The notes under the pieces: generated by a model
Seen by the model: only the letters and a program-made list of their open reading frames with translations
Told to the model about the DNA's origin: nothing
Databases searched by the model: none
Program-made: the position numbers and the translations under genes
DNA from: a virus
Length of the DNA: 45,802 bases
Direction: 5' to 3' (one strand)
IMG/VR virus record: IMGVR_UViG_3300026484_000025
Coordinates: 1 to 45,802 of that record
In this document: in pieces, positions 1-45,802 of the stretch
How the letters are laid out: every line of letters begins with the position of its first letter
How positions within the stretch are numbered: the stretch's first letter is position 1

Positions 1-308
1 TTGTTTATGATGTAGTTTCTAACTTCTTCAGCAGTATAGTGGCTAAAGATAATATCAGCTGCATTACCTAAACTATGTTGTGATGTTTCACTATAATCAG
101 GACTTTTTGGTGTTCGTAAACCACTCCAATGTCTATTACCTTTCCAGTAGTAGTTGTTGATAGTTGCAGTACCAAGGTTAAAGTGTTCTTTTAGCAAGTC
201 AATAGTAACTATTAAATCTTTACTAATAAACTTCCAAGCTTTTTCACCATACTTCTCAAAGATATGTTTAGGTACTAACTCGTGAATTTTAAAATATTTT
301 GATTTCAT
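1..308 (-). CDS. M15-like peptidase (endolysin), 3' end cut by window edge
   Basis: About 102 codons are visible from the ATG at 308; the gene runs off the left edge. The protein contains SQHSLGNAADI, which fits the zinc-binding H-x(6)-D signature of the M15/Hedgehog-type DD-peptidases that phages use to cut peptidoglycan cross-links. Upstream of it is a tryptophan-rich stretch ending in WSGLRTP, as in a family of phage endolysins. It overlaps the preceding Rz1-like gene by an ATGA junction, and sits behind spanin and holin-like genes, which supports a lysis role. The C-terminal part of the active site (expected H-x-D/H) lies outside the window. It is a different branch from the M15 protein at 3100-3450. 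Family is fairly sure; substrate is inferred. Confidence 0.72.
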   Translation of the reverse strand, partial: MKSKYFKIHELVPKHIFEKYGEKAWKFISKDLIVTIDLLKEHFNLGTATINNYYWKGNRHWSGLRTPKSPDYSETSQHSLGNAADIIFSHYTAEEVRNYIIN

Positions 309-550
309 TTACACACCTCGGCATTATGCTTCATATCAACTATGCATTCAAGCATAGCACTTAGCACCTCTGTATCTGTATCACGATTGAAAGAACAGTT
401 TGCATCAGGCACAATACACTTTACTGGCACTTTAACTTCATAAGGTTTATCTATGTATCGTATCTCTGGCTTACACGAACAAGCACTAAAGTTCAGAGTA
501 ACTAATATTGCGAATATTATTAATACTGTCTTTGATTTGCTTACATTCAT
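305..550 (-). CDS. Rz1-like outer-membrane spanin lipoprotein
   Basis: An 81-residue protein begins with a basic, hydrophobic signal segment and a lipobox-like FSAC, giving a likely acylated cysteine near residue 24. The mature part is short and extended. Its first 65 bases overlap, in another frame, the end of the coiled-coil gene at 486-872. This Rz/Rz1 overlap is the classic spanin architecture. Together the pair would span the periplasm and fuse inner and outer membranes at lysis. The mature chain has several cysteines and only modest proline, unlike many Rz1 proteins, so the assignment rests on lipobox, size and overlap. It implies a Gram-negative host. Confidence 0.7.
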   Translation of the reverse strand: MNVSKSKTVLIIFAILVTLNFSACSCKPEIRYIDKPYEVKVPVKCIVPDANCSFNRDTDTEVLSAMLECIVDMKHNAEVCK

Positions 551-872
551 TTGACTTTACCTCTCTTACTTCTGTGATTTTTCTATACTTAATCGTTGGC
601 TTTTGCTTTTGCCACTTTTTGAGTTTCGCCATTGCAAGTGCTTTGTTTGCTTCTAGTTGTTCAACATATTCGTTTTGTTTTTCGATTGCATTTTCTAGTC
701 GCGTTTTTTCAAGAGTTATGTAAGCCACATCTGTTTTTAGTGTAGATACCTCTTTTTCAAGTGCTGCAATTTCATCTTTCAATCCACCGATGTATATATA
801 AAAGGATATGACGAATATAGTCATAACGATGGCAGCTATCATCTCTTTACTAACTGGAAGTGTTGGTATCAT
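486..872 (-). CDS. Rz-like inner-membrane spanin
   Basis: A 128-residue protein with a single N-terminal transmembrane segment (about residues 11-29) is followed by a long charged coiled coil (about 32-90) and a basic tail. This is the normal topology of the inner-membrane spanin. The 3' end overlaps the Rz1-like lipoprotein gene in another frame. It starts two bases after the stop of the holin-like gene at 874, so the three genes form one lysis operon. Sequence similarity to T7 gp18.5 cannot be judged here; the call is from topology and arrangement. Confidence 0.72.
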   Translation of the reverse strand: MIPTLPVSKEMIAAIVMTIFVISFYIYIGGLKDEIAALEKEVSTLKTDVAYITLEKTRLENAIEKQNEYVEQLEANKALAMAKLKKWQKQKPTIKYRKITEVREVKSNECKQIKDSINNIRNISYSEL

Positions 873-873
873 A

Positions 874-1074
874 TCATCTCCCTATCTTGATGTTGTCAAT
901 GAGTTTAGATAGCAGTTCTTTAGTAAAGTCACTACGAAACATCATAAAGATTGAGCTATAGAGTGCTATGTACCCAACTACTTCGATGATGTTCGATGGT
1001 TTATCTACTGCTATGCTATAGATATAAATTCCTACAAATATGAAGAATGCAAGTGTTGATTTCCAATTTTTCAT
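874..1074 (-). CDS. Putative holin (two-TM small membrane protein)
   Basis: A 66-residue protein has two hydrophobic segments (about residues 7-24 and 32-47) and a basic C-terminus with IDNIKIGR. Size, two membrane passes and its place immediately before the spanin pair suggest a class II holin that makes the inner-membrane lesions at lysis. No conserved motif proves this; it could be another small membrane protein. It follows the fibre-partner gene by three bases, so it is read in the same late transcript in this arrangement. Confidence 0.5.
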   Translation of the reverse strand: MKNWKSTLAFFIFVGIYIYSIAVDKPSNIIEVVGYIALYSSIFMMFRSDFTKELLSKLIDNIKIGR

Positions 1075-1076
1075 AA

Positions 1077-1944
1077 TCTACACCACTATTTCAGGCTCTA
1101 CAACCTTTGGAACATATTTCATCTCAAACTTACGAAACACACCACACTCATTACCATTTAAGTTTGTGTAATCAATCTCATCTGCTGTAAAGTTAAGTTC
1201 ATCTTCAATACCATTATCTCTCATATCTACTAAACCTTTTGATTTAAGATATGTAATGATAAATGCTTCTTCTCCGTTAGCTGGTATAGCCCATCTAAAA
1301 GCCACAAATCTATCATCAATAATATCTACTGGTGTAAAAAACTCTCCTAGCTCATCACTAAGCTCATTGATTGAGTAATATGTACCATCTTCTTTAAGCA
1401 TCTTTTTAAGCTCTATCGGTGTATCTAGTGTTGCTTTAGGCACTATGATGTAATCATAAGCCTCTTTTAGTTCTTCTATCATGATAATAATCCTTTTTCA
1501 ACTGCTTTATTGTATAGTTCTAATGGGTCTTGTGGGGTTGTATGTATTTTGAATAATCTGATATTACCCATAATACTTCTTGCTAAATGGTTATTATTCA
1601 TTAAATATAAATCACATATTTCAGTATTTATAGGGTCATCTAAAGCCTCAACATCACCTACTATAATACCATTTACAAATAATGAAATTTCATCTGTACT
1701 TTGATTTATATAATAGTTGATGTGAATTGGTGTGTCATCTGGAAAACTAAAATATTGTTGAGTATTTTGAGTATTTACCTCTGAATACAAAGTGCTACCT
1801 ACACCTAATCGCTCAATCCTAAAGAATGATGTATTACCTTGACCTATATATAGTAATTTATTGTAGTTGTACTTTGGCAAGGAACTATCAGCCTCATATA
1901 TAAATTCAATATTTGTCACATTTTCCAATGAGAAATTATTAGTT
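1077..1944. repeat. Left copy of an 868-bp exact direct repeat
   Basis: This segment appears identical to 44935-45802 (offset 43858) over every base compared. It holds the whole 134-residue fibre-partner gene and the last part of the tail-fibre gene. The right copy ends exactly at the window end, so the true identity may be longer. The flanks differ: left of 1077 lies the holin/spanin arm, whereas left of 44935 lie terminator hairpins and the large terminase. The simplest reading is a circular or concatemeric genome of about 43.86 kb closed through this overlap, with 1-1076 as an alternative branch. Confidence 0.9.
1078..1482 (-). CDS. Tail-fibre partner / possible fibre chaperone, unknown family
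   Basis: A 134-residue acidic protein overlaps the end of the large tail-fibre gene by four bases (ATGA), so the two are translationally coupled. No motif I recognise is present. It is a mix of helical N-terminus (EELKEAYDYI) and beta-rich centre, with a C-terminus VPKVVEPEIVV. Position after a receptor-binding fibre suggests an assembly chaperone or small fibre subunit, but this is inference. An identical copy lies at 44936-45340. Confidence 0.55.
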   Translation of the reverse strand: MIEELKEAYDYIIVPKATLDTPIELKKMLKEDGTYYSINELSDELGEFFTPVDIIDDRFVAFRWAIPANGEEAFIITYLKSKGLVDMRDNGIEDELNFTADEIDYTNLNGNECGVFRKFEMKYVPKVVEPEIVV

Positions 1945-3086
1945 ATAGAATAATCGGCGACACTATTTGAAGTAATGCTATCAAAGCTACCACCAGTTAT
2001 AACACCTAACTCATCTCTTTCTAAGAAACAAGTTTGTAAGCCATATGTTAGGTTCATTGCTTCGTATCTAACTGATGTTGTGAAGTTTGCTATTGGGTAG
2101 GTTGATGTTAGTTTTTTTACATACACACTTTCCACTTCAGCAGTACCACTCCAAGTACTACTTCCCTCCACATACACTCTTAATGTAGATTCTTCTGAAG
2201 AGGTGAAAACAAAATAAGATTCACCAACAGGTAAACTATACTCTGCTAGCTGTACTGTTGGACTTCTAATTATTAATGATATACCACCATTAATTTGATT
2301 TATTGAATTAATCTTTATAGAAGCTAAGAACATATCACCAACTTCAGCATCAAAAGATGAACCATTTGCACCTGAGTAGTTTTCATCAGCTAGGTGGAGG
2401 ATACTTCCACTTATAGATGCACCGTTTTGTGTTACCCAACTATCACCAGTATCGAACTCACTATCTGTGCCAACATCTACCTCACTATACCCAACCATAT
2501 CACGAACATAACCATCAGTCTCACACATAGGTAAATGAGCTACAACACTATTTAGTTCATCTTGTGTAAGTATCTTACTCTTAGCTTCCCAAGTAGCACT
2601 ACCATCAGCATTAACTGTTTTTTCATGGTATAAGAACTTCTCTGGGTATTTGCTTAGATAATCTACTTGACTATCTGTAAAAGCTTTTGAAGTTGTTATT
2701 GCATTTGAGTAAACTACTTCTTCATCTGCTGTGTATGTGTCAATAGCTGTTACATCTTCTGTTGTAAGTACCCCATCTTTGAACACATATAGAGTTGTTG
2801 CACCTATGCAGTTTATAGGAAAACTTTGGTCTGTACCATTTGTTTTTACACCTTTTCCAAAATATAAGTCTGCTCTATACTCTACAGCACTAGGTTTATT
2901 GTCTAACACTCTATTACCTGTACTGTCTACACTTGTACTCCAAGTATACTCTATTAAAGGTAACTCCCCCCCTAATCCTCTCTCTGCCCCAAAAGAAGCA
3001 GGGTCTACTATACCTCTCATGCCCCATTCCTTCTTAGGAAACTTATCTGCTTTTCTATATTGTGGTTTAATTATTGTATAAGACAT
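1479..3086 (-). CDS. Tail fibre with C-terminal concanavalin/LamG-like domain
   Basis: A 535-residue beta-rich protein, likely an exposed receptor-binding fibre. The N-terminal ~45 residues are short, basic and proline-containing, as expected for a virion-attachment segment. The C-terminal ~150 residues read like a LamG/ConA-type jelly roll: IEFIYEADSS, a LYIGQGN strand, DEISLFVNG and NIRLFKIHTTPQDPLELYN, a pattern common in phage fibres. It lies between lysis genes (3100) and its coupled partner (1482). The 3' end is duplicated at the right edge of the window. Carbohydrate binding is inferred; no enzymatic motif is visible. Confidence 0.65.
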   Translation of the reverse strand: MSYTIIKPQYRKADKFPKKEWGMRGIVDPASFGAERGLGGELPLIEYTWSTSVDSTGNRVLDNKPSAVEYRADLYFGKGVKTNGTDQSFPINCIGATTLYVFKDGVLTTEDVTAIDTYTADEEVVYSNAITTSKAFTDSQVDYLSKYPEKFLYHEKTVNADGSATWEAKSKILTQDELNSVVAHLPMCETDGYVRDMVGYSEVDVGTDSEFDTGDSWVTQNGASISGSILHLADENYSGANGSSFDAEVGDMFLASIKINSINQINGGISLIIRSPTVQLAEYSLPVGESYFVFTSSEESTLRVYVEGSSTWSGTAEVESVYVKKLTSTYPIANFTTSVRYEAMNLTYGLQTCFLERDELGVITGGSFDSITSNSVADYSITNNFSLENVTNIEFIYEADSSLPKYNYNKLLYIGQGNTSFFRIERLGVGSTLYSEVNTQNTQQYFSFPDDTPIHINYYINQSTDEISLFVNGIIVGDVEALDDPINTEICDLYLMNNNHLARSIMGNIRLFKIHTTPQDPLELYNKAVEKGLLS

Positions 3087-3099
3087 ATGTTATTCTCCT

Positions 3100-3450
3100 C
3101 TACCATCTAGCTTTCTCCTCTCTTCTATCTACATGAGTAAATGCCTCATATTCCCCTACACCATATGTATCAGGATATGTACTATTAAAATATTCATATA
3201 CTTTATAAGGCCTTATGTCCTTTACTATAATATCTGCTGCTTGTCCTAGTAGGTGTTTAGAGTATCTACTTCCCCCTACTTCTTTATTATGCTTATAACA
3301 TCTACAACTATTAGTAATAGTAATAGGAGAGTTAAAGTGCTCTCTTGCTTTCTCTAGTATATCTAGTAGTTCTACATCTACTGTGTTGAAGCCACACCCA
3401 CACCTACAAGCAAACTCCTCTCTAGTGAAGTGTTCACTTACCTTTTGCAT
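3100..3450 (-). CDS. M15 family peptidase, main endolysin
   Basis: A 116-residue single-domain peptidase. The N-terminal FACRCGCG is typical of the M15_3 family. The zinc site is visible: SKHLLGQAADI gives the H-x(6)-D pair and THVDRR near residue 106 supplies the last histidine. The family cleaves peptide cross-links of peptidoglycan. It overlaps the end of the holin gene by 17 bases, placing it in a holin-lysin cassette after the virion genes. Unlike the left-arm M15 gene, this stretch is almost free of CpG, like the rest of the core genome. Confidence 0.85.
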   Translation of the reverse strand: MQKVSEHFTREEFACRCGCGFNTVDVELLDILEKAREHFNSPITITNSCRCYKHNKEVGGSRYSKHLLGQAADIIVKDIRPYKVYEYFNSTYPDTYGVGEYEAFTHVDRREEKARW

Positions 3451-3823
3451 TATCTCTATCCTTCATACTGTTAATAACTCCTCCTGTAAAGTACCAAGTA
3501 ACAATAGCCCCCATAACCCAGAATAAACCAAATGCTTCTACTAGTTGCACATACTCAGTAAAGCTATCAGGTAAATACAATAGTATTAAAGTTCCTACCC
3601 AGAAAGCCAATAAGAAGTTAGATGCAAATAGTAAAGCTATATACCTCTGTGCTAATTTAAATGGTTCAAATAAAGGCAATAAGTTAAGTTTAGTGTCTAA
3701 TTGTTTTTGTACTGCTTCAGCCTTCTCTTCATCTGTATAAAATGCTTTGTCTATTCCATTATATATTCCATCTACTGCTTTGCTAGCAACATCAGGAGTA
3801 AATATACTACTAAAAAATCCCAT
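3434..3823 (-). CDS. Holin, three-TM (GTA-type holin) family
   Basis: A 129-residue protein starts with an amphipathic segment (GFFSSIFTPDVASKAVDGIYNGIDKAFYT split around residues 2-32) typical of the 'holin of 3TMs' family. Membrane segments follow near 57-75, 76-84 and 96-115. Its coupling with the M15 endolysin supports the role: it would permeabilise the inner membrane to release the lysin at the end of infection. Start chosen at the ATG three bases after the preceding stop. Confidence is good for family, moderate for strict holin function. Confidence 0.75.
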   Translation of the reverse strand: MGFFSSIFTPDVASKAVDGIYNGIDKAFYTDEEKAEAVQKQLDTKLNLLPLFEPFKLAQRYIALLFASNFLLAFWVGTLILLYLPDSFTEYVQLVEAFGLFWVMGAIVTWYFTGGVINSMKDRDNAKGK

Positions 3824-3826
3824 ATT

Positions 3827-4057
3827 CTACCCTTCCACTAATTTATATAGAATATACATAAGTATACCCATCATAAAACTACCTATGATTGTGTGCCATT
3901 TAAGAGTAGTAAGTATCTCTGCCTGTACTTTGTTCTCTTCATCAGCATGTTCATTAAGAGCATTATTCACATCTCTTTGTTCCTTCCTAAATCTTTGGAA
4001 ATCTTGTACAAGTATTGATACTTTAGTCCCTATGACTGTTTCTTCATTACTTCCCAT
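3827..4057 (-). CDS. Coiled-coil protein with C-terminal TM anchor (XhlA-like)
   Basis: A 76-residue protein is a charged helix/coiled coil (about residues 10-50) ending in one transmembrane segment (IIGSFMMGILMYILY, about 56-70). This layout matches haemolysin XhlA-type phage lysis accessories and some small spanin-like proteins. It sits between a fibre gene and the holin, with three- and four-base spacings, so it is part of the lysis operon. No catalytic residues are expected. A spanin role is possible, since no other spanin is visible in the circular form of the genome. Confidence 0.5.
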   Translation of the reverse strand: MGSNEETVIGTKVSILVQDFQRFRKEQRDVNNALNEHADEENKVQAEILTTLKWHTIIGSFMMGILMYILYKLVEG

Positions 4058-4060
4058 CTT

Positions 4061-4687
4061 CTATAACTTTCTTTCCACTACTATAGAGTTACTAGAGATA
4101 AATAATACATCACCTGTTACTTCTTTTCTTGCCTCAATAATAACATTCAGAGTTCCTCCATCTGCTACATTAATAGGCACAAACATAGTCATATCTAAGT
4201 TATCAGTATTATCCTTAGGTTCTCTTCTTATTTCTACCCAAGTGCCTCCACCATCTAGACTAAATCTAAAGAAAGCACTAGTAGTACTAGAGTCTAAAGA
4301 GTATACTTGAGAGAGCTTAACCTCATATGTTCCTCCTGCTAGTTCTGTAAGACTTACTTGATTTACTTGTTCGTATGTGCTATCTACAATAGTTACATCA
4401 TTAACTGTATTAAAAGTGTATAGTGTAAAGTTTTCTAGTTCTACTAACCTATTAGTGTTGTCTGTTATACTACTATTATTTAGGGATATATTGTATGCAT
4501 TAGTAGATATGTCTGCTGTATTAGTAGCTATATTAGCAGTATTAACATTAATACCCCCTGTATTGCTTAATATGTCTGATGCTAGTGTTGCTGTTTCTCC
4601 TACTACACTATTATTAAAAGTATTTAGTTTCTCTCTAATAGTTAGTAGTGTATCTCCATTTACAAAGTCTGTATATGTTATTGCCAT
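4061..4687 (-). CDS. Putative fibre or virion appendage protein
   Basis: A 208-residue protein. The first third carries Asn/Thr-rich repeats (NTANIATNTADISTNAYNIS) typical of trimeric phage-fibre stalks. The remainder (about residues 95-208) is a beta-sandwich-like domain. Stop and start overlap by one base with the small-terminase gene. It could be a short tail fibre, head decoration or baseplate-like component. No enzymatic signature is seen. This is one of three fibre-like genes in the genome (with 1479-3086 and 12142-13776). Confidence 0.5.
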   Translation of the reverse strand: MAITYTDFVNGDTLLTIREKLNTFNNSVVGETATLASDILSNTGGINVNTANIATNTADISTNAYNISLNNSSITDNTNRLVELENFTLYTFNTVNDVTIVDSTYEQVNQVSLTELAGGTYEVKLSQVYSLDSSTTSAFFRFSLDGGGTWVEIRREPKDNTDNLDMTMFVPINVADGGTLNVIIEARKEVTGDVLFISSNSIVVERKL

Positions 4688-4920
4688 TATCCAAGTGCCT
4701 CCTCTTTCTCCATTACTAATAATTGTAGCTTATTAGATAGGCTTTGCTCTGGGCTATCCTCTAGTACATCTACTGTAATATCATTATTCTTTAGAAAAGC
4801 ATTAATAGCAGCTAATGTACCTGATGATAGTTCTTCATCTGATGTTGCTGCTTCTATATAATACTCTGCTATATACCTATGTAAATCCTGTAACTTATCT
4901 AAGTTTGCTTTTTTACCCAT
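4687..4920 (-). CDS. Small terminase subunit / DNA maturase A (T7 gp18-like)
   Basis: A 77-residue protein with helix-rich N-terminus (LDKLQDLHRYIAEYYIE) and the segment SGTLAAINAFLKNNDITV. This matches the short small-terminase proteins of T7-like phages, where a helix is followed by 'ADLNVARQFLKDNGI'-like sequence. It would recognise concatemer DNA and regulate the large subunit at 43149-44819. It overlaps the internal virion protein gene by one base. In T7 the two terminase genes are close together; here a fibre, the lysis genes and the tail fibre lie between them on the circular map. Confidence 0.65.
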   Translation of the reverse strand: MGKKANLDKLQDLHRYIAEYYIEAATSDEELSSGTLAAINAFLKNNDITVDVLEDSPEQSLSNKLQLLVMEKEEALG

Positions 4921-7900
4921 TAGTATGTATTCTCCTTTATCTGTGACTGTAAGTACTCATTAACTAGAGGTACTGTAGCACCAGGCATAAGTCCTTTCAG
5001 TGCATTCCATTGCCCTCTATTATTTATTTCTCCTCTGAGAAGTACTGGTTCTAATATATTTCTTAATTGAGGAAGTCTACTGAAGGTAGCACCACCTAAT
5101 GTACCTAGAACATCTTTAGTTACATATTCACTTCCTGGTGTAGGAACTCCTGATATTGCACTAAGCTTGTCAGCAAATATACTAGCACCTCCTAGTGTAC
5201 CTGCTTTGGCTAAACCAACTGTAAATAGCTTCATAGCTTTATCACTATCTTCTATAAATCCGTCAAACTTAGCATCTCTAGGCTCTACTAGTCCTGCTTG
5301 TATCGCTGCCTGTTCTCTGCCCCACATAACCATACCCATCATAAAAGTACTAGTCATAGTAGCTGCTGTCCACCTAGCTGCTGACTCATCCATCCCTCTT
5401 CCTAACAATGTTTCTGATGCTGCCATAGGATATCTTAAGAACTGAAATACTAGTCTATTGAAGGCATTAGGTTTAATCATAAAACTTGGTAAGTATGTAG
5501 TATCTCCTTTAATTACTGTATGTCTCATTCCTCTACTAACTGCTGTAGTAATAAGGTCTAATTCTTTTTCATTAAATTTGTCAAGATGCATATCATATAT
5601 CTTACCACTTTTATTAAACTCACCATGTTTATTTAGTGCTCTGCTCACTGTAGTCATGTCTTTTTTATTAAGGCCTATCCTTGCCATATACTTCTTCTGA
5701 GCTAGTGTTAACTCTTTCTTAGTACTAAAGCTTAGTATATCATGTATTACTTTAGGCCCTACCATAGCTTCTAATGCTACTGTGGCTCCTCTAAGTCCTG
5801 TGTATTTAAAGAACTCACTGACACCTTTATTAAGGTTATGCTCTACCTTTCCTACATTGAATACAGTATCAGTATCAGACATCTTCATCATATTATGATT
5901 TTCAAATAAGTTCTCAAACTGCCCCATAAGAATAAAATCTCTAACTAAAGGGTCTTCTATTGTCTTATTAGTAAACATCTTTTTAATCTCTTTTAATGAG
6001 CCTAGTCTTACTTTCATAACATTATGGACACTACCATCTAGTAATAGTCCTCCAAGTTCTGATGCTGTATTAAGAACAAATCCCCCACCATATGTCAGTG
6101 AGTTAATAGAGTTCATAATTCTTGTACCTTTCCATACTGCACTATTACTATCTGATGCTATTCTAAATGTACCAAGCATATCTTTAAACATATTCTCTAA
6201 TCCATCTAATTCTTTAGGAGATGCACCAGATTTTCTAAGTTCTTCAGTATACAGTTTATTAAAAGTATCTATCTGTTCTGCTCTAGGAACTCCTTGTAAT
6301 TCGGGGAAGGCATGATTAGCTGCAAAGCCTCCTGCTTGTGAGTAAGAATACTGTCCTACTACATCTTCTATATTAGTAACAAGTAAGTCTTCTAGTTCTC
6401 TTTCATCTAGTTTATATTTTCTTGCTTTAAAGAATGCACTAGCACCTAGTTCTTTAGGAACCATAAAAGAATAATCAGCATACTCTCTATCATAGTCTAG
6501 TTTCTTTAACTTACTGCCTATGTCTTTAGCTGCTGTAGCTATAGCTTTCTCTGTCTCTCCTTTATTAGCTACATGAGATTTAAGTGCTTTAGTTATTCTA
6601 TTTATCAGGATATTATCATCAATTTCTCTAATCTTTTGAAAGTCAAATATCCTAGTCATATAGTGCCTATTAGTAGTTATATTACTAAGTTCATGTACTT
6701 TAAGTCCCTTACCCTGCTCTAATACTTCTTTATAGTAAGTATCAATTCTTTTAGCAGCTTCATTTACTTTAGGGTCACTGTGCTCAAAATCATATTGATG
6801 TACAGAGTATAGTTCTTCTTTTCTAGTATCAATAGTTTGCTGTATCTCTTCATTAATTCTAGTATCTAACTCTTTCTTATATTTCTTTAGTTCTTTCTTA
6901 GTTGGGTTAGTCTCTTTAAAAGCCCTGAGTTCTTCCCTTTTAGCTTTTCTAGCTTCTTGTTTAGTGAAAGCTATAGCATCATTAAGTTCTTCATATACAG
7001 AGTTCTCCTGTCTATTAGCTCTATCTCTGACTGTCTTTCCTACTTCAACATAGAATGTATCTAAATCATCTATAGTAGACTCAGCATACAGTCCTCTAAT
7101 ATCCCCTAGTGCCATTCTCTGTCTGCCAAAGAACTTCTGTTTAAAGTCTTGCCCTGTTGTTCCAATAGCTACTGGTTCCCCTGTATTTCTATCTACAACT
7201 GCCATAGGAGGAGAGTCTATTCTATTAGACACTAGTGTAACTAGTTCATTATTAGATGAAGCAGTAAATGTAACATCTGATTGAAGTACATCAGGCATAA
7301 ATCTAGTATACATAGTCCTAAGTTGTGTCCCTCCTATCTTCTCTGCTGTAAGTTCCCCTGTAAGAGCTATAAAGTTCTTAGGGTCTGTTGTCATCCCTTT
7401 AGCTACTTTAGCAGTAGAGTATCCTCCAGACAGTATACTACCTGCCCAAGGAAGTCCTCCTGATAATAGAGCAGCATATAGGTTCATAGTTCCATAGTCT
7501 TGTCCATCCATTCCACTACCTTTTTCAGCTCCTACTGCTGCTGTAACACTTGCCATACCTACTACTGCACTCTCTGCTGATAGTGCTGCTAATCTTGTGG
7601 CCTTAGTTGCTAAAGTGTATGCAGTCTTAGTTGCTGCTGATGTTACTCCAATCGGTACTACCATAAAAGGGTCCACAACAGAGGCACCTAACATTTTCGC
7701 ATCTGTCCATATACTATCTTCTTCTACTATTTTATTGAAAGACTCATCATAAAGTCTTCTTCTATCTAATATTTCTTTAGCATACTCTTCAGAATTAGCT
7801 CTTAGCACTGCATACTTGTCATCAAATGAAAGGTCTTTAACCCATTGTGTCTCATTAGGGTTCCAAGATTTCTCTGAAGGATTAAAATTATCCAAACCTG

Positions 7901-8003
7901 TATGATACTTAACACCAAAGTAAGGATTAGATACATTAAATATATCTGTGCTTGTAACTCCTTCTTCATTCTCTACAGTATTTGTAGTAATTTCTTCCTC
8001 CAT
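4920..8003 (-). CDS. Internal virion protein, T7 gp16-like (ejection motor)
   Basis: A 1027-residue protein, the largest in the genome, in the position of T7 gene 16 (after the gp14- and gp15-like genes). Hydrophobic alanine-rich stretches lie near residues 110-200, and a long charged helical section lies near 330-420. The C-terminal part contains LVFQFLRYPMAASETLLGRG and further membrane-like helices, resembling the gp16 C-terminus. T7 gp16 has an N-terminal lytic transglycosylase; I do not see its catalytic Glu context here, and the protein is about 300 residues shorter. It would be ejected first and help form the channel for DNA entry. Confidence 0.7.
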   Translation of the reverse strand: MEEEITTNTVENEEGVTSTDIFNVSNPYFGVKYHTGLDNFNPSEKSWNPNETQWVKDLSFDDKYAVLRANSEEYAKEILDRRRLYDESFNKIVEEDSIWTDAKMLGASVVDPFMVVPIGVTSAATKTAYTLATKATRLAALSAESAVVGMASVTAAVGAEKGSGMDGQDYGTMNLYAALLSGGLPWAGSILSGGYSTAKVAKGMTTDPKNFIALTGELTAEKIGGTQLRTMYTRFMPDVLQSDVTFTASSNNELVTLVSNRIDSPPMAVVDRNTGEPVAIGTTGQDFKQKFFGRQRMALGDIRGLYAESTIDDLDTFYVEVGKTVRDRANRQENSVYEELNDAIAFTKQEARKAKREELRAFKETNPTKKELKKYKKELDTRINEEIQQTIDTRKEELYSVHQYDFEHSDPKVNEAAKRIDTYYKEVLEQGKGLKVHELSNITTNRHYMTRIFDFQKIREIDDNILINRITKALKSHVANKGETEKAIATAAKDIGSKLKKLDYDREYADYSFMVPKELGASAFFKARKYKLDERELEDLLVTNIEDVVGQYSYSQAGGFAANHAFPELQGVPRAEQIDTFNKLYTEELRKSGASPKELDGLENMFKDMLGTFRIASDSNSAVWKGTRIMNSINSLTYGGGFVLNTASELGGLLLDGSVHNVMKVRLGSLKEIKKMFTNKTIEDPLVRDFILMGQFENLFENHNMMKMSDTDTVFNVGKVEHNLNKGVSEFFKYTGLRGATVALEAMVGPKVIHDILSFSTKKELTLAQKKYMARIGLNKKDMTTVSRALNKHGEFNKSGKIYDMHLDKFNEKELDLITTAVSRGMRHTVIKGDTTYLPSFMIKPNAFNRLVFQFLRYPMAASETLLGRGMDESAARWTAATMTSTFMMGMVMWGREQAAIQAGLVEPRDAKFDGFIEDSDKAMKLFTVGLAKAGTLGGASIFADKLSAISGVPTPGSEYVTKDVLGTLGGATFSRLPQLRNILEPVLLRGEINNRGQWNALKGLMPGATVPLVNEYLQSQIKENTY

Positions 8004-8015
8004 AATCTCTCTCCT

Positions 8016-10400
8016 TTAATAATTCATTTTATAATACTTACCTAGTTTTCTTATTATTCCTTCTGGTAACTCATTCCCTTGTTCATCTGTTGTATATATA
8101 GCATCAAGTAACATACCATCTTCTCCTCTTTCTCCTATACTATCTAACTCTTCAAAGGTAGTAGGAGTAACATCATTTGTAAGCTGAAAAGCTAATGTAT
8201 CTTTAGACTTCTTAAGCTTAGTATTCACAGCTTCTTGTTCTAATCTCTCAGTTCCTTTGAACTCCTCTGATGTATAAGGGAACTCTTGATTAGTAAATAT
8301 TTTTATAGATGCTTCAATAGGGTCTATATCTGGGAATTGTTTTATAGTTGCTAATATAATCTCTTGTGCTTTCTTAGCACTTTCTTCAGTATCTAGTTTA
8401 TATCTTTCACCTACTACTCCTATTAGATTTTCTAAAGATTTAACAATATTCTTATCACCCTTAAAACTCTCTAATTCATATTTAGGTTTCCAAGGCTCTC
8501 TCTCTACTATGTTCCCATCTCTATCTAGTTCAGTTCTAAATAAATAGTCCAATGCATCAGCTGTATTTAGTAAGTACTTACCTACATCCTCTCCATATAT
8601 TTTACCATAATCAGTTGCCTTCCCAACTATAGTACTAGTAGTATCCATAGTATTTTCAAAACCAGCCTTAGCCCAGTGTTTCCTATTATATTCAAGTATA
8701 GTACTTACTCTATTTGTGTAGGCATCTAGGCCTTTTTTGTCTATCATTCTAGTTTTAAAGCCATCTACACTTTGGCCATATATAGTTCCAGTATGTACAT
8801 CCTCAAATACCATATCATCAGGATTAATCTTCATTGTATCCAAAGCATCCATCATTACATCTTGCTGATTACTAGAGTATAGTGATAAGTCCAGTTTATA
8901 TGGGTCTGTTTTTAAGTAGGTGTTTATAGAGTCAATAATATCACTATGTTCTTGTCCATAAGAAGACATTGTATAATACATTACTTCAATCTCTTTTCTA
9001 AGTCCTACAGGTATTTTATGGTTATGCACCATATTGTTTAGTTCAGTCTTTTCAGTTCTAGTTTGCATATCTGGTGTAATACTAGGAGTACCATTGATAT
9101 ACTTCCAAGTATCCTGTAAGCTTAGATTTTCTTTTAGAGACATAGGAGATAGTGCTAAGTATTTACCTCTCTCTTTAGGGTCTGGAAATAGTGCATTAAA
9201 TGCTGAAGAGTCTGTTACCATAAGCTTCATTAATTGTCCATATGTACTACCAATATCATCAGTATTCATACTAGACTTAATTGCTTGTCTTGTATTTGCT
9301 AGCCTTTTACTATCTACACTTCCTTGGTTTTTAATCATCTCCCCTGCTCCAACCATATCACCATTATTCATATAAGAAATAATACTGTAATCTAATGCTT
9401 CTTGATATGCTTGCTTAGTTATCTTATTCTCTTGTCCCCAATTTGTAGTTTCTGCTGGGTTAAATACATAAGACTTTTGTCTGGCTTCCTCATATATACC
9501 ATATGTATTTCTATAGTCATTCTGCTTCTGTTCTGCTTTATCTCCGTAAGCATCAAAGAATGTGTCACCATCTGGCATGTCTAAGTATTGGTTGAGTACT
9601 TGGGGGTTCTTAGAGTCTTTAGTTAGTTCTACCTTAGTTAGTGCTTTAGCCTTTATTTCTCTCTCTTTAGCTTGTATCGCACCCTTAAGTTTATTCTTCT
9701 CTAATGTATAAGCCTCTTTACCTTTCTTCTCCTTAGTCTGTAAAAACATAGGAGACTGGAAAGGATGCATTACTTCTTCTGCTTCTTCCTCTGCTGCTTG
9801 TAGGCCTTTTCTTGAAGGCTCTGCTAATTTAATAATATCTGTTGCTCTTCTTATAGTAGAAATACTTAATGCCCTATTAATATTAACTAGGCCCATTCTG
9901 CTATTAAGCTTATTGTACTCTGCCACAAACTCTGAAGGGTCTTTATCGGTATTCTCTGGTCTAGCTGCCCAAGCTTCATGCCCTGCTGGTGCTGCATTTA
10001 AGTAGTTATCTGCTTCAGACTGTAGTCTATTTTCAAATTGAGTAGAGTATTCTCCTGCTGAATAGCCAAGAAATGAGTCTGTATAAGAGGTGGGCTTATC
10101 TGCAATATACTTATATTGTGACTCTAGCAGACTAGCTCTATCTTCTTTTCTGGCACTTAAATACTGCTCTGATGTGCTAAACTTAATCCAGTCTGCTTTA
10201 GCTTGATTAGCATTTGACACTTCTTCTATTTGTTTATACTTTCCGGCTAATCCTAGGGCTTCTCCTACTACTTTAGCATAGTCTTTATGTCCAGTACCTT
10301 TCGATATAAGACCTTTTACTGCTCTATCTGCTTTAGTCTTACCACTATCTGTAGGAGTAATAGTACTAGTATTAACTCCAAATTTCATATCTAATCCCAT
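8016..10400 (-). CDS. Internal virion protein, T7 gp15-like
   Basis: A 794-residue, highly charged, mainly helical protein with no membrane segment, directly downstream of the gp14-like gene and upstream of the gp16-like gene. T7 gp15 is 747 residues and has the same neighbours, so the assignment is by position, length and composition. It would form the periplasmic tunnel of the ejectosome. The start follows a good AGGAGA ribosome site at the end of the intergenic gap. No catalytic motif is seen. Confidence 0.65.
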   Translation of the reverse strand: MGLDMKFGVNTSTITPTDSGKTKADRAVKGLISKGTGHKDYAKVVGEALGLAGKYKQIEEVSNANQAKADWIKFSTSEQYLSARKEDRASLLESQYKYIADKPTSYTDSFLGYSAGEYSTQFENRLQSEADNYLNAAPAGHEAWAARPENTDKDPSEFVAEYNKLNSRMGLVNINRALSISTIRRATDIIKLAEPSRKGLQAAEEEAEEVMHPFQSPMFLQTKEKKGKEAYTLEKNKLKGAIQAKEREIKAKALTKVELTKDSKNPQVLNQYLDMPDGDTFFDAYGDKAEQKQNDYRNTYGIYEEARQKSYVFNPAETTNWGQENKITKQAYQEALDYSIISYMNNGDMVGAGEMIKNQGSVDSKRLANTRQAIKSSMNTDDIGSTYGQLMKLMVTDSSAFNALFPDPKERGKYLALSPMSLKENLSLQDTWKYINGTPSITPDMQTRTEKTELNNMVHNHKIPVGLRKEIEVMYYTMSSYGQEHSDIIDSINTYLKTDPYKLDLSLYSSNQQDVMMDALDTMKINPDDMVFEDVHTGTIYGQSVDGFKTRMIDKKGLDAYTNRVSTILEYNRKHWAKAGFENTMDTTSTIVGKATDYGKIYGEDVGKYLLNTADALDYLFRTELDRDGNIVEREPWKPKYELESFKGDKNIVKSLENLIGVVGERYKLDTEESAKKAQEIILATIKQFPDIDPIEASIKIFTNQEFPYTSEEFKGTERLEQEAVNTKLKKSKDTLAFQLTNDVTPTTFEELDSIGERGEDGMLLDAIYTTDEQGNELPEGIIRKLGKYYKMNY

Positions 10401-10411
10401 ATTATCTCTCC

Positions 10412-11053
10412 TTATAAATAACCATCAGACCTTACAGGCCCTTGCACTGGTGCTGCTTTAGTTGCTGTACTTGCTCCTCCTAGTGCACTACCTAGGGATA
10501 GTCCTGTAGAGGCACCACTTAATCCTGCACTTAGTATGTCCATACTATTCCCTTCATACACATTACTAGGTGTGGTCAATACAGTAGCCATATCTTCCCA
10601 AGCATTCCATAGTTGTACATTTAAATCATTCTCTGATTTATCTTTAGCATCTACTAAGCTATTAATCGTACTAGTAGTTTCACTCTCTGTTCTAGCTAGT
10701 GCCTTATTTCCTTCTATCTGTAAGGCTGCCATCTCTCTTCCTTTGCTCCTACCTGAAGTAAGTCCTTCTGATGAAGCTAAAGATGTACTAGTAGCTTTCT
10801 CAATCTCGGCTCCTACCTCTCTCTCTTTAGCGGCTCCTACCCTTAGTGCTTCATTAATAGCATTATCTGTTTGTTCTCTATTAACTGACTTCATTAAGGT
10901 AGTAGCTGCTTCTTGAGATGCATATGCTGCTTGAGCCCCTGCAATCTCTAATAGTCTTGCTTGGTCTGCTTGTTCTGCCGCTCTCTTTTGTTTATCTGCT
11001 TCAGCAAACATACTGAAAGCTGCCATACCACCTGCTGCTGCATATTGTATCAT
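10412..11053 (-). CDS. Internal virion protein, T7 gp14-like
   Basis: A 213-residue alanine-rich protein. A hydrophobic N-terminus (YAAAGGMAAFSMFAEADKQKRAAEQADQA) is followed by a long helix, and the C-terminus is glycine/alanine-rich (SAGLSGASTGLSLGSALGG). This is the standard make-up of gp14, which inserts into the outer membrane during ejection. Order and size (T7 gp14 is 196 residues) agree. It is one base from the gp13-like gene upstream and precedes the gp15-like gene. Confidence 0.78.
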   Translation of the reverse strand: MIQYAAAGGMAAFSMFAEADKQKRAAEQADQARLLEIAGAQAAYASQEAATTLMKSVNREQTDNAINEALRVGAAKEREVGAEIEKATSTSLASSEGLTSGRSKGREMAALQIEGNKALARTESETTSTINSLVDAKDKSENDLNVQLWNAWEDMATVLTTPSNVYEGNSMDILSAGLSGASTGLSLGSALGGASTATKAAPVQGPVRSDGYL

Positions 11054-11054
11054 C

Positions 11055-11417
11055 TTATTTCTCCTTACCTTTGTATGTTCCTTTATATATCATAGTGTCT
11101 CCATTAAAGTACCCTCCATTACTACTACATATTCTTTGTAGTACTTTATTATTACTATCACTATCTATTATAATAGTCCTACTTCTATCCTTAAGTAATG
11201 TAATTAAAGTTCTCCAATGAGGTTTACTATATTTATTATCTTTATTATGAGATATTACTACATCATACTCCCTATCTTCTAATGGAAAGAAAGAGATGAA
11301 ACCTATTACTTCTTCTTTATTCTTATCTAACCAAGTATAATAATTAAAATACTTATGTGTATTTATTGTATTCTCATCACAATACTTCTTAATAAACTTA
11401 AACAATTCCTCTTCCAT
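11055..11417 (-). CDS. GNAT-like protein at the T7 gp13 position
   Basis: A 120-residue protein with the strand pattern of a small acetyltransferase-fold domain (EEVIGFISFFPLEDREYDVVI then a helix LITLLKDRSRTIIIDS and an NxxxxRIC segment). T7-like phages carry gene 13, a GNAT-like virion-assembly protein, directly before gene 14, and this gene holds that place. The acetyl-CoA P-loop is not convincing, so activity is doubtful. A repeated 23-bp element (11448-11470) and an AAGGAGAG ribosome site precede it. Confidence 0.55.
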   Translation of the reverse strand: MEEELFKFIKKYCDENTINTHKYFNYYTWLDKNKEEVIGFISFFPLEDREYDVVISHNKDNKYSKPHWRTLITLLKDRSRTIIIDSDSNNKVLQRICSSNGGYFNGDTMIYKGTYKGKEK

Positions 11418-11447
11418 TATTACTCTCTCCTTATATGCTTGTAATAG

Positions 11448-11470
11448 TCATTTTAAGGTACCTAGAAGGC
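11448..11470 (-). promoter_or_regulatory. Copy of 23-bp box STAGGTACYTTAAAATGA with upstream hairpins
   Basis: On the minus strand this reads TAGGTACCTTAAAATGA after GCCTTC. It is shared with 41057-41079 and 44853-44875 and differs from them at only a few bases. It lies in the 68-base gap before the gp13-like gene. Inverted repeats just upstream (GCTA-GAAA-TAGC and AAGGC...GCCTT) can fold. TAAAAT could be a host -10 box, or the unit could be a terminator or RNase III-type processing site; sequence alone does not decide. Confidence 0.5.
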
Positions 11471-11485
11471 AAAGCTATTTCTAGC

Positions 11486-11692
11486 CTAAGCCTTACTATA
11501 GAAGTACCACCCAAAGGCTCTTACACCTATCCACATTATTGTAGCATTAATCTTATTAGATTTTCTTAGAACACATCTATACAGAAGTTCATCTGCTTGT
11601 GCTCTATTAATTCTTTTATTCTCATACCTTCTATCATGCATACAACAACAACTACTCCACTCCCCGTCTGGATATAAGGTACAACAATTCAT
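11486..11692 (-). CDS. Small Cys-rich protein with phospholipase A2-like CCxxHD motif
   Basis: A 68-residue protein contains SSCCCMHDRRYE (about residues 13-24), which fits the phospholipase A2 catalytic pattern C-C-x(2)-H-D-x(2)-Y. It is followed by a helix with a second Cys (ADELLYRCV) and an aromatic C-terminus (VRAFGWYFY). Small bacterial and phage proteins of this shape have EW..CC..HD, then a Cys-bearing helix and a GW end. It would attack membrane lipid or be a fold relative without activity. It is preceded closely by the fibre-assembly gene at 11694, with no clear ribosome site of its own, suggesting coupled translation. Confidence 0.5.
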   Translation of the reverse strand: MNCCTLYPDGEWSSCCCMHDRRYENKRINRAQADELLYRCVLRKSNKINATIMWIGVRAFGWYFYSKA

Positions 11693-11693
11693 A

Positions 11694-12131
11694 CTAATAA
11701 GTAGGAAGCTCAGCTAGTACCTCATCTACTGTCGGCATAGGCCTAGTACCTGATTGAACATCAACCTCAATCTGACCAGCTACTACCCAGCAAGAACTAG
11801 CCCAAGCACCCAGTGCTTCGGCTTCAGATTGAAAGTCATTTATATAACCAACATATTTACCAATAGCATTTATGTTGTCATACCTAAGACTTTGAGCTTT
11901 AGTATCTAAGTGATTTTGGATTGCACCATTGAAAGCTTTTTGTTGTATTTGTATTTCAAGTCTATTTTCTTCATCCAATATTTCTTGTTCGGTTTTGTCC
12001 CAAATACCAAACAATTTAAAACTTCTAACCTGTGCATCTGTTATGAATTCTAAGTCTTCACCATATCCCTGTTCTATTTGCTTATCATCATAAGCAAACA
12101 CCTCATTTTTATCATTTTTAAAGTAATTCAT
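11694..12131 (-). CDS. Tail-fibre assembly / fibre-associated protein
   Basis: A 145-residue protein with an N-terminal beta segment (MNYFKNDKNEVFAYDDKQIEQGY), a central charged helix, and a C-terminal pattern QSEAEALGAWASSCW...RPMPTVDEVLAELPTY. This pattern is widespread in proteins encoded directly after phage tail fibres and usually annotated as fibre assembly or tail protein. It lies ten bases after the T7-type fibre gene. CpG is more frequent here than in the core, which fits exchange together with the fibre tip. Molecular role is inferred from position. Confidence 0.6.
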   Translation of the reverse strand: MNYFKNDKNEVFAYDDKQIEQGYGEDLEFITDAQVRSFKLFGIWDKTEQEILDEENRLEIQIQQKAFNGAIQNHLDTKAQSLRYDNINAIGKYVGYINDFQSEAEALGAWASSCWVVAGQIEVDVQSGTRPMPTVDEVLAELPTY

Positions 12132-12141
12132 ACTGTTCCCT

Positions 12142-13776
12142 TTATCTTAATTCAAACCAGCTTCTAAAAGAATTAGAAGTATTTGCCTTGTATGTATCTC
12201 CATCTGGAACGATAAAAGTCATTGTTATATCTTCACCATCGGGAAGAACATTACTTGCGATTTTCACTCCATTTACATAAAACTCATCAATACCATTAGA
12301 AGAAGCATTATATGAAACTACAACCATTATTGGTTTCCCAGTTGAATTTGTATATGTAACATTATCACTTCTACTTGCTAAAACATTTTGCCAAGTTTGA
12401 TTTATCCCTATAACATCTGCTTTATCAGCTTTATTGCCTAAACCACTATCCATCTGAGCTTTACTTACAGCTTCATCAGCATTAACTGCATCAGCAACTT
12501 TAAAAGTTTGAGTAGCACTACCATTTAAACCTGCTTTTGTATCTAGTAGCTGATCATCTTCACTTTTAGTGTAATGATCATCTAATACAAATGCACCATA
12601 AGCTACAACATCAACTATGTCACCAGCAGAAGCACCAACAGCTAATACAATATCTGCACCACTACTAGTATCAACATCTACACCATTCTCTAGCTTTCTA
12701 CCATTTAGGTACACATCAGCAAATCCTGCATCATACCCACCAGTAATATTAAATGTTGTTTGCTCAGCAGTTGCAGTGAACACTTGTCTTACACTAGTAC
12801 CATTAATAACTGTACCAGCTGCTCTCCAACCATCTGTGTCATATAATCGTAACCCTTTTAAGCTAGCATCTGAGGACGTATTTAGGTACATATCCCCTAC
12901 CACAGTAGCACTACCATCTGGTCTTGTAGATGGGTCAGTTTCACTAGGTGGGTAGTATGTATCTGCATACCTACTTACGTCATCTATACTATTACTAACA
13001 GTAGTAACCTCAACTATGCTGCCAGCAACTACTGACACATCTGTACTATTAGCTGCTATAGTGTCTATAGCATCGTAGTGTGGGCTTACTAATGCTTCCT
13101 TACTAACTACAGTTTCTTCCATTACAGCTACATTAGCCTCACTAGTAGCTGCATTGCTTTCAGATGTACTAGCATTAGTCTCTGAGACACTAGCATTAGT
13201 TTCTGATGTAGCTGCATTATTCTCACTAACTAGGGCATTTAGCTCAGATGTCTTAGCATTATTCTCACTAACTAGAGCATTAGCTTCTGATGTAGCTGCA
13301 TTAGCTGCTGATGCAGATGCACTACTTGCACCAGCAGAGGATGTTGTAGCACTAGCTGAAGCACTAGCTGCACTGTTCTGTGCCTGTAGTGCTGCCTCTT
13401 CAGCCTTTTCAACTGAAGGCTGTGCTAAAGTTTCTCCAAATTCATCAGCTGTAGTAGCAACCTCTACCCATATAGTACTACCCATAACAGGATTAGTATA
13501 AAATAGTATACTGTTATCTACTACTTGCCACTTATCTACTGTTACTAAGTCGAAAGATGCTGGAGCATTTGCTCCTCTCTTCCATATATTATCTGGATAA
13601 CTCCAGTCTGCTTGGTTTATACTCCCATCTACTAATATGTCTCCTGTACCATCTGAAGGTAGGGTATTATCATATATGTATATATAAGGTCTTGCAAACT
13701 GTGAGCTTCTTATAATAAAGTCAGATAGAAACCTATTTGTGTTCCCATCTGCAATATAGCTCTTTTTACTAATCAT
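12142..13776 (-). CDS. Tail fibre, T7 gp17-type N-terminal attachment domain
   Basis: A 544-residue protein. The first ~130 residues match the T7 gp17 tail-attachment domain in character (ADGNTNRFLSDFII, YIYIYDN, then DNSILFYTNPVMGSTIWV). A trimeric stalk follows (about 140-220), built of repeats like ATSEANALVSENNA. A beta domain with TFNITGGYDAGFADVYLNG comes next, and a C-terminal head (about 460-544). It attaches at the tubular-protein ring and binds the host surface. It follows the tubular B gene by 14 bases. The stalk repeats are protein-level coiled-coil repeats. Confidence 0.85.
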   Translation of the reverse strand: MISKKSYIADGNTNRFLSDFIIRSSQFARPYIYIYDNTLPSDGTGDILVDGSINQADWSYPDNIWKRGANAPASFDLVTVDKWQVVDNSILFYTNPVMGSTIWVEVATTADEFGETLAQPSVEKAEEAALQAQNSAASASASATTSSAGASSASASAANAATSEANALVSENNAKTSELNALVSENNAATSETNASVSETNASTSESNAATSEANVAVMEETVVSKEALVSPHYDAIDTIAANSTDVSVVAGSIVEVTTVSNSIDDVSRYADTYYPPSETDPSTRPDGSATVVGDMYLNTSSDASLKGLRLYDTDGWRAAGTVINGTSVRQVFTATAEQTTFNITGGYDAGFADVYLNGRKLENGVDVDTSSGADIVLAVGASAGDIVDVVAYGAFVLDDHYTKSEDDQLLDTKAGLNGSATQTFKVADAVNADEAVSKAQMDSGLGNKADKADVIGINQTWQNVLASRSDNVTYTNSTGKPIMVVVSYNASSNGIDEFYVNGVKIASNVLPDGEDITMTFIVPDGDTYKANTSNSFRSWFELR

Positions 13777-13790
13777 TAATTATTCTCCTA

Positions 13791-16091
13791 TTATGTTCTT
13801 GTGCTTCTTTGTGTAAATAAAGCTTCTATGTTTACTGTAGACAGCTCAAAACCTTTTGTAGGCTCTTCTTTAGAGCTACTAAATACTATCTCTACTTTCT
13901 TAGAGTTTGCCATAAGTGTGACTTTATCATCATTAATATATTCCCTTGTGTATGCAAGGTCTGTGTCTAACCAGACTAAGGTGTCCTCCCATGTTTCTGT
14001 ATCATACCATATCTTATATAAGTAATCATCCTCATTGAGAAGTACAAACTGGTCTGTACTTACTATAGATGTTACATACTTACTATTCTCATCAATTGTG
14101 TACTTAAATGTTCTTAGTTGGTATCTACCTCTTACTGTTCCTTTTCCTTCTTTATCTCTATAGAAGAATTCAGAGAAGTTTATATAAGAAGTATACCCTA
14201 CAGTACCTCTTGATGTATAAGTATCTATATACTCTACATCTGTAATCTTTCCTGGTACCTCTAAGCTCATCCTTGTCAAATCACCTGTTGTGAATAAAAT
14301 ATATAAATCATTATTAATAATATGAGTGCTTAAAATATTATCAGAGAACTTCCACTTGTGAAATGCATTCTGTAATTCTTCTTTTCCTCTTGTAACATTT
14401 GTTAGTATAACTAACTCAGTAGGATTGTCTTCTTCTTCTATAAATGTATAGCCTAATACATCATGCCCTATAATTCTACTTACTGATTTATCTATATAAG
14501 ATGGTAAGTGTATTGTCATAGGAGATGCTTCTGTATATTGATTTATAATATCTCTGATGCTGTAAGAGTATATCTGACTATACCCACCTGCTTGATTACT
14601 AAATAGTATTCTATTACCAATAGCTACTGCATCTGCCTTACTTCCATATGTGTAATTACTAAGTGCTATAATTGTTGCCGAGCTAGGTGTTAAAGGCCCA
14701 TCAGCAGAGCTTGTAAGAGCAAACTGTGTATCATCTGAGAATAGTATAAGTGTACCTGCTGTAGGCACTGCATGCCTTAGTATAGTAACATCTTGACTAG
14801 CTACTGCTAAATCAATAGGGTCATCATCTAAAACAGCTTGTAATGTTTGTATAAAGAAATGGCCATAATCACTAGTTCTTGATAGTACAATACTATCATC
14901 TGTTATAAGCCCCATTCTATTTCTATGAAAGAATATAGAATTTATACTTTTACCTATAAAAGAAGGGTCATCTATTGTATCATCACCTCCTGCTTCTCTT
15001 TGCCCCCACATGCTTACTCCTGTAGGCCCTGTAGTACTATTATCCCCATCTAATACTTCTTTGTATGTATCAAAGCAGAAACCTCCATCAGCCATTCTAT
15101 ATAGAACATGTGGCATAGTTGTACTGTCTAGTGTAGTAAGACTTCCTGGTGATGCTATTTCTGTCCAAGCCTTATCAAGGAATGAATATTGTAAATAGTA
15201 ATCATCAAATTCCTGTGAAGTTCCTCCTGAAATTTTAACAATAAAACCATCTAATGCTTCTGGTAGAGAGTATGGAAGTTTGTCGCTAGAGTCTAGTGTT
15301 TTCCATACACCTAATGATGCTTCATCCCCAAAAGAGTCAGTCCAGTCCCAAGAGGTTCCTGTAAAATTTAATGTATAACATACAGAGTCTTTAGAATAAG
15401 GTGCTTTACTTGTACTACTATATTTTCTAAACTCACTTGCAATTAATTCTGATGTATCAAGATGTGCTTCAGTATACCCAGGTCTTGTTTCTGCATATCC
15501 TTTTACCTCTTTATCATTTAAGTTATAGGTATAACCTAATGTCCTATATCCTGCATTTGTATTAAAGAAGGAGTCCTGAGACTTTTCTTTAGTAACAACA
15601 CTTGCTGTCTTTTTAATCCAGTAGAAAGCCATATTACTATAACCAGCAGTACTACTTGTAGCTGTTGTAAAAGATGTAGTAGTCTTAGTATTTAGTATAA
15701 AAGTATGGTCTGCTATAGTTATAGTCTTAAATGTATTTTTAGCTGTATATCCTAGTGCTGCTACTAAGTATGTATTATATGTACTAGTGTGTAAGTGTGT
15801 TCCATCTACATTATATACATAGATATAACCATTACCAGGAATAATTACCATATATTGCTCATTACCTGTCCCTCTGTCATATGTGTATACAAAGGCCCCT
15901 GAAAGGTCTGTAGGAAGTTCTGATAAATTAGCTACAGAATTCAAAGGGTTTCTCCTTAGTATGCCCCTTGTTATTGAAGGTATACAGTTTACCATCTCAG
16001 ATACCTGACTATCAAATCTTCCTTCTTGATATTGTTGTGTTACACCAGCAGATAGACTACTAAGTGTATTATTTATTAATTTACTGCCCAT
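13791..16091 (-). CDS. Tail tubular protein B, T7 gp12-like nozzle
   Basis: A 766-residue protein starts GSKLINNTLSSLSAGVTQQ, close to the N-terminus of podoviral tubular B proteins, and includes GRFDSQVSEMVNCIPSITRG and FHRNRMGLI, which are family-typical. T7 gp12 is 794 residues. It forms the tail nozzle and binds the fibres. Its start codon overlaps the stop of tubular A (TAATG), so the two are coupled. Confidence 0.9.
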   Translation of the reverse strand: MGSKLINNTLSSLSAGVTQQYQEGRFDSQVSEMVNCIPSITRGILRRNPLNSVANLSELPTDLSGAFVYTYDRGTGNEQYMVIIPGNGYIYVYNVDGTHLHTSTYNTYLVAALGYTAKNTFKTITIADHTFILNTKTTTSFTTATSSTAGYSNMAFYWIKKTASVVTKEKSQDSFFNTNAGYRTLGYTYNLNDKEVKGYAETRPGYTEAHLDTSELIASEFRKYSSTSKAPYSKDSVCYTLNFTGTSWDWTDSFGDEASLGVWKTLDSSDKLPYSLPEALDGFIVKISGGTSQEFDDYYLQYSFLDKAWTEIASPGSLTTLDSTTMPHVLYRMADGGFCFDTYKEVLDGDNSTTGPTGVSMWGQREAGGDDTIDDPSFIGKSINSIFFHRNRMGLITDDSIVLSRTSDYGHFFIQTLQAVLDDDPIDLAVASQDVTILRHAVPTAGTLILFSDDTQFALTSSADGPLTPSSATIIALSNYTYGSKADAVAIGNRILFSNQAGGYSQIYSYSIRDIINQYTEASPMTIHLPSYIDKSVSRIIGHDVLGYTFIEEEDNPTELVILTNVTRGKEELQNAFHKWKFSDNILSTHIINNDLYILFTTGDLTRMSLEVPGKITDVEYIDTYTSRGTVGYTSYINFSEFFYRDKEGKGTVRGRYQLRTFKYTIDENSKYVTSIVSTDQFVLLNEDDYLYKIWYDTETWEDTLVWLDTDLAYTREYINDDKVTLMANSKKVEIVFSSSKEEPTKGFELSTVNIEALFTQRSTRT

Positions 16092-16747
16092 TAAAAGTCT
16101 CTCCTACTTGTGCTCCCATATAGTCCTTGTTGTAAGTAACCATTATGTATTCTAGTACTTACTCTGTCATTAAGTATCTTATAGTCTTGCGACTGTAACT
16201 GTCTTCTCTGTAAACTTACTAGAGCATCTCCCTCATCTCTAATAGCAAAAGAGTCTGTCTCTGTAGAACCAATTACCTTTTGTTGAAACTTTCTTGCAGC
16301 TCTCATTGCTATGTATTCATAAGCTTCTGTAGGCAGTGTGTCATAATCTACTAACCAAGTGATATCTGCTTCTAGTTGATTGTCTATAACAAATGTATAA
16401 TACTTGTAATCATAAATACTTCCATTCTTTAATACATATCTATGTCTATCACTTGTGTTTCCAAAATCTATTCTCAATGTGTTAGGAGGCATAGTAATAA
16501 AACCCTCACTATCAGGAACTAATTTAAAGTTATAATCAGTATTGAAATACCAACCTTTAGATTGTACCTCTACCATTACTGTTTCTACTACTCTTCTTGC
16601 TGTATCTCCATCAGTACCTATCTGTAGAGAGTCTACTAAAGTCCCATCAATTAGAGGAACCTCACCTATTACAAGTAAACATTGATTAATCATATCTAAT
16701 TTACTTTTACTATATATAGTCCCATCTGTAAAAATTGTTGAACTCAT
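16091..16747 (-). CDS. Tail tubular protein A, T7 gp11-like adaptor
   Basis: A 218-residue protein with the characteristic KLDMINQCLLVIGEVPL N-terminus, followed by VVETVMVEVQSKGWYFNTDYN and a C-terminal ARKFQQKVIGSTETD helix, all hallmarks of the gp11/adaptor family. It connects portal to nozzle. It follows the capsid gene after a terminator-like hairpin, the same order as T7 (gene 10, terminator, gene 11). The ribosome site is AAAGGAG about eight bases before the ATG. Confidence 0.9.
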   Translation of the reverse strand: MSSTIFTDGTIYSKSKLDMINQCLLVIGEVPLIDGTLVDSLQIGTDGDTARRVVETVMVEVQSKGWYFNTDYNFKLVPDSEGFITMPPNTLRIDFGNTSDRHRYVLKNGSIYDYKYYTFVIDNQLEADITWLVDYDTLPTEAYEYIAMRAARKFQQKVIGSTETDSFAIRDEGDALVSLQRRQLQSQDYKILNDRVSTRIHNGYLQQGLYGSTSRRDF

Positions 16748-16776
16748 TTATTATACTCCTTTTGTTTAAACATAAT

Positions 16777-16798
16777 AAGAGCCTCCTAAGAGACTCCT
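16777..16798 (-). terminator. Terminator-like hairpin between capsid and tubular A genes
   Basis: On the minus strand AGGAGUCUC-UUAG-GAGGCUCUU can form a stem of about nine pairs with G-U wobbles and a four-base loop, followed by AU-rich sequence. It lies right after the capsid stop. T7 has its class III terminator at exactly this place, which lets capsid be expressed above downstream tail genes. The U-tract is weak, so termination would be partial. Confidence 0.55.
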
Positions 16799-16811
16799 AT
16801 ATGACTAACTC

Positions 16812-18529
16812 TTATACAGAGTCATCATTAATTACTACCATACCAGTAGGATTAAGTGCACCCATACCTAAAGCATAGAAGCTTGTAAGTTGAAAACCTA
16901 ATCTACGGAAATCATAGTTAGACTCTGACTGGATGTCCATAGCTTTGACTACACCTGCTACATCTTTAGTAAACATAAGTGCAATTAGTTTAGTATTAGT
17001 TACTTTATCTAAGTGGTTAGTCCAACCAATAGAGAAACCTGCTACTTGTCTAATCATACCTGTATCAATACCACCATTGTTAGAAGTATAATCTGCATTA
17101 ACACCTCTAGTAGATTGTACAATATTATAGTAGTCTTCTGGGGCTACAATTACAGAAGGTGTGTCCGTAACATTCTTAGCATTAAGCTCAGATTTACCTG
17201 CATATAATGCTGCAATAATTACATCACCTTTAGTTTGTGCATCTGTTGCTGCATCATACCCTGTTGCTACAATAGTAGATGCTGCCTTTTGTCCTGGAAG
17301 TGGTGTCATTGCTGGTACATCATTACCAATCAATTTAAATACATCCTTATCAATCTTAGTAGCTAGTACTTGACCTGATTGAAATGCAAGCTCACCACGA
17401 ACCTCATACTGTGCTAACTTCTCATCTAATGTATCTAGAAAATGTGAATGTACATATCTAGTAGATACTGTAATTGTTACTTCATCATTAGCAAGTACTT
17501 TAGAAATTACTTCCTCACCTCTAACATGTGTTTGGATATCTGCTTCAAGAGCTTCTCCAGTTACAATAACCTTGTATTAAACATAGTTTGTTAGGCTATG
17601 CCCATTATTTCTAATGCTATATATTTCTATATAGAGTAGACTATATCTTAATTATACTTATCAATATAAATAGTTAGGTTTTGTAGTATCTGTTTATCTT
17701 CTTTTAATAAACCTAGAGCTGTATTACAATTTGAACATAAGAGTCCTCTTGCTTCTCCTGTAGAATGGTTGTGGTCTACTACTAAAGCTCTATCACTAGG
17801 TAATTTACACCCATAACAGACATTGCCTTGTTCTTTTAGTTTTCTTGTATACCATTTTAAATCTACCCCATACTTGTTTATAAGTTGTTTTTCTCTTACA
17901 CAGAGTTTACATTCTCTTCTGTACCCTGTCTTGTTTTTATAGTAGTCTGATAATGGTTTAACTATGCCACATCTAATACATTTCCATGTCTCAAATGTGC
18001 TCCATACACTTCTTCTATCTAAACAACCACAAGATTTATAAACATTTCCTGAGTCTATTCTTTTCTCTACATCTCTATCACAATAGTCACAATGGAATAA
18101 TCCAAATCTTCTATTATGTTTTCCTACTTTTCTTTTCCCTAAATCTTTTATTAATTTCATTTATATGTACTCCTATTTAGTATGTCATATTATAGTATAA
18201 TTCACTCTATTTCCATTCACTTGAATGTACTCCTTAAAGGATAGTCGTTGAACCACACCCACTTGGGCTTATCGGCTGCTGATTGTCTTCATCTTAGTTT
18301 GTTAAGAGTTTCCAGCAATTAAGAGTGTTTACCCACAACTTATTGTAGTAGCTTGTTATGCTGCTAAAGCTAATTGTGCTGTTTTCCCTCCTGAGATTGT
18401 TCTAGACTTAATTAATCCTAGTCCTACATTCTTCTCACGGAATGTTTTAATTACTTCACCTGTATAGAGCTTTAATGCTGTACTTAGTGCTGTGTCTTTA
18501 TTTGGTAATGTTGCTGTCATTGTTGCCAA
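16812..18529 (-). CDS. Major capsid protein, split by a group I intron
   Basis: Two exons. Exon 1 runs from a TTG start at 18529 to about 18368 (54 codons, MATMTATLPN...SGGKTAQLA). Exon 2 runs from about 17570 to 16812 (252 codons), giving 306 residues (T7 gp10A: 345). Exon 1 matches the T7 capsid start in kind (MASMT...SSGKSAQ). Exon 2 supplies RGEE..., NDEVTITV, LDEKLAQYEVRGELA, parallel to PGEN, EKVITI and DAMNHYDVRSEY. Joined at the predicted splice site the frame reads QLA-[V/F]IVTGEALEAD. TTG is chosen because AGGAG lies eight bases upstream of it; the next ATG is too distant. It would form the icosahedral shell. It lies between scaffold and tubular A. Confidence 0.85.
17571..18367 (-). 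ncRNA. Group I intron (IA-like) in the capsid gene
   Basis: All four core elements are readable on the minus strand, in order: AATTGCTGGAAACTC (18306-18320), AATCAGCAGCC (18274-18284), GTTCAACGACTAT (18241-18253) and AAGATATAGTCT (17638-17649). GACTAT of the third pairs with ATAGTC of the fourth (P7). The intron start has AUAACAAGCUA (18349-18359). Its 3' half pairs with exon 1 UAGCU(U) and its 5' half with exon 2 (G)UUAU, giving P1 and P10. A P2 hairpin (CUACAA-UAAG-UUGUGG) follows. Ends are set within one base by this pairing, the U before and G at the end of the intron, and the need to keep frame. The endonuclease gene sits in the P8 loop. Confidence 0.9.
17648..18160 (-). CDS. Intron-encoded endonuclease VII-type HNH homing endonuclease
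   Basis: A 170-residue protein with several zinc CxxC pairs in the N-terminal half (CDYC, CGC, CIRC, CKLC) and a C-terminal endonuclease VII/HNH core: CYGC, then VVDHNHSTGEARGLLCSNCN (about 128-147). The Asp-His pair and downstream Asn are the expected catalytic/metal residues. It is preceded by AGGAG, and its TAA stop overlaps the P7 3' strand of the intron. It would cut intron-less capsid alleles and spread the intron. Confidence 0.88.
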   Translation of the reverse strand: MKLIKDLGKRKVGKHNRRFGLFHCDYCDRDVEKRIDSGNVYKSCGCLDRRSVWSTFETWKCIRCGIVKPLSDYYKNKTGYRRECKLCVREKQLINKYGVDLKWYTRKLKEQGNVCYGCKLPSDRALVVDHNHSTGEARGLLCSNCNTALGLLKEDKQILQNLTIYIDKYN

Positions 18530-18734
18530 TTGTATATCTCCTGCCTGTAATAGGACTTATTATATAGTTAATTACTATATTATATGCTTAGTACATGTTG
18601 TACCACCTCTAATTCAAACTGTTTGTTTTAGAGTTATCTGTTTACTTCTTACCTTAGTAAGCTCTCTCAGGCTCAAAGGAACATCACATGGAGAGAGGGA
18701 TGGGATGCTCCTGTGAACCCCCAATAGGGGACTC
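18530..18734 (-). promoter_or_regulatory. Scaffold-capsid intergenic region with inverted repeats
   Basis: The 205-base leader of the capsid gene has no open frame of note. It holds three symmetric elements: CCCC-TATT-GGGG (18719-18730); the palindromic CTCTAAaaCAAACaGTTTGaaTTAGAG pattern (18607-18633, lower case unpaired); and ATATAGT-AATTA-ACTATAT (18562-18580), close to the capsid ribosome site AGGAG. T7 has its strongest promoter in this gap. No copy of the phage promoter motif of this genome is found here, so the hairpins may act on mRNA stability or translation. Confidence 0.45.
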
Positions 18735-19553
18735 TTAAAATATGTTTGACTTACTCATTTTAGTATCTACTGCTTCCCTAAACTTTGGATTGTTCTGATA
18801 CTCAGGGCTCCCAATGTCTTTAAAGAACTCTTCTTGAGATGAGTATCCTTTGGAAGGAGAGTTAGTAGGTGTATTACTATGAATAGGACCCTCTAGTGTA
18901 TTACCAGAAGAGTCATATTCAGCATATAGACCTTTAAGAATAGCTTGTTGTACTGCTTTAGGAGAATTAGATAGGCTATTATTAATAGCTGCTACTTCCT
19001 CTGATGTTTTAGTCTCTTTAGACCAAGCAGCTACAGCTTTAAACTTCTCCTTTCCTCCTCCTAGAGGCTCAATAATTTCATTAAGTGTTTTCTCTTGTTT
19101 ATACTTTTGAAATTCTTTCTGCTCTTTGTAGTTGCTAACTTCTTTATCTACAGTAGCTTTATCATACCCTAGTTTCTCTAATTCAGAATACTCTTCATCT
19201 GAGAGTGTACCATTATCTTCTAAAGATTTAGAGTATTTAGAGTACTGCTCTTCTGTAAGTTCTACTTCACCTGGAGGCTCTTCATCGCCTTCTGGTGACT
19301 CCTCTCCTTGAGGTGCAGTACCTCCTTCCTCCTCAACAGCCTTACTTTGCATTTTCTCTAATTCAATATAAGACTTAGCAATTTCTTCTGCTGATTTACC
19401 AGTAAACTTATCAGGCATTACAAACTCAGTAGTATCACTTGGAAGCTGTACTTCTTCTGTACTCTCTTCTCCTGATACTGTTTGTGTAATCTCCCCTTCA
19501 TCTAATACAATAGATTGCTCCTCTGTTGCTTGAATGTGCTCTCCTTCTGCCAT
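18735..19553 (-). CDS. Capsid scaffolding protein, T7 gp9-like
   Basis: A 272-residue very acidic protein (runs of Glu/Ser/Gly, e.g. EEQSIVLDEGEITQTVSGEE) with a helical C-terminal part ending SPEYQNNPKFREAVDTKMSKSNIF. Acidic, low-complexity N-terminus plus basic helical tail, and its position between portal and capsid, identify the scaffold. T7 gp9 is 307 residues. It directs procapsid assembly and leaves before packaging. The ribosome site AAAAGGAGAG lies inside the end of the 41-residue gene upstream. Confidence 0.85.
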   Translation of the reverse strand: MAEGEHIQATEEQSIVLDEGEITQTVSGEESTEEVQLPSDTTEFVMPDKFTGKSAEEIAKSYIELEKMQSKAVEEEGGTAPQGEESPEGDEEPPGEVELTEEQYSKYSKSLEDNGTLSDEEYSELEKLGYDKATVDKEVSNYKEQKEFQKYKQEKTLNEIIEPLGGGKEKFKAVAAWSKETKTSEEVAAINNSLSNSPKAVQQAILKGLYAEYDSSGNTLEGPIHSNTPTNSPSKGYSSQEEFFKDIGSPEYQNNPKFREAVDTKMSKSNIF

Positions 19554-19556
19554 CTG

Positions 19557-19682
19557 TTACTCTCCTTTTTGTTTTGTTGGCTTAGCTCTAGTCTTAGTTG
19601 ATTTAGGTTTATTTAATCCTACTAAGTACTTATTATATTCTTCCCAACTATTAAATTCATATCTTTCTTTCTTTTGTATCAT
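19557..19682 (-). CDS. 41-residue basic protein between portal and scaffold genes
   Basis: The frame starts at ATG 19682, one base after the portal stop, with GGAG upstream, and ends at TAA 19557. The peptide is MIQKKERYEF..., ending KPTKQKGE, with nine or more lysines. Its last codons contain the ribosome site of the scaffold gene, so the frame may serve to couple portal and scaffold translation. I do not recognise a family. Similar tiny frames are common between these genes in T7-like phages. Confidence 0.5.
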   Translation of the reverse strand: MIQKKERYEFNSWEEYNKYLVGLNKPKSTKTRAKPTKQKGE

Positions 19683-21236
19683 TTACTGTGCTCCTTGTTT
19701 CTGCTGTTCTATCTGCATCTGACCATTAAGTTCTTGCTGTTGCATAGCTTGTTGCTGTTGCATAGCTTGTTGTTGTTCAGCTTGTATTTGTTCATTAGAC
19801 TTTACTATATCATTAGGGTCTAGGCCAAGTGATGTTGCAATAGCTGCTAAGTATTTAGGCACATCAAGGTATGTTGCTACCACTTCAGGCCCTAACTGTG
19901 CTATAGATTGTAACATAGTATTCATATTCTGGAAGTCTCTTTCTCTAGAGATAGCACTAATACCAGTAGTAACACTAGGAATAGTGAACTTTAATACATC
20001 AGGTTGCATCTCTTGCAGTATTAGTGTAACTACAGGTTTCTGAAACTCTGCTGCTAATACTGAGTATACACCACCTAATGTAGACTCTAACTCTGAGGCT
20101 GTAGCTCTTACTTCAGTAGCAGTTGTTCTTTCTGAGTCTCTTACTTGTCCTGACATCATCATAAATGCTTTAGCTATTCTTTGTTCTAATTGGTGCATGA
20201 GGCTTAATGGTACTTGTAAATCTGCTCCTTTATTTACTTGTAATGAAGTAACCTCTCTCTCTAAGTCTCCTAATACAAACTCACCATTCTGTGCATTGTT
20301 TAAGTCTTCTACTTTAAGAGAGCTTCCAGGCTTAAGACCAAATAGATGCATAGCTGAAATACCTGCTCCTTCTACAATAGTCTGAGTAAGCCCTTCAAGG
20401 CTTCTAAAATCTCCTAGGTATTGTTGTACTAACCCTCTACCATAATCTTCATTATTAACAGTAGACCACCTAAGTATTAAGTAAGGTAGTTTATCTTCAG
20501 TATAGGTCTTCTCAGTTCCTTCAATAATCTCTCCGTTAATCTCTTGAAATACAATATACTTATTCATTGCTTCTCTTACAATCATAGTATAGACATTTAC
20601 TTGCTTCTCTTTAGAGGACTCATTTACCCTACTCTCTGTCTCTTCATTATTTAAACCTAATTGTTCTATTACTTTCTTAGGCAGTGTCTCAGTACTCATA
20701 GTTTCTTTAATACAAGCAGTTAGCATATTACCTACATAATCTCTTTGTACTACATACTGATAAGGACTAAATACTTTAAAGCTTCCATTAGGTACTTTAT
20801 AAAGCATAGAGTTACCTGTAATAATTAATAATTTAATAGCCTCATAGATAGGAACCCTCATAGACTTCTGATTAATATACTCTACTACATCCTTCTCTAC
20901 TTTAGCTAACTCTGTATCTAATTGTGACATCTCATCATTATTTAAATCTTTTACAGCATCAATATCAGGTAAGAGTCTAAAAAATACACCAGTAGGTGGG
21001 AGTAAAGCTAGTAGTAGTTTACTAGCTAGTGCATTAACTGCTGAAGCTCCTATACTATTGTATGGTGTAGGTAGTGTAGTACTTTGGTCATTATCTTCTA
21101 CAGGGAATATGTAAGGTAATGTAAGTTGTGAAGAGTCTTGCCATTCTTGTTCTAAGGAGTTTCTTATTCTCTCATTATTAGAGTACCAATCTTTTGCTAG
21201 ACCATACTCATCATGTAGTTCTTTATTAGTTTTCAT
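19683..21236 (-). CDS. Portal (head-tail connector) protein, T7 gp8-like
   Basis: A 517-residue protein. MKTNKELHDEYGLAKDWYSNNERIRNSLEQEWQ at the start (in parts), then NALASKLLLALLPPTGVFFRL, MLYKVPNG and GQVRDSERTTATEVRATASELE are hallmarks of podoviral T7-type portals. The C-terminus is Gln/Met-rich (QQQAMQQQ), as in T7 gp8. I choose ATG 21236, which has TAGGAG nine bases upstream, over the further upstream in-frame ATG at 21260 that overlaps the previous gene. The dodecamer forms the packaging vertex. Confidence 0.92.
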   Translation of the reverse strand: MKTNKELHDEYGLAKDWYSNNERIRNSLEQEWQDSSQLTLPYIFPVEDNDQSTTLPTPYNSIGASAVNALASKLLLALLPPTGVFFRLLPDIDAVKDLNNDEMSQLDTELAKVEKDVVEYINQKSMRVPIYEAIKLLIITGNSMLYKVPNGSFKVFSPYQYVVQRDYVGNMLTACIKETMSTETLPKKVIEQLGLNNEETESRVNESSKEKQVNVYTMIVREAMNKYIVFQEINGEIIEGTEKTYTEDKLPYLILRWSTVNNEDYGRGLVQQYLGDFRSLEGLTQTIVEGAGISAMHLFGLKPGSSLKVEDLNNAQNGEFVLGDLEREVTSLQVNKGADLQVPLSLMHQLEQRIAKAFMMMSGQVRDSERTTATEVRATASELESTLGGVYSVLAAEFQKPVVTLILQEMQPDVLKFTIPSVTTGISAISRERDFQNMNTMLQSIAQLGPEVVATYLDVPKYLAAIATSLGLDPNDIVKSNEQIQAEQQQAMQQQQAMQQQELNGQMQIEQQKQGAQ

Positions 21237-21246
21237 TATAATACTC

Positions 21247-21621
21247 CTATAGTTGAACACCAGTAGATGAAGGGGATGAAGCTGTAGTATTACTAGTACT
21301 AGAAGTCAGTGGAATTTGAAGTCCTCTTGTTCCTAGTTTCTTTTTGTTTACTGCACTTTCACCACTTGTTGCATCTGTATTAGCTTCTTTAGCTTTAGAT
21401 AATTGTCCTCCTACTGAAGTAGTTGTTTCCATCTTAGTAGGTGCAACTATTTGGTCCCCACCTGTTGTATCCCCACTAAATAGGTCTCCAATGCTTCCAA
21501 GTAAAGAACCTGCTGTACCTCCTAAGAACCCTCCTAATGCACTACTTCCTCCTGCTGCTGCAAAAGCCTCTTCTCTTGTTAAGCCATCAAACTCTAATCT
21601 ATCCATTACCCATTTAATCAT
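21247..21621 (-). CDS. Small virion/tail protein at T7 gp7.3 position
   Basis: A 124-residue protein. A Gly/Ala-rich segment (GGSSALGGFLGGTAGSLLG, about 24-42) is followed by Ser/Thr-rich disordered sequence and the motif KKKLGTRGLQIPL near residue 95. This tail motif and the site right before the portal gene match gp6.7/gp7.3-type proteins, which are minor virion components needed for tail assembly. It starts two bases after the stop of the 56-residue gene upstream, with AGAGGAG in front. Confidence 0.55.
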   Translation of the reverse strand: MIKWVMDRLEFDGLTREEAFAAAGGSSALGGFLGGTAGSLLGSIGDLFSGDTTGGDQIVAPTKMETTTSVGGQLSKAKEANTDATSGESAVNKKKLGTRGLQIPLTSSTSNTTASSPSSTGVQL

Positions 21622-21622
21622 T

Positions 21623-21793
21623 CTATTTAATCTCCTCTTCTTGTAATAAGTCTACTTTTAATTTAATTTTTAATTGTTCTATTAGTATTCTCTGTCCTAC
21701 AAGTATACCAAGTTCGTAAGAGTCTACTCTAGATGTAGGTATCTTATCAGGATAGGCCGCATCAAGCCACTGTATTAGTTGTAGTGTCTCCAT
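21623..21793 (-). CDS. 56-residue hypothetical protein
   Basis: The frame starts at ATG 21793 after GGGGAGG and stops at TAG 21623. The peptide begins METLQLIQWLDAAYPDKIP and ends in a charged helix (LKVDLLQEEEIK). It overlaps the previous gene by 32 bases in another frame and leads directly into the gp7.3-like gene. Good ribosome site and tight packing support it as real. Unknown function; perhaps a small virion or assembly factor. Confidence 0.6.
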   Translation of the reverse strand: METLQLIQWLDAAYPDKIPTSRVDSYELGILVGQRILIEQLKIKLKVDLLQEEEIK

Positions 21794-22049
21794 CTTCTTC
21801 CTCCCCTATTACTTCTACCTCTAATGTACTCTCATCTACTATTGGTATAATTCTTTCTTCAAATATATCTCCTGGTGCTCTAGCATTTTCTAGTAAAGTA
21901 CCATCCTTTTTAGCTGTTATATAAGACCCTACAATATTTAACAAGAAAGGAATATCTATCTTGCCTTTTGTAATTTCTTCTGCTTCTTGCATACTATTAA
22001 AAGCTGATGTTAGTAAGTCTTCTAATTGTTCACCTCTTTTTATTATCAT
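21762..22049 (-). CDS. 95-residue hypothetical protein, first gene of late operon
   Basis: A small acidic protein (MIIKRGEQLEDLLTSAFNSM...) with helical N-terminus and a Glu/Asp/Thr-rich tail. It is the first frame after the late phage promoter at 22183-22210, with an AAGGAGAGG ribosome site. No family recognised. Position corresponds to the 6.5-7 region of T7, which holds small genes just before the virion block. Confidence 0.65.
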   Translation of the reverse strand: MIIKRGEQLEDLLTSAFNSMQEAEEITKGKIDIPFLLNIVGSYITAKKDGTLLENARAPGDIFEERIIPIVDESTLEVEVIGEEEDGDTTTNTVA

Positions 22050-22182
22050 ATTACCTCTCCTTGTGTGTCCTCCTAAAGTCGGACTGTTATCTTAGGGGAT
22101 AGCTTATAGGTATACTACTACACTATCTGTAATAACTTTACTAATACTAATGTATTGTAATATATACCCTCCCCTTGCTCTT

Positions 22183-22210
22183 TCTGTATTAGTCGTAGAC
22201 TTCCTACATT
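22183..22210 (-). promoter_or_regulatory. Phage RNA polymerase promoter (late genes)
   Basis: On the minus strand AGGAAG is followed by TCTACGACTAATACAGAA. The core TACGACT equals the recognition part of the T7 promoter (TACGACTCACTATAG), followed by a shorter AATACAG spacer. Near-identical copies are at 32665, 40692 and 43117. It overlaps the nrdB stop codon and is followed by a leader of about 130 bases to the first structural-operon gene. Confidence 0.8.
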
Positions 22211-23181
22211 GCTCTTAACTCTTCCCAACTCCCTTGTAGGCTCCCTTTAGTATAGTCAGTAACTTTTCCTTCAAAGAAGTTAGTTAGTACTGTTCCTGTT
22301 AAGTCCTCCATAAATGGTAGTGGGTTATTCTCTATCTCATAGTTAGCTTTGAACCCAATCAACTTCAGTCTTTGGTCTGCTATATACTTAATATACTCTT
22401 TTACTACTTCATTTTCCATATGAGGAGGACTAAGTGTGTCCACTAATTCACATTCCTTCTTTACTAGTTCTCTTGTTGCTTTGTATATTCTCTTCTTAAT
22501 TGTATCATCAAAGTGTTCTGTGTTCTCTTCTACAAATGTTCTAAATAACCAACTGTTAGATATTACATGCTGTTCCTCATCTTTAATAGACCACTCTACA
22601 ATAGTCCCTAGTCCCTTATATTTGTTCTCTGTTTGATACTTTAGCAACATAGCAAACTGTGCAAATAGACTAACACCCTCAGTAAGTGTAGCATATACAG
22701 CTAACATGTACATAATGTCTTGTATGTATTGCTTCTCTGAAAACTCTTCATAGTCTTCTAACTTCTTAACTTGACTATTAACTACAAAGTCAATCTTGTC
22801 TACCATCTGCTCATCCTCCAAATACTCACTATAGAACTCATCAGGAAACCCTAATGTCTCAGTGAACAGAGAGTAGGCTGCTATGTGTGTGCTCTCTCTA
22901 TCTGCATTACCTCTAAGCATCATAGAGACTTCAGTAGGCTTAAATATTCTAAGTAGTACATCATACCCATGTCCTACCTCTACATCATTCTGAGTAAAGA
23001 GTCTCATTACTTGTGTAATAAACTCCTTCTCTTCCTCCTTAGCTCTACTAAAGTCCTGCACATCATCTGCTAAAGGGACCTCTGAGTAATGCCATACCAT
23101 CTTGTCATGTGTCTCCCAATGCTCAAAGGCTTGGGGATACTTCATAGGCTTAAACACTCTACTTGTTTTTAGTAAACTCAT
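22204..23181 (-). CDS. nrdB: Ribonucleotide reductase class I, small subunit (NrdB-like)
   Basis: A 325-residue ferritin-like protein. Iron ligands are visible: a Glu/Asp in the first helix (EEKEFITQVMRLFTQND), ESTHIAAYSLF near residue 95 (E-x-x-H with Tyr four residues after the His, the radical Tyr position), EGVSLF and DEEQHV for the second half. It holds the tyrosyl radical for NrdA and supplies dNTPs. Its start overlaps the end of the HNH gene at 23159, and its stop codon lies in the late promoter. Confidence 0.92.
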   Translation of the reverse strand: MSLLKTSRVFKPMKYPQAFEHWETHDKMVWHYSEVPLADDVQDFSRAKEEEKEFITQVMRLFTQNDVEVGHGYDVLLRIFKPTEVSMMLRGNADRESTHIAAYSLFTETLGFPDEFYSEYLEDEQMVDKIDFVVNSQVKKLEDYEEFSEKQYIQDIMYMLAVYATLTEGVSLFAQFAMLLKYQTENKYKGLGTIVEWSIKDEEQHVISNSWLFRTFVEENTEHFDDTIKKRIYKATRELVKKECELVDTLSPPHMENEVVKEYIKYIADQRLKLIGFKANYEIENNPLPFMEDLTGTVLTNFFEGKVTDYTKGSLQGSWEELRAM

Positions 23182-23578
23182 TGTCTCTCTCCTTTCTTAA
23201 TCTTTCATGCTCTATATAGTGGCAGTGCTTACATAAGAATACACACTTATCTATCTCTGTTTGTATCTTATCAAATGTAGTATTACCTACCATCTTAGAT
23301 ATTTCATACTCCTTAGTGGTTGGGTCTAAATGGTGCCAATCAAATGGAGCTGTACTGTTATGACTGAAGCCACACCATGAGCACTCAAGCCCTGTCAATG
23401 CTGCTATCAAATCTAAGCTGTTCTTCCTTTGTTGTTTTTTATATTTATTGTTACACTCTTTACACTCATTCCTTCTACCATATGGTAGCCTAGTATCCTT
23501 ACAGAATAACTCTAGCTCCTCCTCATTCTCTGCTGTCTTAGGGCAGGACCTACATCTCCTTAACTGCAACTTAGACAT
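23159..23578 (-). CDS. HNH endonuclease overlapping both nrdA and nrdB
   Basis: A 139-residue protein with an N-terminal zinc pair (CRSC...CKECNNKYKKQQ) and a C-terminal HNH domain: CSWCG, DWHHLDPTTKEYEISKM, then CVFLCKHCHYIEHE. Such HNH proteins often act as free-standing homing endonucleases. It overlaps nrdA by 19 bases and nrdB by 23 bases, so it is neatly inserted and translationally coupled between the two reductase genes. Target is not known; the flanking nrd genes are the likely site. Confidence 0.8.
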   Translation of the reverse strand: MSKLQLRRCRSCPKTAENEEELELFCKDTRLPYGRRNECKECNNKYKKQQRKNSLDLIAALTGLECSWCGFSHNSTAPFDWHHLDPTTKEYEISKMVGNTTFDKIQTEIDKCVFLCKHCHYIEHERLRKERDNEFTKNK

Positions 23579-25317
23579 GTGTCTACTTCTAATTCTATTC
23601 TATCTTGTTTCCCTACAGATGCTCTCTGTATTGATTTACTTCTTACATAATACAAGGACTTAAGACCTTTCTCCCAAGCACTCATATGTACATCATATAA
23701 TGTCTTAACATGTATATCAGCAGGTAAGAATAGATTAGTACTAATACCTTGTGTGATATGTGGTTGCATCTTAGCTACATTATCTATAATAGCCATAGGA
23801 TTAATCTCAAAGGCTGTCTTGAACACTTCCTTATCTTCTTGACTCAACCAAGCTAAATGTTGTACTGAGCCTCCTGCTTTATTTATAGACTTCCATTGTT
23901 CTTTAATCCATTCTCCTTGGTATATTGTATTACCTGGACCTGCTTCACTGTTAATATACTCCTCCATAATTTGTTCTAAATACTTATTAGTAATAGTATA
24001 ACTACCTATATTGGTCTTAGCTGTATAGATATTAGATACTCTAGGGTCAATACCAGGTGAAGATAGATTACATAGTGTACTAATACTAGCAGTAGGAGCA
24101 ATAGAAGTTACATTAACATTCCTCTTATATTTACTAATCCTAGCTGTACCTTTTTCTCTTCCTAGTTTTTCATTAGAAATTTGAAGTGTATCATCTATAT
24201 GTTTAAACATCTTAGCAGTAATATAGCCTGTACTGAGAGACTGCATAGGAAGCCTGTGAGCTTGTAAATAGCTATGGTAACCCATTACACCTATACCAAT
24301 ACTTCTTTCCTCTATGGCACCTCTACGGGCTCTCTGGAACCCTTCCTTATCTTCTGTTAAATCAATAAAGGATTGTAGTACATTATCAGTAAATCTATGT
24401 ATGTCTTCTAAGAATAATTCATCTTTTGACCACTCATCATAGTACTCTAAGTTTACTGAAGTTAAACAACATACACCTGATGTATTCTCATCTGTATGTA
24501 GCATAATCTCACTGCATAAGTTACTAGTCTTAACTTCTCTCTCATGCTGATAATACTCATTAGGTAGATTATTGTTGGCCGTATCTTTAAAGAATAGATA
24601 AGGCTCACCTGTCTCTACTCTACTAATAAGTATCTTTTTCCAAAAATCAAAGGCATCTATAGTAGATACAATCTTATGTGTCTTAGGACTTATAAGGTTC
24701 CATTTCTCTCTATCAGCTACAGCAAACATGAAGTCATTAGTAATAGTTACACCATGATGTATGTTAGGGCTTCTTCTCTCAGAGTCTCCTGTTGGTCTTC
24801 TGATATCTATAAACTCCATAATCTCAGGGTGTGATACATCTAAGTATACAGCTTGTGAAGCTCTTCTAAGTCCACCTTGAGAGACAGCAAGTGTTGTACT
24901 ATCAGAGACCTTGATGAATGGGATAATCCCTGATGACTTTCCACCTCCTTTAATACTCTCTCCAATACCTCTAATGTTACTCCATGTTGTACCAATGCCA
25001 CCACCATATGAACCAAGCCAGTTGTTTTCTTCCCAAGTATCAAAGATACCTGCTTTACTATCAGTAACTTCATTTGTATAACATGAGATTGGTAGCCCCT
25101 TACTAGGCAACCCTCCATTACTGGCGATAGGTGTAGAGGGGTGGAACCAATAACTTCTAAGGTAAGATGCAACTCTTTTCTTATGGCTTGCATCATCCGT
25201 ATATGCCCCAGTAATTCTATCAACCCACTCATCATAGTTCTCTTTTCCATTAAAATATCTCTCCTTATACATCTCCTGTGAGTAGGCAGGGAGCCCATCC
25301 CATCCTCTACCCTTCAT
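23560..25317 (-). CDS. nrdA: Ribonucleotide reductase class I, large subunit (NrdA-like)
   Basis: A 585-residue catalytic subunit without the N-terminal ATP-cone. PISCYTNEV gives the first redox Cys, NLCSEI (about residue 265) the Asn-Cys-Glu active site, and the C-terminus ends CLSCS for thioredoxin-type re-reduction. It reduces ribonucleoside diphosphates with NrdB. I choose ATG 25317, with AAGGG eight bases upstream, over a GTG at 25335; it overlaps the exonuclease stop by 11 bases. Lack of the ATP-cone would remove dATP feedback. Confidence 0.9.
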   Translation of the reverse strand: MKGRGWDGLPAYSQEMYKERYFNGKENYDEWVDRITGAYTDDASHKKRVASYLRSYWFHPSTPIASNGGLPSKGLPISCYTNEVTDSKAGIFDTWEENNWLGSYGGGIGTTWSNIRGIGESIKGGGKSSGIIPFIKVSDSTTLAVSQGGLRRASQAVYLDVSHPEIMEFIDIRRPTGDSERRSPNIHHGVTITNDFMFAVADREKWNLISPKTHKIVSTIDAFDFWKKILISRVETGEPYLFFKDTANNNLPNEYYQHEREVKTSNLCSEIMLHTDENTSGVCCLTSVNLEYYDEWSKDELFLEDIHRFTDNVLQSFIDLTEDKEGFQRARRGAIEERSIGIGVMGYHSYLQAHRLPMQSLSTGYITAKMFKHIDDTLQISNEKLGREKGTARISKYKRNVNVTSIAPTASISTLCNLSSPGIDPRVSNIYTAKTNIGSYTITNKYLEQIMEEYINSEAGPGNTIYQGEWIKEQWKSINKAGGSVQHLAWLSQEDKEVFKTAFEINPMAIIDNVAKMQPHITQGISTNLFLPADIHVKTLYDVHMSAWEKGLKSLYYVRSKSIQRASVGKQDRIELEVDTCLSCS

Positions 25318-26038
25318 TACTAAACCCTTTTCCACATTTCTCTTCAGGTATTACATAGTGTGTACAAGCATCTTGATAGCTACAGTAGTTACATAACCAA
25401 TCAGGGCAGTCTTTCTCAGGCTGCTCAGGCTGTTTAGTCACAGACAGCTTTCCTTTGATGTATGTATCAATAGTAGAAACAGGCATTAGGTCCAGCCATA
25501 CTTCATTATACTCTGGATAAGCTGCATATGAAGCATGTCCAGGTGTGAATAAATAAATAACTCCTTTATCTTCAATATCAAATAATCCTTCAAACAACCA
25601 TCTGTAGATACTCATCTGCAACTGTTCTTTCTCTTGTTCTGGTTTAGGGTTAGGGTTAGCTTTAGTTCCTATACCTAAGAACTTCTTAGTAGGATAGTCT
25701 CCTTTAAGTTTAACATCTCCTAGTCTCCACTTATTTACAGAGTATCTCCATCTAAGCTCATCACAAGTGCCCCCAATTCTGGTACCATCCTTAAGTGTTC
25801 TGACCCAACTAAATTCTTTAACTACACCATCTTCATCTTGGTCCTCAATTACTTTATGTAGTGCTGAGCCTAAGAATGATTTGAAGCCTACTGTCTTTTC
25901 TTCTTTGTCTTCTTCATATACTGTATTAGCTTTAGCCCATAACTGTGCTGCACTCATAGTTAAATCTGTAACTGAGTAGTCACAATCTTTAGGTCTATAC
26001 ATTGACTTCAACCATCCTTGCTGTATTTTAGTTCCCAT
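25307..26038 (-). CDS. PD-(D/E)XK nuclease, RecB/Cas4-like exonuclease
   Basis: A 243-residue protein. A central block has GTCDELRWR... then LGDVKLKGDY (the D...ExK-like catalytic strand) and QMSIYRWLFEG (the QxxxY motif of the RecB-family nucleases). The C-terminus has a Cys cluster (CPDWLCNYCSYQDAC), as in Fe-S-bearing Cas4/AddB-type domains. In T7 the gp6 exonuclease degrades host DNA and processes recombination ends; this enzyme probably replaces it. It lies between a 42-residue frame and nrdA. Confidence 0.78.
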   Translation of the reverse strand: MGTKIQQGWLKSMYRPKDCDYSVTDLTMSAAQLWAKANTVYEEDKEEKTVGFKSFLGSALHKVIEDQDEDGVVKEFSWVRTLKDGTRIGGTCDELRWRYSVNKWRLGDVKLKGDYPTKKFLGIGTKANPNPKPEQEKEQLQMSIYRWLFEGLFDIEDKGVIYLFTPGHASYAAYPEYNEVWLDLMPVSTIDTYIKGKLSVTKQPEQPEKDCPDWLCNYCSYQDACTHYVIPEEKCGKGFSNEG

Positions 26039-26156
26039 TCTTCATCTTCTCCTTATACCATTTCCATATAGTATCATCATCTGCATACCAACCATTACTA
26101 TCAAACCATTCTATTCTCATCTCAGGAGTTACCATATAACCAGCCTCATTACTCAT
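26028..26156 (-). CDS. 42-residue hypothetical protein
   Basis: The frame starts at ATG 26156, overlapping the stop of the DUF3310 gene, and ends at TAA 26028, overlapping the exonuclease start. The peptide is MSNEAGYMVTPEMRIEWF..., rich in Trp and Asp, ending KEKMKNGN. The exonuclease ribosome site (GGAGAAG) is inside it. Continuous overlaps on both sides support it. No family recognised. Confidence 0.5.
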   Translation of the reverse strand: MSNEAGYMVTPEMRIEWFDSNGWYADDDTIWKWYKEKMKNGN

Positions 26157-26439
26157 CAGTCATCATCTCCAATTCAAATTTTATATAGTCTATAGCCTTA
26201 AGTAGGTCTTTCTTTTTAGTTCCTTTATAGTCTGCTCTAGTAACATACTTAACTACATTGCCTAAGTTAAAGTTTAGTTCCTGTGAGTTAATAAAATCTA
26301 CTGGCTGTATTCCTCCTTTAGTATAGTGAGGTACAGTAGGTCTAGTCATTTCTTTAGTTCCTGTCCCTGTGTAGTACCCACTATCATCAAACATCATATA
26401 TAGCTGTCCTTCTTTAGCTACTCTGTATTCATTATCCAT
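26149..26439 (-). CDS. DUF3310 (nucleotide-kinase-like accessory) protein
   Basis: A 96-residue protein with the DUF3310 pattern: HYTKGGIQPVDFIN, then LGNVVKYVTRADYKGTKKKDLLKAIDYIKFEL. Phages use this domain alone or fused to T7 gp1.7-like nucleotide kinases. It adjoins ThyX with a one-base overlap, consistent with thymidylate metabolism. Precise activity of the stand-alone form is not established. Confidence 0.8.
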   Translation of the reverse strand: MDNEYRVAKEGQLYMMFDDSGYYTGTGTKEMTRPTVPHYTKGGIQPVDFINSQELNFNLGNVVKYVTRADYKGTKKKDLLKAIDYIKFELEMMTDE

Positions 26440-27017
26440 TAGTCTCTCTCCTTTACAAATTCTTCCAGCATAAACTTATGAGTATCTGGTATACTCTCAA
26501 ATATTTTATAAGCTAAACTTCTAATCTCCCACAAGGCTGTCTTGTCTGTTCTTAAACTGAGGAAATTCTGTAGGCTCCTCATATTAATAGTCCATACTAA
26601 GCTAGTCTTGTATGCTTCTGGTAACATATACTTAACTATATCATTACTAGTGCCTCTAGTAAGTTCATCCTTTACCAGACCTAGCTGTGTATGGTTCCTT
26701 CTATCTACCATCTCATTACCTGTATCTACTAAGAACTCAAGCATATTCTTTGATGTCTTAAGTTCCTTTAGTGTATACCTAGTAGACTTGACTGATAGAC
26801 TTGCATGTCTATGTCTAGCTAACTCTTGTAAGAGAGCCCTAGATACACCATCAATATCAAAGGTGTAATTTACATGTTCTAATGTACTAGCATGCTTAAA
26901 CTTGTTACCAACCCTATACATTCTATCCTCTGGTTTATCTGTAGTCTTATCCCAGCACTTTGAGATTGCTCTATCAGCTAACTCAAGAGGTGTATTATGT
27001 AACAGACTAACCTTCAT
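26439..27017 (-). CDS. thyX: FAD-dependent thymidylate synthase ThyX
   Basis: A 192-residue protein with the ThyX signature RHR-x(7)-S: RHRHASLSVKSTRY near residue 67. The usual Glu of the motif is replaced by Val/Ser, but RHR and the final S-x-RY are kept. C-terminal NMRSLQNFLSLRTDKTALWEIR is also typical. It methylates dUMP using FADH2 and methylene-tetrahydrofolate. It overlaps the MazG-like gene by 11 bases. Confidence 0.9.
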   Translation of the reverse strand: MKVSLLHNTPLELADRAISKCWDKTTDKPEDRMYRVGNKFKHASTLEHVNYTFDIDGVSRALLQELARHRHASLSVKSTRYTLKELKTSKNMLEFLVDTGNEMVDRRNHTQLGLVKDELTRGTSNDIVKYMLPEAYKTSLVWTINMRSLQNFLSLRTDKTALWEIRSLAYKIFESIPDTHKFMLEEFVKERD

Positions 27018-27363
27018 CTAAGATAAGTCCTATTAGTTCTTCAGGGCCTACAAAGTTAGCAGGCTTAGTTATCTTACCCGCAGCATTTTTAGTAGCAGAT
27101 TTGAGATTGTTTGCTGCTGTAATAGCTAACATAATATCATCAAACTTCTCCTTGTCTCCACCACATAGTTTATATAGTGCACCTGTTACCACTACTAGTA
27201 GGTCACCTAGTGCATCAGCTTGTCCCACTCTATTACCTACAGTACCAGCTTCCATATACTCTCCTAGTTCCTCATCAAGCATACTATACTCTAGGCTTGG
27301 GCTATACATTAAGTTATCTCTTGTCTCATTCCAATCTTGTACTTCATTAATCCAGTTACTCAT
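27007..27363 (-). CDS. MazG-like nucleotide pyrophosphohydrolase
   Basis: A 118-residue helical protein with DEELGEYMEA near residue 30 and QADALGDLLVVVTGAL near 48, giving the E-E-x-x-E and D-x-x-D metal sites of the MazG/PRA-PH superfamily. The end, AAGKITKPANFVGPE, matches phage members. Such enzymes hydrolyse (d)NTPs or alarmones during infection. It sits in the nucleotide-metabolism run upstream of ThyX. Confidence 0.75.
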   Translation of the reverse strand: MSNWINEVQDWNETRDNLMYSPSLEYSMLDEELGEYMEAGTVGNRVGQADALGDLLVVVTGALYKLCGGDKEKFDDIMLAITAANNLKSATKNAAGKITKPANFVGPEELIGLILDEG

Positions 27364-27364
27364 A

Positions 27365-27499
27365 TTATTTACTCTCCTTCTTTTCTTTTAGCTTAGTTAT
27401 GATTTCTTCAATCCTGTCATCTAGTGGTGTCTTAATCCCATACTTGTCTTTAAATACTTCTATTGCTGTATACAATAGTATTCCTGTTACTTCTTGCAT
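27365..27499 (-). CDS. 44-residue hypothetical protein
   Basis: The frame starts at ATG 27499 after GGGGGAAG and stops at TAA 27365, just before the MazG-like gene. The peptide (MQEVTGILLYTAIEVFKDKYG...) has a short hydrophobic helix, then a charged coiled-coil tail ending KEKKESK. Its last codons hold the ribosome site for the next gene. Unknown function. Confidence 0.55.
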   Translation of the reverse strand: MQEVTGILLYTAIEVFKDKYGIKTPLDDRIEEIITKLKEKKESK

Positions 27500-27500
27500 A

Positions 27501-28064
27501 CTACTTCCCCCTCTCATACCTCTTTAGGTATGCTACTGCTCTATTTAAATCAGATAGTGTATCTCCTAATATTCCTATAGCACCATTACAGGCTCTACAT
27601 AATACACCTCTAAATGCTTCTACCCCTGTTGTGCTGTGGTCATGGTCATAAACTAATTCTTTATCATCTCCACATATTTCACAACAATGTGATGTGCTCA
27701 TTAGCTGTGTGTATTCTTCGTAACTTACTCCATACCTTCTTTGTTTCTCTTTGCTTTTTCTCTCTGGTGTATCATCTAATCTTTTCTTACATGTAATACA
27801 CATATTTCTCTTACCATGTGTTGCTTCAGAGTGGTTCACAAACTCTTCTAAGTCCTCAAGTGTCTTAGCTTCTACCCCACAATATAAACATTTTCTGAGG
27901 TACTCACCACTTTCTCTTTTCTTTTTGTAAGTTCTTCTGCTCTTTTGGCAATCAAGGCATAGGTTTTTCTTACCATACTTTGAGTGCTTATCTGTTACAA
28001 AGTAAACTAAGTCACTATCTGTATGTGCTTCCTTACTGCAATATTTACATCTTCTAGTGTACAT
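27501..28064 (-). CDS. Endonuclease VII-type HNH protein after DNA polymerase
   Basis: A 187-residue protein with two N-terminal repeats of a zinc unit (CKYC...CLDC and CLYC...CITC, each followed by basic residues) and a C-terminal endonuclease VII core: CEICGDD, VYDHDHSTTGVEAFRGVLCRACN. Its ATG overlaps the polymerase stop by 11 bases. The repeat of the zinc unit suggests a two-finger DNA-binding arm. Likely a free-standing homing endonuclease using the polymerase locus; T7-like phages and relatives often carry such genes here. Confidence 0.82.
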   Translation of the reverse strand: MYTRRCKYCSKEAHTDSDLVYFVTDKHSKYGKKNLCLDCQKSRRTYKKKRESGEYLRKCLYCGVEAKTLEDLEEFVNHSEATHGKRNMCITCKKRLDDTPERKSKEKQRRYGVSYEEYTQLMSTSHCCEICGDDKELVYDHDHSTTGVEAFRGVLCRACNGAIGILGDTLSDLNRAVAYLKRYERGK

Positions 28065-29778
28065 CTTTCCATGTCCTCCCTTTCTGAGCCTCTGACTCTA
28101 TTATAGTCCTACTTCCTAATATATTACCAGCCTTTATTGAAGACTCCTCTAAGATTTTCATTAGTTTTTCCGAGTCTTCTTCACTACATTCAAACTCTAG
28201 CTCATCATGTGTCCAATTTATCTGCACTGCATCTACTCCTTCCTCCTGTATTCTTCTATCTACTTCAACCATCCATACCTTAGCAATGGATGCACCCATA
28301 TTCTGTAGCAGTGTATTAAGGGCAGAGTGTGGACTTCTTATGAAAAGTCTTCTACCTGTTATACTCTTAATCCATTTCTTCTTAGCTGCACTTTTAACAC
28401 CCTCTGTTAGTTGTCTGTAGCCTGGTGTGTTGTCTTCAAAGGCTGCTCTAAGTTTCTTACCTTCCTTAGTACCACCTCCTACTAGTGTGCCTATCTTAGC
28501 ATCACCAGCACCATACAGTGTAGAGTATGCGAATGTCTTTGCTATATCCCTAGTAGGAAGTCCAGCAGCTTCTTGGTTGGCTGTATGTATATCACCCTCT
28601 AATAATATCTTACTATATCTGCCTCCATCATATCTCGCCATGTAGTGTGCTAAACATCTAAGCTCTACACCACTAAGGTCTGCTGCTACTAATATCTTAT
28701 CATTAGGTACAGTAAATAGTTCTCTAGCTTCTGCTCCTTTGTAGGCTCGCACACTAGGTACTTGACTCATATTAGGTCTAGATGATGAGGCCCTTCCTGT
28801 AACAGTACCTAATATATCATTCTGTCCGTGCAATCTACCATCCTCTCTAACAAGTTTGAGCCATGCAAGGTTACCCTCTGCTAGTTGTCCCAATAACTTG
28901 TTTACTTCTAGGTAATGGAGTAGTGGTGTTAAGAACTCCTCCGCACCAAACATTAACTGTAGTGTGTCTGCATCTGTCTTAGGGTTGCCTTTATCTGTTA
29001 ATAACCATTTCTGTTTACCTAGAACTCTCTCAACCCACCATACCACATGATTACCAGAGCCAGGGTTAAAAGTCCTAAGTTTAATAGGTTGATGCGGACC
29101 AACTGTTGATACACCCATCCTCCTGAAAGGTCTCTTAGGTGTCTTAACCTTACCATCAGGCAAGAACTTAGGCTTAAAGGTCTCGAACAGAGCAGCTTCA
29201 GCCACCTCTTTCTCTTCAACCAACTCAATATGTAATGCTCTTGCTTTCTCTTCATCAAACTTCCATCCTCTCATGTATTGTTTTGTTACTATCTTTTGTA
29301 CATCTTGCTCAAGTTGTAGTGCTGTCTCAGGAAGCCAAGTAGTCTTTCTTTTGAGGTGTGTATAGAGTTTCTTCGTGACTTGTACATCCCTTTTACAGTA
29401 CTCTTCCATCTCTTTTGTGTACTTGCTCCAATCATCATACTTTCCTTTCTTGTATCCTAGTCTTTCTCCATAACTATCTAAGCTGTGTGACCATCCCTTA
29501 TCCTTATCATAGTATGCTAATTTAGCCAGTATTAATGTATCTACTACTGGTACAGCTAATCTTATTCCTGTTAGCTTATCTAGTACAGGTAAATCATAAC
29601 CAATAATATTATGTCCTACTAATAATGTAGCACAAGATAAATCATAAACTAATTCTGTAGGGTCATAGTATACCTTCTCCTCTTTAGTTTCTATACAGTA
29701 AGTAACTCCTACCCAAAACTTAGTTACATCAAGTAGTAAGTTGTCTGTTTCTATATCAAAAATCAGGCTCTTGCTCAT
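28054..29778 (-). CDS. Family A DNA polymerase, T7 gp5-like
   Basis: A 574-residue polymerase. The 3'-5' exonuclease domain begins with DIETDNLL (residue 8) and has HNIIGYDLPVLDKL. Polymerase motif A is DLSGVELRCLAHYMA (about 366), motif B DIAKTFAYSTLYGAG (about 414) and motif C HDELEF (about 523). T7 gp5 has 704 residues; the chain here is some 130 shorter, so the thioredoxin-binding insert is probably absent. It overlaps the primase-helicase gene by 23 bases. Confidence 0.95.
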   Translation of the reverse strand: MSKSLIFDIETDNLLLDVTKFWVGVTYCIETKEEKVYYDPTELVYDLSCATLLVGHNIIGYDLPVLDKLTGIRLAVPVVDTLILAKLAYYDKDKGWSHSLDSYGERLGYKKGKYDDWSKYTKEMEEYCKRDVQVTKKLYTHLKRKTTWLPETALQLEQDVQKIVTKQYMRGWKFDEEKARALHIELVEEKEVAEAALFETFKPKFLPDGKVKTPKRPFRRMGVSTVGPHQPIKLRTFNPGSGNHVVWWVERVLGKQKWLLTDKGNPKTDADTLQLMFGAEEFLTPLLHYLEVNKLLGQLAEGNLAWLKLVREDGRLHGQNDILGTVTGRASSSRPNMSQVPSVRAYKGAEARELFTVPNDKILVAADLSGVELRCLAHYMARYDGGRYSKILLEGDIHTANQEAAGLPTRDIAKTFAYSTLYGAGDAKIGTLVGGGTKEGKKLRAAFEDNTPGYRQLTEGVKSAAKKKWIKSITGRRLFIRSPHSALNTLLQNMGASIAKVWMVEVDRRIQEEGVDAVQINWTHDELEFECSEEDSEKLMKILEESSIKAGNILGSRTIIESEAQKGRTWKDVH

Positions 29779-31369
29779 CTATAAATCCTCCTTCTTCTGG
29801 GGCCTCATCTGGCATAAGTCTGCCTATATCAGCATAGTACTTAGCATGACCTAGTATACCTACCTTCTCACCTTCTTCTCTATCCTTAAGACATCTAATT
29901 ATCCTCTCATTACTATGTTCCTCATCCTGTTGATTACCTTCTAGTCCTATGACCTTATCAGAGAGCTGTGCAATGCTACCAGAGCCTCTTAAATGACTAA
30001 GGGATACTTGTACACCATCTTCATGTCCTTTGTCCCCTGATGGTCTCTTAAGATGGCTCACTAGTATCATACCAACACCTGTCTCTTCTACTAGACTTCT
30101 TAACTTAGTCATAAGTACATCTATTACTCTTCTTTCATTATCTCCCATATCCTCCAGACCTGATACCACAATAGAAATATGGTCCAAGATAATAATATCA
30201 CACCCAGCCCCCACTGCCAAATACCTAAGCTTAGATAGAAGGGAGTCACTATCAAGAGAGCCAAAATGATTATAAAGGTACAACCTATCAGTACCAATGA
30301 CTTTCTCATATGCCTCTTTAATTTTTGTAACATTTTTAGGTTCCTCCTTATACTCTGCCCATTTCTTCTTACCTACTATACTCTCATTAAGTGTAATACC
30401 TAAGTAAGCTCTCTTTGATACACTATTATTCTCTTCTAGTGCTACATGTCCTACTGTTAGTCCTTTTTCTGTCAGTAAATGGTGTCCAATCTCTCTAACT
30501 ATAGTACTCTTACCCATACCTGAGCCTGATACAAAGGTAGTCATTGCCCCTTTTGCAATATCTAGGTCAGTAAATGGTGTAGCAAATACCTCATCACTAG
30601 AACTATCTTCCATTAAGGCATCAAATCCTCCCTCATTAGCATTAACTATACCTGCAGGAGTGTATTTCTTTGTCTCATAGTAGTGTTTTAGCACTCCTGC
30701 CTTACCTAAATTAACTAATACATCATTAGCATCCTTATATTCACTAGACTGTACTGTGTATACCTTACCTGGTGGGAATAAACTACTTACTTCTTGTACT
30801 GCTTTCCTTCCTGGGTCATCATTATCAAACCAAATTACTACTTCATCAAAGGTATTTAGGTATTCTATATGCTTAGATAGGTCTTTCTTAGCTGTTGCTG
30901 CACCATTACTGATACTTATTACAGGATATTTGCCTCCTAAAGCTTCAGCTATACTCATTGCATCTATTTCACCCTCAGTAATAGTAATTCTCTTACCTCC
31001 TGACCTCCATAAGTGCATACCAAATGGTATTGAAGCCTTAGCATTGCCTTTCCAACTGAATGTTTTATCTTTAAATCTACTCTTCTGAGCTATAATCTTG
31101 CCATCTTTGTTATACATATTAGCAATATGTTCACCACTAGGTCCTCTATAGTATCCAAATTGCTTGAATACATCAGGACTTATACCTCTTACCTTACTTT
31201 TTATCTCTTCAACCTGTTTTAAGGTTTCATCTTTAAACTCTTCCATTGGAGCTGTATCTCCTTCTGCTTTCCAAGTCTTCTCACATACAAAACAATGCAT
31301 GAGACCTGTATCTTCATAATATTCTGCTCCATCACTACTATCACAGTAGCTACAAGGTAGGGAGGCCAT
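29756..31369 (-). CDS. Primase-helicase, T7 gp4-like
   Basis: A 537-residue bifunctional protein. The N-terminal zinc-binding domain has CSYC...CFVC (residues 6-29). TOPRIM follows with TEGEIDAMSIAEAL (about 130) and VVIWFDNDDPGRKA. The C-terminal RecA-like helicase has Walker A GSGMGKST (about 284), Walker B IIILDH, and the SHLKRP motif near 420. The acidic C-terminus (EEGGFIDEQEPDF) ends in Phe, as in T7 gp4, where it contacts the polymerase. It couples primer synthesis to fork unwinding. Confidence 0.95.
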   Translation of the reverse strand: MASLPCSYCDSSDGAEYYEDTGLMHCFVCEKTWKAEGDTAPMEEFKDETLKQVEEIKSKVRGISPDVFKQFGYYRGPSGEHIANMYNKDGKIIAQKSRFKDKTFSWKGNAKASIPFGMHLWRSGGKRITITEGEIDAMSIAEALGGKYPVISISNGAATAKKDLSKHIEYLNTFDEVVIWFDNDDPGRKAVQEVSSLFPPGKVYTVQSSEYKDANDVLVNLGKAGVLKHYYETKKYTPAGIVNANEGGFDALMEDSSSDEVFATPFTDLDIAKGAMTTFVSGSGMGKSTIVREIGHHLLTEKGLTVGHVALEENNSVSKRAYLGITLNESIVGKKKWAEYKEEPKNVTKIKEAYEKVIGTDRLYLYNHFGSLDSDSLLSKLRYLAVGAGCDIIILDHISIVVSGLEDMGDNERRVIDVLMTKLRSLVEETGVGMILVSHLKRPSGDKGHEDGVQVSLSHLRGSGSIAQLSDKVIGLEGNQQDEEHSNERIIRCLKDREEGEKVGILGHAKYYADIGRLMPDEAPEEGGFIDEQEPDF

Positions 31370-31767
31370 TATCCTACCTCCTTAACAAGACATTCTACAT
31401 ATCCTCTACCTTTTGGATCTTGCCCTCCATATTTAAACTCAACTCTCTTTAAAAAGTGATAGTTATCATCCTCAATGACACCACAACTCACTAAGGAGTC
31501 ACAGAAGTACTTATCTACCATTGATAGTACATTACTGATGTCTCTTCTTAGTTTGTTAGGTAAGTAAAGTGTATATTCCACTTCTATCTGTTTAAACTTC
31601 ATATCTGTTGGTATGAGAGGTTCAGCTAACCTATGATACTCCTTCTTTACATTGTTCATCAAGAAACCTACCTTATTCCTATATATATTTAGATTAATAT
31701 AGTACTTTTTCTTCTTCCTTATGCCGATTTCAACTGCTATAGGAAGATTTACTGTAAATTCCCTCAT
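31369..31767 (-). CDS. RusA-like Holliday-junction resolvase
   Basis: A 132-residue protein with the RusA layout: YTLYLPNKLRRDISNVLSMVDKYFCDSLVSCGVIEDDNYH contains the spaced Asp residues (RRDISN, DK, EDD) that bind Mg2+. In T7 this step is done by endonuclease I (gp3); here a RusA enzyme seems to take its place in resolving branched replication intermediates before packaging. It overlaps the primase-helicase start by one base. Confidence 0.78.
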   Translation of the reverse strand: MREFTVNLPIAVEIGIRKKKKYYINLNIYRNKVGFLMNNVKKEYHRLAEPLIPTDMKFKQIEVEYTLYLPNKLRRDISNVLSMVDKYFCDSLVSCGVIEDDNYHFLKRVEFKYGGQDPKGRGYVECLVKEVG

Positions 31768-31843
31768 TCTTACTCTCTCCTTAAATTTTTACACTGTTTC
31801 TCGGTTCCAGAGACCCTATTTCTAAGGTCTAGTAGGCCATTAG
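31768..31843 (-). other. Short intergenic stretch with a possible hairpin
   Basis: Between SSB and the resolvase the minus strand has AGACCT-TAGAAAT-AGGGTCT, a five- to six-pair stem. The AAGGAGAG ribosome site of the resolvase follows. It may be an mRNA processing or partial termination site. No open frame is seen. Confidence 0.35.
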
Positions 31844-32419
31844 TTAGAAGTCTTCACTAGTATTCTCTGCATCTGTATCAAAAGGTGTCTTATCTGTCTC
31901 ATCGCCAAATCCTCTATCCCCTGCTGTATACTCTACTAATTTGATAACCTGGATAGCATAAAATTTATATGAGATACCTACCATCTTAGTGCTTCCCATA
32001 TAGTATGGAGCAATACGGTATTTAAGCTTAACTACACTGCCATTACCTACTAACTTATCCCAATCTTCTATTTTGTTTCCTCCTGCATCATAGATATCAA
32101 TATGATTATCTTCTCCTTGATAGTTCTTCTCAGGGAGTTTAAATCCTAGGAATTGTTTACCATCATTATCAGTCTTGAATAAAGGAGCAAGTTCATACTT
32201 CTTCCCTAACTCCTCCACTTCTTTCGCAGCACTTTTCTGCATGGACTCCAACTCTTCTTTAAGTTCAGCCACTTGGTCACCATACAAACTAATTGAATAG
32301 TTACCATAATCATCTACTTCTAGTACCTTTGCCCATTTAGCCTCTCCTTTTACATATCCAAACTGTGCTTCACTTCCTTCTTCTGTGAATGTTACTTTAC
32401 CTTTTACTATAGTTGCCAT
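31844..32419 (-). CDS. Single-stranded DNA-binding protein, T7 gp2.5-like
   Basis: A 191-residue protein starting MATIVKGKVTF. The core has KVLEVDDYGNYSISLYG and a KYRIAPYYMG strand, consistent with an OB-fold. The C-terminal tail is acidic and ends in Phe (TDAENTSEDF), the feature by which gp2.5 contacts polymerase and helicase. I take ATG 32419, which has AGAGGAG just upstream, rather than an upstream ATG at 32458 lying in the previous gene. The start overlaps the preceding stop (TAATG). Confidence 0.82.
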   Translation of the reverse strand: MATIVKGKVTFTEEGSEAQFGYVKGEAKWAKVLEVDDYGNYSISLYGDQVAELKEELESMQKSAAKEVEELGKKYELAPLFKTDNDGKQFLGFKLPEKNYQGEDNHIDIYDAGGNKIEDWDKLVGNGSVVKLKYRIAPYYMGSTKMVGISYKFYAIQVIKLVEYTAGDRGFGDETDKTPFDTDAENTSEDF

Positions 32420-32649
32420 TATATACTCTCCTCTTTTTCTTTTAAATCTTCTAGACAATCATTATAGGACTGTCCAACCATTTTAGCTAATCTATCAATA
32501 AGTAATATACTTAAATGATATGTATCCTCAGGGTCTAAATCAGCATATGTTATTACTAAACTACCCTCTGTCTCTTCTAGTACTAGTTTTACACCTTCTC
32601 GGGTGGATGAAGTATCTAGTCCTTCATCTACATCTATATATTCACTCAT
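32419..32649 (-). CDS. 76-residue acidic protein, first gene after middle promoter
   Basis: A small acidic protein (MSEYIDVDEGLDTSSTREGVKLVLEE in parts) ending in a charged helix. It starts about 20 bases after the promoter at 32665, with GAAAGGA as ribosome site, and overlaps the SSB gene. Unknown function. Acidic phage proteins in this location of T7-like genomes can be inhibitors of host enzymes, but no specific match is claimed. Confidence 0.6.
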   Translation of the reverse strand: MSEYIDVDEGLDTSSTREGVKLVLEETEGSLVITYADLDPEDTYHLSILLIDRLAKMVGQSYNDCLEDLKEKEESI

Positions 32650-32664
32650 AGCTTTTCCTTTCTC

Positions 32665-32690
32665 GGTATTAGTCGTAGACTTCCTGCATT
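32665..32690 (-). promoter_or_regulatory. Phage RNA polymerase promoter (replication genes)
   Basis: The minus strand reads AGGAAG then TCTACGACTAATACCGAGA, identical in its core to the copy at 22183. It overlaps the stop codon of the RNA polymerase gene and gives a leader of about 20 bases to the 76-residue gene and SSB. It would switch on replication genes once the polymerase is made. Confidence 0.8.
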
Positions 32691-35145
32691 AACTTATTAT
32701 GTACTGACTATCATAGACTTCTTCAAGGTCTAAGTCTCCTACATATGGTATTTCTACCTCCCCCTCAGGGTCTAACTCTTCAGCAAAGAGTTTAAGAGGG
32801 TCTGCCTTCATTACTTGAATAAAGCCTTCTTTATAACAATCTCTCACATTCTCCCCCTCATTAGGATGCACAAGGAAACAATCATGTATAGTTCCAATGT
32901 CTGCCCCAATATGGTCTACTACATACATAAGTATTGTAGCATCTATAGAGTGTATATAGTTTGCTGCTATACTACTTAACTGCTTCTGTCTCTTTACTTC
33001 ATCAGTAAACTCATGTATTGATAGTGTCCCTAATACTGTCTGTACTCTCACCATGTTTGCTTTGTATACTGCTTGAAATACAGGTATATTATAGATAGGA
33101 GTATGCCATAGAGCAGGTTTAGTCAGTAGTCTTGCGACATCCTTGAGGTACTCCTGCCCTGCCCTAGCTCCTTTAACTATATCAAATATACTTTCATGGG
33201 TTAGAGTTGTCCATAGATAGTTTACTACCCACTCATCCCCCTTCCAGAAAGCTTTACCTGCCAACTTCATATCATCCATAACACCCCAATTCTGAAGCTT
33301 CATCCCTCTTAAGGATACACTATAAGGTACAGTCATTACATTCCTCTTAGTCATACTCCTAGTGAAGTTCCCCTTCATACTATCAGCTTCTACCTTAGTT
33401 GTTACTACTCTTTCTAGTCCTTCTTTATCGGTGAAGGTAATATATGGTGGGTAGTTAATGTCTGAGAGTCTCTTCTCTACTCCATTAGCTACCTCAGCAT
33501 ATAAATCACTTCTTGTATTTCCTATAACACAAGTACTTCTTGCACCTGTCTTGTCTCTTAATAGTCCACTATACATCTGTACTCCAGAATTCACTGCATC
33601 TAATTGAATAGGTAAGTGGACCTTCCTTCCTTGTACATAGTCCTGTAGAGCCATACAAGCTGCTAGAAACTCATAAGGGGAGTCTGCTCCTGTCCAGTAT
33701 GCTAAGTTACCCATAGGGTCTTCAGCAGCTTCTAGCATAGCCTCTCTGTTCTCTTCAGCCCACTGAATTCTATTAGGGAACTCTTCTTTATCTAGCCCAT
33801 AAGTATTTGCACTATGTACCTTCAACCAATAAGTCCCTTTGTCATTTAAGTAATGACCATCAGCAAACTCTAGCATTGCTTTTACATATCCTTTACTCTG
33901 TGGGTTATAGAAGTCTGTTATAGGATATACTCTTCCTCTATAATCTAGTTGATACACATAATAGAACCTATCAAAATCCTTCATCTTATCTACTACACCC
34001 ATTGTCATTAGGTACTGTAATCTTCTTCCTTGCTCTCCATCTAAGCCAATCTTAATCTTCTCTCTCTTTCTATTCCAGATAGCCCAAGTCTTTTTCTCTT
34101 CCTCTGTGGGATTTTCTGGGTAATTTCCGAAACCATCAATTAAATCCTCTACCTTAGTAGGAGTAGAGGTAGGAATATCGCCATATAGCCTAGGCAATGT
34201 TGGGGGACTTCTAGGGTCTACCATATTATACTTGTACATATGTTGCACTATCTCTACAATCCTACTATTGTTTCTCCAAGCTGTCTTTTGAAGTTTGTTA
34301 ATAGTTCTTCTTATTTTAGATGTATCCTCCTGTTTCATTCTGTCCTTAACCTTACTTAGTCTAATCTTCAATAAACTATATTTAACTGTAAGGTACCCTC
34401 CATCTTCAGATGTAGTCCAATCCCTAGGAGGCACTACCATAGGAGGATATAAGGCTAATGTGGGCTTAATGTAATACATATTAGTTAATACTTCCATTAC
34501 TTCTTCAGTAAAAGATACAAATAATGTTGCATACCTATCTATTCCTTTTCTCCATCTTCTCTGCTTAAGTATAAGATTAGTACCACTTGCTAATACTAAG
34601 TCTAGTAGCAATGCACCTGCCTTTACATCCTCTGCTGCTGTAGCTTTACTCTCTACATCTTTAAAGGAGGCTAAGTGTTTATCTATAAGTTCTTGTTTTC
34701 TCTTAGCTGATGCTCTCCTATACTCACTACCTAAGTAGGCTATAAGTTTAGGATTAGTCTCCTCAGCATGTTTAAATGTCTGTAATACCCTTAAATTCTG
34801 TACTATGTACTTAGATAATGTAGTAGCTTTAACCATATTACTTCTCTGAGCTACTTTCTTAGTTAATGATTGTAGTATAACATAGGCTAAGATACCTGCA
34901 TCATCACATAAGTACTTAACATACCTTTGTGTCTTTCCTGTATGACCTTTGTACTCTGTATCTAAGTACTCTTGTATCTTATCTCTGATAGGTACAAAAT
35001 ACACTTTCATTAGAGAATTACCATACTTTGTCTCATCAAATCTACCTTGTTCAATAGCCTTAGTTAGATTAATATATTCCTTTCTTTGTAGTGCATCTTT
35101 TGCCTCCTGCTCAAACTCTTTCTGTCTCTCTACTAGGTCAATCAT
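32689..35145 (-). CDS. Single-subunit DNA-dependent RNA polymerase, T7 gp1-like
   Basis: An 818-residue polymerase (T7: 883). Motifs: YQLDYRGRVYPITDFYNPQ; motif A PIQLDAVNSGVQMYSG (about 515) with the catalytic Asp; motif B RSMTKRNVMTVPYSVS (about 598), which has the Arg, Lys and Tyr of the O-helix; motif C HDCFLVHPNEG (about 754). It reads the four TACGACT-type promoters. Its ATG overlaps the end of the small gene at 35142 through the island's shared GGAGGT junction. It belongs to the operon behind promoter 40692, which would allow self-activation. Confidence 0.96.
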   Translation of the reverse strand: MIDLVERQKEFEQEAKDALQRKEYINLTKAIEQGRFDETKYGNSLMKVYFVPIRDKIQEYLDTEYKGHTGKTQRYVKYLCDDAGILAYVILQSLTKKVAQRSNMVKATTLSKYIVQNLRVLQTFKHAEETNPKLIAYLGSEYRRASAKRKQELIDKHLASFKDVESKATAAEDVKAGALLLDLVLASGTNLILKQRRWRKGIDRYATLFVSFTEEVMEVLTNMYYIKPTLALYPPMVVPPRDWTTSEDGGYLTVKYSLLKIRLSKVKDRMKQEDTSKIRRTINKLQKTAWRNNSRIVEIVQHMYKYNMVDPRSPPTLPRLYGDIPTSTPTKVEDLIDGFGNYPENPTEEEKKTWAIWNRKREKIKIGLDGEQGRRLQYLMTMGVVDKMKDFDRFYYVYQLDYRGRVYPITDFYNPQSKGYVKAMLEFADGHYLNDKGTYWLKVHSANTYGLDKEEFPNRIQWAEENREAMLEAAEDPMGNLAYWTGADSPYEFLAACMALQDYVQGRKVHLPIQLDAVNSGVQMYSGLLRDKTGARSTCVIGNTRSDLYAEVANGVEKRLSDINYPPYITFTDKEGLERVVTTKVEADSMKGNFTRSMTKRNVMTVPYSVSLRGMKLQNWGVMDDMKLAGKAFWKGDEWVVNYLWTTLTHESIFDIVKGARAGQEYLKDVARLLTKPALWHTPIYNIPVFQAVYKANMVRVQTVLGTLSIHEFTDEVKRQKQLSSIAANYIHSIDATILMYVVDHIGADIGTIHDCFLVHPNEGENVRDCYKEGFIQVMKADPLKLFAEELDPEGEVEIPYVGDLDLEEVYDSQYIIS

Positions 35146-35372
35146 ATAAGCCTACCTCCTATAAGAGAATTAGGGCGAGCTAACTGTACCCAATAAGAGA
35201 AGTGCCAATTAGCCTCAGCAAATTTTAAGTTCTCTCCAACAATATACCTCTCAATCTCAGCTATAGTGTATATCTTTCCAAATACACCTGTACTACCATT
35301 ATCATCTAATTGTTGTTGTGATACTTTCCTTTTTATAAGTTTTACTTTATCTCCTACTTTAAACTTTCTCAT
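35142..35372 (-). CDS. 76-residue SH3-like small protein, tail IGGRLI
   Basis: The protein begins MRKFKVGDKVKLIKRK, which suggests a small beta-barrel (SH3/KOW-like), and ends SLIGGRLI. I choose ATG 35372, which overlaps the TAA of the amidotransferase gene (TAATG) with GGAG ten bases upstream, over ATG 35387. The last codons (ATA GGA GGT) form the ribosome site of the RNA polymerase gene. Unknown function. Confidence 0.65.
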   Translation of the reverse strand: MRKFKVGDKVKLIKRKVSQQQLDDNGSTGVFGKIYTIAEIERYIVGENLKFAEANWHFSYWVQLARPNSLIGGRLI

Positions 35373-36361
35373 TAGATTGTTCTCCATTCTCCAATTAAGG
35401 TATGTTCAGCCATGTAATTAGGGGCAATATGTGTCTTAGTGTATACTATTACTTCTTCAGAAGATAAGTCATCAGAGTAATTAACTGTAATACTTTGTTT
35501 AGTGTAATGATATGGGTATCCCTCTAAGTTATCTAGTCTGTTTAGTTCTTCATCTGATACAACATATACTTCACCTAAAATATGGAACCCCTTCTCATTC
35601 TCTTCAAGTAGGTAAGGAAATGCTGCACCTTTACCAATCATTGCCCATCTTTCTTGTGTCCTAGCTTTTCCAAGAAATGTAGCCCCTTCAAGAAGTTTAC
35701 TGTTACCGTAGCCTCTCTTAAGTGTACCATAAACAAATACTTTATGTTTCTTTTCTAAGGTTTTATGAGTGCTTACTTTCTTAGGCATCTGATATGTGGT
35801 CTTCTTAGGAGGACACTTCCCTGCTCTACACCACCCCTCATCTTTAAGGTGGTAGTCATTGCTGTACCAAGCCCCATCTTCTTTAGATGTAATACCTAGG
35901 TACTCATTCATAATAGTTATACTCCCATTGTCTTCAAAGAATACTAATCTATTAATCCTATCATCAATGTAAGGCTTAATAAGAGGGGCTATGTCCTCAA
36001 TAAATTTATAATCACATAAGCTAATTGTATCAGCTAACTCTTGACTGTCTGATTTCTTAGAACCACCTAGTCCAAACATAGTGCCATTATGAAACATAAC
36101 ACCACTTGGCACATCAAAAGGATGTATGTTATTATAGTCCTTAGCACCTCTTGTAGCAAATCTTAGGTGTGCCACTAGGGTGTGTTGCTCTAAAGAGGAT
36201 ACAACCCCCTTAAATTGATTGTAGTTGAATGTTTTATAGGTCTTTACAAGCCCATCTTCATACCAAGCTACACCATACCCATCACTATTATGTTTCTGAG
36301 CCTTATCCATTGCCTTAAAGTTTACTTGTTTCCCTGCTTGTTTTACTAACATCCAACACAT
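35372..36361 (-). CDS. Class II glutamine amidotransferase fused to gamma-glutamylcyclotransferase
   Basis: A 329-residue two-domain protein. Residues 1-170: Ntn-hydrolase GATase II, with Cys2 as N-terminal nucleophile after Met removal, HNSDGYGVAWYEDG, LVAHLRFATRG and FHNGTMFG. Residues about 205-329: GGCT/AIG2-like domain with VYGTLKRG and RLDNLEGYP, including the catalytic Glu. The first domain releases ammonia or transfers a glutamyl amide group; the second cyclises gamma-glutamyl amines. Together with the ATP-grasp and amidoligase genes this matches the phage amidoligase systems described by comparative genomics. Confidence 0.85.
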   Translation of the reverse strand: MCWMLVKQAGKQVNFKAMDKAQKHNSDGYGVAWYEDGLVKTYKTFNYNQFKGVVSSLEQHTLVAHLRFATRGAKDYNNIHPFDVPSGVMFHNGTMFGLGGSKKSDSQELADTISLCDYKFIEDIAPLIKPYIDDRINRLVFFEDNGSITIMNEYLGITSKEDGAWYSNDYHLKDEGWCRAGKCPPKKTTYQMPKKVSTHKTLEKKHKVFVYGTLKRGYGNSKLLEGATFLGKARTQERWAMIGKGAAFPYLLEENEKGFHILGEVYVVSDEELNRLDNLEGYPYHYTKQSITVNYSDDLSSEEVIVYTKTHIAPNYMAEHTLIGEWRTI

Positions 36362-36372
36362 ATTATGTTCTC

Positions 36373-36600
36373 CTATTTTTCTATTAAAATCTTAAACCAG
36401 TCATCAACATCTCTGTCATACTGCATACAAAAGTTATCTACTGCTACACCTAAATCGCTAACTGTATCTCCAAACTCATCCACCAAAGCATCATAAAAGA
36501 AATCATCATCATTTCTCATCTTAATCTCTATCTGTGCATCTCTCCAATTATCTTCCATAATCTCTCTTCTAAGAGTATCTCTGTCCAATTGTGTAATCAT
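36373..36600 (-). CDS. 75-residue acidic hypothetical protein
   Basis: An acidic, helical protein (MITQLDRDTLRREIMEDNWRD in parts, many Asp) that lacks the GGKLL tail of its neighbours. It is preceded by the shared junction at 36597 and followed after 11 bases by the amidotransferase gene with TAGGAG. No family recognised. Confidence 0.6.
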   Translation of the reverse strand: MITQLDRDTLRREIMEDNWRDAQIEIKMRNDDDFFYDALVDEFGDTVSDLGVAVDNFCMQYDRDVDDWFKILIEK

Positions 36601-36797
36601 AATAGTTTACCTCCTGTTGTATTACTCATATGTGCTTCTACTGTAAGCATATTCTTTTCACCTATAATGTGGGAAAGTCTAAGCCCTGTATCAGTCCTAA
36701 AGTACTCTCCTACTACTAGATATCTTCTACCTTTAGTAAAGTGCCTAGGATATTCTTCATAGGCATACTCAGTTGGAGTTACATATACCTTCCTCAT
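36597..36797 (-). CDS. 66-residue small protein, tail TGGKLL
   Basis: Starts MRKVYVTPTEYAYEEYPRHF and has a KGRRYLVVGEYFRTDTGLRLSHII pattern of short beta strands, as in small SH3-like phage proteins. It ends SNTTGGKLL, with the ribosome site of the next gene encoded in the tail. Both ends use four-base ATGA overlaps. Confidence 0.65.
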   Translation of the reverse strand: MRKVYVTPTEYAYEEYPRHFTKGRRYLVVGEYFRTDTGLRLSHIIGEKNMLTVEAHMSNTTGGKLL

Positions 36798-36964
36798 AAC
36801 AATCTTCCTCCTACTTTATTTGTATAGAGAGGTTCACAATTACAAGCAAGAACATCATTATTAATTACTGTATACTGATGTTCATCAAACCAAAAATCAG
36901 GATGATCCATAAGTACTGTTGTTATAAGCCCCTCATATTTTCCATATGTAACCCTAACTTTCAT
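36794..36964 (-). CDS. 56-residue small protein, tail VGGRLL
   Basis: The frame starts at ATG 36964, overlapping the TGA of the upstream gene, and ends at TGA 36796-36794, overlapping the next ATG. The peptide begins MKVRVTYGKYEGLIT and ends NKVGGRLL. Beta-rich with two Cys (ACNCEP). It fills an otherwise empty 160-base gap exactly and uses the shared GGAGG junction at both ends. Confidence 0.7.
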   Translation of the reverse strand: MKVRVTYGKYEGLITTVLMDHPDFWFDEHQYTVINNDVLACNCEPLYTNKVGGRLL

Positions 36965-37209
36965 AGTAGCTTGCCTCCTACTATGTTTCTTTCATTTATG
37001 TAGAAGTAGTAATCCTTAATGCAACTAATACCTGTCCTTTCTCCTAAGTCATCAATAAAAGAACCATTTGATAGTACATATGTCTTATCAACTCTTGTGG
37101 TTCCCTCCTGGTTATTTCTTAGTACTCTAAAGCTTATATCTTTATACACATAAGCACCTCTATTACCAAACTTATCTCTACAATAAGAATATAGATTACA
37201 ACTTTTCAC
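36961..37209 (-). CDS. 82-residue small protein, GTG start, tail VGGKLL
   Basis: The start is GTG at 37209: the previous junction reads GGAGGCAAATTGTTGTGA, so here the overlapping start is GTG rather than ATG. The protein is basic and beta-rich (YCRDKFGNRGAYVYKDISF) and ends ERNIVGGKLL. Unknown function. Confidence 0.65.
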   Translation of the reverse strand: MKSCNLYSYCRDKFGNRGAYVYKDISFRVLRNNQEGTTRVDKTYVLSNGSFIDDLGERTGISCIKDYYFYINERNIVGGKLL

Positions 37210-37421
37210 AACAATTTGCCTCCTATTGTATTATGTAAAATGGCTGTATCTCTTTTCTCTATTAGATAATATGGTGCACCATCTACTATCTCATAGCAAG
37301 GTATACTACCACCACCACCCCTTAGTGTATCTCCTGTCCCTTGTACAGAAAGTATTGTACCTTTAAGTATCCCACTGCAACATTTAGGATTATTTACTAT
37401 AACTTTTACCTTAATTATCAT
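37206..37421 (-). CDS. 71-residue small protein, tail IGGKLL
   Basis: Starts MIIKVKVIVNNPKCCSG, contains KGTILSVQGTGDTLRGGGG and a strand YEIVDGAPYYLIEKR, and ends HNTIGGKLL. The pattern fits a small beta-barrel with a Gly-rich loop. It overlaps the ATP-grasp stop (ATGA) and the next gene's GTG. Confidence 0.65.
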   Translation of the reverse strand: MIIKVKVIVNNPKCCSGILKGTILSVQGTGDTLRGGGGSIPCYEIVDGAPYYLIEKRDTAILHNTIGGKLL

Positions 37422-38146
37422 ATTAGTTCCTTAATAGCATTACCTACTAGCTCTAAAGTAGTTCCTTCTATACCAAATGCAGTGTTTACTTCTAATACAT
37501 AGAGCTTACCTTCTGCATCTTCAATTATATCTACAGCACCAAAGTCAAGACCAAGAGCATTAACAGCATCAATCCCAAGCTGACCACATAAAGGAGGTAC
37601 AGTAAAGTCATTCCTAGCAAAGATATAACCACTACTATGATTCCATACATGTTCTCCATAAGTTCCTTCATAATCATTTTTCCTTTTCTTCTTTTTGAAG
37701 TCTACTACTTTATCTCCTACTACAATAGCCCTGTACTCTGCTACCTTATTAATATACTCTACATATAGAGGGGCTGTAGGAAGCTCATCAGCAGTTCCAA
37801 CTACTATACCAATACCAGAGTGACCATGAAGGGTAGTTCGTGCCATATAGAGCTTCTCAGGGGCTAATCCTAGCTTGTGATGATAATAATTAGGTACATT
37901 GACTTCCATTTGTCTTAATCTAAGTAAGGTATCAAGTTTATTACTAGCCAACTGTACATTTTCTAGCTTGTTTATTTGTCTAGCATTACCTACATTACCC
38001 TTTCCATTCCCCCAGTTGATTACTGTATCTGTATTTTTACCTCTAAATTTAGAACCAGTGATTAATAATCTCTTAGCCCCAATGTATTTAGCTAACAATC
38101 TAGCTGATTTACTATGCCCATAAGCATTTACTCTTACTCTACTCAT
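37418..38146 (-). CDS. ATP-grasp ligase
   Basis: A 242-residue ATP-grasp protein. The N-terminal part has a Rossmann-like segment (SRVRVNAYGHSKSARLLAKYI) and NKLDTLLRLRQMEVNVPNYY. The ATP-binding region has LHGHSGIGIVVG and APLYVEYINKVAEYRAIVVG. The C-terminal metal-binding motif is LYVLEVNTAFGIEGTTLE (about 213-230), with the Glu and Asn that bind Mg-ATP. Enzymes of this fold form peptide-like bonds through acyl-phosphates. It overlaps its neighbours by four bases, between small GGKLL-tailed proteins. Confidence 0.88.
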   Translation of the reverse strand: MSRVRVNAYGHSKSARLLAKYIGAKRLLITGSKFRGKNTDTVINWGNGKGNVGNARQINKLENVQLASNKLDTLLRLRQMEVNVPNYYHHKLGLAPEKLYMARTTLHGHSGIGIVVGTADELPTAPLYVEYINKVAEYRAIVVGDKVVDFKKKKRKNDYEGTYGEHVWNHSSGYIFARNDFTVPPLCGQLGIDAVNALGLDFGAVDIIEDAEGKLYVLEVNTAFGIEGTTLELVGNAIKELI

Positions 38147-38367
38147 AACAATTTACCTCCTATTATATTATCTGTTGTTGTAACTATAGCATTAACTTCT
38201 AACCAATTATGTGTCCAAGAACTACACCCATGAAAAGAAGCACATGCAGTCTCATAATGAGTAGTCTCTTCTCCTCCATAGTGTCCTGAGTATGACTCTA
38301 CTATAGTGTATGTCTTAGATTTATCATCTTTTAACTGAAACTTTGTGCCTAGTGGATAACTCTTCAT
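38143..38367 (-). CDS. 74-residue small protein, tail IGGKLL
   Basis: Starts MKSYPLGTKFQLKDDKSKTY, has TIVESYSGHYGG and ASFHGCSSWTHNWLEV, a beta-barrel-like pattern with two Cys, and ends DNIIGGKLL. Four-base overlaps at both ends. The tail codes for the ribosome site of the ATP-grasp gene. Confidence 0.65.
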   Translation of the reverse strand: MKSYPLGTKFQLKDDKSKTYTIVESYSGHYGGEETTHYETACASFHGCSSWTHNWLEVNAIVTTTDNIIGGKLL

Positions 38368-38558
38368 AACAACCTACCTCCTATTGTATTTTGTTCTACT
38401 ATTCTCCAATGAGTACCTATATGATGAGCAGAGATATTTACTATACTCTTATCATCTCTACGGTAAGTAAAGTATGTATCATATATAATAGCTTTATATA
38501 CCTTACCTTTAGTGGAAAAGAGACCCTTAGTGACTCTCTTTAATAATACCTTTTTCAT
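38364..38558 (-). CDS. 64-residue small protein, tail IGGRLL
   Basis: Starts MKKVLLKRVTKGLFSTKGKVY and follows the common small SH3-like scheme (KGKVYKAIIYDTYFTYRRDD, WRIVEQ), ending NTIGGRLL. Its ribosome site TGGAGG overlaps the end of the amidoligase gene. Unknown function. Confidence 0.65.
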   Translation of the reverse strand: MKKVLLKRVTKGLFSTKGKVYKAIIYDTYFTYRRDDKSIVNISAHHIGTHWRIVEQNTIGGRLL

Positions 38559-38563
38559 ACTAC

Positions 38564-39973
38564 CTACACCTCCAAAGTGAGTTCTGTTATGCTTGTAATA
38601 TCTACAGAAGTGCTCTCTCTATAACCACTATCATCCTCAAAGTAAAAAGATATTCTATTTTCATCTAACACATAATGTTTTATCTTGACCCCAGTATACA
38701 GATGTATATCTGTCTTGATAGTTATAACATCTCCAAACTCTGAGAGAGTTAGCTTGCTTATGACCTTTTGTATGGTTTTTGGCTCTCTATAGGTAACTAC
38801 TGCTTCTTCAGCCTCTAGCTCATCTAGTGAGCCTACTACAGCTATAAGGTCAGCATACTTCTTAGATTTTTTAGTCATATATGCAAACCATCCTTTAGCA
38901 CTTACAGTAGTAGAGTGATATTTGGTATACTTAATAATACTCTCTAAGAACTGTACATAAGCTCTAAGATTTTGTGCCTTAGTAGTCCCCTTAAAAAATC
39001 TAGCTTCTACTGTAGGAGTATTCTGTTCATTAAGGAATAGGCTTCTACCTCTTCCCTCTGTCTTGGCATTCTTCTTACTATGTACTTTGCCTGTTGGTAG
39101 TAGTTGACAGTAATCAGTGAGGTCTCTACCTCCTACTTTAGTAGCTATCTTCTCCATCTTGTACATTAAGAAGTAGAAGAGTGAGTAATGTTTATCAGAT
39201 ACAAAAGCAGTTCTACTGATGTGTACATGACAGCCATTAGCATTGTGGTCTTCATAAGGCAGCACATTAAGTTGAGATAACCAACTATCTTTTCCCATTA
39301 ATGCAGAAAAGCTATGAGGCATAGACACCATCTCTACATTGTAGCCACTCCCTCTAATAGAGCTATCATCCTTAAGATATACACTATTACTATGCTTATA
39401 CATAAAGTCCCGTAGTAGTCGCTTATCAGTAGACATCTCTACCTCTAATCCATACCATACTGGTGTATCCTCGTCAGACTTTATTTGTGAACCAATAAAC
39501 TTGTAATCAGGTTTATAAGAGTAGTTATTTTTATGCACTGCCTTAGTTGCACAGGCTTCACATAGTTTATACTTTTTCTCTACTTTTACTGTAGCAATCT
39601 CACCACAAGAGCATAGAGGATGGTCTGATACATCACTAATGTGACCAGTCTTAGTATCTAAAAACTTAGTAGTAGTTACTTTGATGAGAGTAGTGTCAGG
39701 GTAATTTGAGGTGACTTTCAAACCCTCAATGTAGCCTATCCATTTGTAGTGTATAGGTAACTTCTCTCCAGTACCACACTGAATAATAAAAGCTACCTCA
39801 TTATCCTCTCCATAAGGTAGTACATCTACTACTTTAGAGTCTTTGAAGTTGTAGGTCTTAATGAGTCCAGCATTATATGCTATACCATCTAGTCCTGATC
39901 CCCCCTCCTCTACTTCATAACACATCTCTCTAATAGTTTTTTCTGCCTTTAGTTTAATACTATAACCTAACAT
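38564..39973 (-). CDS. Phage amidoligase (glutamine synthetase-like COOH-NH2 ligase)
   Basis: A 469-residue protein. The N-terminal part includes a zinc ribbon (CSCGEIATV...CEAC, about 120-142). The amidoligase core follows: WYGLEVEMSTDKRL (about 175), DDSSIRGSGYNVEMVSMP, NGCHVHISRTAF (about 246) and NTPTVEARFFKGT (about 325), the Glu/His residues that bind two metals and ATP in this family. It would join a carboxylate to an amine on an unidentified substrate. It starts inside the last codons of the 71-residue gene at 39967. Confidence 0.85.
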   Translation of the reverse strand: MLGYSIKLKAEKTIREMCYEVEEGGSGLDGIAYNAGLIKTYNFKDSKVVDVLPYGEDNEVAFIIQCGTGEKLPIHYKWIGYIEGLKVTSNYPDTTLIKVTTTKFLDTKTGHISDVSDHPLCSCGEIATVKVEKKYKLCEACATKAVHKNNYSYKPDYKFIGSQIKSDEDTPVWYGLEVEMSTDKRLLRDFMYKHSNSVYLKDDSSIRGSGYNVEMVSMPHSFSALMGKDSWLSQLNVLPYEDHNANGCHVHISRTAFVSDKHYSLFYFLMYKMEKIATKVGGRDLTDYCQLLPTGKVHSKKNAKTEGRGRSLFLNEQNTPTVEARFFKGTTKAQNLRAYVQFLESIIKYTKYHSTTVSAKGWFAYMTKKSKKYADLIAVVGSLDELEAEEAVVTYREPKTIQKVISKLTLSEFGDVITIKTDIHLYTGVKIKHYVLDENRISFYFEDDSGYRESTSVDITSITELTLEV

Positions 39974-40182
39974 AATTTACCTCCTATGGTATTCTTTTTT
40001 ACAACTTCTTCTACATAGCTTATGTCTATATTATAAGCATATTTAAATACACCTTCACTTAAGTTCTCTACTGCGCTACCTATAAATATATCATCATCAG
40101 ATAGGAGTTGTACCATAACTCTATCCTCTAACTTCCACTTTATGCCATAACATTCCTCCCCCTTATATGAGTACTTAGTCAT
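39967..40182 (-). CDS. 71-residue small protein, tail IGGKLC
   Basis: Starts MTKYSYKGEECYGIKWKLED, followed by RVMVQLLSDDDIFIG, and ends KNTIGGKLC. Here the tail reads through ATG TTA G of the amidoligase start and stops at TAG, a one-base variant of the usual junction. Unknown function. Confidence 0.65.
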   Translation of the reverse strand: MTKYSYKGEECYGIKWKLEDRVMVQLLSDDDIFIGSAVENLSEGVFKYAYNIDISYVEEVVKKNTIGGKLC

Positions 40183-40430
40183 ATTAATTTACCTCCTAAA
40201 TAGTTTATAAGTGTTATAGTGCTAAGAGTATACCAGTATTCATAATTACTATAACTATTACCTGTTTTCTTACACTTATAATCAAACTCAGGGCAAGTGG
40301 TGCCATCATTGTGTACTAAGGTAACTACTGCACCTTTTGGAAATGAGGTGTCTTCATTAAGTACCTTATACTTAGTTCCTACTTCTTCCTTAGGGTAACT
40401 CTTCCCTCTCTCAAACTTACTCTTACTCAT
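40179..40430 (-). CDS. 83-residue small protein, tail LGGKLI
   Basis: I choose ATG 40430 (MSKSKFERGKSYP), preceded by GGAGGATAGT, over the ATG at 40442 that lies in that ribosome site. The protein has TKYKVLNEDTSFPKGAVVTLVH, a small beta-barrel-like pattern, and two Cys. It ends NYLGGKLI with the shared junction. Head gene of the GGKLL series. Confidence 0.65.
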   Translation of the reverse strand: MSKSKFERGKSYPKEEVGTKYKVLNEDTSFPKGAVVTLVHNDGTTCPEFDYKCKKTGNSYSNYEYWYTLSTITLINYLGGKLI

Positions 40431-40449
40431 ACTATCCTCCATACTTATT

Positions 40450-40463
40450 TAGTGTATACACTA
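40450..40463. promoter_or_regulatory. Perfect 14-bp palindrome
   Basis: TAGTGTATACACTA is a perfect palindrome in the gap between the 45-residue gene and the amidoligase island. It could be a protein-binding operator or a short stem. No second copy was seen. Confidence 0.35.
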
Positions 40464-40515
40464 CCAATAGTTCATAGTACACCAAATACTAAATAGTAAG
40501 TGCTATCATGTAACA

Positions 40516-40653
40516 TTACTTACTTCTTCTGTATTTACTCTTACTATGCCCAGCATCAAGGTGTCCATATTCTCTACTTCTCTTTAGGTACTTAATATCA
40601 GTACCACTCATACCTTTAAACTCTCTACTTACTTTCTTGATTGTCTTACCCAT
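40516..40653 (-). CDS. 45-residue basic protein behind phage promoter
   Basis: The frame starts at ATG 40653 after AAGAGGAGAG and stops at TAA 40516. The peptide MGKTIKKVSREFKGMSGTD... ends KSKYRRSK and is strongly basic, so nucleic-acid binding is possible. It is the first gene after the promoter at 40692. Unknown family. Confidence 0.6.
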   Translation of the reverse strand: MGKTIKKVSREFKGMSGTDIKYLKRSREYGHLDAGHSKSKYRRSK

Positions 40654-40691
40654 TGTTATACTCTCCTCTTGTGTACCTAGTATTAATCCCT

Positions 40692-40718
40692 CGGTATTAG
40701 TTGTAGACTTCCTACATT
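40692..40718 (-). promoter_or_regulatory. Phage RNA polymerase promoter (amidoligase-RNAP operon)
   Basis: The minus strand reads AGGAAG then TCTACAACTAATACCGAGG. It differs from the other three copies by A for G inside the TACGACT core, which may weaken it. It is about 40 bases upstream of the 45-residue gene and heads the operon that includes the RNA polymerase itself. Confidence 0.75.
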
Positions 40719-40734
40719 ACCCTATAATTGTGCT

Positions 40735-40836
40735 CTATTTTTCACTACATTTGTCAAACCATAAATAATGACTAATACATACTCCTATTGCTAAGAGTAG
40801 TATACCAACACACACTACTAATACCACTATATTCAT
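40735..40836 (-). CDS. 33-residue single-TM micro-protein
   Basis: The frame starts at ATG 40836 with AAAGGA nine bases upstream and stops at TAG 40735. The peptide MNIVVLVVCVGILLLAIGVC... is one membrane helix followed by a short polar tail. Its start overlaps the previous stop (TAATG). Could be a small regulator of a host membrane complex; function unknown. Confidence 0.5.
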   Translation of the reverse strand: MNIVVLVVCVGILLLAIGVCISHYLWFDKCSEK

Positions 40837-40925
40837 TATAAATATCCTTTATAGTATAAGTAACATACTAATTTATCATACTTATAACTAATATACTTAA
40901 TTATCTTATCTAACTTATTATACAT
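40836..40925 (-). CDS. 29-residue Tyr/Lys-rich micro-protein
   Basis: The frame starts at ATG 40925 after AGAGGGA and stops at TAA 40836, overlapping the next ATG. The peptide (MYNKLDKIIKYISYKYD...) is rich in Tyr and Lys. It is supported only by ribosome site and coupling, so it may be a leader for the following gene. Confidence 0.35.
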   Translation of the reverse strand: MYNKLDKIIKYISYKYDKLVCYLYYKGYL

Positions 40926-41038
40926 TGTAATCCCTCTTTTGGTAATATGTATAGATGACAGTTCATTATACAATCAATAACATCCTCTGATGCAATTATA
41001 AATATCTTTTTACTATATATATTATACATATAAATCAT
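40910..41038 (-). CDS. 42-residue micro-protein
   Basis: The frame starts at ATG 41038 after AGAGGG and stops at TAG 40910. The peptide MIYMYNIYSKKIFIIASEDV... has a hydrophobic stretch and three Cys. It lies directly after the 23-bp box at 41057. Coding support is a ribosome site plus overlap with the next frame. Confidence 0.4.
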   Translation of the reverse strand: MIYMYNIYSKKIFIIASEDVIDCIMNCHLYILPKEGLQCIIS

Positions 41039-41056
41039 AATACTACCCTCTTATCA

Positions 41057-41096
41057 TCATTTTAAAGTACCTACAAAGCATTAACTGCCTTATAGG
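41057..41096 (-). terminator. 11-pair hairpin joined to a copy of the 23-bp box
   Basis: On the minus strand CCUAUAAGGCA-GUUAA-UGCUUUGUAGG can form an 11-pair stem (two G-U pairs) with a five-base loop. It is followed by UACUUUAAAAUGAUG. The 3' arm of the stem is part of the conserved box (41057-41079). It lies between the 195-residue early gene and the micro-protein genes, so it may end or process the early transcript. Confidence 0.55.
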
Positions 41097-41129
41097 TATA
41101 CCTTACTATTGCTTAAAGACTTAGTACCT

Positions 41130-41717
41130 CTAAGCTACATCTTCCTTAAGACTCATCTCGACTAAGTCTTTAAGTTTGTGTAGTTGTTCAGGTGTCATTT
41201 TAGACACACTCTGCTGTACCATATTAAATACATCAACAAATTTGAACTCTCCCTCTTGTTCTTTAAGCCTATACTCCTCTTTAAGTGATGTAATCATAGT
41301 ACTAATAGCATTATTGTATCTGTAAGGGCTCATACCCTCCTCATATACTGTTTTTATCTGTTCTCTAAGAACAGCAGACTTGCCACTTAGATGTTTATCT
41401 ACATACTTAAATAGTTTCACTAAGTTACTGATGTTAGTATACTCTAAGTTGTCAAACTTACATACTACTTGCATATCTACATAATTATAAGCCAACTTGA
41501 ACACTTTTTTAAGAGTATTCTGTACATTGAGAGATTTAGTTAATGTTTCTACTTGCTTATGTAGTAGATTACTTATTTGTCCTCTTGACTTTTTAGGAAC
41601 TGATTTATACTCTTTGTATGCTAGTAAAAATAAGTCCTTATCTGTTCTCTCTTGTGTTACACTCGTTGCTGTTGATGTAGCTATACTTGCTACCATCTCT
41701 TTGCTTAATTTAATCAT
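41130..41717 (-). CDS. 195-residue early protein of unknown function
   Basis: A mainly helical protein (MIKLSKEMVASIATSTATSV...), rich in Lys and Glu, ending LKDLVEMSLKEDVA. It is the first sizeable gene after the tandem host-type promoters at 42408-42667, so it is expected soon after DNA entry, like the T7 0.3-0.7 genes that counter host defences. It has a strong TAGGAGGG ribosome site. No motif is recognised; anti-defence is a position-based guess. Confidence 0.65.
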   Translation of the reverse strand: MIKLSKEMVASIATSTATSVTQERTDKDLFLLAYKEYKSVPKKSRGQISNLLHKQVETLTKSLNVQNTLKKVFKLAYNYVDMQVVCKFDNLEYTNISNLVKLFKYVDKHLSGKSAVLREQIKTVYEEGMSPYRYNNAISTMITSLKEEYRLKEQEGEFKFVDVFNMVQQSVSKMTPEQLHKLKDLVEMSLKEDVA

Positions 41718-42372
41718 CTTTTTGCCCTCCTATGAGCTTAATATTAGTACATCTTAGGATATACTTATACCACTACTGAAGCATCATCTAATACTAATAT
41801 GTTTAATAATACTAGCCTACTAAGATGTAGTTATGATAGAGTGGTGGTATAAATATATACACTATATTATATTTTATGGTAAATATGTAAACCATTAATG
41901 TTTATCCTTATAGTATTGTTTATACACTTTATGTAGTCAGGAGGAAACTACCTACTACTTACTTACTGTGTCATATAGTTACACCTGATTAATTACTTTA
42001 AATCAGAATAAGGGCATATACTACTACTATGTATATACCTCCCTTACTAACAATGCTCTGTAAAAAGCCCCATTAAGTAAGATAATATTACTCACTATAC
42101 AATTTAACAATAGACATTATATATGCAATACTTAGTTAAGTACCTCATATTGTATAATATAATGATATGATATCCACTAGATATACTCTTTGTATGTTTA
42201 TTACTGTGCATTTAGGCTATAATCATTTACTATCTACTACTAATGGCTACTGTGTAGTCTTACACTAGGTTATATAGTTTACTATTATGCTTACATTCAT
42301 AAACAAGTCATTAAGTCAATATATCCACCTGTCAAAGTGGGCTAAAGTTTATAGCCTTTATCGTTTGGGCTT
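41718..42372 (-). other. Early leader region without a convincing gene
   Basis: This AT-rich 655-base stretch lies between the tandem early promoters and the first early gene. Only very short frames occur. The best is a 27-residue one at 41895-41812, with AAGGA upstream, encoding a hydrophobic peptide. Local hairpins can form, for example CTGATT...AATCAG near 41985-42006 and GGG...TATAC/GTATA...CCC near 42014-42045. It may be an untranslated leader, a regulatory RNA or remains of lost early genes. Confidence 0.5.
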
Positions 42373-42406
42373 CAAAGAGATAAAAGTCAGTGCCTATCTC
42401 TCTTTG
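42373..42406 (-). promoter_or_regulatory. Hairpin just after the downstream early promoter
   Basis: The minus strand has CAAAGAGA ... TCTCTTTG, an eight-pair stem with a long loop, beginning a few bases after the predicted start of transcripts from the repeat at 42408-42468. A hairpin of the same shape but different sequence follows the other repeat (42578-42605). It would cap the 5' end of the early RNA and may protect or regulate it. Confidence 0.45.
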
Positions 42407-42407
42407 G

Positions 42408-42468
42408 TATCTGTATTATAACATAGAAAAGTAAACAGAAGCTAAAATATAGCTTAAATTTACTTATT
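42408..42468 (-). promoter_or_regulatory. Tandem early promoter, copy nearer the genes (61-bp repeat)
   Basis: This 61-bp unit matches 42607-42667 except at two positions. On the minus strand it contains ATGTTATAATACAG, a perfect extended -10 element (TGnTATAAT; TATAAT at 42420-42415) for the host RNA polymerase. No good -35 is seen. Transcripts would run left into the early genes, the same role as the T7 A1-A3 promoters. Confidence 0.7.
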
Positions 42469-42577
42469 CTTCTAAACTCTTAAAGGTGTTGATTAATACA
42501 TAAGTATTTAAGGCCATAAGTTAATAGGCCACCCCCCCTTATGTAGTAATCTCACAAAAGTTTAAATATAAAGAACT

Positions 42578-42605
42578 CAAACAAGAGATACCTAATCCTT
42601 GTTTG
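42578..42605 (-). promoter_or_regulatory. Hairpin just after the upstream early promoter
   Basis: The minus strand CAAACAAG...CTTGTTTG forms an eight-pair stem directly after the start region of the repeat at 42607-42667. Same placement as the hairpin at 42373-42406, although the stem sequence differs, which suggests that the structure is kept. Confidence 0.45.
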
Positions 42606-42606
42606 T

Positions 42607-42667
42607 TATCTGTATTATAACATAGAAAAGTAAACAGAAGCTAAAACATAGCTTAAATTTAGTTATT
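42607..42667 (-). promoter_or_regulatory. Tandem early promoter, upstream copy (61-bp repeat)
   Basis: Second copy of the 61-bp unit, 199 bases from the first, with the same TGTTATAAT element (TATAAT at 42619-42614). Between the two units lies a GGGGGGG run (42529-42535) inside a GGCC...GGCC inverted repeat. Confidence 0.7.
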
Positions 42668-42734
42668 AATAATTACTTTAAGAACTATAAGAGGTATATA
42701 TAAATTGAGCATAGGTAATACAAAAGGTAATACA

Positions 42735-42935
42735 AAAGGTACTAAGTCTAATAGTAGTAGTGATACCTATTATCATTAGTAATAGGCAATGATAGTAGTA
42801 ATAGGTAGTGATATCTATTATCAATAGTAGTAAGTAGTAATAGTTAATGATAATGTTTATTAAGTAGTAAGTAATAGTAGATAACAATAGTAAGTAGTAG
42901 GTAATGTTTATTAAGTAGTAGTAGTAATCAAGGGA
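42735..42935. repeat. Low-complexity G-poor tract (ACT/ATT repeats on the transcript strand)
   Basis: The minus strand is built of irregular ACT, ATT and TACTACT units with recurring TTAATAAACATTA and has almost no G. The plus strand is the AGT/AAT complement. It lies downstream of the phage promoter at 43117 and upstream of the early host promoters. T7 starts replication at phage promoters next to an AT-rich block, so this is a candidate primary origin. An open frame covers it, but its Tyr/Leu/Ile-only composition is a by-product of the repeat. Confidence 0.5.
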
Positions 42936-43116
42936 TAATAAGGTGGGGCTATGGGGGGTTAGGTCTTGGGCCCCTAAGAGAGACACATAAGAGATATTTG
43001 TTGTATTTCTCCATCAAGCCCTATAAGAGTAGCTATGAATAGGTGTATAGACTAGTAGTATCCTTCCCCTTAAACCCCTGGTCCTCTCTGTTTTATTAAG
43101 CCAGAAACTCTATCTT

Positions 43117-43145
43117 TCTGTATTAGTCGTAGACTTCCTACAATG
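43117..43145 (-). promoter_or_regulatory. Phage RNA polymerase promoter in the early/origin region
   Basis: The minus strand reads AGGAAG then TCTACGACTAATACAGAAAG, equal in core to 22183. It lies four bases beyond the terminase stop. No gene follows for 1.4 kb, so it may serve replication priming or a non-coding RNA as well as early genes. The start region can form a CAGAAA...TTTCTG stem. Confidence 0.78.
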
Positions 43146-43148
43146 TGC

Positions 43149-44819
43149 CTATCTCAGTACTCTAGTAGCTCCTCCTAATCTATATGTATTACCTGCTCTA
43201 GCAGTAGAATACACCTTATCATTTAACCAGTCCTCTAACTCCTTAGCTTTAATATCTTCTAACCTACTACTAGCATTTACTATTACCATATCTGATATGT
43301 ATTGACATGCTATAGCTAATGCATCTATCCTATCATCATGTACTACACATCCTTTATCATAAGTCATATGTGTTAGCTGGTACATAAGACTATACTGTAG
43401 GTTATCTGTAGGGTTCTTCTGTACCCACTCTACCTCTTTTCTTACTGCATCCTCATTAAAGATAAGTTGGTGGTTAGTAAGTATAGGTGCTATATTATCT
43501 ATTATCCTCTTCTCTTTCTGCCCCTTAACATTAAAGTCATCTATAATAGTACAAGGATATGTTTGTATTAGTACCTTTCTAAATAGTTCAGTAAACATAC
43601 CACTACCAAAGTTCTTCTCTGGTACAATCTCATTTACTTTATGCTCTTTAGCTTTTAATGCTAGTACCATAAGGGCCTCATCTGAATACCCTTTCTTTGT
43701 TCCTCCCCAATCTATTACATAAGCATTACCACTAAGTACACCAAGCACACAGTATGTAGTTTCATCTGTACCGCTACCACTAGGGTCTATACTCATAATA
43801 ATCTTATCATACTTTAAATAGTCTGTACTAAATCTTAATGGTCTATGAAAGCTGTCTCCTGTAAAGCCTAGGTTAGGTATATCTAATGAGTATTCTTTAC
43901 TTCCTGTATATGTAATAGTAGCAGGTGCCTCTTTAGAGTCAATAGGGTGTATAATCATATCAGCCTGTTTAAGAGGAAATCTCTCAGCATCACTTAGTGT
44001 TGTATCCAACATATATTGTAACTTATACCCTGCTAGTCCCATACCTGCTTGTCTCTCTAATAGTGTATCATTAGGAAACCTTACCTTATCTGTAGCATCT
44101 CCTTCTCTGCCCTGTAACATAATCCAATCATCTAATTTACCTTCATATGCTGTAGGGTCTTTAGGCACTTGTGCAGGCAGGATTAAAGTCTTATACTCTA
44201 ATTTATTATATATACTCTCCATACTTTGGGGTGTACCTAAGTATACAATACTACTAGGCATATCAGGTATTAGTAATGCTTCAAATTCCTGTGTTCTATT
44301 AATAAGTTTCTCTCTCATCAACTCTGTAGCACTATTAGCTGGTATCTCTACATCATCTGCTAGCACTAAACTAGCTCTCTTACCCGTAATCTGACTAGTA
44401 ATACCTAAGCAAGAGACAGAAGGAGCAATAGCTACCTTACACCCTTGAACATCAAAGGCTATAATACTATCTCTCTGTTCTGGTCCAGGTTTTAGGTGGT
44501 TAAGTAACGGCACATCTTCAAAAAGTCTTCTTATAAATGTAGCTATCTCTTGTGCCTTAGGACCACTACCTGATACTACTAGTATCTTCTCATCTGGATT
44601 TCTCAGAAGTCTCCAAGTAGTGTATATTGCCCCTATCCAAGACTTACCTGTACCCCTTGCTGCTTCTAGTATTAGCCTCTTAGGATTATCTCCTAATATA
44701 GTAGCTATCCTTTGTTGTAGTGGTGTACTACTAGGTAGTCCAATATTACTATATACATAGTCTAAATACAAAGGAAACTCATTAACTATCCTCTTTAACA
44801 TGTCCTCATTATTACTCAT
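43149..44819 (-). CDS. Large terminase subunit / DNA maturase B, T7 gp19-like
   Basis: A 556-residue packaging ATPase-nuclease. Walker A is EAARGTGKSW (about 52-61), Walker B LVLADDVEIP (about 150). The RNase H-like nuclease has MSIDPSGSGTDET (about 342) and the later DDRIDALA with the catalytic acid pair. T7 gp19 is 586 residues. It docks on the portal and cuts concatemers. On the circular map it follows the tail-fibre partner gene after a 116-base gap with hairpins and a 23-bp box. Confidence 0.95.
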   Translation of the reverse strand: MSNNEDMLKRIVNEFPLYLDYVYSNIGLPSSTPLQQRIATILGDNPKRLILEAARGTGKSWIGAIYTTWRLLRNPDEKILVVSGSGPKAQEIATFIRRLFEDVPLLNHLKPGPEQRDSIIAFDVQGCKVAIAPSVSCLGITSQITGKRASLVLADDVEIPANSATELMREKLINRTQEFEALLIPDMPSSIVYLGTPQSMESIYNKLEYKTLILPAQVPKDPTAYEGKLDDWIMLQGREGDATDKVRFPNDTLLERQAGMGLAGYKLQYMLDTTLSDAERFPLKQADMIIHPIDSKEAPATITYTGSKEYSLDIPNLGFTGDSFHRPLRFSTDYLKYDKIIMSIDPSGSGTDETTYCVLGVLSGNAYVIDWGGTKKGYSDEALMVLALKAKEHKVNEIVPEKNFGSGMFTELFRKVLIQTYPCTIIDDFNVKGQKEKRIIDNIAPILTNHQLIFNEDAVRKEVEWVQKNPTDNLQYSLMYQLTHMTYDKGCVVHDDRIDALAIACQYISDMVIVNASSRLEDIKAKELEDWLNDKVYSTARAGNTYRLGGATRVLR

Positions 44820-44852
44820 CTTCTCTCTCCTCTTCCTATATACCTCTCAGCA

Positions 44853-44925
44853 TCATTTTAAAGTACCTACAAGGCCTCTAAAGAACTCACTAAGGTATTT
44901 CATCCTAGTGAGCTCTAAAAGAGCT
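44853..44925 (-). terminator. Late terminator hairpins and a copy of the 23-bp box
   Basis: After the fibre-partner gene the minus strand has AGCTCT-TTT-AGAGCT (44925-44911), then a 12-pair stem GAGCTCACTAGG...CC(T)TAGTGAGTTC (44915-44883), then the conserved GCCTTGTAGGTACTTTAAAA box (44875-44853). The terminase ATG follows with AGGAGAG. The two stems share bases, so they may be alternatives. The arrangement could stop late transcription before terminase and restart or process it. Confidence 0.6.
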
Positions 44926-44935
44926 TATAAAGCTT

Positions 44936-45340
44936 CTACACCACTATTTCAGGCTCTACAACCTTTGGAACATATTTCATCTCAAACTTACGAAACACAC
45001 CACACTCATTACCATTTAAGTTTGTGTAATCAATCTCATCTGCTGTAAAGTTAAGTTCATCTTCAATACCATTATCTCTCATATCTACTAAACCTTTTGA
45101 TTTAAGATATGTAATGATAAATGCTTCTTCTCCGTTAGCTGGTATAGCCCATCTAAAAGCCACAAATCTATCATCAATAATATCTACTGGTGTAAAAAAC
45201 TCTCCTAGCTCATCACTAAGCTCATTGATTGAGTAATATGTACCATCTTCTTTAAGCATCTTTTTAAGCTCTATCGGTGTATCTAGTGTTGCTTTAGGCA
45301 CTATGATGTAATCATAAGCCTCTTTTAGTTCTTCTATCAT
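44936..45340 (-). CDS. Fibre-partner protein, second copy
   Basis: Encodes the same 134 residues as 1078-1482. Here it is followed not by the holin and spanin genes but by terminator hairpins and the large terminase. Probably the same gene seen twice through assembly overlap. Confidence 0.6.
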   Translation of the reverse strand: MIEELKEAYDYIIVPKATLDTPIELKKMLKEDGTYYSINELSDELGEFFTPVDIIDDRFVAFRWAIPANGEEAFIITYLKSKGLVDMRDNGIEDELNFTADEIDYTNLNGNECGVFRKFEMKYVPKVVEPEIVV

Positions 45341-45802
45341 GATAATAATCCTTTTTCAACTGCTTTATTGTATAGTTCTAATGGGTCTTGTGGGGTTGTA
45401 TGTATTTTGAATAATCTGATATTACCCATAATACTTCTTGCTAAATGGTTATTATTCATTAAATATAAATCACATATTTCAGTATTTATAGGGTCATCTA
45501 AAGCCTCAACATCACCTACTATAATACCATTTACAAATAATGAAATTTCATCTGTACTTTGATTTATATAATAGTTGATGTGAATTGGTGTGTCATCTGG
45601 AAAACTAAAATATTGTTGAGTATTTTGAGTATTTACCTCTGAATACAAAGTGCTACCTACACCTAATCGCTCAATCCTAAAGAATGATGTATTACCTTGA
45701 CCTATATATAGTAATTTATTGTAGTTGTACTTTGGCAAGGAACTATCAGCCTCATATATAAATTCAATATTTGTCACATTTTCCAATGAGAAATTATTAG
45801 TT
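45337..45802 (-). CDS. Tail-fibre C-terminal part, second copy, cut by window edge
   Basis: Encodes the same C-terminal ~154 residues (LamG-like domain) as the fibre gene at 1479-3086; the 5' part lies outside the window. An internal Met at 45786 is not a true start. Overlaps the fibre-partner gene by four bases. Confidence 0.65.
   Translation of the reverse strand, partial: TNNFSLENVTNIEFIYEADSSLPKYNYNKLLYIGQGNTSFFRIERLGVGSTLYSEVNTQNTQQYFSFPDDTPIHINYYINQSTDEISLFVNGIIVGDVEALDDPINTEICDLYLMNNNHLARSIMGNIRLFKIHTTPQDPLELYNKAVEKGLLS

Follow-up and report, generated by a model that had tools for sequence, protein, structure and literature searches.

What do three enzymes of gamma-glutamyl and amide chemistry, interleaved with a series of very small genes, do in a T7-like phage, and do the small proteins belong to the same system? 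The locus lies in a viral stretch of 45,802 nucleotides (IMG/VR record IMGVR_UViG_3300026484_000025), which was analyzed at full length and is referred to here as the window. Phage clusters of amidoligase, ATP-grasp, GATase and GGCT are widespread, and a direct functional test was not found in the literature examined. The present module is compact, with two gamma-glutamyl-handling domains fused, a T7-like carrier and a recognizable promoter set, and so offers a clean case for assigning chemistry.

Three enzymes encoded on one strand in overlapping genes

The island encodes a GS-like amidoligase, a RimK-like ATP-grasp ligase and a fusion of a class-II glutamine amidotransferase (GATase II) with a gamma-glutamylamine cyclotransferase (GGACT), and is followed directly downstream by a single-subunit RNA polymerase gene (Table 1). 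The best tblastn match of the polymerase is Roseobacter phage CRP-143 (43%). The initial annotation had placed the three enzymes here and had linked them to the predicted phage amidoligase/ATP-grasp/GATase/GGCT systems; positions, identities and link all hold, and all three enzymes are on the minus strand. The island genes share one strand and overlap by 4 nt at most junctions, so that co-transcription, as it had proposed, is very likely.

Table 1. Positions of the island genes, the adjoining RNA polymerase gene and candidate promoters in the window.
Feature	Coordinates	Strand	Basis or remark
Candidate early host-type promoters, two 66 bp repeats	42403-42468 + 42602-42667	-	TATAAT-bearing; 95% identical
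Promoter element copy	43117..43142	-	just downstream of terminase gene
Phage-type promoter element TGTAGGAAGTCTACAACTAATACCGA	40691..40716	-	just upstream of island; 1 of 4 window copies
Promoter element copy	32663..32688	-	just downstream of RNA polymerase
Promoter element copy	22183..22208	-	downstream of nucleotide-metabolism genes
Basic ORF, 45 aa	40516..40653	-	island head; conserved in sister phage
Small ORF s1, 87 aa	40179..40442	-	ends NYLGGKLI
Small ORF s2, 71 aa	39967..40182	-	ends NTIGGKLC
GS-like amidoligase, 469 aa	38564..39973	-	cysteine ribbon; PHROG_2443
Small ORF s3, 64 aa	38364..38558	-	ends NTIGGRLL
Small ORF s4, 74 aa	38143..38367	-	ends NIIGGKLL
RimK-like ATP-grasp ligase, 242 aa	37418..38146	-	Pfam RimK, PHROG_2599
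Small ORF s5, 71 aa	37206..37421	-	ends NTIGGKLL
Small ORF s6, 82 aa	36961..37209	-	GTG start; ends NIVGGKLL
Small ORF s7, 56 aa	36794..36964	-	ends NKVGGRLL
Small ORF s8, 66 aa	36597..36797	-	ends NTTGGKLL; sister-phage ortholog
Small acidic protein, 75 aa	36373..36600	-	without tail; 51% identity to sister-phage version
GATase II-GGACT fusion, 329 aa	35372..36361	-	GATase_4 + GGACT
Small ORF s9, 81 aa	35142..35387	-	ends SLIGGRLI; sister-phage ortholog; overlaps RNA polymerase start
Single-subunit RNA polymerase, 818 aa	32689..35145	-	follows island; tblastn vs phage RNA polymerases

Profile searches place the ATP-grasp, GATase II and GGACT domains above their Pfam cut-offs, and the amidoligase matches PHROG_2443 (amidoligase, E = 1e-9), its match to Pfam Amidoligase_2 (PF12224; E = 0.0013, 19.1 bits) lying under the curated cut-off of 22. 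The ATP-grasp ligase matches Pfam RimK (PF08443) at 25.7 bits (cut-off 21) and PHROG_2599 at E = 2.5e-57. Within the fusion, residues 15-95 match GATase_4 (PF13230, E = 1e-7) and residues 208-327 match GGACT (PF06094, E = 8e-20; 72 bits against a cut-off of 22.8). In NCBIfam the GATase half matches EgtC best (E = 2.5e-7), far under the equivalog cut-off.

The catalytic residues on which the initial reading depended are conserved on alignment in all three enzymes. Among six phage amidoligases, including two with strong Pfam Amidoligase_2 matches, the invariant residues are G175-x-E177-x-E179, D203, S205, E214, H249, H251, R283, N315, T321, E323 and R325, which make up the signature GxExE, DxS, E, HxH, R, N, TxExR. 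The HSGxGI loop, D206, E219 and N221 of the ATP-grasp ligase are invariant across seven sequences, and the Mg/ATP residues D, E and N are thus present. In the GATase half, Cys2, R67, T70, N92, G93 and D105 are invariant in six phage proteins, matching the class-II signature of Cys at position 2, Arg/Thr, the Asn-Gly oxyanion hole and Asp. The GGACT half has the YGTL loop (YGTLKRG) and the catalytic Glu, E280, aligned with the position of human GGACT that is Glu in entry 3jub and Gln in 3jud.

The amidoligase, 51% identical to its sister-phage counterpart, had also been credited with an added zinc ribbon. The cysteines are present with irregular spacing (C121-x-C123...C138-x2-C141), and a zinc ribbon fold is predicted from the sequence; the ribbon of the sister phage is regular (CxxC...CxxC), and two cysteine knuckles likewise occupy this position in the amidoligases of phages MEP402 and ctgrD200. 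An AlphaFold2 model of the amidoligase, built from a two-sequence alignment, was too poor for a fold search (pLDDT 37).

Related loci and the proposed chemistry

No close relatives were found by DNA-level search among phage records, and viral contigs scanned with the amidoligase or ATP-grasp protein yielded only one sister phage, which is also the only one of about 80 RNA-polymerase loci examined to carry the full enzyme set. At ATP-grasp loci outside this genus, an amidoligase is present in 15 of 17, usually directly adjacent, and a GATase/GGCT match lies nearby in 13 of 17. The enzyme set is thus already known, having been predicted in phage phiEco32 (Iyer et al. 2009) and annotated in LUZ24-like phages; in UFV-P2 the annotation puts amidoligase, ATP-grasp, GATase II and GGCT in a single cluster (PMC3890496). 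Its occurrence in a T7-like phage is the unusual part. As in the phiEco32/LUZ24-type clusters used for comparison (loci L007, L014-L018 and UFV-P2), all four functions occur together in the window and in the sister phage, near replication genes and with an ATP-grasp of family phrog_2599. The island differs from those clusters in being carried by a T7-like phage that encodes an RNA polymerase, in having GATase and GGACT as a single protein, and in the small ORFs, alike at their C-termini, that separate the enzymes.

Other phages share parts of the arrangement. Methylophilales phages MEP401 and MEP402 (PMC10580990) and Podoviridae ctgrD200 (MW202733) encode a cysteine-ribbon amidoligase with a GATase II directly after it, in ctgrD200 likewise upstream of a phage RNA polymerase, but an ATP-grasp was not found in the sequence examined, the common C-terminal tails are absent, and the MEP402 GATase has no GGACT match. 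Phage C75C1 and Podoviridae ctfjg026 encode the same GATase II-GGACT fusion (29% identical), but have no tails, and neither RNA polymerase nor ATP-grasp was found in the sequence examined.

We consider it somewhat better than an even chance (about 0.55) that the island is an acquired gamma-glutamyl/amide tagging module of the phiEco32/LUZ24 type, promoter-driven and mostly translationally coupled, with the small proteins as variable coupled passengers, because the domain matches are accompanied by intact catalytic residues and because the enzyme set travels together across ATP-grasp loci. In such a module the amidoligase and the ATP-grasp ligase would form amide bonds, and the fusion would remove or transfer gamma-glutamyl groups and/or supply ammonia from glutamine; the target may be a host metabolite, a cell-wall peptide or a protein. 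Similar logic operates in gamma-glutamyl protecting-group chemistry (BtrJ/BtrG in butirosin, EgtA/EgtC in ergothioneine biosynthesis), in which gamma-Glu is attached by a ligase of ATP-grasp or GS-like type and taken off by an AIG2/GGCT or EgtC-like GATase. This is a resemblance only, and a small-molecule pathway is not evident near the island. If the GATase supplied ammonia instead of removing gamma-Glu, the pathway would be another one, which would count against the module as we describe it.

Modification of the cell wall to block superinfection, predicted for phiEco32 (Iyer et al. 2009) and cited for MEP401/402 (PMC10580990), is possible but on the doubtful side: the enzyme types suit peptide-amide chemistry, but a direct test was not found in the literature examined and the sequence gives no pointer to peptidoglycan over a metabolite or protein. 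It is very improbable that the ATP-grasp enzyme is a graspetide-type maturase acting on the small proteins as ribosomal peptide substrates. Its gene is ringed by small ORFs and it matches the MvdC/MvdD peptide maturases in NCBIfam (E about 2e-6 to 9e-6), but at only 27 and 25 bits against curated cut-offs of 425 and 475, on which ground we rejected this assignment; RimK-type glutamate ligases are the better match, and the enzyme accompanies amidoligase and GATase in phages in which none of these small proteins was detected. DNA hypermodification was dropped, as the island gives no sign of nucleotide chemistry.

Candidate promoters and timing of expression

A repeated element, TGTAGGAAGTCTACAACTAATACCGA, occurs in four copies in the window against a chance expectation of 0.1, and the sister phage has four copies with one mismatch, of which the three checked are syntenic. 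Repeated ahead of gene blocks and conserved in position in a relative, these elements are candidate promoters of the phage type. One copy, at 40.7 kb, lies directly upstream of the island and has a syntenic counterpart in the sister phage, so that we expect the phage polymerase to transcribe the island as well. The earlier view that the island is made early, drawn from its place upstream of the RNA polymerase gene, is therefore only partly right. The module may be read in an early/middle block, from upstream promoters and from the element at 40.7 kb, with most genes translationally coupled to judge from their overlaps.

Small proteins and their common C-terminal tail

The initial annotation counted at least eight tiny proteins among the enzymes, predicted from sequence to be beta-rich, a number borne out by the ten found, and joined them with the enzymes into one larger system. 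The latter claim finds no support outside this genus: phmmer with default filters detected no homologs of the small proteins in 21 other enzyme-bearing loci. It is further weakened because in the sister phage the three enzymes stand in the same order but most of the intervening small proteins differ. The bodies are mostly unrelated to one another (few pairs with z > 3), and an AlphaFold2 model of s9 from a two-sequence alignment was too poor for a fold search (pLDDT 43).

Nine of the ten end in a near-identical eight residues, N-x-[IVLT]-G-G-[KR]-L-[LIC], a feature that the initial annotation overlooked, and the codons of this tail include AGGAGG, which serves as ribosome-binding site for the overlapping gene that follows. 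All nine tails overlap a downstream start, genes uncoupled to the next one have no tail, and the acidic protein, alone among the small island proteins in having no downstream start overlap its end, is the one that lacks the tail. Chance origin was rejected (9 of 10 small island ORFs, no other called gene in the window), as was Pup- or ubiquitin-like tagging, which needs a C-terminal Gly-Gly followed by Glu/Gln (Pup) or a terminal Gly-Gly where the tails have GG[KR]L[LIC]. Sister-phage tails read GG[KE]L followed by L, IC, IW or LE, and a 13-codon mini-ORF, MSTKEYPIGGKLL, in front of its ATP-grasp gene looks like a retained coupling element.

The tail is most likely a translation-coupling junction, with the common ending N-x-I-G-G-K-L-L explained mainly by the double use of the last codons as ribosome-binding site for the following gene. 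These junctions depart from the usual AAGGAGA-type ribosome-binding sequence of the phage; of 41 other genes, just 4 have AGGAGG. The Leu codons leave room for a signal at the protein level. The first tail Leu is Leu in all 15 tails through five codons (TTA, TTG, CTA, CTT, CTG), although Leu triplets have a share of only 6.6% in the equivalent stretch of other genes, so that a pure ribosome-site reading fits poorly.

Selection of NxIGGKLL as protein, a common C-terminal signal on small phage proteins such as a host-protease degron, a docking peptide recognized by a single partner or a site joined by the co-encoded ligases, is rather unlikely. It would account for near-identical tails on mostly unrelated bodies, for the wholly synonymous changes in the first Leu codon, for an Asn coded by AAT and AAC outside the ribosome site, and for a sister-phage GGA to GGG change that keeps Gly but weakens the AGGAGG core. 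Yet every tail overlaps a downstream gene start and none stands on an uncoupled gene end, and if duplication or recombination spread the tails, their copies do not count as independent. Two pattern scans of 2.9 million viral contigs returned outside the window only the sister phage and single ribosome-site or chance matches; with the tail confined to this genus, independent samples are few. Still less probable is the stronger form, a true peptide signal on at least nine mostly unrelated small proteins, recognized by a single factor, perhaps the amidoligase or the ATP-grasp ligase, by which the island would mark or join the set. Tentatively, the tails might instead be recombination junctions, small-gene cassettes being swapped between related phages at a common 25-bp stop/ribosome-site/start sequence, and homogenized tails on unrelated bodies would follow. 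Small-gene content does vary between the two phages with the enzymes fixed, and the sister mini-ORF resembles the remnant of a cassette deletion, but most differences among the tails are synonymous or conservative, a pattern not expected from recombination alone.

Should the tail work as a protein signal, the phage would have an unusual means of handling a whole set of small proteins in the same manner; should it be no more than a coupling junction, it would show strikingly how the ribosome site of the next gene can shape coding sequence, and would warn against taking such endings as motifs. Among the scan matches, a protein of a GC-rich phage ends in NNLGGKLL or NNSGGKLL at a gene overlap like those of the island, which supports the ribosome-site reading. 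The body of s1 is similar to a domain that recurs within a phage protein at another locus (L053), and the true start of s9 is possibly an internal ATG.

Three enzymes and the phage that carries them

The three-enzyme island proposed in the initial annotation is borne out. An amidoligase, an ATP-grasp ligase and a GATase II-GGACT fusion (two kinds of ligase that form amide bonds, plus an amidotransferase joined to a cyclotransferase) were identified in mostly overlapping genes, with catalytic residues conserved on alignment in all three and every island gene on the minus strand. The amidoligase ORF scores under the cut-off of Pfam Amidoligase_2 alone; its GS-like signature (G175-x-E177-x-E179, D203, S205, E214, H249, H251, R283, N315, T321, E323, R325) is invariant among six aligned phage amidoligases. 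A cysteine ribbon between its N-terminal region and catalytic domain, irregular in the window's own sequence, is common to the window, the one close relative that scans of viral contigs detected, IMGVR_UViG_3300026533_000007 (the sister phage; together, this genus), Methylophilales phage MEP402 and the podovirus ctgrD200, and is absent from the aligned C75C1 and Vibrio phage amidoligases. The ATP-grasp residues D206, E219 and N221 and the HSGxGI loop are invariant among seven aligned relatives, as are Cys2, R67, T70, N92-G93 and D105 of the GATase II half among six phage proteins. The best NCBIfam match of this half is EgtC, at a score far below cut-off. The YGTL loop and E280 of the GGACT domain align with human GGACT structures, where the residue opposite E280 is Glu (3jub) or Gln (3jud).

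Features of the island and of its candidate promoters
Feature	Coordinates	Strand	Basis or location
Amidoligase	38564-39973	minus	PHROG_2443, E=1e-9
RimK-like ATP-grasp ligase	37418-38146	minus	profile matches
GATase II + GGACT domain fusion	35372-36361	minus	domain matches and aligned residues
TGTAGGAAGTCTACRACTAATACNGA copy	43117-43142	minus	just downstream of terminase gene
TGTAGGAAGTCTACRACTAATACNGA copy	40691-40716	minus	just upstream of island
TGTAGGAAGTCTACRACTAATACNGA copy	32663-32688	minus	just downstream of RNA polymerase
TGTAGGAAGTCTACRACTAATACNGA copy	22183-22208	minus	22.2 kb
66-bp direct repeats with TATAAT, 95% identical	42403-42468, 42602-42667	minus	candidate host-type early promoters or operators

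The ligases would attach an amino acid or a gamma-glutamyl group to a target that may be a metabolite, protein or cell-wall peptide, and the fusion would remove or transfer gamma-glutamyl groups and may supply ammonia. Such a scheme would resemble the protecting-group chemistry of butirosin (BtrJ/BtrG) and ergothioneine (EgtA/EgtC) biosynthesis.

The enzyme set itself is not new, as a profile survey of fetched loci agrees with two earlier accounts: a prediction by Iyer et al. 2009, reported in PMC10580990, that phiEco32 uses its amidoligase and GATase to alter the cell wall and so ward off superinfection, and the annotation of the LUZ24-like phage UFV-P2 (PMC3890496), which has genes for amidoligase, GATase, ATP-grasp and AIG2/GGCT proteins in a single cluster. 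Outside this genus, 15 of 17 related ATP-grasp loci contain an amidoligase, in most cases as the immediate neighbor, and 13 of 17 have a GATase/GGCT match nearby; the GATase-GGACT fusion also occurs in phage C75C1 and the podovirus ctfjg026. The window's set is a variant of this known phage kind, for which the superinfection hypothesis, as published, is plausible. Among ~80 related RNA-polymerase loci, many of them truncated so that absence is weak evidence, the enzymes were found only in the window, the sister phage and ctgrD200; no ATP-grasp gene was found within the stretch of ctgrD200 examined.

The 45.8-kb record (G+C 35%) encodes, by profile search, a T7-type terminase large subunit (554 bits, cut-off 150), a family-A DNA polymerase and a ribonucleotide reductase, together with head-tail connector, tail and internal virion proteins. 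Its single-subunit RNA polymerase (818 aa) has Roseobacter phage CRP-143 as top match among phage RNA polymerases (43% identity). An 868-bp repeat (100% identity, same orientation) lies near both ends at 1077-1944 and 44935-45802; it probably reflects a genome that is circular or terminally redundant, to which bases 1-1076 add an alternative or chimeric extension. Inside a tail-fibre-like gene (12142-13776) lies a pair of 94-bp direct repeats (77% identical, 13126-13303).

Candidate promoters and timing

The window has four copies of the element TGTAGGAAGTCTACRACTAATACNGA, each on the coding strand, against 0.1 expected by chance. Four counterparts, each with one mismatch, exist in the sister phage; the three that were checked occupy the same positions with respect to genes, and the ACRACTAATAC portion reads ACAAAAAATAC there. 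Most simply, these copies would be the promoters that the phage polymerase uses. The 66-bp repeats, flanked by an AAGCTA...TAGCTT inverted repeat, are located in 1.4 kb of sequence that has no long ORFs. Given the element just upstream of the island and the candidate host-type early promoters, expression is probably early and middle; the earlier view that the island is made early thus keeps its early part, but not early expression only.

Small genes and their shared ending

Gene order is identical in the sister phage, with identities of 73% (RNA polymerase), 73% (ATP-grasp), 58% (fusion) and 51% (amidoligase). Sister orthologs exist for a 75-aa acidic protein (36373-36600; 51%), the small ORFs s8 and s9, a basic 45-aa head gene (40516-40653) and a 195-aa protein. 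Because the remaining small genes mostly differ, the comparison of the two phages indicates fixed enzymes amid turnover of many small genes. Between amidoligase and ATP-grasp, the sister has a 13-codon ORF, MSTKEYPIGGKLL (locus L003:6943-6984), in place of two small genes; it looks like a remnant of a deleted small gene retained as a coupling leader. The initial annotation saw the small proteins and enzymes as one larger system. Outside this genus that idea is not supported: sequence search detected no homologs of the small proteins in 21 other enzyme-bearing loci, and a lack of co-occurrence is what the annotation itself had named as refuting. The small protein s1 matches a domain that recurs within a protein from a different T7-like phage, where none of the enzymes was detected.

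Nine of the ten small island proteins end in N-x-[IVLT]-G-G-[KR]-L-[LIC] (one with S for N), an ending absent from all other called proteins of the window and confined to this genus in pattern scans of 2.9 million viral contigs. This shared tail is a new point that deserves a targeted test. Its DNA (AAT ACA ATA GGA GGT AAA TTA TTA TGA) includes AGGAGG and ends in the next gene's overlapping start codon, so the tail may be a translation-coupling junction whose coding DNA is the next gene's ribosome-binding site. Every tail overlaps a downstream start, the sole small island protein without such an overlap is the one without the tail, and the sister phage retains a tail as a mini-ORF. Alternatively, the tail may be selected as amino acid sequence. 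The first Leu, after K/R, is Leu in 15/15 tails through five codons, whereas 6.6% of the triplets in that region of other genes encode Leu; these tails (nine from the window, six from the sister) are not independent samples. Asn codons, outside the ribosome site, are both AAT and AAC, and one sister tail has GGA changed to GGG. AGGAGG occurs at just 4/41 other genes of the phage, which mostly use AAGGAGA-type sites, a scarcity that favors protein-level selection and counts against a ribosome site. From these junctions we give the ribosome-site reading the edge, with protein-level selection still in contention and cassette swapping a likely contributor to the shared tails.

Two GC-rich phage contigs from a single metagenome (L110:12924-13409 and the reverse strand of L113) encode a 161-aa protein whose ending, NNLGGKLL or NNSGGKLL, falls at an ATGA overlap. 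This shows that an ending of that type can arise from a AGGAGGTAAATTA ribosome site.
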